Assembly (NCBI RefSeq): GCF_040954645.1
Contig: NC_092808.1
Coordinates: 85,195,389 to 85,259,388 of the forward strand
From: Diabrotica undecimpunctata
Taxonomy: Eukaryota > Arthropoda > Insecta > Coleoptera > Chrysomelidae
Direction of reading: 5' to 3'
DNA length: 64,000 nucleotides
The notes under the pieces were generated by a model. It saw only the letters and a program-made list of their open reading frames with translations, was not told the DNA's origin and did not search any database. Both the position numbers and the translations under genes were made by a program. This document shows, piece after piece, positions 1 to 64,000 of this stretch; within the stretch, counting starts at the first letter, position 1, and each line of letters opens with the position of its first letter.

Positions 1-937
1 GTTGAGATATTAAGAGAGCCGTCTCCTTTCTCTTTTCTGGAGAGAGGAAAAATGAATCTGCTTCTCTTTTGTAGATATATGTATAAAAATATTTTCCTAA
101 AACTATTTATAATAATTTACTTTAATAATTTTGTTTACTATAATTAATTCTACGTACTGTAATTGATTACAGTCGATTACAGACGCAATCCTAGAGGCCG
201 CCACTATTGATTATGCCTTGATCAAAAAGAAGACCAGCCAATTTGAGGTGCTTTTGAAGATCCATGGTAACTAAGGAAGGAATTTCTAAAGCGACCTATT
301 CCAGAGAACCTGCGATAGACTAGGCATAAAAAACAAGAACTACAGGCTATCACCCGCAATCCGATTGAATGGTAGAGCGAATGAATAAGAGAGTTGATAA
401 GTATTTTACAAAAATGGTATCCAATCATCAGCGATACTGGCACCAATAACTTCCGTTCTTCGCAATAGCCAACAGATCTAATGTTAATCAATCAACGAAA
501 GAAACAGCACTGAATGAAAACCATCTCGTGCCGTTTACAACAAGAAGTTGTAAATGAGGGTCCAGTTGCCGATATCAGCATAAGTTTCAGTTCCGAGTAG
601 GTTCCAAGGGGAACCATCTCTGAAGAAGGAGGCAATTTGCTCCTTCCAGGTCTTGGTGGAAAGCCCGTTCATACAGCTCAACAAATATTAAAAAAACAAA
701 GAAGGAGGGAAAAGTAAGTGTACTATTAGCATACCGTAGTAGGTACACCAATTCCGAGTTTAAATGCTAACCCAAATAAATTGTCAACGAGCAGATTATT
801 ACGTACAATACATAAGTTGGACACTAAAAGTTAAATTAATGTTAAGGATAAACTTTTACAATCACAATTAAATTATAAAGCTCAATATAAAAGGCAAAAT
901 AACTGCAAAAGTTGAAAACCCCAGACCTCATCGAATG
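1..937. other. Non-coding flank of the left Ty3/gypsy relic
   Basis: I see no gene here. The stretch lies downstream, in element orientation, of the decayed Pol that ends near 938. It may hold what is left of that element's 3' untranslated region. I could not find a partner for the LTR-like sequence at the other end of the element, so the 3' LTR is probably lost or unrecognisable. The 89-codon open frame at 222-491 has no recognisable motif. Confidence 0.4.
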
Positions 938-1335
938 TTAAATGGAAACAATAATATTGTACCGTTTTTAAATTAAACGAGCAATCTTTCAATCCAGATT
1001 ATCTAGTGCATGGCCTATCTTGTGTAAGGCCAAATTCTTGATGTAATTGCAGATGATTTTCTTCAAATTAGTTAGACACGCCATATATCCTCGTAGGTTG
1101 CCCTGTCTGTATACGACTTCCTGGTCACCATATACAGCAAAGATCGACGACCACCTTCTAATCTAAGTACTTTCCCAACTTTAGGCTGCTGATTTTTTAA
1201 CTCATCCAAACGACCGAACTTCTCATAAAATACGGATGAGATTCGTTTAGTCGTCTCAAGATCTTGGGCAACACAGTGGGTCAGAGAGATGTTATGCGGA
1301 ACACTAAAAAGATCCTGCTGAACTTCTGTCTTCAC
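938..1335 (-). pseudogene. OARD1/TARG1-like macrodomain joined to a Ty3/gypsy Pol (decayed)
   Basis: In frame after the integrase tail, the translation shows the pattern of the OARD1/TARG1 class of macrodomains, which remove ADP-ribose from proteins. Seen in order: a D-L-F-S-x-P start, S-L-T-H-C, F-x-x-K-F-G, E-L-x-N-Q-Q-x-x-x-G, and Y-x-V-T-R-K followed by T-Y-E. The first frame stops at 1072. The domain resumes in another frame from about 1072 (residues resembling L-K-K-I-I-C-N-Y-I-K, then A-L-D-N-L-D), and two further stops interrupt it before its end near 941. The position matching human TARG1 Lys84 is Arg here, the one matching Asp125 is Asp (1001-1003), and the glycine-rich loop is lost. 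This copy is therefore inactive. The family assignment is from memory of the fold's motifs; the link to the integrase frame is read directly. Confidence 0.8.
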
Positions 1336-2589
1336 GCCGAATCTAGCACTCTTTCTTTCTGCGTAATTTGACATAATATCATTAAAGCTTGGTCGCCGGT
1401 CATCTTTGATCTCATTTTGAAGGGTTCGTGCTTCTCCTGTTTCATTTGAGCCAGCATATGGTGCAAGACGATTTATGTGAACTACTTTTGGTCTACTTTT
1501 CGGCAACTTCTTAATTCGGTATATTACGTCATTTATTCTCTTTTTAATTTCATACGGACCTTCTCATTGTCTTTGCAATTTCGGAGAAAAGCCTCGACGA
1601 CGTTGTGGATTATAAAGCCAAATAAGATCACCTAATTCAAAGCTTTCATTCCTGAATCGAGAATCATATTGATCTTTCATTCTGTCATTGGCTAACTGGA
1701 TGTGTTGTCGGGCAAGTTCATGAATATTGTTCATTCTTAACTTCAGGCGGTCGACATACTCTTCGCTAGCAATATGTTCTTAGGAAGGTCTGCAGCCAAA
1801 CTCTAGGTCGCAGGACAAACAAATTTCACGACCTAACATCAGGCAGGTTGAAGTCTGGCCTATAGTTTCATTCACGGCCGAGCGGTAAGCCATTAGGAAT
1901 AAATGAATGTGCTCATCCCAATCTCTTTGATGTTCTGATACAACTTTGGACAGGTGTTTACCCATCGTTCGGTTCATTCTCTCGACCATTCCATCTGATT
2001 GAGGATGCAGGGGTGTCGTTCTGGTACTATTGATACCAATCAATTTACAAACGTTTTGGAAAAGGGTTGACTCGATGTTTCGCCCTTGGTCGGAGTGGAT
2101 CTCCAAGGGAACATCAAATCGGCTAAAGAATTCCTTAACAAGTACCTCTGCAATGCTAGCAGCTTTTTGATTTGGTATCGCATACGCCTCAGTCCATTTC
2201 GTAAAATAATCCATGGCTCCCAGGATATATTTATTCCCATCATTCGTCTCTGGAAGTGGACCTGCAATGTCGATTACTACTCTTTCCATAGGACTACCAA
2301 CATTGTACTGTTTCATGGGTGCCCTCTTTTTACCTACTGGGCCATTACTGGTTGCACACAGTTCACATTTCCGGCACCATCTTCTTACATCATGTTTACA
2401 GTTCACCCAATAGAACCGTTCTCGAACCTTTTGCAGAGTCTTCGTAATACCAAAGTATCCACCTGATGCACTGTCATGGAACTGACGCAATATTTCTGAC
2501 ACTTTACTTTTAGGTACAATCAACTGATGCTTAGATTCTGTACCATCATCGTTCTCAAAGGTTTTATACAGAAGATAATCTTTTAGCAC
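1336..2589 (-). pseudogene. pol: Ty3/gypsy integrase, C-terminal part of Pol (decayed)
   Basis: The 269-codon frame starting at 2589 is a Ty3/gypsy integrase. The zinc-binding region has His38, Cys75 and Cys78, but the second histidine is Tyr45 (G-G-Y-F-G). The catalytic triad is present as Asp107, Asp167 (H-S-D-Q-G) and Glu203 (M-V-E-R), with D-D and D-E spacings of 59 and 35 residues, as usual for the family. The frame breaks near 1780 and continues in another phase as the integrase C-terminal module, ending in a K-V-V-H-I-N-R-L-A-P-Y motif near 1450. A single in-frame stop lies near 1570. The same frame then runs into the macrodomain. Integrase inserts the cDNA into the genome; this copy cannot be functional. 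Confidence 0.88.
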
Positions 2590-2875
2590 TAGGCAATTCC
2601 ATTGGCTGCAGTATCACTTGACTTCCGGACTACATGCACTAATATCTTGCCAAGAAGGTCTTTCACTACGACGCATCCAATCCAATACTCTTTTTATACA
2701 TGGATCATCTGCTTGAGCGTCTTGTAGCTGTTGAGGCTGCCATTGATCATTAATAACGGTGGTTCGTCTCACGAGGCAAAGTCGTTGTTCTAACCTAAGA
2801 CAGTGATTACAATTTGCACTGCATCGCCGTCTTGACTGAGCATCAGCATTTGAATGACTTTTTTCAGCCCAGTGT
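2590..2875 (-). pseudogene. Ty3/gypsy Pol linker between RNase H and integrase, fused to gag by deletion
   Basis: The 162-codon frame at 2614-3102 changes identity in the middle. Its upstream part is Gag with a damaged zinc knuckle. From about residue 75 onward it matches the linker that follows RNase H in Ty3/gypsy Pol: an S-H-S-N-A-D-A-x-S-R-R motif followed by paired cysteines. Protease, reverse transcriptase and nearly all of RNase H are missing, so a large internal deletion joined gag to the end of pol. Frame breaks separate this piece from the integrase below it. Confidence 0.72.
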
Positions 2876-4061
2876 TCAATCTGTTCTAGCTTTCTGACTG
2901 TTGTATTATTTTCTTGCAATTTACGACGAATGTGACCTACGCCGCCACCGTTCCAACATCTGGTTTCGCGTCTCTTCGGCATCGTGTTACGAACTACTCT
3001 CTGTACGGTTTCCTCCAGGTGGTTATCGTTTTGTTCGCCGCTCTCTTTAGAGGTTCGTACTCGATAGGTCCGTGAAGCTCGACTAGCTGTCTCGTGTTCC
3101 AAGACAATGGTGAGCGCTTCATCTAAAACTTTCGGTCGTGCTAGTCATAAAGCTTTCTGTAGTTCACTCTCTCTCAACCCATTGACGAAGGTATCTACAG
3201 CAATTTCTTCCAAAATGTTGTCTGGTACCTCCGGATAAGCCAACCGCGCTATACGAGCAACATCTGCTTCAAATTCTTGCAAATTCTCACTTGCTCGTTG
3301 AATTCTACTTCTTATGTGTACTTTGTAGACTTGTTGTAGATGGACATTTCCGTAACGTTTGTCTAGTCGAGTGAACAAGGTCTAGTAACATTTTTCTTGA
3401 CCCTTAGGAATCGATCTTAGGATATCCGCAGCAGCACCTCGTAAAACAGCAGTCAAGGAAACAGGTGTTTGATCTGTTCTAGCTTTCTGACTGTTGTATT
3501 ATTTTCATGCCATTTACGGCGAATGTGACCTACGTCGCCACCATTGCAACATCTGGTTTCGCATCTCTTCGGCATCGTGTTACGAACTACTATCCGTGTG
3601 ATTTCTTCCAGACGTTTATCGTTTTGTTCGTCGCTCTCTTCAGAGGTTCGTACTCGATAGCTTCGTGAAGCTTGACTAGATCTCTCGTGTTCTAAGGCAA
3701 TAGCAAGCGCTTCATCCAGAACTTTCGGTCTTGCTATGCTGTAATTTAGCTTTCTGTAATTAATAATTTTTTAACCCATTGACGAAGATATCTACAGCAA
3801 TTTCTTACAAAATATTGTCTGGTGCCTCTGGATAAACTAACCGAATTATACGAGCAACATCTGCTTCAAACTCTTGCAAATTTTCACTTGCTCGTTGAAT
3901 TCTACTTCTTAGTTGTGCTATGTAGACTTGTTGTAGATAGGGCATCTCCGTAACGTTTGTCTAGTCGAGTGAATAAGGTCTGGTAACAGTTTTCTTGACC
4001 CTTAGGAATTGATCTTAGGATATCCGCAGCATTACCTCGTAAAGCAGCAGTCAAGGAAACA
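2876..4061. repeat. Tandem duplication (about 590 bp, two copies) inside gag
   Basis: Positions 2876-3461 and 3470-4061 are two diverged direct copies of the same segment. Both begin with ctgttctagctttctgactg and both end with gtcaaggaaacag. Each carries the Gag capsid part and the zinc-knuckle part of the minus-strand element. A few bases separate the copies. They differ by scattered substitutions and small indels, so the duplication is old. It lies next to the internal deletion of the element. Confidence 0.85.
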
Positions 4062-4712
4062 GCTTTTTCTTGTTCTGTCCAATGATTGGGTAATAGCTTC
4101 AAATTGTCTAAGGTATATGGACCAAGAAGACTTTCCATCAAATGGTGGCAATTTGAATCTCATGTGTCGTTTCGTCTCTCGGTGATTCTTCTTTCACGAC
4201 CAGATCTAAGGCTACTGTATTAACTGGTGGTAGCACTTTTGTATTGGTAATCATGCTCTCTAACTGTTTGATGTTCTCTTTTACTTTATCGAATGTTTTA
4301 GAAACTTCTTCAAATTATCTCATTGTTCCGAATACATACTTCGTCGAATCTTCTAGAAACTTTTTCGGGTTTCTCGTCGTTTTGTCTAGCTACTTCTTTA
4401 ATAATTTGAGATTTTTCATCGAATCTTTTGGATACATTCTCGAATTTATCATCATTTTTTCTAGAAGATTCTTCAATCATTTGCGACCTTTTATCGAATC
4501 TTTTGGAAACATTCTCAAATTTTCCATCAATTATTTGAGTTAAAACGGCTTCTTCTGCTGATTGAAACTGGAATGTCCCTGGGTCGTCTCCATTTTTGTT
4601 GAGAACAGTCTTCAGGTCGTTCTTGGAGTATCTTTTTGGACCCACTGCAGTCTTCATTGCGTTCTTCTAGTTGCTCAGGCAACTGTTTTACTGAAAGTTC
4701 TACTAGCAGCAT
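2881..4712 (-). pseudogene. gag: Ty3/gypsy Gag (decayed, part duplicated)
   Basis: Read on the minus strand from 4712. An N-terminal stretch (4310-4657) is a coiled coil built from repeats of K-F-E-N-V-S-K-R-F-D type, about 28 residues each. A capsid-like segment follows (3902-4141, and again 3145-3378 in the duplicated copy) with L-x-x-R-Y-G and a helix-rich retrotransposon-gag pattern. A zinc knuckle near 2940-2985 is reduced to C-W-N-G-G-G-V-G-H without its last cysteine. Several frameshifts and stops break it. Gag would form the particle around the element RNA. The start at 4712 is a guess, because the first codons are in a different frame from the coiled coil. Confidence 0.75.
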
Positions 4713-5008
4713 CTTAGGTGAGGCACATAAGTACTTTTTTAAATGTTCTTCCGTACAAAGATCACTAAGATTACTAAGATCACTAAGTTCGAGTTTATAT
4801 AAATATATTTATTTATAAGTTTACAGCACGAAAATAGCTTATCAACTAACTTAACTCATATAAGGTATGGTTATATATAAAGAAGCCCACCTCTATTTCG
4901 CCTATTTGACGGGTTGATCTCTCTAGCGCTCGATACATTGCAGGAAACTTCTAGTCGCTTTCGAGATGCAACTGTTACACGGGCCACGCCGAATGCATGT
5001 TCGTAACA
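4713..5008 (-). other. Candidate leader and 5' LTR remnant of the left Ty3/gypsy element
   Basis: On the minus strand a stretch starting with tgttacgaacatgc at 5008 lies just upstream of gag. It includes a TATA-like tttatatataacc at about 4870-4885. This is the position and look expected for a 5' LTR, but no second copy exists in the window and no primer-binding site is clear. The boundaries are therefore unproven. Confidence 0.3.
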
Positions 5009-5460
5009 ATATCTAAAGAAAAAGTATTACCTATATATTTAAAATCTTCTATAACTGACAGAAAAGTTTATCAATGATCCTGAGAATACATGTCATTTCA
5101 GTAATTTATGTGCAGAGAAAGAAATAGCATCCAATATAAAATAGTTGACTTCTTTTTAACCCAAATTTACTGCAAATTAAACAAATTAATACATACAAAA
5201 ATACCTATCATGAATCTTTTACCTATTTAAAAATCTTTATTTATTAATTCCACTTTTATTACAATCTATCTACCATACAATCTCAACCTAAATATTTAGG
5301 TAGATAATAGAAAATAAGTAATAGGACTGACAACTAAAATATAATGGCATGCAGGGAAGGATCCAATTGACTATATTTGACACCTATTTATACATTATAC
5401 ATATTTTATACATTTAGCATTAATCAACTAACTCTAATGGAACTTTTCGTTTTAATCTTT
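5009..5460. other. AT-rich DNA with no recognised feature
   Basis: I see no coding or repeat structure that I can name between the left element and the foldback repeat. Confidence 0.4.
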
Positions 5461-5850
5461 GAACTGTAGGTATGCGATTTACTTACTAAACTTTTTGCGA
5501 ACACATTCGGATGCACTTTAAACATCCTACACACGTCCCGACAAGACCACCCAACTGTCGTATTCGACAACGTTGGGCCCGACGGTTGGTGTGTGAGTAG
5601 GCTTGTTGTCCGACAAACATAGTTGTCATATCCCGACTTGACAGGTTTGGTATGGCACAACCGTCGGATACAACTATTTTTGTCGATCAACAAGCCTACA
5701 GACACACCAACCGTCGGACCCAACGTTGTCGGTTACGACCGTTAGGTGATCTTGTCGGGACGTGTGCAGGCTGTTTTAAGTGTTTCTGTATGTTTTTTCG
5801 CACACTTTTTGATTTCATCTTTGACGTATGTTAGAAATTCGCAGTTATGT
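5461..5850. repeat. Foldback inverted repeat, MITE-like
   Basis: Two arms of roughly 190 bp face each other around a centre near 5650. Matching blocks include cacacgtcccgacaaga on the left and its complement near 5755-5770, gacaacgttggg near 5563 with its complement near 5722, and cgacggttggtgtg near 5580 with its complement near 5705. The arms are imperfect. No transposase frame is inside; the two 60-100 codon frames here are mirror images made by the repeat. A non-autonomous DNA transposon is the simplest reading. Confidence 0.75.
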
Positions 5851-6040
5851 TTCGCAAATAAGATAATGTTATTTACCGAGAATATTTTTATGAGATGATA
5901 GCTGAATGTGACTTAAGAATACTTTGTTTACCGTATATCATAAGTTAGGTGGAAAATTTTTTGCTTCATATGAAACTGTTAGAGACCTTCATAGTAAACG
6001 CAAGAACTCCTTTATTTAAAATAATCTTTTTTAAATATCA

Positions 6041-6177
6041 TTTCCGGAGTGGAAATTGAAACATCTGAACAATTATAAAATGTAATTTTCATTACCATAA
6101 ATTGTGGCTTAATTACATATTTATTTCCGGAGTGGAAATCCAAACATCTGAACAATTATAAAATTTAATTTTCATTT
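6041..6177 (+). repeat. Two tandem copies of a dispersed LINE-type 3' tail
   Basis: A unit starting tttccggagtggaaat occurs at 6041 and again at 6124. The first copy runs on to aattgtggcttaattacata near 6100-6120. The second is cut after ttcattttaat, and the same aattgtggctta ending reappears at 8420. Related tails occur at 25708 and, directly behind a LINE RT, at 38161. The tail is therefore probably a LINE 3' end, and the second copy is split by the element at 6234-8401. Confidence 0.65.
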
Positions 6178-6233
6178 TAATCAAGATTCCTCCTAAAAGT
6201 TAAAACTTTCTACAGACAAAACACCAAGTCATT

Positions 6234-8401
6234 TAGTGTAAGTCATCTTGGCATACACGTGTGTATGCATTCAAGTCACAGTGTGATTTGAATTTTTAAG
6301 TAACTCTTAACCTAAAAAGTCGGAAATAATTTCTTACAAAAATATGTTTTATGCTCTTTACTGTTAAGAATAGATTAAATTTTATAGTAATTATCACTAA
6401 AGATAAACAAAAAACATATTATTGTGTCTGAAATTACATCATATTCATAGAAACAATTTTTTTTTGACATACACACTTTGACCACTGAAATTTGTTTCAG
6501 ATGTTTCCAATTTACCTGCGGATGATCTTAGAGCAAAAAATAATGTGATTGAAAATGAAGGGGGCCTTATGGTAGAATCACCGAAAAAAGGTAGAAAGCG
6601 TAAAAGGAATCCAACAGAATGGACACGGGCAGTTAACGCAGTTCGAGGGTATAGTGGGAAAGCTTATGTGAACAGAAACCGGAAGAATATGCCTGGCAAA
6701 TCGTTTCAAATTGTTGATTGTAAATGTAGACGACTTTCTTTCTCCAATATAACACTCGACGAACGACAACTAAGTTTTGATTCATTTTATAAGTTAGCTG
6801 AAAATACAAAGCAATCTTCGTAAGGATTTTTTTAAAGATACCTTTCAAGTGAGTGAGGAGCTTACAAAGTATCTATAAACTGTCGTGTAGTACGAGGCCA
6901 GCTTCTTGCATACACAAAAGAGGTCAAAAAAACCAACCAATAAATTTGATGCCACGAAAGTCAAGGAACACATTAAGTCATGTCCTTGCTATAAGAGACA
7001 TTATACACTTTGTGATGCTCCAGACACAAAATATTTAAATCTAGACTTAAATATTAGAAATATGTATTAATTTTATGAAGAGAAATGCCAACAGGAAGGT
7101 TCAGAACCAGTCAAAGAAAAAATGTACTATCATGTTTTCTCATCAAATTTTAATCTTGACTTCAAACCTCCATCTAAAGATATCTGTCAGTTATGCGATT
7201 CTTCGCAAAATACCAGCAGATTTGGGAATAACGACAAATATATACAGAAAGTAAAAAAGCGATAAAGAAATTCATCTCAGAAAGGCAAAACTAGCGAGAG
7301 ATTCACAAAGATAGCTTAACAAAGATAAAAATTTAGCTGATGAAAACATTTATGTTCTTACATCTGATCTACAAAAAGCTTTGCCTTTTCCCAAACTAAG
7401 CACGTCTGTTGCTTATTATAAGATGAACTTATATGTTTACAATTTGGGAATTCATAGTTTCAACGACCAAGGGATACATGTTTATGTGGGACGATACACA
7501 GGGACCTCGAGGTTCACAACAAGTTGCCTCCTGCCTGACAAAGTATTTAAAAATGAATGCAGGAAATTGTAATATCATTTTATATTTTGACTGTTGTACA
7601 GGCCAGAACCGAAATTTTAAACTAAGTCTATTACTGCTCAAACTCGTACAAGACCCTGAAATGAACGCTACTTCAATCGGCCGTAAATTTCTCACCTCAG
7701 ATCATAGCTACCTTCCGAATGATGCAGATTTTGGAGTTATTGAGTCAAAGGCAAAGAATAAAGAGTTTATTTATGTTCCTGAAGATTGGATCAATTAAGT
7801 TTCCACTGCTAAGAAGACTAATCCATTTCAAACAATTGAAATGAAACCCGAAGGATTTCTTTCGACAAGAATGTTGTAAAACTGCATCATTAACAGAAAA
7901 ATCGATAATACAGGGGAAAAAGTTAACTGGTTTAACATAAAATGGCTCAAATATTCCAAAAATAAACCGGAATCTATTTTCTATAAAGAAACACTGCAAG
8001 AAGAATTTCCATTTTATAAGATCAACATTGCAAAAAAGTTCGGAAAGGAAAAACCACCACTAAGTTCTTTAATATTGTTAAGGATCAACTCTATCCAAAT
8101 CGTAACCTGCCAAAGACTTAAAAAAGAAACACATGTTTGATTTGCTTTCCCGTTATAATTACGATTTGCATAATTACATAGACTATAACTGCTTTCCCGT
8201 TATTTTATTTTTTAATTCAGTAGACACTTAGTCATTTTTTCTTCTTTAAATGTACCAAAAAAGAAAAACGTTTTTTATTTTTATTAACTTTTCTTATATT
8301 TATGTTTATCAGTATCTATGTTAATTTTCAATAAAAATTATTATTAGCACTTATATGGGAGTCGTAATTTTTTCTGTTTTTATATTTAGCGACTTACACT
8401 G
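6234..8401 (+). mobile_element. DUF7869-type DNA transposon relic with short TIRs
   Basis: The 2.2-kb block begins tagtgtaagtc at 6234 and ends gacttacactg at 8401. This gives near-perfect 11-12 bp terminal inverted repeats. The flanking bases att at 6231-6233 and att at 8402-8404 could be a 3-bp target duplication, although three AT-rich bases are weak proof. The block interrupts a dispersed repeat tail whose two halves lie at 6124-6230 and 8405-8446. It carries the gene relic at 6498-8130 and an aataaa signal near 8330 in the same orientation. Confidence 0.6.
6498..8130 (+). pseudogene. Transposase-like gene of the arthropod DUF7869-type family (broken)
   Basis: Three frames read together give most of a protein family that is common and multicopy in arthropod genomes; I recall the C-terminal domain as DUF7869. 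A polypyrimidine tract and acceptor (ttgtttcag, ending 6499) precede the first exon-like frame, which has a basic K-K-G-R-K-R-K-R-N-P-x-x-W segment. Then follow a cysteine pair (near 6715-6725), a segment near 6935-7210 ending in C-Q-L-C, and at 7433-7798 the best block: F-M-W-D-D-T-x-G-x-R-G-S, then F-D-C-C-T-G-Q-N-R-N and S-Y-L-P-N-D-A-D-F-G-V-I-E. The spaced acidic residues look like an RNase-H-like DDE/D core. At least six stops or frameshifts break it. Confidence 0.72.
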
Positions 8402-8446
8402 ATTGGTTTTTGAGTCCTTCAATTGTGGCTTAATTACATATTTATT

Positions 8447-10254
8447 TTAGAGAGAAAATAAAAAATTCAAAACTTCAAAAGACATGAATATCTCAAATAG
8501 GTACACCTACGATTCGCTACTGCGGATTCCTGGACGGTGCTGCGTTTTGAACCGAAATTATTTTACAGGTCTAACAATAGTAGGTACCTAAGATTATGGA
8601 CGACAAAAAATGTTTTACCTACGTTAACCTACTTAGAACTTAGAACAAAATGGAAACAATGGTTTCTATACAGTCGGTATAGAATACTGAAGACCATATT
8701 TTATACATGTTGTATCCAAAACCAACAATGACTAGCCGATTAGCCCAATTGCTATTGCAGACATACAGTATTATTGTGAAAGAAAAAAAGATGTTTTTTT
8801 ACAATAAAAGGATGTAATTTGCACATTTCAACGTGGATCTTAGTTTCAACATACTTTTTTAATAATTGTTTTCGATATTATTAAGAATAATGCTACTTTA
8901 CATTTTTTAACAACCTCTTAAACTACTGAAAAAATTTAATACCTTAGGATTATACAAATTTTAATTGTTTTACTAAGTTTAACTATAACAAAGTTTTACT
9001 TTTTCAGATATACTTGAATAGTTCTAAATATTTGGAAAATATTTTTCATATGATTCACTTTGTTTATACAAGTTGAGACTCAGTATTTCCGACAATATAA
9101 AAAAAGTTTTATTTTTTGAATACTAAACACTCTGGCGCCATCTACTTGTAATATTGTATACTTTGTAAATGTTTTGTATTAGAGAAACCTACATATTACT
9201 CAGTTGCGACATCTGTTGAGTATACTACTAACCAAAAACGAAGGCATCGATTATTAATTTATGCCCTTATCCATAATTGTTTCTTCAGAGTCTTTCGTTA
9301 GTTTATATTGATCTCTAAGAGATGCCGCGACATTAGAACTTGGTTTCCATCTTTATAATTTATTATAATATTATCTATTATTTATATTATTCATTTATAA
9401 TTGTTAATATGTTAATTGTGATACATGAATTAATAGAAAAAAATAGATGCTGTAGTAAGGTCATTAGGTATGTTCGTTTATTGCGACAACAGTATAAAAC
9501 ATGTTTTGTTAGTGCGTTGCATCGTTGATTGAAACTAATATTTTCATCAAAGGTTGTGTACAAGTTTTTATTGACTGCACAATCTGCATTTTACAGCTAT
9601 AGGGCACGTTCTGGTAGAGTATAGGAGTATTTTATCAAATTGTATCGAAAAAGTGGACAAGGAAACCTAACTGGTCCTAACTGGGGAGTTTACTGTATGA
9701 GAGTGATAAAAGGTGAAAAAGATATTGTTATTTTATGCATTTCTGTTAAATGAACCAGTGCATTGTTTTGATATGCAATTAACGTCATGTCAAGTTGACA
9801 GAAATCAATTTGCTAAGACGAAGCGATTTAGATCAAAATAAACAAAATTATTGTAAAATGATTTTTTATATTTCATATCAGCAAAAACACAGTATGTAGC
9901 TACTCTAGACTAGCGCGAAGCTTCATACTTTTTTCATTTTTTGTATTTTTATATTTTAAATAATATTTTTAAAATTGAATAAAGTAGTTAAAGTATTTAT
10001 ATTATATTATATTTATATTCAACATTATATTAGAGTCACAAATAATTTTGTTACTAAAATTATGATTTAATAGGTTATTGTCACTCGACAGTCTCCTGCC
10101 TGCAAGTCTCTTGTAATCTAATTCAACAATTTACTTATTGTAATCCTTTTTACAGATTGTAAATAAATGGGATGTTCAAAAAAAAAAAATTTTAAGTATT
10201 TTTTTACATCACAGATTTACAAAAAGTTTATTTATTTATTTTAACAATTTCCTG
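8447..10254. other. AT-rich DNA without a recognised gene
   Basis: Short open frames at 8537-8731 and 9340-9528 have no recognisable motif and biased AT-driven composition. I see no repeat partner in the window apart from simple AT-rich runs. Confidence 0.4.
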
Positions 10255-10860
10255 TACATTCGAAAGTACATAAAGTCCTGTTAGTTAATATCTTTGTTTT
10301 GCCAAAGAAGCTGCTGTATCCAATTGTACATCACATAATATACAAATTTCCAGTGACCTAAAAACTAGTAAGTATAAAGAAACTCGTACGAAATTACTGG
10401 CAGAATCATTGGAAACAATCCACTACATTTTTACACCAAATAGATCAGACGATTGAGGGGTTCATTATCCCTGGTATAACTAGAAATGAGATGGTTGTTG
10501 CTAGAAGATTACGTATCGGTCACACCAGATTTACACATGGTCACCTAATGAATTCTACACCTAAGCTAATCTGTCACTATTGCCAATCTCCACTAAGCGT
10601 TCTACACATCCTTGTGGACTGCCCTCATTACAATAAACGACGCCAAGAACTGGGCATGGAGAGCGACATCACAGATATATTATCGACCCAGAGTCAAGTC
10701 ATCACAGCTATCCAGTTCCTGAAGCTAGAAAACTTACTAAATAATATATGACTATAGTATATTATAATATGTAATTGTACCTTATATATAATTGTATCCA
10801 CGGTGCCTCGTGCTAATGGCCGAAGCTGTCACAAGCACGTTAAATTAAATAAAATAATAT
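10255..10860 (+). mobile_element. 3' end of an I/Jockey-type LINE (RNase H tail and 3' UTR)
   Basis: A frame ending at 10751 carries the C-terminal signature of insect non-LTR elements: R-R-L-R-I-G-H-T-R-F-T-H-G, then C-H-Y-C and H-I-L-V-D-C-P. Upstream, 10290-10490 reads as the end of an RNase H domain (A-K-E-A-A) with one frame break. After the stop, a short untranslated stretch contains gctaatggccgaagctgtca and ends in an A/T-rich tail near 10855. The 5' part of the element is absent, as is usual after incomplete reverse transcription. Confidence 0.75.
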
Positions 10861-11399
10861 CTTTGTTATAAATTTAAATAAAATTGAAAATTTTACCTGT
10901 TTTATAGGTATAGCTGACTCTCCTCCTCGCATAATTTGACATTATTTTTTCAGTAGAATAGTGAGAAAGGTTCATAAAATATTATTATAAAAGATTGTTC
11001 TCGTAGACAAGTTCCCTATAACGAGATATATTATTTTTCGAAGATAAGTTTTCTATATTAATTTGATGATGAGAAATCGAATAATAGTGATATTAGGTAG
11101 GTACTGATAATCTTCATTCTTTGACAAAATATAAAACCGATAATATTTACACATGGAAGACTATCTCCTTTGAATCAAAGGTGATAGTCTTCTTGTATAA
11201 ATATGTTTTAAGCCAAAATTACGGTTATTCACCCAAGTTAATGTTTACTACATAGATGCTAGTGAAAGGCATTGAAATGCTTTTGGAATATTTGTTTTAA
11301 AAGAAATAATGGCAAAATACAACAAAACTTATATTAGAAAACGTTCTAACCCTTTCAAAATTTAAGTATTAACAGGAGCCTTCTACTTTTCAAGAGGCG
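10861..11399. other. Non-coding spacer
   Basis: No coding signal recognised. A short inverted pair (gaagactatcacctttgattcaaaggtg-like, around 11156-11195) could form a hairpin; its arms are about 18 bp. Confidence 0.4.
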
Positions 11400-12290
11400 T
11401 CCATTTTTCAAGCAGTACAAATGTGAACCACACAACATTTTGCCATTAATTAATAATTTACATCCTGCAATCAATTTTACCTTAGAGTTAGAAAATAATA
11501 TTACCAACTTTTTAGATTTAATGATTAACAAAAAATCGTCGTCTTCTTCTTGTTCTACATTAAAATTTAAATATTTTAGAAAACCTACCCAAACTGATCA
11601 TGTGATACCTATATCATTTAATCATCCATTTCAACATAAGATGGCAGCTATTAAATGTTATGTCCACAGACTTATTTTTTAACATCACTATGTCCAAAGA
11701 AAATTATAATAAATAAATCTCAATTATTAAACAAATAGCAACCAACAGTGGTTTTCTTCCTTCTACTGTAAATAAGATCATTAGAAGGTCCAAAACAATC
11801 CAATAGTACATCCATTTATAGATGCTTATCATATTTAGGACCAATTTCAGAAGTAGTGTACAACTTAAGAGTACTTTGTAATAAAATCAGTAAACTAAAC
11901 ATCTCTTTCATAATCAAATACAACATCAAGTCCATTATTAGCAAAAAAGACAAAATTGATAAATTAAACAAAAGTGGTATTTACAAAATAGCTTGTGGGG
12001 AATGTAATATGGCTTATGTGGGTAGAACAATGAGAATCCTGACTCAAAGAATCAAAGAACATCTTAATAATACAGATAAATCAAACTTTGGACATCACAT
12101 CAAATTTAATAATCATTCATTTTCTCCTTCCAAAAACAGTAACATTTTACATAACATTCTAAATAAAAATTTTGGACTAATGAACTTTTTAGAAGATCTT
12201 GAGATATCCATAGAAAATAAATTGAATTGGGAGACTTTAGTAGTGAAAGAGTCACTTTATGCAATATTATCACAAGCTATTCTTCTTTGA
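11400..12290 (+). mobile_element. Penelope-like element: RT C-terminus and GIY-YIG endonuclease (5'-truncated)
   Basis: The frame at 11440-11682 matches the last part of a Penelope RT: H-P-A-I-N-F-T-L-E-L-E, then F-L-D-L-M-I and Y-F-R-K-P-T-Q-T-D. After a break, 11856-12290 encodes the endonuclease. Gly41-Ile-Tyr43 and Tyr54-Val-Gly56 form the GIY-YIG pair, with Cys47 and Cys50 between them. That CX2C position is typical of Penelope-like elements. Arg60 follows, then a histidine cluster. The nuclease would nick target DNA to prime reverse transcription. The upstream RT is missing and the two parts are in different frames, so this copy is inactive. Confidence 0.85.
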
Positions 12291-12410
12291 AATAAGAAAT
12301 TTTCTCCTTATCCATAAGAAATTCTTATCCATCAAGCGATCCAATTTTAATCCACTTATGCATCATACTCATACTCATCTCATACTTTGAAACAATAACA
12401 TCAAGTTTCT

Positions 12411-12411
12411 T

Positions 12412-12480
<69 letters not shown>
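12411..12480. repeat. (AT)n microsatellite, about 70 bp
   Basis: Uninterrupted ta/at dinucleotide run just downstream of the Penelope-like coding end. Confidence 0.97.
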
Positions 12481-12486
<6 letters not shown>

Positions 12487-13265
12487 GGTAGAGATAAGTT
12501 GTCAATTGAACCAACTTTGATCTTCAATCAATTTTCAACATATTAATAATTATGATGCTATGCAAAATTATGTTTGGTTACATAAAGATTGACGTTACTT
12601 AATTTTATCCATTTTTTTATAATTTAAATAATCTTAGTTTCCGATATACCATACATATAAATTGTAACCTTCGTTAAGGAATTATTTAAAAGGCTGGCGG
12701 CATTCGATTCAGCACATTCTTTCTGTCGCTTCAACTTCAACCAAATGGTCGGGTTCTTACAGTCGTAGATTTGTTTATAACGCTAAGAAAACTTATAAAG
12801 AAAAAGAAAAATTGTGGATTTTTGCACCAAATGGGATTTCTTTTGGGCCGTGGTACTTTTTAAAACTTGACGTAAGTTAAAAATTGTAAATCTTAAATTA
12901 TTTACTTATATTAGTGTTCTATTGTAGCATAGCTCTGAGGATGAGCTGAAAGCGCTTAGCCAGGAAGTGAATTTTACACACTTCAAAAATACTTTTCGTT
13001 TCCATTCTTTGATTTGTACAAATATTTATGTTGGCACAGAGTAGTGAGAAAATCTTATGAGTTTCAAGTGGATACCTATCACGTATTCGTGGATTTAAAA
13101 ACCGTCTACGGCTGAAAATAGACAAAGACGCATTGTTTTAGACTAGAATGGAATTTCAAATATCGCTACAGCTTGTTCAACTAGGACTAAAGACTCACAG
13201 GTACAAATAACAGAATCCTTTGGAAAGCCCATCCACTGTAAGAATGGACTAGAACAGAAAGACGG
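12481..13265. other. Non-coding stretch, possibly Penelope-like terminal sequence
   Basis: No coding region. At 12931-12961 it carries ctgaggatgagctgaaagcg, loosely like the motifs found in terminal repeats of Penelope-like elements. The assignment is uncertain. Confidence 0.3.
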
Positions 13266-14690
13266 ATTGTCGTACCATTATTTAACCGACTATATAAAGA
13301 TGGTAGCCACGATGCCATATTGGCACTACAGCAGCTGATAAAAGAGATATGGACACAGAAGTCCCTCCACAGTGATTAAAAATATTGGAATACTTTGCAT
13401 CATAAACAAAAAAGGAGATATATTCGAATGCTCTAACCACAAAGTAATTACGCTTCTAAATCTACTCCCTCATGCTTACAACCTCCACTATACTATGTCA
13501 CCGTATGGCACCATATACCGAACAAATAATACGAAAATACTAGGTTGGCTCAGAGGTGGTAAATCAACAATTTATCAGATTACAACTCTAAGACAAATTT
13601 AGAAAAAAACACTGAAATATGGCATAAATACTCATCACATATTTATAGAGTACAAGGCAGCCTACGGCTGTGTAAATAAAAGAGAAATGTTTAAAGAAAT
13701 GAAAGACCTAGAAGTACTAAATTAGTTGATAAATTTAACAAAACTAACTCTTGAAAAAGTTGAATGTAGAATACGTATCCAGGGGGAACTGTCTGAACAT
13801 TTAAAAACAAATAACGGGCCGCGCCAGGGAGACCCTCTCTTTATAATATTCAATCTGGCTCTGAAAAAAGTAATACGTATGCCAAAACCACCAGTTTTAT
13901 AATCAACAAATCCGTGCAAATTTTTGACGCTTATGTTAATAACATCAATATTATTTGAAAAATGGAAAACGCTGTACGAGAGGCGTATGTAGCACCAAAA
14001 GAATCTTCTACAAAAATGGGTTTAATAATAAACACCAACAAAATAAAATACATGAAAATAAGCACGCAACCACAAATTCTACTATCACTTTTATAAAATA
14101 CGACGTCATCGGAGTAGTTAACGAATTTGTATACATGGGACTGCTCATCAACACTGAAAATAACACTAACGCAGAATTTGCACGGCCAATACGTGCCATT
14201 TTGGGCTCAATCTCCTTCGTATAATCCTCAATTATATCGAGAAATACGTCCAGTGCAATAATACGCTCAGTCCTAACATATGGTTTAGAGACCAGGACTC
14301 TACCAACAAGTAATTAAAACATGGGATGTTTTGAAAGAAAAGTACTTAGTGTATTGAGCTGTGAATCACAATGGAGTGTGGTGAAGACTATAAAACTTTG
14401 AACTTTATAGAATGTACCAGAAACCAGAAATCGTAAAAGATAGGACATATAAAGAAGGTAGGGCATGTAACACGGATGCAACAAAATGACCCAGCTAGAA
14501 AAACGCTCCTTCATAAGCTCATTGGTCAGAGAAATAAAGGAAGACCGAGAACAAGGTTCGTTGATAATATTTATGAAGACATGCGAAATATAGGAATACG
14601 TGCTTGGTGGAGAAAGACGATGGATGGGGACGACTGGAGGGAAATCCATAAGGAGGCTAGAACCCACACATGGTTTTAAAGCCAGAACAA
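13266..14690 (+). pseudogene. LINE reverse transcriptase relic (RTE/BovB-like)
   Basis: Fragments in changing frames give an ordered LINE RT. Near 13380-13600: K-K-G-D-I-F-E-C-S-N-H-K-V-I-T-L-L-N. Near 13640-13880: an E-Y-K-A-A-Y-G motif A without its aspartate, R-I-Q-G-E-L-S-E and a P-R-Q-G-D-P-L primer-grip region. Near 14090-14220: N-E-F-V-Y-M-G-L-L-I-N. At 14476-14679: the thumb and tail with G-R-P-R-T-R and W-W-R-K. Motif C is lost to frameshifts. The tail style resembles RTE-group elements; the precise clade is uncertain. Confidence 0.72.
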
Positions 14691-15011
14691 TGACGATAAA
14701 AATAAATGATATTGAACAATAAGGTGTGGGTACCTATATATACACGGAATCCTTACTTATAGAAGATCACAATGTCAGAGAAGAAATCAAAATAATAATA
14801 GTTCTTGTCGATAATAAGTGTTACTACTACATGAGAACAAAAATGGCTTTATCTCTGACAAAAAAATTTACGTCTATACAACACTAATGAGACAAGTGTT
14901 GATGTATTGAACAGGAACGTGAACAATGAATACAAAATAACCAAAAATTGCTTAATATGCTTTTAAGGTTTGTAGATATTTCATGATAATTCGTGATTAT
15001 CGATTATCGAT
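14691..15011. other. Short spacer before the LTR element
   Basis: No feature recognised. Its last four bases (aagt, 15012-15015) are the left copy of the target duplication of the next element. Confidence 0.5.
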
Positions 15012-15015
15012 AAGT

Positions 15016-16140
15016 TGTAACACTTGCCGTGCTACAATAATATATACAAGGCCTGAATCGCTCACTGTCGAAGAGAATTGGGCGGGGTTTTCTTAAACAT
15101 ATAGAAACTACATCGTATCTTAAATTCAAGCACAATTAGATAATATGAAATTATAATTTATTATTGGACGCCACCCCTGGTTTATCCTCGAAGGGGAAGA
15201 GCAAAAAAAAATTAAGATTTATTGAAAGTTTACAAGAAAACTATTCTTTATTATTTCTTAGTATTGAACAAAAAGAAAACATTAAAAGTTACGTCATCCC
15301 AAAGCGATTCCAAAATATTATTTTATATTAACATTATCATAAACAAAAAATCTTTGTATCGTATTAAATTAAGAATTGGTTATAAAGAAAATGAATGTAT
15401 ATATATATTAACCCCAAATTTCGAAATTTGTTTACATTGAAAATAATATAGTTATTTATCAACTAGGAACAATGAAGAAAATAAACCTTTAAATTAAATT
15501 AGAACACTTCACTATATTTTCATTTTTTTTTTGAGTTCATAATCATTTCTGTTGTCTTGAAAGTAGGTATAATACAAATTGGTACAAGCTTAATCTGCTC
15601 TGTTTCTCTTCTTATTTAATCAGTCACCAAATAAACCATTGATTCAGCTACGTACTATATCAAATCACCACCATCCTAGATAAGAGGGGTTAGGGATTCC
15701 ATAAAAAGATACTGCTACTGGGCCATGATCTGGAATAACTCCATAGCAATACTATATTGCGACGAGTATTAGAAATATAATATCAGCATTATAGCCTCTC
15801 CAATAAGGGTCTAAAAAAATGAATATCTATCTGAAATATGGACAAGAAAAGGATTTATTAGCTCACCTTTGAATTAAGACCCACTTTGGAAACACGTCTT
15901 AACGGTTGGACGGTCTTAACAGAAAAGAGCGAAACGCTATTCTTGCGCTCTCTGGAAATTGGGCGTGAGTGACAAGTTGATGAATAGGCTCATCTACCGG
16001 AGATATTTGGGAATTACAGAAGAATCCTTGAGTCGGCTACAAGTAGGTACTTGACAGATAGATGGGGTTAGAAGTTTTATTTAAAAAAAAATAATCGAAA
16101 TATATAATGAGTTTCTTTTAAATCTTTTGAAACGGTTACA
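15016..16140 (-). repeat. LTR (3' LTR in element orientation), 1125 bp
   Basis: Pairs with 21073-22195. Ends tgtaac/gttaca are perfect inverted repeats. The small open frame at 15222-15440 recurs in the other LTR with two changes and is only LTR sequence. Confidence 0.95.
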
Positions 16141-16162
16141 CAGCCCTCCCCACGATTTCAAC
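16141..16162 (-). other. Polypurine tract of the LARD-like element
   Basis: Directly inside the left LTR the minus strand reads cgtggggagggctg before the LTR. This is a purine-rich tract of the kind that primes plus-strand cDNA synthesis. Confidence 0.7.
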
Positions 16163-19100
16163 TGGGTACCAGCGTGGAATCGGACTAGGCATGGTGGCAC
16201 ACCATACTAACCTTCTCAAAATTGGGAATAGATATACGGAGAGGTAAGACAAACAGAATGGACAAATGTAGCTACAATCTGGACTCACAGAATCCTTCTT
16301 TCACAACTCACGTGGGAACAACTCAAAGATTTCAGAACAAAGCGAAACAGAACGCATAGAAATGACTCAACTATAAAAATGTAAACAAAAAAATTGCATG
16401 CTCACTCTCAAAATGCATAGGGTATTTCACCTATAACCAATATCATGAATAAAGCGGAATAAAACAAAACATATCTACAAATCATTATTTGAGACCAAAT
16501 GCTCGCATTCAATTGAAATAATATAATTAAGATATTACCATTTGAAATTTCATAAGTAATATAAAGAAAAACATACTAGTGTTGTCACCAAGATACAAAA
16601 CAGATAATTTACTGCGTAGTCGTTATGAGACCTAACACAATAAAACACAAAAAAAAAATAATGTTATCGTTTGTTCGGAAGCGTAGAGTCTTTCATCTAT
16701 GACTTAATCCACGAATAACATAAGAATAATAATACAATCGTATCATTAACGCCATAAGATACAAAATACAAATGTGTCATCGTTTGTTCGGAAGCATAGA
16801 GTCTTTCATCTATGACTTAATCCACGAATAACATAAGGTAATAACGCAGCGCGTCATTATAGACACATTTAGAAATACACAAATAAAAGGAAAGAGTTAC
16901 TAATAGTTCAAAATTGGGTACATTAAAGTTCTACAAAGACAAGCCTTAATAAGTTTACTGGGAAAGGTAGACATCAGAATTTCTGTAAGATACATCTATA
17001 TTTAGAAACAAAAAAAGGCTGATGTTTAGTTATTAGTATGACAACTAGAATTTGTGATAACTAACGTGTATCATCCGCCTATAATAGGGACAACATCGAT
17101 AGTTCAACTTCGGGTAGGGTTAACTTCGGGTAGGGTCTAAATAATTCTAGATTACATAACTAAACAAGTATTGGAGAACTAAAAAAGTTTCCTGACGTGG
17201 GAGGCTGTTATTCTAGATTTATTACTGAAATAAAATTATGAATGGCTTATTATTCCGACGAGTCAACTAGCGGGAATCCGCTTACTTCATCCCTAGCCTT
17301 CCTCAGTATCTGGCCATTCAGAATATAGGATGTTAGACAGCAATAATCTTTTCAAACATTATTTTGGGGGGTTTCGAATAGAGAGTCGAAATTCGAAGGT
17401 CTTCACACTAAGAGTAAAACTTAGGCAAAATGAACAGATACTATAATGAACTATCATTGGTAACTAGACAGAGGAATCTTGATATCTTTGGTATAGATAC
17501 CAAAAAAATTACTTGGATTTATAAATCCGTAAAATAAGATAAATTGAATTTTGTATCCACTTGAAGACAACTAAAGGTATGTACAATTTATTGTAATATA
17601 AACTAACATAAGCATAAAAATATCACATTCTACCAAGGCATTCTAAAAATAAAATGAGATTAAGTTTTGCAAACACCCTTAAAATCAATATAGGTTCTTG
17701 GTCGGGGTAGCACAAACTCAAGATCTCGATCAATACAAACTAGAGAGAGAATAATACCGAAGTAGAATAAGATAAGATAAAAATAAAATTTATGTCGAAA
17801 AGAAATACGACATATATACATATATATAGACATATTGAACACAATAAATGATCAATATTATAATAATAAAAAGTAAAACAGTTCAACGAACTGGGGTGCG
17901 AGCCAAACTGAGTTGCTCTGGAGATCGACGTGCGGAGTCTCCTACACTACTTCCAGAGGCTCGTCTCTTTGCGACCACATCTGAGATACACAAAATTATT
18001 AATTGGAATAGGGATAGGTCCACTAATCCACTTGACTGCTCCCTGACTAATAGTCAACACCACCGACATAAAACAAGGGTTGTCGAGACAGCTCAAAAAA
18101 ATTGAAACGTGTCAACTTCCTGAAGGGAAAGAAGCACTAGGGGACAGATTTGCCGAAGCAAAGTGGTATTCAATGTACTAAGTACTAGGGTACTGTACTG
18201 ACCCCACGCCAAAAAAATTTGGAAAGGAAACGAATCCTCTCCAGGATAAAGTTCGCGTTAGCGCAACTCTTCCTGTACACGGGCCACGGAGGGATTGAAT
18301 AGTCGCTGGAGAAGGTAGCAAAGATTAAGTACGCAAGGCGTAAAGGGAATCAACTAAAAAATTAAAAATTAAAAATGGACTAAACATTTTAGAAGAAAGG
18401 TATTAAAAATTTAAGAAAACCGATTTATTCGGTTTCAGACAAATCTGAATTTTCCGACGAAACACTGACTTAGATAAGTTTTAGGTCTGAATAAAACAAA
18501 AAAATTAACAAAAATCACGACATATTTACATGCAAAATTAAACTGGATGCTCGATTTGATGAATCGACATCAGGTATAGTTCGTTGGCTATTAGGCACAA
18601 CGACCAATGGCAGATTTCTATAAATATGGCTCTAACCTAACCAAAAGTGTGGAACAGACCAGTGTTAGAGTTTCTGGGAGCGAAAAGAGGAATGCTTCCA
18701 GCTCAACAAAGGCGGGTGGCCAACTAAGCAGTTTTAGCAAGCTTCGCTATGGTTATCCACTAGGTAGACAACCTAAATAGCATCAAACAATAATAAAGTT
18801 GACTATGACAGTCAAGTAATGAATGAATTTCCAACCACTGGTTGAAAATTGAACTAACGCAAAAGAAGAAAGACAGGATGGCCAATAGTTCCATAAGAAT
18901 ATCCTCTGGGATTGATCACAGCGGAAAATTTCCAAGCAAGAAGACTCCCAAAAGGACAAAAGAAGAAAATAAATCCAAACCGTTAATACTTGGAGAAGAA
19001 GAAAGAAAAAGGGTATATGGCATACAAGCCACAATCGCTACACAAACAGTTCAGTCTAAGACTGATGTTTCCAAAAGAAACAAAAAAAAACGTAAGAGTC

Positions 19101-20990
19101 TTCCACGAAACAAAAACTTACGATAAGACTTAAAAGGAACGGAAGAATCATTACAATCTTCCAAAGAAATAGAAAAATATTACAGTCCGTCGTCAATAAT
19201 AAAAAAATCATGATGTTGAATGTAACACACCACAACAATAAAAAAAGTTGAACAGTAAAACATTTTTGACACCTAATTGAATCCAATATGGTCGTCATAC
19301 AAATCACAAAGAAATTTTTACCATTCTTTAGCAGAACTCCAACAGAGTCAAAATAATATAAACTTTTAATTCTCAGTGGGTCATTTAACGGTAGTACCAG
19401 AACTATTTCAATTGATAAACAAACGTGGTCTTAACGTCGACATAAAGATAAAAGATAAATTCACAATAGGCGGCAGCAGGTTGTTTCACCTCTGTATATA
19501 CAAAGAGTCACAATAGACAACAGCAAACTACTTCAACCTCACTTGTACCATATCGTGAACACAAGATAACAAATGAAAGCTTTTGAGCCTTAGCCAAAAA
19601 GTCTCAAAACAAAAAGATATATGTGGTCTAATAAACTATTAGAAGACCGCAAAAATGTCAACGACAAAAAAAAGAAAGCTGCTGGGTATACCAGTAGTCT
19701 GACATCACACAAATAACTCAAGATACAATAATACAGGTCACGTGCCTGTACGTCCTACAGGACATCTCGAGAAAAAAACGGTAAAACCACAAATAACAAT
19801 AAGTTCCAGTACCAAAAACATACTTCTACTACTTCTGACCACACAAAGACATAAAATTAACATAACAGAAGGAAAATAACAATATTTCCGCTCTATATTC
19901 TCAACAAAGACGCCTTAGGCAGAGAGAAACGAAGTTATATCATTATTTCCTTATACTTGGAAAACAAAATAACCATGGACTGTAAAATATAGAAAGCATT
20001 TTCCTATTCAGGAAATAAAGTTTTCTTTTCAAAGTATGAAAAAGTTAAACTATGAAAAAATAAATTTTTAAAATAAACGAAAGACAAATTAAAAAGAAAA
20101 TTTAACAGATAACAGATTAAACATTCAAAGTTAAAGAACTCAACTTCAAATCCTCACAAAAAAAGAATATTTCGCGTAAGTATTCTGCAAAAATCCAGAT
20201 AACACATTTTAAAATTAGGTAGGTCGGGACAGCCTGTATATAGATATAATTCCCGGCTGTTTGCCGCAAATAAAAACCATGAATCAAGGTCAAGAAATAA
20301 AATTCACTTAATTGATTTTTCAAATAACAAACGCTAAGAGCCATTTCGTTTATTTAAAATAAACACATTGAGGAATATAATTATTATGGTTCTTATAAAC
20401 AAAATAAAACTGAACTGCAAAGAAAATGAATTGAGGACTATATAAAATGCTTGAACATATTAGCCGGAATAATTTCAAGGTTTCACTCAATCGAAACACT
20501 AAAAAAGAACGACGAAATATTATATTACTTACAAACGCTTCTAAGAAAAGGCCAGCGTTTAGATACCAAATCAATTATTTCATGAACGTAAACAAAATTT
20601 CTAACATGGAATGTTTATTTTAGATAGACGAGTCTGGAAAATAAACAACTAATGTCGTTCACATTAAGAATACCGACAAAAAGAAAATGCATGGCAAGCA
20701 TTTGCGAATGATTATATCATCCTAAATACGTATCAGGATCTCACAAAACAACAGACGAGAACATTTCTACGTAATTTTACGAAGATTAAAAACGAATACA
20801 TATAAATACTTTGCAAAAAGTTCTAAAATAGTAGCAGTGTTGATTTAATGAAAAATTGGATAAAACAAATACACAATTTAACCAAAAAAATGGTTCAAAA
20901 CATACAGACTTAATTAACCACATATACAGGGGGGTACAAAACAACTAATAATATTGAAAAAAACTCTAAAGATACAGGAATATTCAAAAG
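16163..20990. other. Interior of the LARD-like element, no coding capacity
   Basis: I translated both strands by eye and found no gag, protease, RT, RNase H or integrase motif. Open frames such as 17848-18105 and 18842-19126 are short, and their translations are not recognisable. A 60-bp direct repeat lies at about 16671-16726 and 16784-16837 (see its own entry). A few richer-GC patches (17885-17960, 18240-18320) stand out from the AT-rich background but match nothing I know. Confidence 0.6.
16671..16837. repeat. Direct repeat pair, about 56 bp, 113-bp spacing
   Basis: atcgtttgttcggaagc followed by tagagtctttcatctatgac and cacgaataacataag occurs twice with one substitution, inside the LARD-like element. 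Confidence 0.9.
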
Positions 20991-21069
20991 CCCCACACGC
21001 TGGGCGACATTTTGTAACGAAGGTACAAATGGAGCAAATCTAATACATGCCCTACGTTGGGGGGCGCCA
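20991..21069 (-). other. Primer-binding site and a duplicated decoy copy
   Basis: On the minus strand, three bases inside the right LTR, the sequence reads TGGCGCCCCCCAACGTAGGG (21050-21069). From memory this is the pattern complementary to the 3' end of tRNA-Lys(1,2), with two extra C residues. About 60 bp further in (20991-21018) a second, diverged copy of LTR end plus primer site occurs (cccagcgtgtgggg preceded by gttacaaaat). Confidence 0.7.
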
Positions 21070-21072
21070 TTT

Positions 21073-22195
21073 TGTAACACTTGCCGTGCTACAATAATAT
21101 ATACAAGGCCTGAATCGCTCACTGTCGAAGAGAATTGGGCGGGGTTTTCTTAAACATATAGAAACTATATCGTATCTTAAATTCAAGCACAATTAGATAA
21201 TATGAAATTATAATTTATTATTGGACGCCACCCCTGGTTTATCCTCGAAGGGGAAGAGCAAAAAAAAATTAAGATTTATTGAAAGTTTACAAGAAAACTA
21301 TTCTTTATTATTTCTTAGTATTGAACAAAAAGAAAACATTAAAAGTTACGTCATCCCAAAGGGATTCCAAAATATTATTTTATGTTAACATTATCATAAA
21401 CAAAAAATCTTTGTATCGTATTAAATTAAGAATTGGTTATAAAGAAAATGAATGTATATATATATTAACCCCAAATTTCGAAATTTGTTTACATTGAAAA
21501 TAATATAGTTATTTATCAACTAGGAACAATGAAGAAAATAAACCTTTAAATTAAATTAGAACACTTCACTATATTTTCATTTTTTTTTGAGTTCATAATC
21601 ATTTCTGTTGTCTTGAAAGTAGGTATAATAAAAATTGGTACAACCTTAATCTGCTCTGTTTCTCTTCTTATTTAATCAGTCACCAAATAAACCATTGATT
21701 CAGCTACGTACTATATCAAATCACCACCATCCTAGATAAGAGGGGTTAGGGATTCCATAAAAAGATACTGCTACTGGGCCATGATCTGGAATAACTCCAT
21801 AGCAATACTATCTTGCGACGAGTATTAGAAATATAATATCAGCATTATAGCCTCTCCAATAAGGGTCTAAAAAAATGAATATCTATCTGAAATATGGACA
21901 AGAAAAGGATTTATTAGCTCACCTCTGAATTGAGACCCACTTTGGAAACACGTCTTAACGGTTGGACGGTCTTAACAGAAAAGAGCGAAACGCTATTCTT
22001 GCGCTCTCTGGAAATTGGGCGTGAGTGACAAGTTGATGAATAGGCTCATCTACCGGAGATATTTGGGAATTACAGAAGAATCCTTGAGTCGGCTACAAGT
22101 AGGTACTTGACAGATAGATGGGGTTAGAAGTTTTATTAAAAAAAAATAATCGAAATATATAATGAGTTTCTTTTAAATCTTTTGAAACGGTTACA
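21073..22195 (-). repeat. LTR (5' LTR in element orientation), 1123 bp
   Basis: Near-identical to 15016-16140. It is followed by aagt, the right target-site copy. Confidence 0.95.
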
Positions 22196-22199
22196 AAGT

Positions 22200-22865
22200 G
22201 ACGTTTAAGCTTTGAAGTAGAACTGAATTAATTTTTACTGCTAATAGGTTATACTATGTAAGTTATTTATGTTGACTTTTCTCCGGCGGAGATTGTAGAC
22301 ACATAATAGATTTGCCAAAGTTATTTGAATATCTAAAGCGCCGTTTTTTTTTTAATTTCGGTGTTGGTTTTCTTGACTAGCGACTTCCACGTTGATGTAT
22401 GTATAATTATAGTGTTATCTCTTTTGTTAAAGTTTTCTTGAACTTTTTTTTATGATTTCCCTTACAGCTGCAAAATGTTTGAAATAGCTGAGGGTGAATA
22501 AGGCTGACAAGATTGTAACGTTCAGTCACGTACTAAATCAATCGTTTATAAACGTAATTTAAATATATAAATAGCAATTTATGAGTAATAAGAGTTAGGC
22601 AACTTAGTACATTGCGTCAGCATGAGCTATATGTGAATTCAATAAAGTAGTTAAATCTTTTTCTTGATCTGTATTATTAGCGTCTTTTGCTGTCGTTATT
22701 TTAATGATCGCCTCATCACAAGTCTTTCAAGTATTAGATCGAGGAAGTTTAAACCCTATGTTATATTCAGTACAAATATTTTTCTCAGTTCTCTACACCA
22801 GGACACGTAAAAATCTGTACACAGTCCTGTTATTGTCATATCGCAATTCACATATTCCTTTTTGA
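22200..22865. other. AT-rich spacer, no feature recognised
   Basis: No motif or repeat partner in the window. Confidence 0.4.
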
Positions 22866-23509
22866 AGTTATACTTCTATCCGCGCGTTCGACGTTGGAAA
22901 TTTGTACGAAACTGAATCGGTAAAATCATAACATATGTAAGATATAGGTAAGGGGGAGACAGAAGATATATTTTCTCTCTCGAGAATAAAAATGTTCTTT
23001 TTTTAAATATATTTAATATTTATTATTATTATTATTTTTTTTTATTAATATTATTATCATGGTAAATTAAACATATTCATGCGTATGTATGTTATGCATA
23101 TTGACATTTTTAAATACTTATGAATGTTGCATTTTAATTTGTATTGTATTACTATATTAAATTATTTTGCAGTGTATTGTATTTTATTTTTATATTAATA
23201 ACAAAATAAGCAATGAATTTTACTGCAGATTATGTGTAAAAAAAACTTTTGCATTCAACTCCTTTCATACATATATGAAAATAAAAATATACATTGTTAT
23301 CAAAATATTGATTCAATCCTTCATTTACTATACTCCTATTACAGGTCAAATGTTGTTTATATACAACAAACGATGCACCATATATCTATATACCTAATTC
23401 TGTTCCCTTTCTGCTCTCTCTTACCTATAGCATTACATATGTAATTATTGTGCAGAGTGACTCCCATATAAATTTGTAACGGCGAACGCGTGTTTAGAAG
23501 TATAACTTC
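22866..23509. mobile_element. MITE with about 115-bp terminal inverted repeats
   Basis: The left end starts gaagttatacttct at 22866 and the right end closes with agaagtataacttc at 23509. The inverted match continues inward through the cgcgttcg/cgaacgcg block, acatatgtaa and ataggtaag, to about 22985 and 23395. The interior is AT-rich and non-coding. The transposon superfamily cannot be told, because no clear target duplication is seen. Confidence 0.75.
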
Positions 23510-23534
23510 TACTGGCAGTCCCATTGGACTGCCA

Positions 23535-23801
23535 CACCCGTTTTTTTATATTTTTGGCTCTGCTGTAGTGACTTTGGTATTTAGGATTATATTAATGATG
23601 AGCTTTTATTGACTACATCTGTTCCTCTGAAAGTTTATTGGGTCTGTTTTCGTGCTTACCTCTCATATCAGGAATAGAAACCATAGCGACGTTTGACTTT
23701 ATTTTAAAAATATTCTCAATTCTTCCATAAAATTTAAGACCATGAGCGCTTACGAATTCAGTCTTGCATACTTTAATCTCCTGATCTCCTATATTAATCA
23801 A
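23535..23801 (-). pseudogene. Fragment of a second DUF7869-type transposase-like gene
   Basis: The minus-strand frame from 23801 contains V-C-K-T-E-F, H-G-L-K-F-Y-G-R-I-E-N-I and P-D-M-R-G-K-H-x-N-R-P-N-K-L. This is the conserved middle part of the family seen at 6498-8130. Beyond the stop at 23613 the similarity goes on (K-Y-Q-S-H-Y-S-R-A-K) to about 23535, where it ends next to the MITE. Both ends are missing. Confidence 0.72.
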
Positions 23802-23985
23802 CTATTCAGCAGTATATTTTCTTCTAGAAAAGTTACTTTGATGTTTTTTTTTTGTACGATCTATTCTCATTTTTTACTCTGATACTATCAAAAAGATAAC
23901 TGTTTTGAAGGTCGAATGAGTCCAACTCCCAAAATGTCTTAAATAAATGTTCATGGTTACCTTGAAGTTTCTCCCCACATTTATT

Positions 23986-24665
23986 TTAACCCTTAACTAA
24001 TGACCATGCATCTCAAAGACTCCGCACGTTTATTAAAGCGTCTGCGTTTCTAGCCACAAATACGTAGCACCCTGTAACTTGTGTACCTTCTTATCTTTTA
24101 GAGTATATTCGAACGTGTTAATGAGAGGTACCTCGCTCGTCCCGTTTTCGAAATATTTACGTCGCTGAGTATACTAGACGCAAGGTCACCATTAGGTTAT
24201 TTTAATATGGATAGTTCTCGTAAAGCTGTAAGAGTATTAGACGATGATTTCGAAGAAGTTTGCACAAAATGGTATAATGAGGCGAACAGTGATATTAGTG
24301 ATGATGATGTGGAGGAAGGATATTATATAGAAAGTGATCATTTTACGGATAGTGAACAAAAACTAAGTGAAAATGAACAGCAACAAGACTCAGAAATGAT
24401 ATCTAGCGAAGATGAACAAGAGTGTGTTAATTCCAGCAAGTATTACTATGGAAAGAATAGGTATAAGTGGAGTAAAAAGGAGCCAACTAGAAACGTCTGT
24501 ACGCCTGCTCACAATATTGTTGTACTCTCATCCATCCGTTCAAAAGTAGAAAAGTCAACGAGTCCAGTTTATTATTTTAATAAATTGTTTTCACCAAATA
24601 TGTATAATCTTGTTGTCAAGAGAACTAACGAGCGACCCAAGTACCGGAAAGACTTTAAGTGAGAA
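23986..24665 (+). mobile_element. piggyBac-type transposon, 5' end with N-terminus of transposase
   Basis: A ttaa at 23986-23989 is followed by ccctta, the target site and start expected of a piggyBac-like terminus. Two hundred bases on, the frame 24207-24662 (151 codons) has an acidic N-terminus (residues 9-72). It then has the Y-G-K-N-R-Y-K-W motif (81-88) and T-R-N-V-C-T-P-A-H-N-I-V (94-105), which open the DDE_Tnp_1_7 transposase domain. The protein stops before any catalytic aspartate and the 3' terminus is not seen, so the copy is truncated. Confidence 0.75.
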
Positions 24666-24784
24666 GAATTTGGCATGCGCGACTTGAATCGACCTGACAC
24701 GCTTCTTTGCGTTATATTCACTTACGAGTAAGACTTTAAACTAGAAGCTAAACCAGACTCTCCTCTATCATCCGAAAGCGGAAT

Positions 24785-25690
24785 GGCCGCTGTTAGGTCG
24801 GCACCACTTCCAAAGCACTACCTTCATTTATCTGTAGACTGTCAGCAAGGAGTCTCCCTGTCCCTTTTCCCGGTGCCTTCTTTGTTTTTTTCCCAAAAAA
24901 AACTGGTTTTTTCCCCCTTTCCTTTCCCCTTCCAGGTAGCGCTAATCGCTCCTAGTACGGCATTACTTCCAGCCAGGCATCTCCTCCTTCCTCACAGTCT
25001 TACTCACACAGTCTAACTCACACAGTCTAACTCATTATTCTACCTTCAACTTATAGCATCTTTCCTTCTCACCTTTGCAGTTGGTCCAGCTGTCTTTCTT
25101 CTTCTTTTTTTGTTTTGATCACCGTACGGAATAGTTGTGCACAGTAGTCCAACCTGCTTTATTTCTAATCATTCTCTCAATAATTTCTCACACTAACAAA
25201 ATTCATACCTGTCTCTCTTTCCATTCTGTTCCTTTTTATTATCCATCTGCTGCACTTTAACATGTATGTGTCACAGTGTCCGAGTGTCCACAGTACATGC
25301 ATTTATTAGTGTCAGCCTTTCCGAACCTAGAGTTGCAAGCCCTAAAATACCCATGTCCTGTGAATCCTATCGCCTGTGACCACAGTCCACCCAATCTCTT
25401 ATGTTCGGGATCCTCCGTGTTGTTCTATTCTTCTTGCCATGTTTCAATTAACCTTTAACTTTTCTGACTTTTTTTCGGCCGTAGTAAGGTTAAGGTTACT
25501 TCTCTCATACAGCTCTTTTCTTTCCACGGCGAACACATGTAGCGGAACACATCCAGTGATGGTCCACAAGGCTGCCGTAGACACAGCCCTGTAGGCGCAT
25601 GCCACTCGCAACAGACTTGTTTTGTCCACTTGTGTCATGAGCCTTCTGTAGACCGTTATCTCTACCGCGAACACATTAATTAATGTTTGG
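24785..25690 (-). pseudogene. R1-like LINE: RT C-terminus, zinc knuckle and 3' UTR
   Basis: The minus-strand frame 25444-25674 carries L-L-R-V-A-C-A-Y-R-A-V-S-T-A-A, I-T-G-C-V-P-L and E-R-K-E-L-Y-E-R, typical of the end of R1-clade reverse transcriptases. After a break, 25250-25450 reads T-G-H-G-Y-F-R and then C-M-Y-C-G-H-S-D-T-V-T-H-T, the C-terminal CCHC-type finger. The rest to about 24785 is untranslated sequence. The pyrimidine-rich frames on the plus strand here are shadows. Confidence 0.7.
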
Positions 25691-25707
25691 ATTTTGAGAA
25701 CGATTTC

Positions 25708-25745
25708 CGAGGTAGAAATTGAAACGTCGATAAACTACGATAAAA
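25708..25745 (+). repeat. Diverged copy of the dispersed LINE-type tail
   Basis: atttccgaggtagaaattga followed by aacgtc resembles the repeat at 6041, 6124 and 38161. Confidence 0.45.
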
Positions 25746-26107
25746 TAGTAATTAGTTTTACATCTCGTAATTCTCTTAGATCATTCAATCCTATTAATAG
25801 ATCATTAACATACATATCATTTAGGATTGTTTTAGCAGCTAGTGGAAACTTCACTAAATTTTCTTCAGCTAATGTTCTGATAAACTTGATTGCTAAATAA
25901 GGTGCAGATCTAGTTATATGTGACAGTGTTAAGTTGATAAATAGAATATTCTTTGTTAATATCTTCAAGCCAGAGAATTTTTTGTAAATATTTATGATCT
26001 GGATGTTTAAGTGTTTGAATATAGATTTTAGAAATGTCTGCTGATACAACAAATCTATAAATTCTAATCTTAGTAAGATGTCTATAATAATATTTTGTAA
26101 GGATCCT
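25735..26107 (-). pseudogene. BEL/Pao reverse transcriptase fragment
   Basis: Two frames join to a BEL/Pao RT core: V-V-S-A-D-I-S-K-I-Y (motif A), D-H-K-Y-L-Q-K-I-L-W, T-V-T-Y, S-A-P-Y-L-A-I-K and F-P-L-A-A-K. Where the catalytic Y-V-D-D should be, it has Y-V-N-D. A frameshift separates the two halves near 25920. It is distinct from, and much older than, the intact BEL element at 47-57 kb. Confidence 0.8.
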
Positions 26108-26300
26108 TAAGCTAGCGGGGACAAATGAGCGGAATCCAATTTAATCTACGTAATATTTTTTTACCCAAAAATCCTTTATAAAAGGTATATATAAATTAAA
26201 ACCCCAAACGGGCTATGTCATGAAGACAAAACCTTTTCGGAAACCATGTTCCATCATCAGTGTCTAGTTGTACATGTTTTGAGCCACTAAATATCAGGGT
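26108..26300 (-). other. Penelope-like terminal motif (possible ribozyme-type core)
   Basis: On the minus strand the stretch reads cactgatgatggaacatggt, then ttccgaaaaggttttgtc, followed by cccgtttggggttttaattt. I recall similar strings from insect Penelope-like terminal repeats, where hammerhead ribozymes occur. The CTGATGA and GAAA boxes with a four-pair stem between them are present, but I could not pair the other two stems. Confidence 0.4.
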
Positions 26301-28674
26301 AAAAATCCGTTAATATTTATCCATTACCTACAATTTGGTTTAAATTATTTGGTATTATATTTTATGATGTTAGAGTTACCAGTGGATATGGTAACATGGC
26401 AACATAATGGCTCTACATTAAGTTGCTGGTCCTGAGACGAAGTGTCTACGAGGACTTGAAGACAGCAACTGATGAGGAAAAACTGGAATAGAAAAAATAT
26501 AGGTAGAAAAATCAACAGCACAAAATTAAAAATATCAAAAAACTACACCTAAAATAAAAATTAAAAACACTTAGATGATAACAGAATTAAAAAAATAATC
26601 GAAAATTAAAAAATAGAGCTAATTAAAAAATAAAACGGTAACAAACACGTTTAAAAATAGAAAAATGAAGCAAAAGACAAATAGAGATATAAGAATAAAG
26701 TTGTTATTTCATTTATAAACATGCAGGGATTTTACTGTTATACCTACTTTTATGGGATACCTTCTTACTTTTCTCTTTTTTTGCTCCAACTTATACTATT
26801 TCTATATAAGATTTTCTTTGTTAGACAAAACAATATTTACTTTCTTTTTAACTTCTGGCAAATAACTCATCGTTTAACGGTGAGCAATACATCACACGAA
26901 ATTTACGTTAAAACTTATCGAAATAGTTATTTGCCAGAGTTATTTTAACTTAACGCAAAACGTTAAAAATAACTTTGGTGATACATCAAGGGCTGATTAT
27001 TAGCATTGGAGCCATTCAAATTATTCTTAAAAGTTATCCAATGCTAAAATTCTTTAGTAAACACAGGTAATTTAATTTAATAAAATTTTTTGAAGAGGAT
27101 CATTAATTAGTTTAGATTCACTAGATAAAGTATATTGTGAGGTATTACCATTTATCGGTTTGAAAATAGCTTGTAAAAATGCTTTCACCTCATAAAAGTG
27201 ATTTTTAAATTCCTCTTTCTAAATAATGGTCTTTTGAGTTGACCTTCAAACCTTTTTTTTAAGTATGTTTGAATTATGTCAAAATCACTTAATCACTTAA
27301 TAAGTTTAATCACTTAATAATATTAACATCATCACTTTCTTTTATTTTGTTAATAAATCTTTCTAACAGGGTTAGTTTCTGTTAAAGACTCACGATTACT
27401 CATTAAATCTTTTAAATCTTCTACCGTCATTATTTGAATTCGCCATCTTTTTTAAAAAAATTGTTATCAAAAACAAATAACTTTATGCAAATATTACAAA
27501 TCAAAAGTAATATTTAACTAAAGGATAATATAATAAAATAGAAAATTGTCAAATAACCAAACGAAATTATTAATATTGACGGGATTACTAAGAAACATAA
27601 ATGGGTCTGACCTCGTTATGTAGTAGTCCTGACTTGTACTTATCGCTTCTGCTACGTAATTGTCTTTCTGGCTACTAAAATATGGCTTACTCTATCAAGG
27701 CGCCAAGTGTATGCTTGTACCGGCAATTGTATCTTGAATAATAGCCATTTTTCTTGCAAAACAACTTCTTGTAAAAATCCGGTTCGAACGACCAAAAAGA
27801 TGTGCGTACTTTTCGCTGGTTCAATGGTTTAAATAAAAATAACGGTTGGACAGTACTTTACTTGAAATTATAATAAATGCACAACTGGGTTAGTATCAGT
27901 ATCTGAGTACTCAGTATCTTGTACACACTGCCCTTTTCAATAAGCACTTAGGCACTTACAGCGTTGCCACGGTTGCCATTTTACAAAATTATAGAAAGTG
28001 TAAGCATGGGGACTCTAAAGAAAAAAATTACTCGGAGAATAGCAGGTCCACTAAAATTGTAATATTGAATTTAGAAAACTGATGAACCACGATGTAAGAG
28101 AACTTTTGAAATAATGAAATAAGGAGACAGAGAAACAGAGGCTCAGATAGATGGGACACTAGAAAGGAGACATCCAGACCCCGAGGATTGAAAGGAGAAG
28201 AAGACCGAAAACGAGATTGGAGAAAAAGATAATTGCGGACTTTAAAAAGATGGCAGTTATAGAATAGAAAAATATAAACAAAAACAGGAAAGAATAGATA
28301 AATATTGTAGGAGACGTCAAGTTAAACAACCAACTGTAAAACCAAAATGTCGATACGGATTGATTCCCCGCGACAAATAATTCGGAAGATTCCAAAGAGG
28401 GTAGCAATCCCACCGCTAGGAGTGTAAATGCCATGACGATAAAGATGAAGATCGACCATTTCTTCTAAAATAAAACTAGATCAGGGAAGAGATTGGGAGA
28501 TCGTTATAGAATGTTGTTAATCGGTTTTGTACAATAAAGTACAAAGCTGCAGAATATTAATCGGAATTTATTTAAAAAAACCAACAGAAATAAAACATCA
28601 GTCAGATGATAAAATTAATTATCCGTGTGCTATTCTCGACTATATGAGCTACCGGTATTTTATGCATTTCTTTA
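26301..28674. other. AT-rich DNA, no gene recognised
   Basis: Short frames at 26721-26948 and 28159-28434 have low-complexity translations and no motif. A block at 26870-26960 contains weak inverted similarity (cgtttaacg and cgttaaaaataac). Nothing else is supported. Confidence 0.4.
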
Positions 28675-28827
28675 TTAATTAGTACACGCATCAATAATTT
28701 CTCTGACGTCGGTTATTGCGCTAAGATCTTTTGCTCCGAAATCCGAAAATTTCGTCTCGACTTTCGCCGAGCCTTTCGTTGGTCGTACCATATTCAGTAC
28801 CGTCTCGATTCTTGCTCCGTCAATCAT
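28675..28827 (-). CDS. Short open frame of unknown identity (50 codons)
   Basis: A minus-strand frame starting M-I-D-G-A-R-I-E-T-V and ending I-I-D-A-C-T-N is richer in GC and CpG than its surroundings. It has balanced amino-acid use, unlike the AT-driven frames nearby. A stop lies four codons upstream of the start. It could be an exon or a piece of a retroelement ORF; I do not recognise it. Confidence 0.25.
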   Translation of the reverse strand: MIDGARIETVLNMVRPTKGSAKVETKFSDFGAKDLSAITDVREIIDACTN

Positions 28828-30129
28828 TAATTTCACTTGCTACAATTTGATGGCATAATACTACCGTAGTCTCACTATTTTATTCGTTGAAAGAAGTCTC
28901 AGAGATATCGAGCTACTGTACTACTAAAAACATCTTTTTAAATAAACATTTAAAAATGAGATAATGATATTTTCGAACCGATTTGTGTTGGTACCGTTAC
29001 AATTCACTATATAATATAAATGTGAGGCAATATACTTTAACTTTACTTAGCTGTACATAGGTACTCTATTAAGTGCAACCGGGTAGTGCCGGCACCGCTT
29101 TGAATAATAAAACAATTTTTATGTAACATTGACGGTTCGTTTATGTGATCGTTTCTACTTAAAAATATTAACTAGTACTAAGGTGTCTAACAAGGTCCGG
29201 TAGAGAAGTGATCGACATCGTGTAAGTGGGCACGTTCTTCTATTATTGTTCCATTCTATTCTCGGAAGAGTGATCTTGAAAAGCGAGGTTAAATCCGATG
29301 TTAAACTGTGTTTTATTTTTCGAGTACTTTTAATATACGAGGTGATTAACAATTTTCGATTATACGCTAAGTGAACTTTTGTTTTCGGATAAAGAACTTG
29401 TTGGTCTTTAGGATTTAACTTAAGTGGGACATTGCTGGTTTATATCCTTCTTGGAATAAGAAAGCGAATATGTAAATAACGTTCTTTAAGAAAGTTGTGT
29501 ACTTAGAAACGTTTTTAGATGGATTAATAGACAATAAAGTAAGTACATTTATTTCTATTAACTTATATGCACATGGTTTTTGTTGCTAACACATTAATTT
29601 CTAAAATGTAATTTGCTGGATAAGTGATATAAGAAACTATACTTTGACACGTTCTTGAATATTATCAATCAAGTGAAATTTTGAAATAGTAATATCTACA
29701 GTATAGTTAAAACAAATTTGAAAAACCTAAATATGTAAAAACAAATATATAAGTTATTTGGACATCAACTTTAATTCATATATTTTGGGAATTAGCCACA
29801 AATACTTTCTTTCTGCGCTTCTTTTTACCCTTTCAGATGTGATTCTTTATTTCGTGTATTTTTCTCGATACTCTACTGCAGTACGTTGTACTGTACTGTA
29901 CGTTTCTTTTCCCTAATATCTCATGTTAAATTTACTACTAAAAGTCGTCCATATCAAAATAAATAATGAATTGGACATACCTATACATTCATGAAATACA
30001 GTTTGGGTTTCACAAAGGCCTAGAAACGCGTGAGGCTCTTTTTTCATTTGGATTCTCAAACCTTATATCAGCTTGTACAGGTCTAGATGATGGTTAGAAT
30101 ATATTTTTGAAATTCCTCGATAGTGTTTG
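28828..30129. other. Non-coding stretch
   Basis: No motif recognised. A consensus-like splice donor (aaagtaagta) at 29535-29545 is isolated and proves nothing. Confidence 0.35.
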
Positions 30130-31765
30130 TTGCCTTCAATCTAATGACTACAAATCGTAGTCATGCAAGAAATGGTTGAATGTTTTAGGTTCACTCCTAC
30201 AGAGCGTAAGTCTTCATTAAACAGTCCAATTGTATGCAGGTATCACTTGACTAGCACATGTCCAGTAGGGAAACCTCTTATGACTGAACTAATTCCTACT
30301 TATTGTTCGCAGTACTTGAGCCCTATTAGTACATGTCCGTTCAATATACTTTGTGCCATATATTTGACCGGGTATGTTTTCCCAGAAAGAGTTATGTTTC
30401 CTTCATATCTATGCTTTTTTAAGTCGTGAACGATGTTTTTTGGCACTCTCATGGGCGGTTATGGGCTGAAGTATTTGATGCTGTTCTAGCAAGTTCATCA
30501 CCTCTTTTATTGCCGTGTATTGCACTACCGTGTAGTGACCTGGAGCTCATGCCAGTTTGACATTGTTATGTTTTGCTAGTCAGTCAAGTTTCTCTCGGCA
30601 TTCCCACACTATAATATAGCCTATATTCTACCTTAGGACTTATAAGAGCTCCCATGGGTACTTGACTATATGTGCATATATTAATACGCTTCAGTTTAAA
30701 TGGTAATTTCTCTTGAACAGTGCAAGGTTGCAAAAACCTCTGTCTGAAATACAGAGGTATATTCTTCTAGTGGAACAGAAATGTTTAAATTTTCAAAACT
30801 ACTGAGTATTTATGCACCCGATCCTTCTGCATACCAAGTATAACCCTGCAGTCTGGGTATGCAATTTTTAATTTTTGTGATTGGTAAACTGTATACATAT
30901 GTTGTTGTTGTTTTACCACCATGTCTGATTTAAATCACAATTTTTTCCATGAGTGTGTCTGGCTATCATTAGCGTAGATACTTCGTTTGATCTGGATTTT
31001 AAGTAAGCTTTGGATAATACTACCGCAAGATACTTTACTTCACTCACTACATTTAAATATGTACCATTTAGGCTTAAAGCGTTCAATCCCTTTAAATTTT
31101 TCCTTCTGGTAAATTTCATGATTTTTGACTTCTGGGGGCTTATGTTTAGCCATAAAATTTAAAGTTTACACTCAAAGCCTGTTGCATAATGTCTCTGACT
31201 ATGCCAATAAATTTGCCGTGGGCTAAACTGACCAGGCCATTCGCATAGCCCAGGACACGATGTCTATCGTTGCCGAAACTAGCTGCCATCGTGATAAGAT
31301 GAGATAACAGATGAGATAAGAGTTTCTCCTGCGAATAGCCTTTAGTTACTTGTGCTGAAATGATCCTTCATTCGTTGCATATATCACACGTTGCGTATAT
31401 TTCTTTAAATCTAGAATGCATCCAGCACTACTGCTTGGTTTTCCAGAACTTACTCCACTCTCTGTATGAGAGGTGCAGTGCCGTTTCGGTAAAGAGTCCT
31501 ACTCAATACGCACACTGACAGTGATGTGTCGGACTTTCAAGAAATTCATCACTCTTAATGTGCCTACCGAGCAGTTTTTCTCGAGTCTTTAATGATAGTG
31601 ACATTAGATTTAAGGACCTGATGGACTTAGCTTTTTCGTGTCAGTTTTTGTCAGGTTTAGGTATAAAAGCCACCCTTATAAGCCCCCACGCTTCTGATAT
31701 TTTTCACAGTCCTAAGCTAGTGTATAGTATTAATATACATAATTTTTTGTACAGAAGGTAATTTT
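30130..31765 (-). pseudogene. LINE relic with RT and RNase H (I/LOA-type)
   Basis: The minus strand reads, in several frames, an ordered non-LTR Pol. At 31765-31440: R-T-V-K-N and the K-L-L-G-R-H-I-K-S-D-E-F-L and E-T-A-L-H motifs of the fingers. Near 31270-31140: a damaged catalytic box and G-K-F-I-G-I-V-R-D-I-M-Q-Q-A-L-S-V. At 31119-30913: F-T-R-R-K-N-L-K-G-L-N-A-L-S-L-N-G and V-K-Y-L-A-V-V-L. Near 30780-30500: RNase H pieces (T-E-V-F-A-I-L-H-C and D-E-L-A-R-T-A-S-N). Near 30250: the C-terminal L-H-T-I-G-L-F-N-E-D motif. Many stops show it is old. RT copies RNA at the target; RNase H would remove the RNA strand. Confidence 0.72.
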
Positions 31766-32256
31766 ACTTTTGCATAAGTATTTGATAAATGCTGTTCCGA
31801 CCAAGTTATTTATATAGGTAGCTCAAATAAGTTTATTGCCAATTTGTTTTGTCCTGGATCTGAACCCTCTTTTGGGCGATCTCTTTTTTCTTTAATGATT
31901 TCTTTGTTCATTTTTGTTTTCTAGAGTTGCTTTGGCATACATTCAGATAGGGAAATTTTACATAGTTTTAAACTAAATGTTCACATAGTTTTCGCAATTT
32001 ATCCACAGTAATGTGGATGAGTGGCAAATTAACCCGATGGGTTTTAAGTCTGGATTCTATGAAAGAATAGTGTGACCGTAATCACTTGGTACGTGGTACC
32101 GTACTGGTTTCCTAGTACTGAGTGCTGAACTGAAAACGGAACGGAAAATTAATTCTCGGCGGAATTTTCGGCCGACGTCAAATGCAGATATAAAAACAAC
32201 GATGTCTTTTGAATTGAAAAACTAGGAATAACAATGGAATGATTATATTAAAAAAG
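31766..32256. other. Non-coding spacer
   Basis: No coding or repeat signal recognised before the microsatellite. Confidence 0.35.
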
Positions 32257-32258
32257 TA

Positions 32259-32312
<54 letters not shown>

Positions 32313-32328
32313 TGTATCTATATATATA

Positions 32329-32420
<92 letters not shown>

Positions 32421-32431
32421 TACATATATGT
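32257..32431. repeat. (AT)n microsatellite, about 170 bp
   Basis: A ta/at run with a few interruptions (gtatatacatatatgta near 32297-32315, ttt near 32331). It directly abuts the 3' side of the LINE relic read on the minus strand. Confidence 0.97.
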
Positions 32432-32439
32432 AATTTATC

Positions 32440-34440
32440 CGAAAATTCTGTCTACCTTGGAATATACAGTATTTGTCCTTCTTCTAATATCTTTATTCCT
32501 GATATGATCTTTTTTGAATACACCACACGATCTCCTTAGAAAATCCATTGTTACTACTTCTATTCTTTTTCTATTATTTTCGTGATTTGCCGAACTTCTG
32601 CCCCATAAGTCATAATAGGCTCTACCAAGGTTCGATAGATTGTCAATTTCGTTTCTTGTCTAATATCTTTGGACCATAGTAGAGAGTTGAGAGAATTTTT
32701 ACCGCTTTTTTCACTGCTGCATTATGTTTTCAATGTCTCTTTTGGTAGTGCCTTCTTTAGATATAGATCCGAAATATTTATATTCTTTGAATGTTTTTGT
32801 GTTTCTAATTTCTACCTCTAGATCTTCCTCATCATCTCCTATTTTTAGATACCCTGTCTTTGACATATTTATACTGAGGCCCCATTTTTCATATTCTATC
32901 TTTAGTTTTTTAAACATGTGGTCCATGTCTTCCTTATCATTCGCTACAACTACCTGATCATCTGCGAAAAAAAAAGTTCTTAGACATTTACCATCGCCTA
33001 TGTCTATTTCAATTCCTGATACTTGTTTCCTCCACTGCACTGCTCTAGCGATGATTGAATATATATTTTAAATATCCGTCTTTAAGCCCCTTTGTTATTG
33101 GAAATGATTCAGATATAAAGTTTCCATCTTTAACGACACTTTCTTGCATTTTTGTATATATTTACGATAGCATCCACATACTCTCTACTCAGACCTACTT
33201 TCGTCAATGTTTGAAACAGTTTTTTCAAAGGTACCGTACCGTATACCTTCTCTAAGTCTACAAACAATAGGTGAGTAGATAGATTTCTTGCCTTCCGTTT
33301 TTCGATTACCTCCTGCAGAACGAATATACCATCAGTGCACGAACTTCATGCAGTAAATCCATTTTGTTCTTCTATATCTTCGTATTCTGATTCTATTCTT
33401 TCTTTTATTATTCGACCGTACAACCTCCACTCTGAGCTGATAACAGATATTCCCCTATAATTAGAGCATTTGCGTTTATCCCCTTTCTTGAATATTGAGG
33501 TCATGTATCCAACATTCAAGTCATCACGGATATTTTGTCCTTTTAAGTATTTGTTAAATAGTTGAACCAACATCTCATGTAATATTTTTGGTCCATACTT
33601 TACCAACTCAATTGGGATGTCTCCAGGTACTGCTGCTTTATCGTTTTTTGATCTTTTTGAGGGCATTGCTTGACTCTCCGGTTGTTATCTCAATTATTTG
33701 TTTATGTTCGGATATTTCTTTCATTTCGATCTCTTGGAATTTACATCTATCCTCTGTCAGTAAGATCTCATAATGGTGTTTCCACTGTTTCAGATGTATT
33801 AACTGTAAGTTAGATTTTTCTTTTCCTTCTCTTCGAAAAGACTTTATCACCTTCCACGCTTGCCCAACTCTTGTTCCACCCATATACTTATCCACCTCTG
33901 CACATCTTCGATCGCACATCTCATTTTTACTTTTCACTACTTTTCTTTTTACATCTAGATTTAATTTTTTATATATCTTGTAATATTTCTCCTTTATCGT
34001 TGACATCAATTTCTGATAAGCAGTTTTCTTCTCGTTTACTAACGTTTGCATATTCTCCGATCACCATTCTTGATTTTTTGTTTCATATTTGTCTTTATAC
34101 CTTAAAGTTTCACTTGCAGCCCCATGAATGCATTTTTTAAGTTCCTGGTATAATTCTCCCGCTGATATATTTTCTCGATCCACATTTAGTAATTTTGTGG
34201 TAAGTCTTAGTTTGTACAGAAATTTTGTTGAATCTTCTTTTAAGCTTTCTAGGTTATATTTAGGTGATGTTACTTCTTGTCCCTTTTCTATATTCTGTAC
34301 CTGAGTGTTATTGTTTTTGCGATAGTTAACTATCACTTTGGCCATAAATAAATTTTGATCGAAATTTTTATTATTTATTTCTGCTGACAAGGGATGAGTT
34401 GCTAGTCCATCGCCTCAACCCTCCTTTTTTCGAGCTTGGC
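32440..34440 (-). pseudogene. LINE relic: end of endonuclease through reverse transcriptase
   Basis: Minus-strand frames follow each other in order. 34390-34061 starts in the last part of an endonuclease (a D-Q-N-L-F-M-A-K-V motif) and leads into a helical linker. 34051-33638 is the linker. 33666-33346 is RT fingers with K-A-A-V-P-G-D-I-P and F-K-K-G-D-K-R-K-C-S-N-Y-R-G-I-S. 33250-33060 has palm pieces. 33040-32711 has the catalytic F-A-D-D (residues 26-29) and Y-F-G-S-I-S. 32680-32450 has the thumb with T-L-V-E-P-I-M-T-Y-G-A-E. Only a handful of frameshifts and stops break it, so it is younger than most LINE pieces here. The upstream endonuclease core is missing. Confidence 0.8.
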
Positions 34441-34589
34441 ACCTTCAACGGCATTTACTGAGCTACTCAATCCACCCAGCACTTACCGGAGGCGAAGTTA
34501 CAATTTTGTTTTCGAACAATATTATTATATTCTTCCTCTCCTTCTTCCTCTTGGTGACCATTTTAAAATCTGTGTTGATAGTCTTATCT

Positions 34590-35083
34590 CGTTCATGCTT
34601 TATATGTCTTCTTCTTCTTCTTCAGCCTTCAGTAATCCAACTTTGGACATAGGCCTCCCCCAAATCAATCCAGTGTCTTCTATTTTGCGCCACTTGCTTC
34701 CAGTTGTGTCCTCCGATCTTCTTAATATCATCAGCCCATCTCATTTGTGGTCTTCCTCTGCTTCTGATATGCTCTTCTAAATTCTGATTTTCAAATACTG
34801 TTCTATTTTAGTGCTTTTCAAAATCCAACTCAGTTTTCCAAATCCTGCCCACGCTAACCTTATTCTTTTGGTAATTTCGGCAGTTTGATTTTCTTTGTTA
34901 ATTTTCATTATCTGTCCCAGGTAGATGTATTCGCTTACTGTTTCTAAATTTATGTCGTTCAATGTTATTTCTGGAATGTTCGGTGTATTTGTCACCGACA
35001 AATACACCGGACAAATACACCGAGCATTGTCTGTCACCATAAACAATTAGTTTTGATATCTTGGAGTACGGGGTGTTTTTCAT
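34590..35083 (-). pseudogene. 3' end of another LINE (RTE-like RT thumb and tail)
   Basis: The frame at 34777-35046 holds L-N-D-I-N-L-E-T-V-S-E-Y-I-Y-L-G-Q-I and I-R-L-A-W-A-G-F-G-K-L. Below it the reading continues in another frame with R-S-R-G-R-P-Q-M-R-W-A-D-D-I-K-K-I and E-A-Y-V-Q-S-W. The element ends in a gaa-repeat tail near 34607-34625. It sits head-to-tail, directly upstream of the LINE relic at 32440-34440. Confidence 0.75.
34978..35022. repeat. Small inverted/direct repeat inside the LINE fragment
   Basis: cggtgtatttgtc is followed within a few bases by caaatacaccg and again by acaaatacaccg. This makes a hairpin with a tandem repeated arm. It interrupts the LINE frame and looks like a local replication error. 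Confidence 0.8.
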
Positions 35084-35571
35084 CCATTATCTATCTAATT
35101 TATTTGTCACCTTTTGTTTTCTTGATCTTCCAGCTGATCTTCTCCATAAATCTTTGGTTATATCTTTGATTTATCATACTTCATTTCCATATGTTTTACC
35201 CTTTATAACAGAGCTGTAGTTTATTTTTTATTTTATTGTTAAATATACTCGTCTCAAATGATACTTACTTAGTCCATTGAAATGTTAAATTGAGATTACA
35301 TTTTTGAGAGGACGCAATTTTATTTTTTTATGTGTGGATTAGTCATTATAAGTTAAAGTTAAAGTTTGTGGGGTTGCCATCCGTGTCCCACTGCCGCCAT
35401 CTTGGTAAAAGGTAGCTAAGGATTTTCGCGCTATATCTCGTAAATAAGCAGGTTTACAGAAAATTTTATAAAACAGTATTTGTAGCTAATTAAATTTTAT
35501 ACTACTTTATTTCTAATAATGTTTATCGTTAAATTTAAAATAAAAGAGTTGTAAACAAAAATAACTGGAAC

Positions 35572-38235
35572 ATGTCGACTAAGCGAAGAAACCCAAACAG
35601 AAAACTTGGTCCTCTAAGATTGGGGGTTGGAGCGATGGGCCAGTCCCTCATCATCTCGAAAAAAACTCTTTTGACTAAAAATTCTAATACCGAGCCTCGG
35701 AATATGGATGGAAACTTACGACGACGACACCTGGCAAAGAAAAGGACTTTGAAAATTGGTACTTGGAACACTCAAGGCATGACTCACAAGACAATGGAAA
35801 TTTTAACTGAAATGATGAAGCAAAAAATGGACATCATAGTGCTCTCTGAGTCCAAAAAGAAAGGCCAAGTAAATGAACCCATTAAAGACTACATTCATAT
35901 ATGGTCAGGAGTAGAGAAACACGTACAAGCTAAATCAGGGGTCTCAATTCTTATAAAAACATCGTTGAACAAATATTTAAAAGACTATGCGTACATCTCT
36001 GAAAGAATTCTGACAATAACTGTCACATTGTACGGCATCGAAATAATAGTTGTTGTAGTCTATGCGCCAATAGACGATTCAAATCAACAACTTAAAAATT
36101 CCATTTATGAAGAGTTTTCAAACATTTGTAATAAAATAAAAACTAATCAAGAAACAATACTGTTAGGAGACCTAAATGCCAGAGTAGGTTCTCAAATAGA
36201 CGATGACGTGGTGGGACAGCAAAGAGAAATAATTAAAAAGGTTTAGGGAACAGCTTAATTGGGTTCTGTCAACTTTTTGATTTAAAAATAATGAATACCC
36301 AATTCCAACACATAAAGAGAGATTCATAAATACACTTGGGAACGACCTTCACTTTAACAGAAGTCGATCATAGACTATATAATTATGAGACAGAAATCAA
36401 AATTTAAGTGCCAAGACTGCAGAGTAAAAAGAGGATCTAACTGTGCCCCTTCAAACAATAGTACAAACAGAACACTGAAAGTGAGAGAAACAATACAACA
36501 CAGTACAAAACGGAGAGATATAAATTGCACAACAACCTCAAAACGATAATAAAAAAAATTGCCTATGAAGTATTAGGAACAGAGAAGAACGATAAAAAAC
36601 ACGAACCATTATGGATAACAGAAAACGTAAAATAAATGATACAAGAAAAAAACAAAATATATAAGAAATGGCTAACAAATAAAACATCTAGCAATAGAGT
36701 AACATATCAAAGGAAAAACGGAGAAATACGCAATCAAATAAAAGAAGCGAAAAACAATTTCTGGGAACAAAAATGTGTCCATTTTAAAATTTAATTGGTG
36801 GCTCTCAGACTAAGGAAGCATGGAGAACTATCACTAATCTAAAGAAAAACACCCATAACTCCTTAAGCAACTTCAACATTCCTATAGAAAAGTGCGAAAA
36901 TCACTATAAAAATTTACTCCAAAAGTCCAGATCGGAATATATGAGAGAGGAATACAGTATGGAGAGACAAACAAATAATTAAACATTAACAATACTACTA
37001 ATAACGAGGTCCGTCTGCGTCAATTAAAATGAAAAACGGGCGATCTCCAGGACCTGGCAATATAGCTGTAGAGTTTCTTAAAGCAGGAGATCCACTCCTA
37101 ATAGAACGAATATCTTTTCTAATGAATCAATGCTGCCAACAAATTAAAGTACCATCTGAATGGAAAACCGCTCACCAAGTGTCCATCTTTAAAAAGGGTA
37201 ATCGAAGAGATTCCAACTGCTACAGAGAATCAAGTGTCCTACCTACTTTCGGGAGATTGTTTGGAAAGATAATAAATGGAAAAATACAAGATGATGTAGT
37301 ACATCGAATTAGCAAAGACGAAAGTGGATTTACGCCTGGTAGATCTTGCACTGATAACTTGTTTATACTCCAATAATTAATACAAAAAAAAAACATAGCG
37401 TTTGGTACCGCTAGTACATCTAGCCTTCATCGACCTAGAAAAGGCGTATGATACAGTTTCAAGACTTAAATTTTGGCAAGCTTTACAACAACTCGGCATT
37501 AGTCCATACCTTTTAGGCATATTCACAGAAGCATACAGGGATAATACTACTTACCTAAAAATCGGAAATAGACTATCAGAGCCAATAAAAGTAACTAAAG
37601 GACTAAGACAAGGATGCAGTATGTCACCCTTACTGTTTAATTAATTTATATATTGAGGCAGCCCTTCTAAATTGGAAAAACCACTGCCAGGTAATGGGAA
37701 TCACCATAGGAAATGAGGTACTGTTCTCCCTAAACTTTGCGGATGACCAGATCGTTCTAGCTGAAGATTCTTATGATCTAGAATTTAGATCGTGTATCGT
37801 TGATAGACGAGGATGTGGAAATCAAACAAGTGGAAAAATTTAAATATTTAGGTGCACTCAATGATAAGAACGGCTTGAGAGAAACCGAAATTAAACATCG
37901 AATTAATCAGGGACGTAAAATTGTAGGATGCCTGAACTCCTTATGGTGGAATCTCAACATTTTCAAAACGAACAAAAAAAGAATAGGGCAAACCATGGTT
38001 GAATCAGTTCTTTGTTATGGCTTTGGTAAGTATGGACAATTAATGCAGACCTAAAGAGAAGATTGTTGGCAGTTGAAATGGATTATTTGGGAACACGGCG
38101 TTAGATGTCTCCAAGATGTATTCTATTTACAAGTTGGAAATTGTTCTTAAAATAAAAAAAAATCCGAAGTGGAAATCGAAACGTCAAAATTAAACTTATT
38201 TTAAACTTAAATTTTGGCTTACTCCCAATAAAAAT
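35572..38235 (+). pseudogene. LINE with endonuclease and reverse transcriptase (near full length, broken)
   Basis: The first frame (224 codons, 35572-36246) is an AP-type endonuclease: W-N-T-Q-G with Asn66, S-E-S with Glu93, V-Y-A-P (163-166) and G-D-L-N-A-R (199-204). This nuclease nicks the target DNA. A frameshift follows, then the rest of the endonuclease and linker (36250-37000) with several stops. RT comes as 37029-37376 (N-G-R-S-P-G-P and F-K-K-G-N-R-R-D-S-N-C-Y-R), then 37402-37644 (F-I-D-L-E-K-A-Y-D with motif A, and G-L-R-Q-G-C-S-M-S-P), then N-F-A-D-D-Q-I-V-L near 37735 and the thumb at 37800-38054. The end carries the dispersed tail at 38161. Only about seven breaks remain. Confidence 0.82.
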
Positions 38236-38237
38236 GG
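38157..38237 (+). repeat. LINE 3' tail, reference copy of the dispersed repeat
   Basis: tccgaagtggaaatcgaaac, then aaattttggcttactccc. It follows the RT thumb of the LINE, which ties the orphan copies at 6041, 6124 and 25708 to LINE 3' ends. Confidence 0.6.
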
Positions 38238-39114
<877 letters not shown>

Positions 39115-39679
39115 GATATTTTTGTTTATAACTTTTTTACTTTCTATTTTACATTTAAAATTATTAAAAATAAAGTTGTAGACAATTTAATTTGCTACGA
39201 ATAACCTCGAATAAATTTTTTTGTTAGTTTACGAGATACAGCACAAAAATCCTTTCCTTTCTTTTTTCAAGATGGCGACCGGGGACAAGAGTGGCTTAGT
39301 GACACTACAAACTTAAACTTAAACTTATACTTACCTTCTCACCACATTAAATAAAAAATTGCGTCCTCTAAAAATTGTACGCTAAGGCATAAAAAATGTA
39401 ACATTTCAATGGACTAACTATTAAGCGATCGAAAACGATTTTCGATTATTCGATAGGATAATAAACGTAGATTTAAACGTATGTAAAAGCTTATGTTAGT
39501 ATGTTATTTTGTTTTAAGTTAAACATGGAAATAATGTATTTCTTCTTATAATGTATTAATAATAAACAAGAAGCATATTAATACACGCAAAAGTAGGAGT
39601 ACTCTCACTAAATACAACAAATTTTAAACCTCTCATGCTTTAATAAGCCAACTGTTCTGCAACAAATTTTCGTGTTTTT

Positions 39680-40221
39680 CCGATTGTTACCACATTATAC
39701 AGATGCATCCAAATCCACTAATGCTGTAGGACTAGTAGTTGTTACTATGTTACAATTTAAATTACAATCGATCGATAGTATCATGTCTCGAGATCTGTAC
39801 GAAATTCTACAATCGTTAATTAATATAAGTGACCACAACATTAAACATTGTATGTATAAGTCACCACAACACGAACGTAGGGGAAAGGACTTATTTTAAG
39901 ACCAAGAAAGCGATGGGATGATGATGTGGATGAGGACGCCAGAAATCTCCTCGGCAGTCGATCGTGAAGGAGAATAGCTACAGACCGTAACGGACGGAGA
40001 GGTTTGATAAATGTAGGCCAGAGCTCGAATTGGTTTGTAGAGCTATAGGACCGATGGAACACATCTATCAACATCTCCAAAGTTCTGATGTGACAAAACA
40101 GATGTATACAAATAATTCCATAGGCTATCTAATTCAACAACAGTTATACCTTCTAAATGAATTAAAACAGGAAGTTAGTTTCATTTGGATCCCATCTTAT
40201 ACTGGTTTGCAAGGCAACTAA
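39680..40221 (+). pseudogene. LINE RNase H fragments split by another insertion
   Basis: The first piece (39690-39850) reads Y-T-D-A-S-K-S, V-G-L-V-V-V and L-Y-E-I-L-Q-S-L, the start of an RNase H domain. The second (40030-40221) gives L-K-Q-E-V-S-F-I-W-I-P-S-Y-T-G-L-Q-G-N, the end of the same domain. Between them, 39895-40020 reads R-P-R-K-R-W-D-D-D-V-D-E-D and W-R-R-I-A-T-D-R-N, the tail of a different LINE RT. The first LINE was thus interrupted or rearranged. Confidence 0.65.
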
Positions 40222-40429
40222 ACATGTACGTAACGCAATACAACGTGCGTTGTCGGTGTTTTAGTTAATACAGTATCGGTATCCGCTTTCAAGTGTTTCT
40301 TTTAACAAAAAGTGCTAAAAGTGTGGGAAAATGAATGGCACCAGTCAGAATTGTTTCTACACACTAAGATTGTCCTAAACACATCAAGGAAAAACACGAA
40401 CACTCAATCATCATTATCACCAACAGTTA

Positions 40430-41150
40430 TTCCATTCATCGTCGGATGTAAGCCTCCCTTAGGTGTGTCCATCCAATTCTATTAGTTGTTTTTTGCATCC
40501 ATTCGTGACCAGCCATTCGCTTGATGTCATTAGTCCATCTGGTTTGAGGTCTGACTCAGCTTTTCTTGTTTCCTCCTGGTCGCCATTCAATAATTCGCTT
40601 TATCCAACGGTTGTTTTTTATACTTCCTATGTGTCCTGCCCAGTTTCATTTTAACATGGCAATCTTTTGGATTACATCTGTAACTTTTGCTCGTCTTCTT
40701 TTTTTTTTCATTGGACTTGCGATTGCTAAGTTTAATGTTGAGCATTATCCGTTCCATATCTCTCTGAGTCACTTAGTTTGTGGACTACGTTGTTATTAAA
40801 AGCCCATGTTTTAGGTCCATATATCAGTAACGGTAACACATACTGATTGAAAGTATTTTCCTTTAAAGTATTTGGTAAGTTTGATTTAAATACTGTTTGT
40901 AATCTTCCGAATGCTACCCATGCTAAGGAACATCTTCTATTTAAGTCTTTAAGTTAAGCTTTGTTAATTCATTCGATTTTTTGTCCTAAGTATATATATG
41001 ACTTAACCTTTTCTATATTATTATTGTCCAGCGTTATAAACTTAGTTATATCTAGCTAGAGATATATTTGTTAGATATTTAGTTTTTGCAAGATTTATTT
41101 TTAGTCCTATTTCTTTTGATTTTATATTTAAAAACACTCAATACTTGACA
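40430..41150 (-). pseudogene. RTE-like LINE fragment: RT thumb and tail
   Basis: Minus-strand frames carry Y-I-Y-L-G-Q, L-A-W-V-A-F-G-R-L-Q-T-V-F-K-S-N-L-P, V-L-P-L-L-I-Y-G, then Q-R-D-M-E-R-I-M-L-N-I-K-L (40772-40587) and the R-P-Q-T-R-W-T-D-D-I tail near 40530. Palm motifs are missing; the piece is 5'-truncated with few breaks. Confidence 0.72.
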
Positions 41151-41206
41151 ATATATCACAAGTTTTAGGACCTAATTGCAGTTTTAAGGACTATGTAACT
41201 ATTTAA

Positions 41207-41360
41207 AAGACATTAATATCCTTAACAAATTTTAACTTAATTGAGTTTATTTGCTTTGTAATATTATATTGTAGTTATTGTATTTTGTCCTCCCGCTAAT
41301 AACCCTCAGTTGTTGACGCGGTTAATAAAACATTTTGGTAGGCAAAAAAATAAATAAAGT
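41207..41360 (+). repeat. I/Jockey-type LINE 3' UTR fragment
   Basis: gtcctcccgctaataaccct and gttgttgacgcggttaataa resemble the short 3' ends of I-type LINEs, compare 10800-10850. An A-rich run follows at 41346-41358. Confidence 0.4.
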
Positions 41361-42044
41361 GGATACAACGTACCAATAATGCAATAATTATTTTTTGTAA
41401 CACGCTTGGTGTGTTATAGATATAGATATCTGCGAATCAAAATATATTACCAGTAATTTGCAATTTTTTATCTGATCAATTGCGAGAGTTATTAGCAATA
41501 ATAATCTAACAAAGCCTTCATCCTTCTCGAATTAATACATTTATTAGAAATTACTCTATAGTCATTATCGTTTCAAATCCTGAATCCTTGAAACAATAAT
41601 AATTTAACTATTCTTGCAATCTTAAAATGAAATATTCACTTTGTTTTAAGTTTCGTCATTTTGTAAATTCATTCTTGTGCAATTTGATATCTGATTAAAT
41701 GTATTCTAAACGTTTTCGTGACTTTTTAATGTAAGCTTAATGTTTTGTTTTCTGATTATCGTAGTGAAAAATCCATTTTTCATAATCTTAAACAGTAGAT
41801 TTCGTAAGTGATGACAAGCTCAATTAGCGGTTATGCTAACTTGATAAAGGTACGGCTTAGTTCTGTATTTTTGAATGTTTGTATAAATGATACTTAAAAT
41901 AATCATATTACATAGTTTAAATAATTTTTATAAATATTCGTTGTATATACAGATAAGTCGCACCACCTTGTATTAGTTATCCGTGGAGGGACATGGACAA
42001 ATCATTTGCTTTCATTTTTATATTACGAGCATTGTATGTTTTTT
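41361..42044. other. AT-rich DNA without a recognised feature
   Basis: No coding signal. Confidence 0.35.
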
Positions 42045-42205
42045 TATATCGATAGTTCTCATATAGGCCTCTTCCATTCTCTTTCATCTTTCTCTGTCCC
42101 ATGCTAGACTTTTCCATGTTGGTCCTACAACACTTTTAATCGCTCCACCGCATTTCGGGTATTCGCTCCATAAGTTCTCCAACTCCCTATTTATCTGTTT
42201 GGTTT
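42045..42205 (-). pseudogene. LINE RT tail fragment
   Basis: The minus strand reads N-R-E-L-E-N-L-W, W-K-S-L-A-W-D-R-E-R and R-M-E-E-A-Y-M-R-T, the end of an RTE-like RT. It is about 50 codons long and the rest is missing. Confidence 0.5.
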
Positions 42206-42514
42206 TCTTAGATTTTTCTATACTCAATAGTTATTCGGGATAGTTATTTGTTTCATCAGGATAACCAGTAAGTAATAGAGTCTGATTATTTGTCTCGTTG
42301 TTGTAATTAATATTATGCTCTCTTTTCAAATTAACTTCGTTTCATTTCTAAATATCCAATGAAGACCGTAGCGTAAGAAAGCAAGTAAGCAGTTCAATAA
42401 AATTGGCTAAGAAATAATAACCCGAGAAGGATAAATCTAGTACTAATACTTTGTTTGGTAGCCCATATAAAAACAAAAGTTTATCTACCGCCCACAAATT
42501 TATATGTTGAAGTA

Positions 42515-42516
<2 letters not shown>

Positions 42517-42577
<61 letters not shown>
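42517..42577. repeat. (AT)n microsatellite, about 60 bp
   Basis: Perfect at/ta run. Confidence 0.97.
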
Positions 42578-42579
<2 letters not shown>

Positions 42580-42717
42580 AAGTAATTTGTTTATGACATA
42601 TTACATGACTTTAAAATGATAATATTGCCAATATTTTTAAGTTGCAATGGGGCGACTTGTAAGATAGTTTATTCGATTACATGAAATCAACTTTAACTTA
42701 AGAATATCTATTAGAAA

Positions 42718-43445
42718 AATCATAGCATATGAGTTGTCTTTAAACAGACAACCACATACAATAATGACAGTAAAATTCTACTGTTAATGATCCCATAGTA
42801 AATGATAAGGTAAAAAGACAGAAAAAACACCTTATGATACTATCCTGACATGGTAAGAATTTGTCTTACGTTTTATTGACTTACTAATAGTGGTATTTTC
42901 TTTCTATTGGTTTCCTAATATTGGTAAGCAGATACTACTGCAGTCTACCGAGGAACTTGCGACGCAAATATAGGGTCACTTGGGACACTCTCACTCCTCT
43001 TTTTTTTGGGCCACCCCCTTCCGAATCCAGCTGAATCCCTCCCGCTGATTTTTCCTGTCGAATTTTCCCGCCGAGTCTTTCTCGCCGAATCCTGCCTGAA
43101 TCCGCCCGAACCGACCGAGAATACGTCAATTTGATCTGGTGCCCAGTTTTTACATATATGTCGCAAATTCCTGTGCAGAATGTAGTAGGATCTGCTTACC
43201 CATATTAAACGAGGAAATCAATAGAAAGAAAATACCACTATGTATTAGCGTTGTATTAGTAAGTCAATAATCGAGAATACCTACATTATTTATATTTTAA
43301 AACAAAATACATCTAAAATCAGAGTTTGGTGTCAATTTTGAAATTAAAAATAAATGTAAGATCAAATACTATGGGATTACTAACATTATAATTTTATTGT
43401 CATATTTGTATGTGGTTGTCTCTTTAAATCACATGCTATAATTAA
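42718..43445. mobile_element. MITE with long inverted repeats and a GC-rich core
   Basis: Outer arms: left 42719-42800 (catagcatatgagttgtc, gacaaccacatacaa, atcccatag) against right 43368-43440 (ctatgggat, tatgtggttgtc, catgctata). Inner arms: 42880-42940 (ttgacttactaatag, ggtattttctttctatt, ggtaagcagat) against 43185-43270. The core 42950-43140 is strikingly GC-rich and carries a degenerate 14-bp repeat. No transposase frame; the core open frames at 42935-43166 come from that repeat. Confidence 0.75.
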
Positions 43446-44035
43446 TAATGAAAATACTGTGTAGTGACCTTTGGGTAGCCTCCTTATTTATTTAGTCAAT
43501 AAATTAAAATTTATCTTATAGCAAATCTATTTTTATCCGTACTGCTCTATGATAGCTCGTATATCGCTAGACGTTCATTATTAACGAAGATGCTGTGTAT
43601 TGCCCTTTTGGTAGTGGCTTTATTGGTTTTTTTCCTTAAAATATTTGTTACATTCTTCTCTTTCATTTGCTATTTCACATGTTAAAATTAAATTAGCCGT
43701 TTATTTTGTGCTTAGCCTGAGGTCTGCTTTAAATCAATAAATCAAAATTTGTCTTATAGTTAATCTATTTTTATAGTGCCCTATGATATCTCTTATGTCG
43801 CTATAGTTTCATTAATAATAAAGATACTGTGTAGTGTTCTTTTTCGCAATCATCTTGTTTGTTTTTTCTATCTTAATATATTCGCTATATCCTCCCATCA
43901 CATTTAACTTCCACTCGCAATCGGACCAATAAAAAATAACAACGGAGATATGATGTTTTGCTCTTTTGGCAATGCCGCTATGTGTGTTTTTCTGTCTCAA
44001 CATATTCGCTACCCCTCTCCTTACCAATGATGTTC
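43441..44035 (+). repeat. Degenerate tandem array, unit roughly 235 bp
   Basis: atactgtgtagtg-like strings occur at 43455, 43590 and 43825. tcaataaat-aaaattt-tctta-ag-aatctattttta occurs at 43495 and 43734, and atattcgcta near 43880 and 44000. The units are 20-30% diverged and contain deletions. No coding signal. Confidence 0.6.
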
Positions 44036-44084
44036 ATACGTCACGATCCGACGAACTATTCTTAAATTTTTGTAAACAAACATG

Positions 44085-44098
44085 TTAGGTTAGGTTAG
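44085..44098 (+). repeat. Short TTAGG-type run (just under three units)
   Basis: ttaggttaggttag is the unit of insect telomeric DNA, but this length can arise by chance. Confidence 0.6.
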
Positions 44099-44099
44099 T

Positions 44100-47144
<3,045 letters not shown>

Positions 47145-47365
47145 TGTTATGATGTGTTGTTTTGTTTGAATGATGAGCAATGAGTATTTTTAATAATATA
47201 GGGTTTTTATCGCGGTTCTCAAAGAATTAGTTTGTAAGTACTTTTTTAAATTATCTTTATTATAACTATTATGAAACACACATATATATCTAACCTAGCC
47301 AATATAAATTTAAAATAAACTATTTTTAAATTGATATTCTTATAAAACTAATTAAATTCTATAGA
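47145..47365 (-). repeat. Outer element, 3' LTR: first part before the BEL insertion
   Basis: Matches 61728-61948. It ends in ataga, the left target copy of BEL, and the LTR resumes at 56991. Confidence 0.95.
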
Positions 47366-47831
47366 TGTCCAATATCAAATCTTCAGAATTCATATCCGAA
47401 ATTGGACAGTATAATTTTATCACCCAGTAGACCGAATGAATCTATTTGTTATTAAATACACACACGTAGTTAATTAGGTTACATACACATTTGGTCAATT
47501 ATAAATAATAATTTGGACATCAGTAAAAAGTACTGACAAAGTTAAACAATTTACATAAATTAAATACACATATCACGCTAGGTACGCGAAAAATATTGAC
47601 CCAAATAGAATTTATATAAAACTAATATCTCTTGACTAGAGAAGCATTCAATCAATATTCACTCAACGAACATATAGTCTTCAACGATCAACTTCATCAG
47701 TCTCTACTCAAAGTAATCCCGGGTCTACACCCATAGTGTACGTCTCAACAATAAACTCTGCTACTATTATTTGGTGTTTCCATTACAACAGAACGAACAT
47801 CTTCACTGAGCCAACGAAGGGAATTTGTTCA
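47366..47831 (+). repeat. BEL 5' LTR, 466 bp
   Basis: Carries a TATA-like tttatataaa at 47611-47620, a candidate initiator (tcagtct, about 47697) and a polyadenylation signal aataaa at 47750-47755. This is the order expected for U3-R-U5. It is identical by eye to 56525-56990. Confidence 0.95.
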
Positions 47832-47870
47832 TGGTCCTTCGAGCCGGAATTTGTTCATGGTCCTATCGAG
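47832..47870 (+). other. BEL primer-binding site with a duplicated copy
   Basis: tggtccttcgagccgg follows the LTR without a gap. It would pair with a tRNA ending ccggctcgaaggacca; a tRNA-Arg is my guess. The LTR end plus the first bases of the site (aatttgttcatggtcct) is repeated at once at 47848-47864. Confidence 0.75.
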
Positions 47871-47982
47871 AAACAGAATACTTCAAGGAAGTTTGAGAGA
47901 GCCTATACAGTCCACGCCAGCAACACCCTCAGTAGCACCCTCAGAGAGAGACCACTAGACCCGGGAGAACGAGAGCAGTACC

Positions 47983-48377
47983 AAAGCCAAGAGCCATACT
48001 AGAGCCGAGAGCAGTACCAGAGCCGAGAGCAGTACCAAAGCCGAGAGCCATACTAGAGCCGAAAGCGGTACCAGAGCCGAGAGCAGTACCAAAGCCGAGA
48101 GCCATACTAGAGCCGAGAGCGGTACCAAAGCCGAGAGCCATACTAGAGCCGAGAGCAGTACCAAAGCCGAGAGCCATACTAGAGCCGAGAGCAGTACCAA
48201 AGCCGAGAGCCATACTAGAGCCGAGAGCAGTACCAAAGCCGAGAGCCAGACTAGAGCCGAGAGCAGTACCAAAGCCGAGAGCCATACTAGAGCCGAGAGC
48301 AGTACCAAAGCCGAGAGCCATACTAGAGCCGAGAGCAGTACCAAAGCCGAGAGCCATACTAGAGCCGCAGAGCAGCC
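47983..48377 (+). repeat. 18-bp tandem array in the BEL leader, about 21 units
   Basis: Units alternate between agagccgagagcagtacc and aaagccgagagccatact, so the higher-order period is 36 bp. They are nearly identical. As 18 is a multiple of 3, this creates long artefact frames on the minus strand. Variable tandem repeats in the leader are also a feature of roo, as I recall. Confidence 0.95.
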
Positions 48378-48781
48378 AAAGGACAGGACCGATTGCAGAA
48401 CCCACCAGAAGCGAGGGATCCTCAACGTCTAAGAACACAAAAAAAAAGTAAGTTTTTGAATAATTACAAAATCTTCCAACTTTTACAATCTTACAATTTA
48501 ACAAGTTTTTTTTTTATTACAATTTAACAATTCAGAACAACAATCTCCACTCTATCAATCGTATAGTAATGTACTTTAGAATGCATACCATTTAAATAAT
48601 ACAGAGAATTGATAAAACAAAAATAAACGTCATTCACAACTATAATTAACTAAACAGTAATTTTGTATGACAATTTGAAAAAAGAAACGTTCATACATAT
48701 AGCTTGCTTTTAATTACAATTAAATATTTTATTTCGAAAAATTAAAATAATTACGTAGCAAATAATTTCATTTATTTTGAT

Positions 48782-48785
<4 letters not shown>

Positions 48786-48870
<85 letters not shown>
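48786..48870. repeat. (AT)n run inside the BEL leader
   Basis: at/ta run of about 85 bp between the tandem array and the start codon. It is part of the element, not of the host site. Confidence 0.95.
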
Positions 48871-48879
<9 letters not shown>

Positions 48880-49085
48880 CATTATAAGAGTGTGTGGATT
48901 ACATCTTGACCTACCTCAATGCAAAGAATAGCACAGCAGGCAAGGTCAAACTCATATTTCGCTAAATTGCACATTCCGATAGAAAAGAAAGTGTTATAAT
49001 ACAGGTATACTTATTTAATACATAACGTACATTTAGTATTGTCTAATATATTTACCGCTGAATGTAAAAATTTTTTAAAATTATC

Positions 49086-52000
49086 ATGGAGAGTCTATAC
49101 GTTAAGCAAGCGGAAATAGGAACAGAAATAGTGAAACTCGTTTCAAATACAAAAAAGGATTCCCAATCTCGGAAAAATCAACAACACATCCGGGATAGAC
49201 AGGAAAAATTAGAAGAATATTGGGCAAAATTTTTAAATAACCACGAAAAGCTGCTAGAAGGGGGTATAACGAAAGAAAAATATTTTGAAACAAAATACTA
49301 TGATCAGGTATTTAAGACATACATTGAGGGGAAAACCCTGTTGGAAGAATATGGAAGGGTGCTGAAAAGAGGAAAAGCACCGAAAGTAAAGGAGATACAG
49401 ATAAGAAAACAAAGAATCGAGGAATTATTACGGCCAGAAAATGAACAAGACTTGCAGGAGGATGAAGAATTGCAGTCAGAGTTAAGAGAATACATGGAAA
49501 AGGTGAATACACTAATGATTGAAGCAGCAGTAAATGAGGAACTGGACGCTACAGATATTGGAGAAGTAGAGAGAATAAATCATCTAAAGAGGAAAGTCAG
49601 GGAAGTTTTAAAGAAAATAAGGCCAGGAATGCAACGGCCAGAAAGCACACAGAGGAGGGACGGTGTGACATTGCCGCAGGTAAAAATCCCTGTGTATGAA
49701 GGCAGATATGAAACGTGGAGAACTTTCCACGATCTGTTTACTAAAGTAATACATGAAAACGACCAGTTATCAAACGCAGAAAAAATGCAGTACCTAAAAA
49801 CTCAAGTAAGAGGGGAAGCCAACAGAATGATACAACACTTAAACATATCCGAGGCCAACTACGAAGTGGCCTGGAACATGCTAAAAGATAGGTATGAGAA
49901 CCCAAGGATGATATTGTTTAAATTAATAGACAGGATGCTACTAGCGCAGGAAGTAAAGGAATCTTCTGCTAGAGCATTGAAATCACTACATGACACCTTC
50001 CACGAAAGTCTGGAAGCCATAGGAGGGTTAGGAACAGACACGGAAGCGTGGAGCCCATTGATAGCCCGAATTATCATAACGAAATGGGACAATGAAACTA
50101 GGAGGCTGTACGAAAACCACATTGGAGACAGTAGAGAGATACCGACGTACAAATCGACACAAACATTCCTACAGCGAAGATTTCAGACACTGGAACTGCT
50201 GGAGTCAGAAAAAAGACAAGAGAAGCAAGGAGGATCTCTTAGGAAACCAAGAACACATTGCGTGATATGCAACGGAGATCACGGAGTACCGAACTGCAGA
50301 GAATTTCAGGAACTCAATGTAAGAGACCGGAACAGGATGATAAAAGAAAAAGGATTGTGTACAAACTGCCTAGCACATAAAAAAGAAAAACAATGTTATT
50401 CACAATATAGGTGCAGACACTGTGGCGGAGACCACCACCATATGTTGCATTATGAAAAAGGAAACACAAGCAACAAAAGAAACTCCAATGAAACGAAACG
50501 AGAACAAACACAAGAAAGAAATGGAAGAGATTCAAACAATAGAAGAAACGAGTACCAAGCTGATAGGTACAGAGGAGGAAATAATAATCCATACAACGCC
50601 AGAGAACAAAATAACGGAAGGCGAGAAAATACACAAGATACCAATGGGCCTAGGAATAGCAACGACCAGCAAAGAGGGCAGAATTCAGTAAACTGTGCAA
50701 GCCATAAGGAAGGTGAAGCATTACTAGCGACAGCTGTGGTACGCATAAAAGATGCGAAAGGAGATTCACACATAATGAGAGCACTAATCGACCAAGGGTC
50801 ACAATGCGCATTTATAACGGAACAAGCTGCGACGACGCTAGGAACAACAAGGAAGCCCATACAGGCGACCATATCCGGGATAGGCTCGTCAGGAGAAAAA
50901 ACAGCCAACTGGAGTATGAAACTTTTAATCGAAACTCATTATGAAAGTGACTTCAAGATGGAAATAGAAGCACTAGTACTACCGAAGATAACAAGGAATT
51001 TACCGGAAAAGGATATAATTCTACCGGACTATAACGAGAAAAATGCAATACTGGCAGATCCAAGATATTACAAGGTAGGGAAGATAGACTTACTACTAGG
51101 AGTAAAAGAATACAGTTACATATTGACAGAAGGGATGCACAGAATAAGTAATGGACTCCTGAGTCAAAACACCAAACTAGGATGGATAGTTTCGGGAATA
51201 GCACGAGAAAGGGAGAATATAAAAGCAGAAGTATGCTGTATGATATCAAGACAAGAAATGGACGTACAAATAAAGAACTTCTGGGAATTAGAAGAAGTAA
51301 ATCAGGATACAAGTTTCTCAGTGGAAGAACAAGAATGTGAAGAACTGTATCGACAGACTGTAAAAAGGAATGAAGAAGGGAGATACGAAGTAAAAATTCC
51401 GTTTAGGGAAGACGTCGCAAAGTTAGGAGAATCTAAACAGCAAGCATTCGCCAGATTGATGCAACTAGAAAGGAAGTTTGCAAAAGACAAACAGTTAGAA
51501 GCGAATTACAGACAATTCATGGAAGATTATGAAAACCAAGGTCATATGGTAATAGCAGAAAACCAGGGAGATGGGTACTACTTACCTCATCATCCAGTGA
51601 GAAAAGAGGACAGTACTACAACGAAAATAAGAGCCGTGTTTGAGGCATCAAGCAAAAGCTCATTGGCAGTAAGCCTGAATGATATTATGCACACAGGGCC
51701 GAAATTACAACAAGACTTGACAAATATACTATTACGATGGAGATCCAATAAGGTAGCATACTCAGCGGATCTGGAAAAAATGTTTAGACAAATCAGAATG
51801 GCAGAAGAAGACCAAAAATATCAAAAAATTTTGTGGAGAAAGGACACAAAGGACCACATACAAGAGTATAACTTAACGACGGTGACATACGGCACGGCCG
51901 CAGCACCCTTTTTAGCGTTAAGAACAATACAACAATTACAAGAAGACGAAGGAGCGAGGTTCCCGTTGGCATCGAAAATTGTAAAAGAAAACATGTATGT

Positions 52001-55000
52001 AGACGATATACTAGGAGGAGCTGAGACAGTGCAGGAAGCAGAAACAGCCCAAAAGGAATTAATACAACTGTTCAGAAAAGGAGGTTTCACTCTTAGAAAA
52101 TGGTTGAGCAACGAAGAAAAAATAATGGAGAACGTACCGGAGGATATGAGGAACGTAGACTCGAAGGCATTCAAACAAGAAGAAGTACGGAAAACGTTAG
52201 GAATACACTGGTCACCTAAAGAGGATATAATCACATTCAAAATAGGGATAACGACGGCAAAGAAAATAACGAAAAGACACGTACTGTCAGAAGTAGCAAA
52301 ACTATACGACCCACTGGGATGGATAGCACCTGTAGTAATTCAGGCGAAAATGTTCATACAGGAATTATGGGAGCAAAAGACCAGTTGGGATAAAGAATTA
52401 ACTAGCAACCAACAAAGCAGGTGGAATACATACCAGGCGCAATTAGTAAATCTGGAGAAAATAACATTGCCCAGGTGGAACAACTTAAGCAAGATAAACA
52501 GAGTAGAACTGCATGGATTTGCAGATGCGTCTATGAAAGGATATGGAGCGGTAATCTACTCAAGGGTATTAGGCCCAGAAATTAAAACGAATCTAATGAT
52601 AGCAAAATCGAAAGTCGCACCATTGAAAGGGAAAACGACGTTACCGAGGCTCGAGCTGTGTGCCGCGGTACTACTAGCAAATTTAATGAAGAAAACCCTA
52701 CAAGCATTGAACAGGGAAAACATTGAGGTATATGCATGGTCGGACTCAACGATAACCCTGGCTTGGATAAGGGGATCATCAAAAAGGTGGAAAATGTTCG
52801 TCGCCAACAGAGTAGAGGAAATAAGACGCGTTATAGGACCGAAAAATTGGCATAAGGTAGATACAAAGGAAAATCCAGCGGACATCCTCTCACGTGGAAG
52901 TACCGCATCAGAATTATTAGAAGCAGAGCTATGGTGGAAGGGACCAACTTGGCTGACTAGTAACAAAACTTTAACTCAGGAATCAGAAGAAATACCAGAG
53001 ACAAATGAGGAGGAAGTCAAAACGAAAATAACGGTGCACACGACAACGATAAAGGAGGACATATGCGAGAGATTCTCAAATTTAGAAAGAATGAGAAGAG
53101 TACTTTCATATTGTAGGAGATTTGCAGACAAATGCAGAAAAAAGAAGGACAATGGACAAAGTCAGCTTACAGTCCAAGAATTAGAGGAAACGCTATTAAA
53201 GGTGATAAAGCACACACAGCACGCCTACTTCAAACAAGAAATAAATAAGCTGGAGAAGAAACAGCAATTAGACAAGAAAAATAAATTAGCGTCATTGGTA
53301 CCATTTCTGGATAGACAAGGAATTCTAAGAGTCACCGGAAGACTGAGACACACGAATCTAAAGTACGGAGAAAAACATCCGATAATTTTGCCAAAGGATA
53401 GTGCATTAACAAAGTTACTTATAACAGATAGTCACGCAAGAAATCTACATAGCGGATTACAACAAACACTACAGTACATAAAAAGGAAATACTGGATAAT
53501 CAACGGCAGAAGAACCGTGAAAGATCATCTAGCAAAATGTTTAAGGTGCAGGAGGTATAAAAGCCAAGCAGCACAACAATTAATGGGAGATCTACCGAAA
53601 GACAGAGTGAACCCGAGTCATCCCTTTACTAACACAGGGATAGATTATGCCGGGCCAATAAAAATAAGTACCACGAGAGGCAGAGGACAGAGGAGCTATA
53701 AGGGCTACATCTCAGTATTTGTGTGTCTGTCAACGAAGGCAGTACACCTTGAGGTAGTAAGCGATATGTCTACGGATGCATTCATCGCAGCGTTCAAGAG
53801 ATTTACGGCACGCAGAGGACAGTGCAACAACGTATACAGCGATAACGGAACCACATTCGTAGGAACAGCAAATTTGTTGAAAAAAGAAAATCAAAAAATA
53901 GATGACGAGATAAAACAAGGATTACTGGCACTAGGTACTCAGTGGCATGTCATACCTGCATATGCACCACATTTCGGAGGATTATGGGAGAGCGCAGTGC
54001 GAATAATGAAATATCACTTGAAAAGAATCATCGGGGAAACAGTTCTAACATATGAAGAATTGAGTACGGTGCTGGCACAAATAGAAGCATGTATGAACTC
54101 GAGACCATTATGTGGGTCATCAGACGACCCTGAAGGGAAAATAGCCCTGACACCAGCTCACTTCCTTATAGGGAGAGAAATTATATCACCAAATCGGGAA
54201 GAAGAGCCTACGACTTATTTGAAGATGCCGACGAGGTGGAGATTAGTGGAGAAAATAAAAAGAGACTTCTGGAAAATTTGGAAACAGGAATACCTGCACC
54301 AATTACAACAGAGAAATAGATGGCATAAGGCGCACCCTAACATAAAAGAAGAAGAAATAGTTATAATTAAAGAAGAAGATACACCTCCAGGCAGATGGCC
54401 ATTAGCGAGGGTAACAGAAACACACCCTGGAGCGGAGGGATTAACCAGAGTAGTAACAGTGAGAAAGGCAAACGGGAAACTGACTAAAAGACCCATACAT
54501 AAGCTAATACGACTGGAAGAAGAGAAACAGGAAAAGCCGAAAAAGGCAGCAGCACTAAGATGGAAGAAAATACTAGTAGCTATAATGTTTTTAACGATGT
54601 TAAAACCCATAAAGGCAGAACCGTATAAAATATATAATCCGGTACCAGGATTTTTCACAGAAGACCTTGGAGAGGTCGTCATAGACCGGGGAACATTTCG
54701 AATAAAGGTGTTACTCGAAAAAGGAAGAATTCGAACAGAGCACCAACTAATAGGAAATATGATACAAGGCGTACGAGAACTGTGTCATGAGATAAAAATC
54801 GTGAATTGTAAGGATATAATAGAGAAATTGGAGGAAGGACAAAGAAAGGCGGAGTCAGTAAGCGAGGGGCTGACAGTAGAAATAAAAGGAAGGGAAAGAA
54901 GAGGAATATTAGGAACAATATTAACCTCAGTATTTGGAGTCAATGACGAAGCCTACAGTAACATTGAAGCATTAGATAATAACCAAAAGGAGCTAATAAA

Positions 55001-56390
55001 GGAATCACAGCACCAGGCGAAGATAATGTTAGAAACAATAACATCAATCAATCACACAGAGAACAGGATAAACGAGCAAATGAACAAGTTTAACAAAGCA
55101 CTAATCACAGGTCTACAAGAAATATCTAAAGGACTTAACGAAGTAGAAGACAAAGCACAAAAACTAGAAACCGAATATAGCACGTTACGAATACAAACGA
55201 TAGCATTACAAGTTATGGACTTCATAAACGAATATACTCAATTTTACGAGGGAATATTAAACCTTCACTATAACCACGGACACTTCATTGATATAGTGAA
55301 ACCGGGTGAAATAACCAAATTAATAGGGAAAGCAGGGCAGATACTGCCTCAAGGGGTCGAAATACGACGACAACCCATTATAGAAACAGAAGTCAGTCAT
55401 GACGACAGATATATAACAGTCATCGGCTACTTCATAGTGACAGGGAAAAATAAGTACAGCATGCTCAAAGTCACGACCATACCACTTAACGTTGAGGGGT
55501 CGGTGTTGCGCACATTTGTCGCCCCAAGGAATCTACTGGTCGTAGATTATAACACACTGCACTACTTCGAATTGACCACGGAAGATAGAGAAAGGTGCTT
55601 ACTGTTGACAAAGGCGCAGATAGCGTGCTCACCAACGGCTATAAGAAACATGGAAACCCAACCAAACTGCATACTAGAAGAAATTTATGAGCGATCTAAG
55701 AATAGCACATGTCCAGTGGTAGCCAGGACAATACAGACAGCTCAATGGAGTAAGATGGGTACTCCCAACCTCTGGCTAGTTATCACGCCAGTCACGATAC
55801 ACATATCCATTATTTGCGATGGAAATCGGAGCGAAAGAGTACTGGAACGAGTCACATTCCTGAAGCTTTCACCCAAATGTATCGCCCAAACGAAAAATAT
55901 TACATTACTCCCCACTAGCAGTGGGGTGGACAGAGCAGTGACGAGTTACCTGAAGTCGCCAATCACTCCCGTGGCCCAACTGGTGGCGAGGACACCCCGC
56001 AAATTTAACACGCCTCTAAACACCTACCTTGACATACCAGGAGGAGAGCTACGTCATGTGTTACTTGAGGAGGAGAGTCTGGAACAAGAAATGACGCATA
56101 CGCAGTGGCGATCGATTCACGAATCTAATTGGCATTATTTTGTGGCCACCGGGATCATTACTATAATGGTAATAATTGGGATACTCACGTTATGGAAGTA
56201 CCGTCCTGTTGCACGACTATGTCGTTCGGGGAATCCACAAACTCAGACTAACGAACAGGAAGTACCTGTATTAGTTAGTAATCGGCACAACAATGTACGG
56301 TCGACTTCCCAAGTTGACATCCCACTTTCCACATTTTCATCCAATTGCCCTAATTTTAATCTAGAGATAGAGTCGGACATTGATAGCTAG
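49086..56390 (+). CDS. BEL/Pao polyprotein: Gag-Pro-RT-RNase H-IN-Env-like, 2434 codons, intact
   Basis: One uninterrupted frame. Residues 1-190: coiled-coil N-terminus. About 196-345: the Pao Gag domain (DUF1759 type), starting L-P-Q-V-K-I-P. Two zinc fingers: C392-C395-H399-C404 and a CX2CX3HX4H at about 454-467. Protease: D569-Q-G-S, the form usual in Pao. RT: Asp895 (S-A-D-L-E-K-M-F) and Y-V-D-D 971-974. RNase H: Asp1147, Glu1190, Asp1220, Asp1266. Integrase: H-H-C-C finger near 1450-1490, then Asp1520, Asp1586, Glu1635 (spacings 65 and 48). The C-terminal integrase module ends near 1811. An envelope-like region follows in the same frame (separate entry). The first ATG is chosen because it opens the coiled coil, 13 nt after a ttaaaaattat leader. 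All catalytic residues I looked for are present. The protein builds particles, copies the RNA and integrates the cDNA. Confidence 0.96.
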   Translation: MESLYVKQAEIGTEIVKLVSNTKKDSQSRKNQQHIRDRQEKLEEYWAKFLNNHEKLLEGGITKEKYFETKYYDQVFKTYIEGKTLLEEYGRVLKRGKAPKVKEIQIRKQRIEELLRPENEQDLQEDEELQSELREYMEKVNTLMIEAAVNEELDATDIGEVERINHLKRKVREVLKKIRPGMQRPESTQRRDGVTLPQVKIPVYEGRYETWRTFHDLFTKVIHENDQLSNAEKMQYLKTQVRGEANRMIQHLNISEANYEVAWNMLKDRYENPRMILFKLIDRMLLAQEVKESSARALKSLHDTFHESLEAIGGLGTDTEAWSPLIARIIITKWDNETRRLYENHIGDSREIPTYKSTQTFLQRRFQTLELLESEKRQEKQGGSLRKPRTHCVICNGDHGVPNCREFQELNVRDRNRMIKEKGLCTNCLAHKKEKQCYSQYRCRHCGGDHHHMLHYEKGNTSNKRNSNETKREQTQERNGRDSNNRRNEYQADRYRGGNNNPYNAREQNNGRRENTQDTNGPRNSNDQQRGQNSVNCASHKEGEALLATAVVRIKDAKGDSHIMRALIDQGSQCAFITEQAATTLGTTRKPIQATISGIGSSGEKTANWSMKLLIETHYESDFKMEIEALVLPKITRNLPEKDIILPDYNEKNAILADPRYYKVGKIDLLLGVKEYSYILTEGMHRISNGLLSQNTKLGWIVSGIARERENIKAEVCCMISRQEMDVQIKNFWELEEVNQDTSFSVEEQECEELYRQTVKRNEEGRYEVKIPFREDVAKLGESKQQAFARLMQLERKFAKDKQLEANYRQFMEDYENQGHMVIAENQGDGYYLPHHPVRKEDSTTTKIRAVFEASSKSSLAVSLNDIMHTGPKLQQDLTNILLRWRSNKVAYSADLEKMFRQIRMAEEDQKYQKILWRKDTKDHIQEYNLTTVTYGTAAAPFLALRTIQQLQEDEGARFPLASKIVKENMYVDDILGGAETVQEAETAQKELIQLFRKGGFTLRKWLSNEEKIMENVPEDMRNVDSKAFKQEEVRKTLGIHWSPKEDIITFKIGITTAKKITKRHVLSEVAKLYDPLGWIAPVVIQAKMFIQELWEQKTSWDKELTSNQQSRWNTYQAQLVNLEKITLPRWNNLSKINRVELHGFADASMKGYGAVIYSRVLGPEIKTNLMIAKSKVAPLKGKTTLPRLELCAAVLLANLMKKTLQALNRENIEVYAWSDSTITLAWIRGSSKRWKMFVANRVEEIRRVIGPKNWHKVDTKENPADILSRGSTASELLEAELWWKGPTWLTSNKTLTQESEEIPETNEEEVKTKITVHTTTIKEDICERFSNLERMRRVLSYCRRFADKCRKKKDNGQSQLTVQELEETLLKVIKHTQHAYFKQEINKLEKKQQLDKKNKLASLVPFLDRQGILRVTGRLRHTNLKYGEKHPIILPKDSALTKLLITDSHARNLHSGLQQTLQYIKRKYWIINGRRTVKDHLAKCLRCRRYKSQAAQQLMGDLPKDRVNPSHPFTNTGIDYAGPIKISTTRGRGQRSYKGYISVFVCLSTKAVHLEVVSDMSTDAFIAAFKRFTARRGQCNNVYSDNGTTFVGTANLLKKENQKIDDEIKQGLLALGTQWHVIPAYAPHFGGLWESAVRIMKYHLKRIIGETVLTYEELSTVLAQIEACMNSRPLCGSSDDPEGKIALTPAHFLIGREIISPNREEEPTTYLKMPTRWRLVEKIKRDFWKIWKQEYLHQLQQRNRWHKAHPNIKEEEIVIIKEEDTPPGRWPLARVTETHPGAEGLTRVVTVRKANGKLTKRPIHKLIRLEEEKQEKPKKAAALRWKKILVAIMFLTMLKPIKAEPYKIYNPVPGFFTEDLGEVVIDRGTFRIKVLLEKGRIRTEHQLIGNMIQGVRELCHEIKIVNCKDIIEKLEEGQRKAESVSEGLTVEIKGRERRGILGTILTSVFGVNDEAYSNIEALDNNQKELIKESQHQAKIMLETITSINHTENRINEQMNKFNKALITGLQEISKGLNEVEDKAQKLETEYSTLRIQTIALQVMDFINEYTQFYEGILNLHYNHGHFIDIVKPGEITKLIGKAGQILPQGVEIRRQPIIETEVSHDDRYITVIGYFIVTGKNKYSMLKVTTIPLNVEGSVLRTFVAPRNLLVVDYNTLHYFELTTEDRERCLLLTKAQIACSPTAIRNMETQPNCILEEIYERSKNSTCPVVARTIQTAQWSKMGTPNLWLVITPVTIHISIICDGNRSERVLERVTFLKLSPKCIAQTKNITLLPTSSGVDRAVTSYLKSPITPVAQLVARTPRKFNTPLNTYLDIPGGELRHVLLEEESLEQEMTHTQWRSIHESNWHYFVATGIITIMVIIGILTLWKYRPVARLCRSGNPQTQTNEQEVPVLVSNRHNNVRSTSQVDIPLSTFSSNCPNFNLEIESDIDS
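54559..56390 (+). CDS. Env-like (class I, baculovirus-F/errantivirus type) C-terminal part of the BEL polyprotein
   Basis: About residues 1825-2434 of the polyprotein. In order: a hydrophobic stretch at 1827-1840 that could act as an internal signal sequence; a basic furin-like site ending R-E-R-R at 1939; a hydrophobic fusion-peptide-like segment starting G-I-L-G (1940-1951); a long coiled coil (about 1958-2065); a cysteine-rich ectodomain; four N-x-S/T sites (N-H-T, N-S-T, N-R-S, N-I-T); one transmembrane helix at about 2352-2372; and a 60-residue cytoplasmic tail. This is the architecture of the F-type fusion proteins that insect errantiviruses and roo share with baculoviruses. All landmarks are unbroken. 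Whether env is made by proteolysis or from a spliced RNA cannot be told here. Confidence 0.87.
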
Positions 56391-56524
56391 GGTACGGTTG
56401 GAAGATTATTGATTATTCTTAAACTATTTATAATTTATCATGTTTGAATTTTACTATGTTATGTAATACTTATATGTAAACTTTGAGTATTGACACTTGG
56501 GCCAGATTGCCCGATTCCGCAGTA
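56391..56524 (+). other. BEL 3' untranslated stretch before the 3' LTR
   Basis: No strong purine tract stands directly before the LTR. The best purine run, agggtacggttggaaga, lies right behind the stop codon. Confidence 0.5.
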
Positions 56525-56990
56525 TGTCCAATATCAAATCTTCAGAATTCATATCCGAAATTGGACAGTATAATTTTATCACCCAGTAGACCGAATGAAT
56601 CTATTTGTTATTAAATACACACACGTAGTTAATTAGGTTACATACACATTTGGTCAATTATAAATAATAATTTGGACATCAGTAAAAAGTACTGACAAAG
56701 TTAAACAATTTACATAAATTAAATACACATATCACGCTAGGTACGCGAAAAATATTGACCCAAATAGAATTTATATAAAACTAATATCTCTTGACTAGAG
56801 AAGCATTCAATCAATATTCACTCAACGAACATATAGTCTTCAACGATCAACTTCATCAGTCTCTACTCAAAGTAATCCCGGGTCTACACCCATAGTGTAC
56901 GTCTCAACAATAAACTCTGCTACTATTATTTGGTGTTTCCATTACAACAGAACGAACATCTTCACTGAGCCAACGAAGGGAATTTGTTCA
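56525..56990 (+). repeat. BEL 3' LTR, 466 bp
   Basis: Same as 47366-47831 by eye. It is followed by ataga, the right target copy. Confidence 0.96.
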
Positions 56991-58217
56991 ATAGACAATG
57001 TAAAATTTAAACAAACTATCTTCAAAATTGAAATTGTTATGATACTAACTAAATTATATTAACAAAATTTTGTACCTTTCTTTCACTGAATGCCTAAATG
57101 AACTGTTTTCCACTATATATATTCTAATCACCACTGAATGTCTTCGTACTTCGGTTATCCTTGTTTTTGTGAAATTTCTTTTTCCAATTATCAGCTTCTA
57201 CCAATTTAAGATATATTTTTCTTCACCAGCATTTATACACTACCAAGCAAACCAGCAAACACCATTTATATTTATTCTTCTTTTCAATATACCAATATCC
57301 AATTATTATAAGTTGATTTATACTAATCTCCAATCATAATATAATTTTAATTCCTTCCAATGTCCATCCAATATTCTTCTAATATACTTTTATAATCTTC
57401 AATAATTATTTGTGTATAATTATAAATGTGCATTAAATATAGGCATAATTTTTAATCTTCATTTAACTCACTATATTAAACAATTTTACTATTTGTAACT
57501 GATTCACTGACTCCAACTAACTTTCATATTTCTTACTAAACTTTTCTGACTGACTTCTTGAAAATTCTGAACAATTTACTTCACTAACTAAATGTGTCTA
57601 CTAACTTTCATAATGAACTGGCCTGACTTCTGACTAAAAAACTGCCGACTAAAAAACTGCCATCTTGAATCCAAATCACGGGTATTTATATCTTTTTGGA
57701 TATTCTAGAACCATCTGGTAAGAGATCATGTTCCAATTTGTTCTATTAAATACATGTCTGAATTTTCTGGAACAAACCATTTCGCAAACATGACCATCTC
57801 CGGTGATCCAGAGAATTCCATTCTTTTCTATAAATAATTTTGTTGACATTTAGGCTTTTCAGATCAGAATAAACATTTAAATCATTAAATATATATAAAT
57901 TAAACATTTTAAACTAACATTATTATTATAACCCCACTTATATTCGTATTATGATTAATTTCTATCTGTCAATTTACTGTATAGTTGGTTGCCTATGCAC
58001 ATGGCTCACTTAAATATATTTACAACATTAAAATACAACTTTTTACACTTATTATATGCTAATTTATTAAAAATGCCCTCACATAAATATATTTTTATTA
58101 AATTCTCTAGTATTTAACTTATTAAAATAACCAAATACTTGTTATATCTAAAATTATCTGGTATATAACTTATAAATTATTTTCTTTAAACATTTTTATT
58201 TCTCCCATATCATATCA
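56991..58217 (-). repeat. Outer element, 3' LTR: second part after the BEL insertion
   Basis: Matches 61944-63170. The 89-codon frame at 57070-57339 recurs unchanged at 62023-62292 and is LTR sequence, not a gene. Confidence 0.95.
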
Positions 58218-58572
58218 ATACCCCAAAATAATATTTAAAATAAATAATTTACTTATTATTTTTTTAACAATTGAAAATGGAGGCTATCAGAAAATAAAAT
58301 ATAACCTTAATTAAAAATATAATCGATATGGTGTTCTGTTTATTTATAGACAAAATCTAGGAATTATTTCCATTCAAAATAACTTTCATCAATATAAATT
58401 GGTAAGTTTTTTCACTTTATTATATTAGAAAGACATTTTTATAGCAATTATAGTATCAATTTTGTGTCTCACCCCAAATTATGATTTTTAGGGTACAAAT
58501 TAATTTCCATATATACAAAATTCAACAAGTATGATGTCAAATTGATTTAAAATAATGAAATCTACCATCTAT
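58218..58572 (-). other. Outer element, 3' untranslated region with polypurine tract
   Basis: Non-coding, between the truncated RT and the LTR. attttggggtat on the minus strand next to the LTR may be the plus-strand primer. Confidence 0.5.
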
Positions 58573-59406
58573 TTAACAAATCAAGTCTATTGAATAAAAT
58601 GGATATATCAGTAAGCTGTTAGTGTTAAGTTTATAACCTAAATATATCACTACTTTTTGAAAAAATGTACATTTTTCTTGATTTATTTTAAGTCCAACTT
58701 TATCTAATCTGTTTATTATAATTTTTAGGTGTTTCTCATGATCTTCAGCCGTTTTAGAAAAAATTAATATACCATCAATGTAGTGAATTACAAAATGTTC
58801 ATATTGATCCAAAATATCATGAAGACATCTACATAGAGCACTGCAAGATGATTCAAGTCCAAATGGTAGTACTTTGAATTGATATACTACTCCATCTATC
58901 TGAAATCCTGTATACTGTCTACTTTTTCTTTCTAGAGGTATTAACCAAAAACTATGCTGTAAATCGATTTTAGTGAAAAATGACATTCCTGTAATTCTTC
59001 CTAGTATTCCATCTTCTAACATATTATTAATCGTTCTGTTTACTTCTTCTCTGTATTTATATGGTATTGTGTATGATTTTGTTTTAAAATCTTTTTCTTC
59101 TTTAACTTTTATACTATGGATATAATTTTGTGCAATTCTATTTTCTTTATTGACAAGTCCCTTGTGTTGCTGCAATATGGAAATGACTATTGATTTATAT
59201 TCTTCAGGGCAATTTAAAACTTTCATCATATTTTCTTTTTTACAAATAAAATTATTCTTCATTATGTACTCATTATTCCTTGCTTCCAATTTTACGCACT
59301 CCGCCTCGTAGGCATCCATCTGCTTAAAATTTCCATTCCTTAAATATTCACTACAATAATTATTCTTTATATTCTTTTGGGACATTTCCCTATCATCAAA
59401 ATACAT
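58573..59406 (-). pseudogene. Outer element, reverse transcriptase remnant
   Basis: 277 codons, in the same frame as the protease but separated by one stop codon at 59437-59439. The connection domain runs to E-D-G-I-L-G-R-I (137). It then jumps straight to F-F-T-K-I-D-L (Asp148, motif A), so roughly 45 usual residues, including the segment with the conserved K-K-D-G, are missing. F-G-L near 182 and Y-I-D-G at 209-212 follow; the second catalytic Asp of Y-x-D-D is Gly. The frame ends soon after motif E; there is no thumb, RNase H or integrase. The RT cannot work. Confidence 0.85.
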
Positions 59407-59436
59407 TTCTTCTTCATAAACATCATTATTTTCTTT

Positions 59437-59955
59437 TTATAATATCCTATCAACTCTTATTCCTTCTTCCACCTCATCTTTCTGCATAAATTTAATTATT
59501 TGCCCTTCCAAAGTTACCATTTTTTCTTCAAAATCTATCTTTACTTTCTTTTTTTCCAATTCATCATTTCCCATTAATATATCAACACATAAATCCTTGA
59601 CAATAAATCCTTGCATATTAATTTCTTTATTAAGAATATTAATTTTAAAATTGGCTAGTTTATCAATTTCACCCAACTTCTTATTATTTGCACCAATAAT
59701 TTTAATTTTTGGAATCTTTATTATATCTGATAGTTTTAATGTATTAAAAATAAAATTCTCCGAGACTAAAGTACTTTCTGAACCAGTATCTATCATAATT
59801 TTAATCATTTTATTTTTGGCCAAAGCATTTATATAAATTAAATTAATAGATTCAATAATTTTCTCTTCATCTAAAGAAATAAATTCAGAAGGTTTTTCAT
59901 AATAGCAATGGCCTAACTTGTAATTCAGAAAGTTTACTGCACAAAATTTTGATTA
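59437..59955 (-). CDS. Outer element, retropepsin-like protease frame
   Basis: The frame is open from about 59955, overlapping the end of gag by some 20 bases in the -1 phase, and stops at 59437. Counting from the Met at 59823, the active-site motif I-D-T-G-S is at 11-15 (Asp12) and the second hydrophobic-G motif (I-L-M-G-N-D) lies near 83-88. Both are as in Ty3/gypsy aspartic proteases, which cut the Gag and Pol precursors. No damage is visible in the protease itself. Confidence 0.82.
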
Positions 59956-61583
59956 TTAGAATTGTCAGATTGTATCTGACCACTTGGATCTGATGTCCTA
60001 TGTCTTTCCCTACTATGACTTCTACTCACATTTTCCTGCCTTGTACTACTTTGTTCCCTGTCTTCGCAGCTTCTATTCCTTCGAACACAATTTACCTGTC
60101 TGTTATAGTTAGGTCGCTCTGTATTTTTTCTATTGTTAAAATCTTGTCTATTATTATTAGTACTGTTATTAAAATGTTGTCTATTATAATTAGTATTATT
60201 ATTAAAATTTTGTCTATTATAACTAGTATTATTATTAAAGTTCTGTCTATTTGGATTACTGTTATTATTATTAAAATTTTGTAAACTATCACCATACCTA
60301 GTATTATTGTTATATGATTGTCTATATTGTTGATTATCATTTTTATTATATTGAAAGTTATTATTGTTTTTTCTGTTGTTATTATTACTTGTCATATTGC
60401 CTCTTTGTATTCTTTGAATAAAATTAATAAAACTATCTATTGTTTGAATATTTTGTACAGTTACGGTTTGCACAACATCAGCATCAAAATGTCTAGATAC
60501 ATTTAAGACTGTTTCATCCTCTCTAAGTGGTGGTTCTAAATATTTTGCAACTGTTATCAATTTCAATGCATAATCTACCATATTTGATTTTAAATTTTGA
60601 ATATACTTTCCAAAATATAGAATTTCTCTAAACTTGGCTTGCTCTAATTCACCCCAATAATAATTTAAAAATTTATTTTCAAATGTTTGAAAATTATCTA
60701 AATCATTCTCAATACTAGCAAACCAAGTTGCTGCATTGTCATTTAATGTCATTCTAATATAATCTTTAATATCATTAATATTATTCACAAATCTTAATTT
60801 ATGTTTTAAACTATTTATGTATACTCTAGGATGCAAATTTTTTATATTACCAGAGAATTTAATTCCAGTCTCATTTGTTAAATTTAAGTAAGGTCTCCCT
60901 ATGTCTCTCATTTGTGAAATATCATCTATTCTCTGTTCCACATTTCTTATTTGATTACAATTTATTTGGATATTTTGTTGTATATCGTCTAATTTTTCTT
61001 CTGTGTTTCTCCTGTCTTCGTTAATTTTTACTTCTAAGTTACATTTTTGCAACTCTATTTTCTGTTCTATATCTATCTTATTATCTTGAATAATCCTCTT
61101 TACTTCTGTCCTCTCATTGTCTATCCTTTTCTTGTAGTCATTCCGTATACTTTTTATTTCATTTGCTACTTTTTTCTCTGCAGCTTCAAGTTTTTTATCC
61201 ATTTGTTTTACAATTTTATTATTATTATCTTCTATTTTCTTTTCTAATTTTCTATAATTCTCTTCCAATTTCTGTTCCATTTTTTTCATGTCTTCTTTGA
61301 CTTCTTTTGAATTCTCTTCCAATTTTTTTATGTCTTCTTTGATTTCTTGTGAATTCTGTTCCATTTTGTGTTCTATTTTTTTCGTATTCTCTTCCATTGT
61401 CTTGTTCATCTGCATCATTAATGACATCAAAGCTGCCATATTGACATTTTCCTCTCTTTCTGTATTCATTTCTGCAGTATCTTGTGGAGCTTGTACTAAA
61501 CTCTCCTCTTGTATAGGTTGTGTTTCTACTTCCACATCTTCTTCATTCTTTTTGGTTCTTGTACCTTTCTTTCCTTGAGACAT
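59934..61583 (-). CDS. gag: Outer element, Gag (549 codons, intact)
   Basis: Residues 45-235 form a long coiled coil rich in K-K-M-E-Q-K and E-N-x-K-E repeats. About 245-395 is a capsid-type domain with a retrotransposon-gag look (W-F-A-S-I-E-N-D, F-L-N-Y-Y-W-G-E-L-E-Q-A-K-F-R). Residues 398-545 are extremely Asn-rich, with a short Y-N-R-Q-N/H-F-N-N repeat. No CX2CX4HX4C zinc knuckle exists; the Arg/Asn-rich tail may replace it in RNA binding. The start codon is the first in frame after the primer site, 125 nt inside the LTR. It is intact although the RT beside it is broken. Confidence 0.87.
   Translation of the reverse strand: MSQGKKGTRTKKNEEDVEVETQPIQEESLVQAPQDTAEMNTEREENVNMAALMSLMMQMNKTMEENTKKIEHKMEQNSQEIKEDIKKLEENSKEVKEDMKKMEQKLEENYRKLEKKIEDNNNKIVKQMDKKLEAAEKKVANEIKSIRNDYKKRIDNERTEVKRIIQDNKIDIEQKIELQKCNLEVKINEDRRNTEEKLDDIQQNIQINCNQIRNVEQRIDDISQMRDIGRPYLNLTNETGIKFSGNIKNLHPRVYINSLKHKLRFVNNINDIKDYIRMTLNDNAATWFASIENDLDNFQTFENKFLNYYWGELEQAKFREILYFGKYIQNLKSNMVDYALKLITVAKYLEPPLREDETVLNVSRHFDADVVQTVTVQNIQTIDSFINFIQRIQRGNMTSNNNNRKNNNNFQYNKNDNQQYRQSYNNNTRYGDSLQNFNNNNSNPNRQNFNNNTSYNRQNFNNNTNYNRQHFNNSTNNNRQDFNNRKNTERPNYNRQVNCVRRNRSCEDREQSSTRQENVSRSHSRERHRTSDPSGQIQSDNSNNQNFVQ
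59943..59949 (-). promoter_or_regulatory. Candidate -1 ribosomal frameshift site (AAATTTT)
   Basis: Four codons before the gag stop the minus strand reads A-AAT-TTT in gag phase, the X-XXY-YYZ pattern. The -1 frame is open from here into the protease. No downstream pseudoknot was worked out. Confidence 0.55.
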
Positions 61584-61707
61584 TTTGAGACTTTACTTGT
61601 TCAAATATAATTAAAATTAAAATCTATAATTTTTTCTTTCTAATGAAAATTAATTTAATTATATGAGAGCACTTATCTTTCCAAACTAATTCTTTTAAAT
61701 AGAGAGC

Positions 61708-61724
61708 CACCGCGTTGGGTGCCA
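61708..61724 (-). other. Outer element primer-binding site
   Basis: Minus strand tggcacccaacgcggtg, three bases inside the LTR. It is close to a tRNA-Lys(1,2) complement, as I remember it. Confidence 0.65.
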
Positions 61725-61727
61725 AAT

Positions 61728-63168
61728 TGTTATGATGTGTTGTTTTGTTTGAATGATGAGCAATGAGTATTTTTAATAATATAGGGTTCTTATCGCGGTT
61801 CTCAAAGAATTAGTTTGTAAGTACTTTTTTAAATTATCTTTATTATAACTATTATGAAACACACATATATATCTAACCTAGCCAATATAAATTTAAAATA
61901 AACTATTTTTAAATTGATATTCTTATAAAACTAATTAAATTCTATAGACAATGTAAAATTTAAACAAACTATCTTCAAAATTGAAATTGTTATGATACTA
62001 ACTAAATTATATTAACAAAATTTTGTACCTTTCTTTCACTGAATGCCTAAATGAACTGTTTTCCACTATATATATTCTAATCACCACTGAATGTCTTCGT
62101 ACTTCGGTTATCCTTGTTTTTGTGAAATTTCTTTTTCCAATTATCAGCTTCTACCAATTTAAGATATATTTTTCTTCACCAGCATTTATACACTACCAAG
62201 CAAACCAGCAAACACCATTTATATTTATTCTTCTTTTCAATATACCAATATCCAATTATTATAAGTTGATTTATACTAATCTCCAATCATAATATAATTT
62301 TAATTCCTTCCAATGTCCATCCAATATTCTTCTAATATACTTTTATAATCTTCAATAATTATTTGTGTATAATTATAAATGTGCATTAAATATAGGCATA
62401 ATTTTTAATCTTCATTTAACTCACTATATTAAACAATTTGACTATTTGTAACTGATTCACTGACTCCAACTAACTTTCATATTTCTTACTAAACTTTTCT
62501 GACTGACTTCTTGAAAATTCTGAACAATTTACTTCACTAACTAAATGTGTCTACTAACTTTCATAATGAACTGGCCTGACTTCTGACTAAAAAACTGCCG
62601 ACTAAAAAACTGCCATCTTGAATCCAAATCACGGGTATTTATATCTTTTTGGATATTCTAGAATCATCTGGTAAGAGATCATGTTCCAATTTGTTCTATT
62701 AAATACATGTCTGAATTTTCTGGAACAAACCATTTCGCAAACATGGCCATCTCCGGTGATCCAGAGAATTCCATTCTTTTCTATTAATAATTTTGTTGAC
62801 ATTTAGGCTTTTCAGATCAGAATAAACATTTAAATCATTAAATATATATAAATTAAACATTTTAAACTAACATTATTATTATAACCCCACTTATATTCGT
62901 ATTATGATTAATTTCTATCTGTCAATTTACTGTATAGTTGGTTGCCTATGCACATGGCTCACTTAAATATATTTACAACATTAAAATACAACTTTTTACA
63001 CTTATTATATGCTAATTTATTAAAAATGCCCTCACATAAATATATTTTTATTAAATTCTCTAGTATTTAACTTATTAAAATAACCAAATACTTGTTATAT
63101 CTAAAATTATCTGGTATATAACTTATAAATTATTTTCTTTAAACATTTTTATTTCTCCCATATCATAT

Positions 63169-63170
<2 letters not shown>
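61728..63170 (-). repeat. Outer element, 5' LTR, 1443 bp, intact
   Basis: Begins tgttatgatgtg and ends catatcatatca on the plus strand. It contains the unoccupied BEL target site. Confidence 0.95.

Positions 63171-63243
<73 letters not shown>
63171..63243. repeat. (AT)n microsatellite, right half of the insertion site
   Basis: Continues the tract ending at 47144. Confidence 0.95.
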
Positions 63244-63246
<3 letters not shown>

Positions 63247-64000
63247 ATATTTTATTAAGAGGGAGACAAACTCACTTTCACCAGTGAGATCAAAAACATC
63301 AAAATGAGACCAATAACGCTAAATCTATTTTTACGAAATCATACAGATATCCTCAGGTCCACAAAGAGGAAGTAAAATCTCAAGTGACTAAGATAGACAA
63401 TGACTATCCGTGCTCTCTACCAACACACCTAGAGAACGCCTTCGTCAGGAAATAGAAGAAGATCCTTCCTAGATGAAGACCCAGTATCCACCTAAGCGAC
63501 TCCATAGACGAAGAAGAGCAGATACAACTGAATACCAATAAACAGACAGTATAAAAGTTGCTGCCACGCACTATCTTTCATCTAAAAGGAGGAGCTGTTA
63601 TATGCATTGTACCAACCAAGGTTACTTATAACGACGATCCCAGGGTATTAGGTTTCAAGTTCCAACTATCCGTGCCAATAAGGATCCCTGCAAATACTGT
63701 ATCAGCCGAGTCAGCGAGACCCGACGTTTTTACACGTTTCTTTCACTTTCTCGTTCATTATAATATCTCGTTTATTATATATAAAATTGTGACGCGTTAC
63801 TTTGCTCTTTGTATTTTCTAAATAAAATTATTGCAAGATGTATATATCTACTAAATATTTATTTTTATAGTGGCAAAATGGCAAAGATTTGAATAAATAT
63901 AATTTACTTGATGATCTATAGGAGTACATATAAGACAACCAAAGCTATATTAAACCTCCAAAAATCAATTATTGGCGTATATCGAAAGCTAACAGACAAA
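63244..64000 (+). other. Possible 3' end of another LTR retrotransposon
   Basis: A purine-rich aaaaggaggagc at 63582-63594 is followed by tgttatatgcattg, as at the junction of a polypurine tract and an LTR. A TATA-like tatataaaa (about 63776) and aataaaa (about 63820) lie in the following 250 bases. Upstream, 63244-63580 has the even composition of decayed coding DNA, but no motif I can name. The LTR partner is not in the window. Confidence 0.35.

What the first reader, a model, noticed from the sequence alone, without database searches (positions are those of the whole stretch)
938..2589. Ty3/gypsy Pol carrying an OARD1/TARG1-like macrodomain after integrase
The frame that ends the integrase C-terminal module runs straight into a macrodomain with the D-L-F, S-L-x-H-C, K-F-G, N-Q-Q and T-Y-E pattern of ADP-ribosylhydrolases. 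The domain is complete in length (about 130 codons over three frames), and the Asp equivalent to human TARG1 Asp125 survives. A retrotransposon that brings its own enzyme for removing ADP-ribose would be well placed to counter PARP-based host responses or to act at DNA breaks during integration. I do not know of a described Ty3/gypsy lineage with this domain, but cannot check the literature.
Basis: partly seen in the sequence, partly recalled or inferred. Interest (0 to 1): 0.9.

Follow-up and report, generated by a model that had tools for sequence, protein, structure and literature searches.

The report
Beetle retrotransposon with ADP-ribose macrodomain
A family of jumping genes in a leaf-beetle genome carries, fused to the end of its integrase, a copy of an enzyme domain that normally reads or removes ADP-ribose tags, plus a CCCH zinc finger, and many of the copies examined have open reading frames and look recent.

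Summary
The window copy is a decayed Ty3/gypsy element (minus strand, about 982-5042). It lacks protease-RT-RNase H and is cut off near 982; about 116 of 135 macrodomain codons remain, in two frames. Integrase end and macrodomain share one 163-codon frame (1075-1563) matching human TARG1/OARD1 (E 4e-13).

The host genome (inferred: Diabrotica undecimpunctata) gave 150 scored matches. In 57 of 66 copies examined, integrase end, macrodomain and CCCH zinc finger share one frame. Twelve of 12 long loci have near-identical LTRs and 4-bp target duplications. Relatives occur in two other Diabrotica, Callosobruchus, Pyrocoelia and unnamed sources; their macrodomains form one clade (99/96). dN/dS is 0.20 in the macrodomain, 0.19-0.35 in neighbouring Pol.

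Correction: Asp125 survives, but catalytic Lys84 is Arg in 64 of 64 copies; six non-Diabrotica proteins keep Lys. Likely function: ADP-ribose binding, with hydrolysis where Lys is kept; in Diabrotica a reader or altered hydrolase. Untested. No description found in the papers searched. New variant of a known kind.

The parts
4787..5042 (-). remains of the 5' LTR
   Evidence: two stretches (4787-4879, 4886-5042) match the LTRs of copies L035/L037 at 71-75%
3471..4765 (-). gag, broken frames
   Evidence: 85-87% to the gag part of copies L035/L037; the gag of L037 carries SAP, Retrotrans_gag and zf-CCHC
2876..3470 (-). tandem duplicate of the 3' part of gag
   Evidence: 88% repeat of about 597 bp; both copies match the same part of L035
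2876..2882 (-). junction where protease, reverse transcriptase and RNase H (about 2.1 kb) are missing
   Evidence: L035 3973-6070 has no counterpart in the window stretch compared (1-5600)
1780..2613 (-). integrase zinc-binding and catalytic core
   Evidence: Integrase_H2C2 E 2.1e-20, rve E 3.2e-13
1459..1560 (-). integrase C-terminal module (GPY/F type; that label is recalled)
   Evidence: PF22938 Integrase_p58_C E 1.1e-12
1330..1458 (-). linker of about 40 residues, recognisable in other species
   Evidence: alignment A3
1075..1329 (-). TARG1/OARD1-like macrodomain, first part, in frame with the integrase end
   Evidence: TARG1 E about 4e-13; Lys84 equivalent is Arg at 1120-1122
992..1075 (-). 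macrodomain, second part, after a frameshift; catalytic-loop Asp at 1001-1003; stop codon follows; similarity to open copies ends at 982

Best explanation
What it is (shown): a decayed member of a young, multi-copy Ty3/gypsy family whose Pol runs protease, RT, RNase H, integrase, a linker of about 40 residues, a TARG1-type macrodomain and a CCCH zinc finger, ending just before the 3' LTR. How it works (inferred): the macrodomain is made with the integrase, goes with the element's particle and integration complex, and binds ADP-ribose on the element's nucleic acids or proteins or on chromatin; the zinc finger adds nucleic-acid contact. In lineages that keep the Lys/Asp dyad it most likely removes ADP-ribose that host transferases put on the element or at the insertion site. 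In Diabrotica, with Lys to Arg and Asp mostly kept, it most likely still binds ADP-ribose, as a reader or a hydrolase with altered chemistry. The identity is near certain (about 0.98); the mechanism as a whole is about 0.45.
For: Same-frame fusion in the window, in 57 of 66 copies and in independent proteins P0009 and P0010 (PF22938 with the macrodomain after it). Ty3/gypsy order, and RT closest to Ty3 among solved structures. LTRs with 0-1 mismatch and 4-bp target duplications in 12 of 12 long loci. One macrodomain clade (98/97, 99/96), next to eukaryotic OARD1. dN/dS 0.20 (bootstrap 0.11-0.41) in the macrodomain, against 0.19 (0.09-0.35) in the 204 integrase codons upstream of the C-terminal module and 0.35 (0.22-0.55) in the 300 codons before those; macrodomain variants shared by 2 or more copies N15:S18 against about 2.4:1 expected, p 0.003. 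TARG1 fold at pLDDT of about 90 or more over most of the domain. Lys84 kept in 6 of 6 non-Diabrotica retroelement proteins with a residue aligned there, loop Asp in 5 of 6. TARG1 dyad chemistry and its nucleic-acid substrates: passages of PMC9411070, PMC8501950, PMC6582358.
Against: No biochemical data. Lys84 is Arg in 64 of 64 Diabrotica copies, and the loop Asp is Glu or Asn in 3 of 63 and Glu or Val in the annotated Diabrotica proteins that reach it. P0010 lacks the catalytic-loop residues, P0003 is scrambled around the first motif, and the C. analis protein P0005 keeps only pieces of the domain. The zinc-finger region shows no clear constraint among copies (dN/dS 0.83, 0.27-2.24). Copies were drawn from the best protein matches, which favours conserved ones; the macrodomain part outside the query gives 0.26 (0.11-0.63), and singletons too are short of replacements (N28:S22, p 0.03), so the contrast of shared and singleton variants is not clean. 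A read-through of the reference-aligned rows from macrodomain to stop was stop-free in only 18 of 58; I put this down to a 3-base insertion dropped by that alignment, since the frames read directly are open in 57 of 66. A search among proteins of about 544-1731 aa for full-length Pol with the domain found none at E 0.001 among 94 candidates.
Confidence: 0.5

Rival explanations
1. One reading: like the chromodomain of chromoviruses at the same place in integrase, the macrodomain steers integration by binding ADP-ribosylated chromatin; hydrolysis is not needed and was lost in Diabrotica.
For: Position directly after the integrase C-terminal module; Lys84 is Arg while the domain stays under purifying selection; 12 of 12 target duplications have the form xTAx and 3 of 12 lie in AT repeats, so insertion looks non-random; a chromodomain at the integrase C-terminus is the chromovirus hallmark (abstract start of PMC3605345).
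Against: Six of six non-Diabrotica proteins with the site keep the catalytic Lys, which a pure reader would not need; an xTAx target can come from the integrase core alone; no map of ADP-ribosylated chromatin was compared.
Confidence: 0.25
2. Counter-defence model in the narrow sense: the domain exists to undo antiviral or anti-element ADP-ribosylation, as is proposed for viral macrodomains.
For: TARG1 removes ADP-ribose from Glu/Asp, thymidine and RNA ends (passages); viral structure hits include Kadipiro virus VP8 (E 5e-17, 37% identity, though rmsd 12.9 over 200 columns) and several insect virga- and negev-like virus proteins; newt and lancelet OARD1 share the Lys/Asp dyad with five of the retroelement proteins.
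Against: No host transferase acting on retroelements in beetles was looked for or shown; Diabrotica copies lack the lysine yet multiplied recently.
Confidence: 0.2
3. Passenger: a captured domain carried along without function.
For: Some proteins damaged the loop (P0010) or the first motif (P0003); zinc-finger region weakly constrained among copies.
Against: dN/dS 0.20, within the range of neighbouring Pol (0.19-0.35); retention in one clade that includes a leaf beetle genus and a firefly, with a further remnant in a seed beetle.
Confidence: 0.05

Closest known systems
Human TARG1/OARD1 (C6orf130), ALC1-like macrodomain class
   Same: sequence (E 6.6e-28 for the piece of an open copy), fold (target TM 0.93 for the P0008 model), catalytic-loop Asp
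   Different: part of a retrotransposon Pol after integrase and before a CCCH finger; in Diabrotica Lys84 is Arg and the loop GCG is GHA
Ectocarpus Gypsy lineage with a YbiA-family NADAR domain (PMC12477816, passages read)
   Same: Ty3/gypsy Pol that carries an ADP-ribose-related accessory domain
Chromoviruses (Ty3/gypsy with chromodomain at the integrase C-terminus; PMC3605345, abstract start seen in a listing)
   Same: extra reader-type domain in the same place
   Different: macrodomain plus CCCH finger; no chromodomain hit at E 0.01 in L037
Macrodomains of viruses, e.g. Kadipiro virus VP8 and insect virga-like viruses (structure hits)
   Same: selfish element with a macrodomain of similar fold
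   Different: RNA viruses; different protein context

Membership tests
Ty3/gypsy LTR retrotransposon (Metaviridae) | gag and Pol in the order protease, RT, RNase H, integrase | tested here: met
   Pfam on five pieces of copy L037; Ty3 Gag-Pol 7q5b matches the RT piece with E 1.1e-87, second only to 4ol8 at 6.2e-88. The window copy itself lacks protease to RNase H
Ty3/gypsy LTR retrotransposon (Metaviridae) | LTRs TG..CA and short target-site duplication | tested here: met
   12 of 12 long loci: LTR matches of 269-283 bp, TG..CA ends, 4-bp duplications after trimming the BLAST limits to TG..CA. Not met in the window copy, whose 3' end is missing
TARG1/OARD1 macrodomain | sequence and fold of the TARG1 branch | tested here: met
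   tree
TARG1/OARD1 macrodomain | curated Pfam Macro (PF01661) cutoff | tested here: not met
   best 20.7 bits against 22 (P0011); window frame no hit; L037 piece no hit at E 0.01
TARG1 ADP-ribosylhydrolase | catalytic dyad Lys84 and Asp125 | tested here: not met
   Diabrotica copies: Arg at 84 in 64 of 64, Asp at 125 in 60 of 63. Both kept in P0003, P0008, P0009, P0011, P0012; P0010 keeps Lys only; P0005 is gapped at 84
TARG1 ADP-ribosylhydrolase | hydrolysis of ADP-ribosylated substrates | not testable with these tools
   needs purified protein
Chromovirus | chromodomain at the integrase C-terminus | tested here: not met
   no chromodomain hit at E 0.01 in the C-terminal piece of L037
[quoted passage not shown]
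   no NADAR hit at E 0.01 in the pieces of L037

The most novel reading that the evidence does not exclude
A recently active retrotransposon lineage captured a eukaryotic ADP-ribose eraser, and in one beetle genus turned it into a catalytically altered ADP-ribose reader, joined to integrase and a CCCH finger, that ties integration or particle function to host PARP signalling.
Probability: 0.25. Interest if true: 0.93.

Novelty: new variant of a known kind. Interest (0 to 1): 0.82.

Why it matters
Macrodomains are a known tool of some RNA viruses for reversing ADP-ribosylation; a retrotransposon that keeps one, under constraint similar to that on the rest of its Pol, would put ADP-ribose into the biology of retrotransposition. 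The Lys and Arg lineages are a natural experiment on eraser against reader function. It also suggests that proteins annotated as OARD1-like in Diabrotica (P0001, P0007, P0013) are retrotransposon pieces, not host repair genes.

Tried and rejected
Chance resemblance or a one-off insertion: rejected by TARG1 E-values and by copies and relatives. Capture from bacteria, suggested by the shared EVQQDLF start and ILVC end: not supported, since the domain groups with eukaryotic OARD1 and the bacterial ones lie apart at 100/99; but bacterial relatives were probably pulled in by that shared word, and no named arthropod OARD1 was in the sample, so the donor is open. Viral-contig scans found no relative; genome contigs gave 11 loci, all in bacterial MAG records. 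A first fold model on 6 sequences was useless (pLDDT 36) and was not used. LTR searches inside the window found no convincing repeat pair; the 5' LTR remains were recognised only by comparison with other copies.

Literature: nine searches bear on the question, a tenth was on chromodomains. No listed title or abstract start, and no passage that I opened, describes a macrodomain in an LTR retrotransposon. Limits: several lists were cut (20 of 8,496, 20 of 109, 20 of 26, 20 of 359), most listed papers were not opened, the library is open-access PMC, and Repbase was not searched. Passages only were read of PMC12477816, PMC6338049 (a paper on accessory domains in retrotransposons; no 'ADP-ribos' in its text), PMC9411070, PMC8501950, PMC5087735, PMC6582358, PMC8195603 and PMC8982398.

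Whether the beetle has its own OARD1 gene, and whether sister families lack the domain, could not be answered: the P0014 query was sent 19 times and the P0009 query once, all unanswered.

Full report
Observation. The minus-strand frame 1075-1563 of the window reads from the integrase C-terminal module (PF22938, E 1.1e-12) through a linker into a stretch that matches human TARG1/OARD1 with E 3.8e-13 to 4.8e-13 in five chain sequences. After a frameshift, 992-1075 continues the domain to the catalytic-loop motif (IGHALD), followed by a stop. Pfam Macro does not hit the window frame and stays under its cutoff in every relative scanned, while newt OARD1 (P0014) passes it at 37.3 bits. The identification therefore rests on TARG1 itself.

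The window copy. Against a copy with open frames (L035), 982-2882 is 93.4% identical over 1905 bp. Gag (3471-4765) is 87%, with a duplicated 3' part at 2876-3470. About 2.1 kb holding protease, RT and RNase H is missing. 5' LTR remains lie at 4787-5042. Similarity ends at 982, after about 116 of 135 macrodomain codons (codon count from the L035 frame). A search of window 1-2700 with the zinc-finger tail of P0013 found nothing convincing (best E 0.38), and no 3' LTR was seen. This copy is dead, and the domain is not complete in it.

Relatives in the protein database. The 163-aa query gave 6 proteins at E <= 0.001 of 69 candidates and an alignment gave 49 at E <= 0.01 of 5183 candidates. By their make-up I count 13 as retroelement-type: P0001-P0005, P0007-P0013 and P0015. 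They come from Diabrotica undecimpunctata, D. balteata, D. virgifera, Callosobruchus analis, the firefly Pyrocoelia pectoralis (P0011, a cluster of 11 members) and, for P0003, P0008, P0009, P0010 and P0012, sources without a species name. P0006 has integrase only. P0009 and P0010 hold integrase end, linker and macrodomain in one protein. A CCCH motif follows the macrodomain in P0003, P0008, P0010, P0012 and P0013; zf-CCCH (PF00642) passes its Pfam cutoff in P0003 and P0010, misses it narrowly in P0012 and clearly in P0013, and P0008 matches only other CCCH models below cutoff. P0009 and P0011 diverge after the first cysteine, P0007 ends there, and the others stop earlier. A search for long proteins (about 544-1731 aa) found none at E <= 0.001 among 94 candidates.

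The family in its own genome. The genome search places the window at G000:C6:85195389-85259388 in a 1.743-Gb assembly. Contig C8 is 145,884,717 bases, the very length given for the contig of P0001 from D. undecimpunctata, so I infer that species. Of 6179 first-look candidates 150 were scored; the 149 besides the window copy match at 88-90% identity with no stop inside the match, in open frames of 236 to 1866 aa. I looked at 66 copies besides the window copy (L013-L031, L037-L043, L044-L083). In 57 of 66 the integrase end and the CCCH motif lie in one open frame, so the macrodomain between them is open; 52 also match my strict loop pattern. Twelve of 12 long loci have LTR matches of 269-283 bp (9 pairs identical, 3 with one mismatch), TG..CA ends and 4-bp target duplications, total length 5.4-6.3 kb; in 12 of 12 the last Pol codon ends 14 bases before the TG of the 3' LTR (from the coordinates). 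Gag (403-428 aa) and Pol (1413-1414 aa) lie in different, overlapping frames in L035, L037, L040 and L041; one frame of 1806-1857 aa covers both in L032-L034, L036 and L038; L039 and L043 have shorter joint frames (1547, 1705 aa) and L042 is broken upstream (921 aa). The long loci were taken from the best-scoring matches, mostly with long frames, so their youth is partly selection.

Domains. Pieces of L037 give SAP, Retrotrans_gag and zf-CCHC in Gag; aspartyl protease, RT, RNase H, Integrase_H2C2, rve, p58_C and zf-CCCH in Pol, with no Pfam Macro hit. The RT piece is closest to 4ol8 (E 6.2e-88) and Ty3 Gag-Pol 7q5b (E 1.1e-87) among solved structures. The macrodomain piece matches TARG1 with E 6.6e-28, and the finger matches CPSF4 fingers (best E 8e-7). 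An AlphaFold model of P0008 on 39 sequences (mean pLDDT 73, about 90 or more over most of the macrodomain, under 50 in much of the tail) finds TARG1 first (4j5s, E 1.3e-15, TM 0.93 of the target, rmsd 1.2, 42% identity).

Origin. In trees of 47 macrodomains the retroelement ones are one side of a branch (98/97; 99/96, which also holds copy L022). In one search they sit next to OARD1 from newt and lancelets, together with two unnamed proteins (P0017, P0021), with bacterial-type relatives apart (100/99). Eight metagenome rows (near-duplicates or shorter rows), one OARD1 row, fragments P0002 and P0004 and, L009 were left out; P0005, P0006, P0013 and P0015 were never put in. A single capture from a eukaryotic-type OARD1 is the simplest reading, but no named arthropod OARD1 was sampled.

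Selection. On 64 copies (L051 and L066 left out for poor coverage), dN/dS over 1138 of 2016 pairs at least 2% apart is 0.20 for the macrodomain (bootstrap over codons 0.11-0.41), 0.15 (0.07-0.44) for its part inside the search query, 0.26 (0.11-0.63) for the part outside, 0.19 (0.09-0.35) for the 204 integrase codons before the C-terminal module (later half of the catalytic core and on; labelled IN_core in the script), 0.35 (0.22-0.55) for the 300 codons before those, 0.23 (0.09-0.64) for module plus linker and 0.83 (0.27-2.24) for the finger region. Over all 2016 pairs the macrodomain gives 0.19. Macrodomain variants shared by two or more copies are N15:S18 against an expected 2.4:1 (p 0.003); singletons are N28:S22 (p 0.03), with one stop. 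Pairs are not independent, and copies were ranked by protein score, which favours conserved ones; the upstream integrase codons and the outer macrodomain part were not in the query. In the same script 18 of 58 gap-free rows read stop-free from macrodomain to stop, which I attribute to a 3-base insertion lost in aligning to L022; the direct frames are those. The finger figures suffer from the same insertion.

Catalytic residues. TARG1 works through Lys84 and Asp125 (PMC9411070, passages); K84A fails to rescue cells from DarT (PMC8501950, passages). The Diabrotica copies have Arg at 84 in 64 of 64 and Asp at 125 in 60 of 63, with 2 Glu and 1 Asn. Annotated Diabrotica proteins that reach these sites have Arg, with Glu in P0001, P0004, P0007 and P0013 and Val in P0002. 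P0003, P0008, P0009, P0011 and P0012 keep both residues; P0010 keeps Lys but lacks the loop; P0005 has a gap at 84. Loss of the dyad does not prove loss of activity: SCO6735 has Gln and Ala there and still cleaves thymidine-linked ADP-ribose.

How it most likely works. Shown: one protein frame, conserved fold, constraint, recent multiplication. Inferred: ADP-ribose binding; hydrolysis in the Lys lineages on protein, DNA or RNA ends, all TARG1 substrates; and in Diabrotica a reader or altered hydrolase. Whether the purpose is countering host transferases, repair at the integration site or targeting cannot be told from sequence.

Known and new. Nearest published case that I saw: an Ectocarpus Gypsy lineage with a NADAR domain in Pol (PMC12477816, passages). 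Chromoviruses carry a chromodomain at the same place (PMC3605345, abstract start). Gypsy elements are among the main contributors to genome-size difference between Diabrotica groups (PMC8982398, passages), without mention of this domain in the passages that I read. Nothing listed or opened in the searches describes a macrodomain in an LTR retrotransposon; most listed papers were not opened.

Noticed in passing
L032-L043: All 12 target-site duplications have the form xTAx (GTAT, ATAT, ATAG, ATAC, CTAC) and 3 of 12 lie in AT repeats.
   Followed up: partly
L037:2870-4150: Gag carries an N-terminal SAP domain (E 3.6e-6, above the Pfam cutoff), unusual for a gypsy Gag as far as I recall.
   Followed up: no
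P0001, P0007, P0013: Proteins annotated as OARD1-like in Diabrotica carry the retroelement linker or the CCCH tail and are probably retrotransposon fragments.
   Followed up: partly
window 194-509: Fragments of another integrase on the + strand (50.8% and 42.6% identity to the integrase at 1783-2613).
   Followed up: no
window 49068-56387: Open frame of 2440 codons, BEL/Pao-like by eye, with a weak integrase match at 53373-54125.
   Followed up: no
window 58576-61592: Another retroelement-like set of frames on the minus strand, by eye.
   Followed up: no
P0026, P0042, P0047: TARG1-like proteins from unnamed sources with an N-terminal NTPase-like part; the precomputed Pfam for P0026 and P0047 is PF13521.
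   Followed up: no
structure search, viral library: Kadipiro virus VP8 is the best viral structure match (37% identity, rmsd 12.9) and several insect virga-/negev-like virus proteins follow.
   Followed up: no
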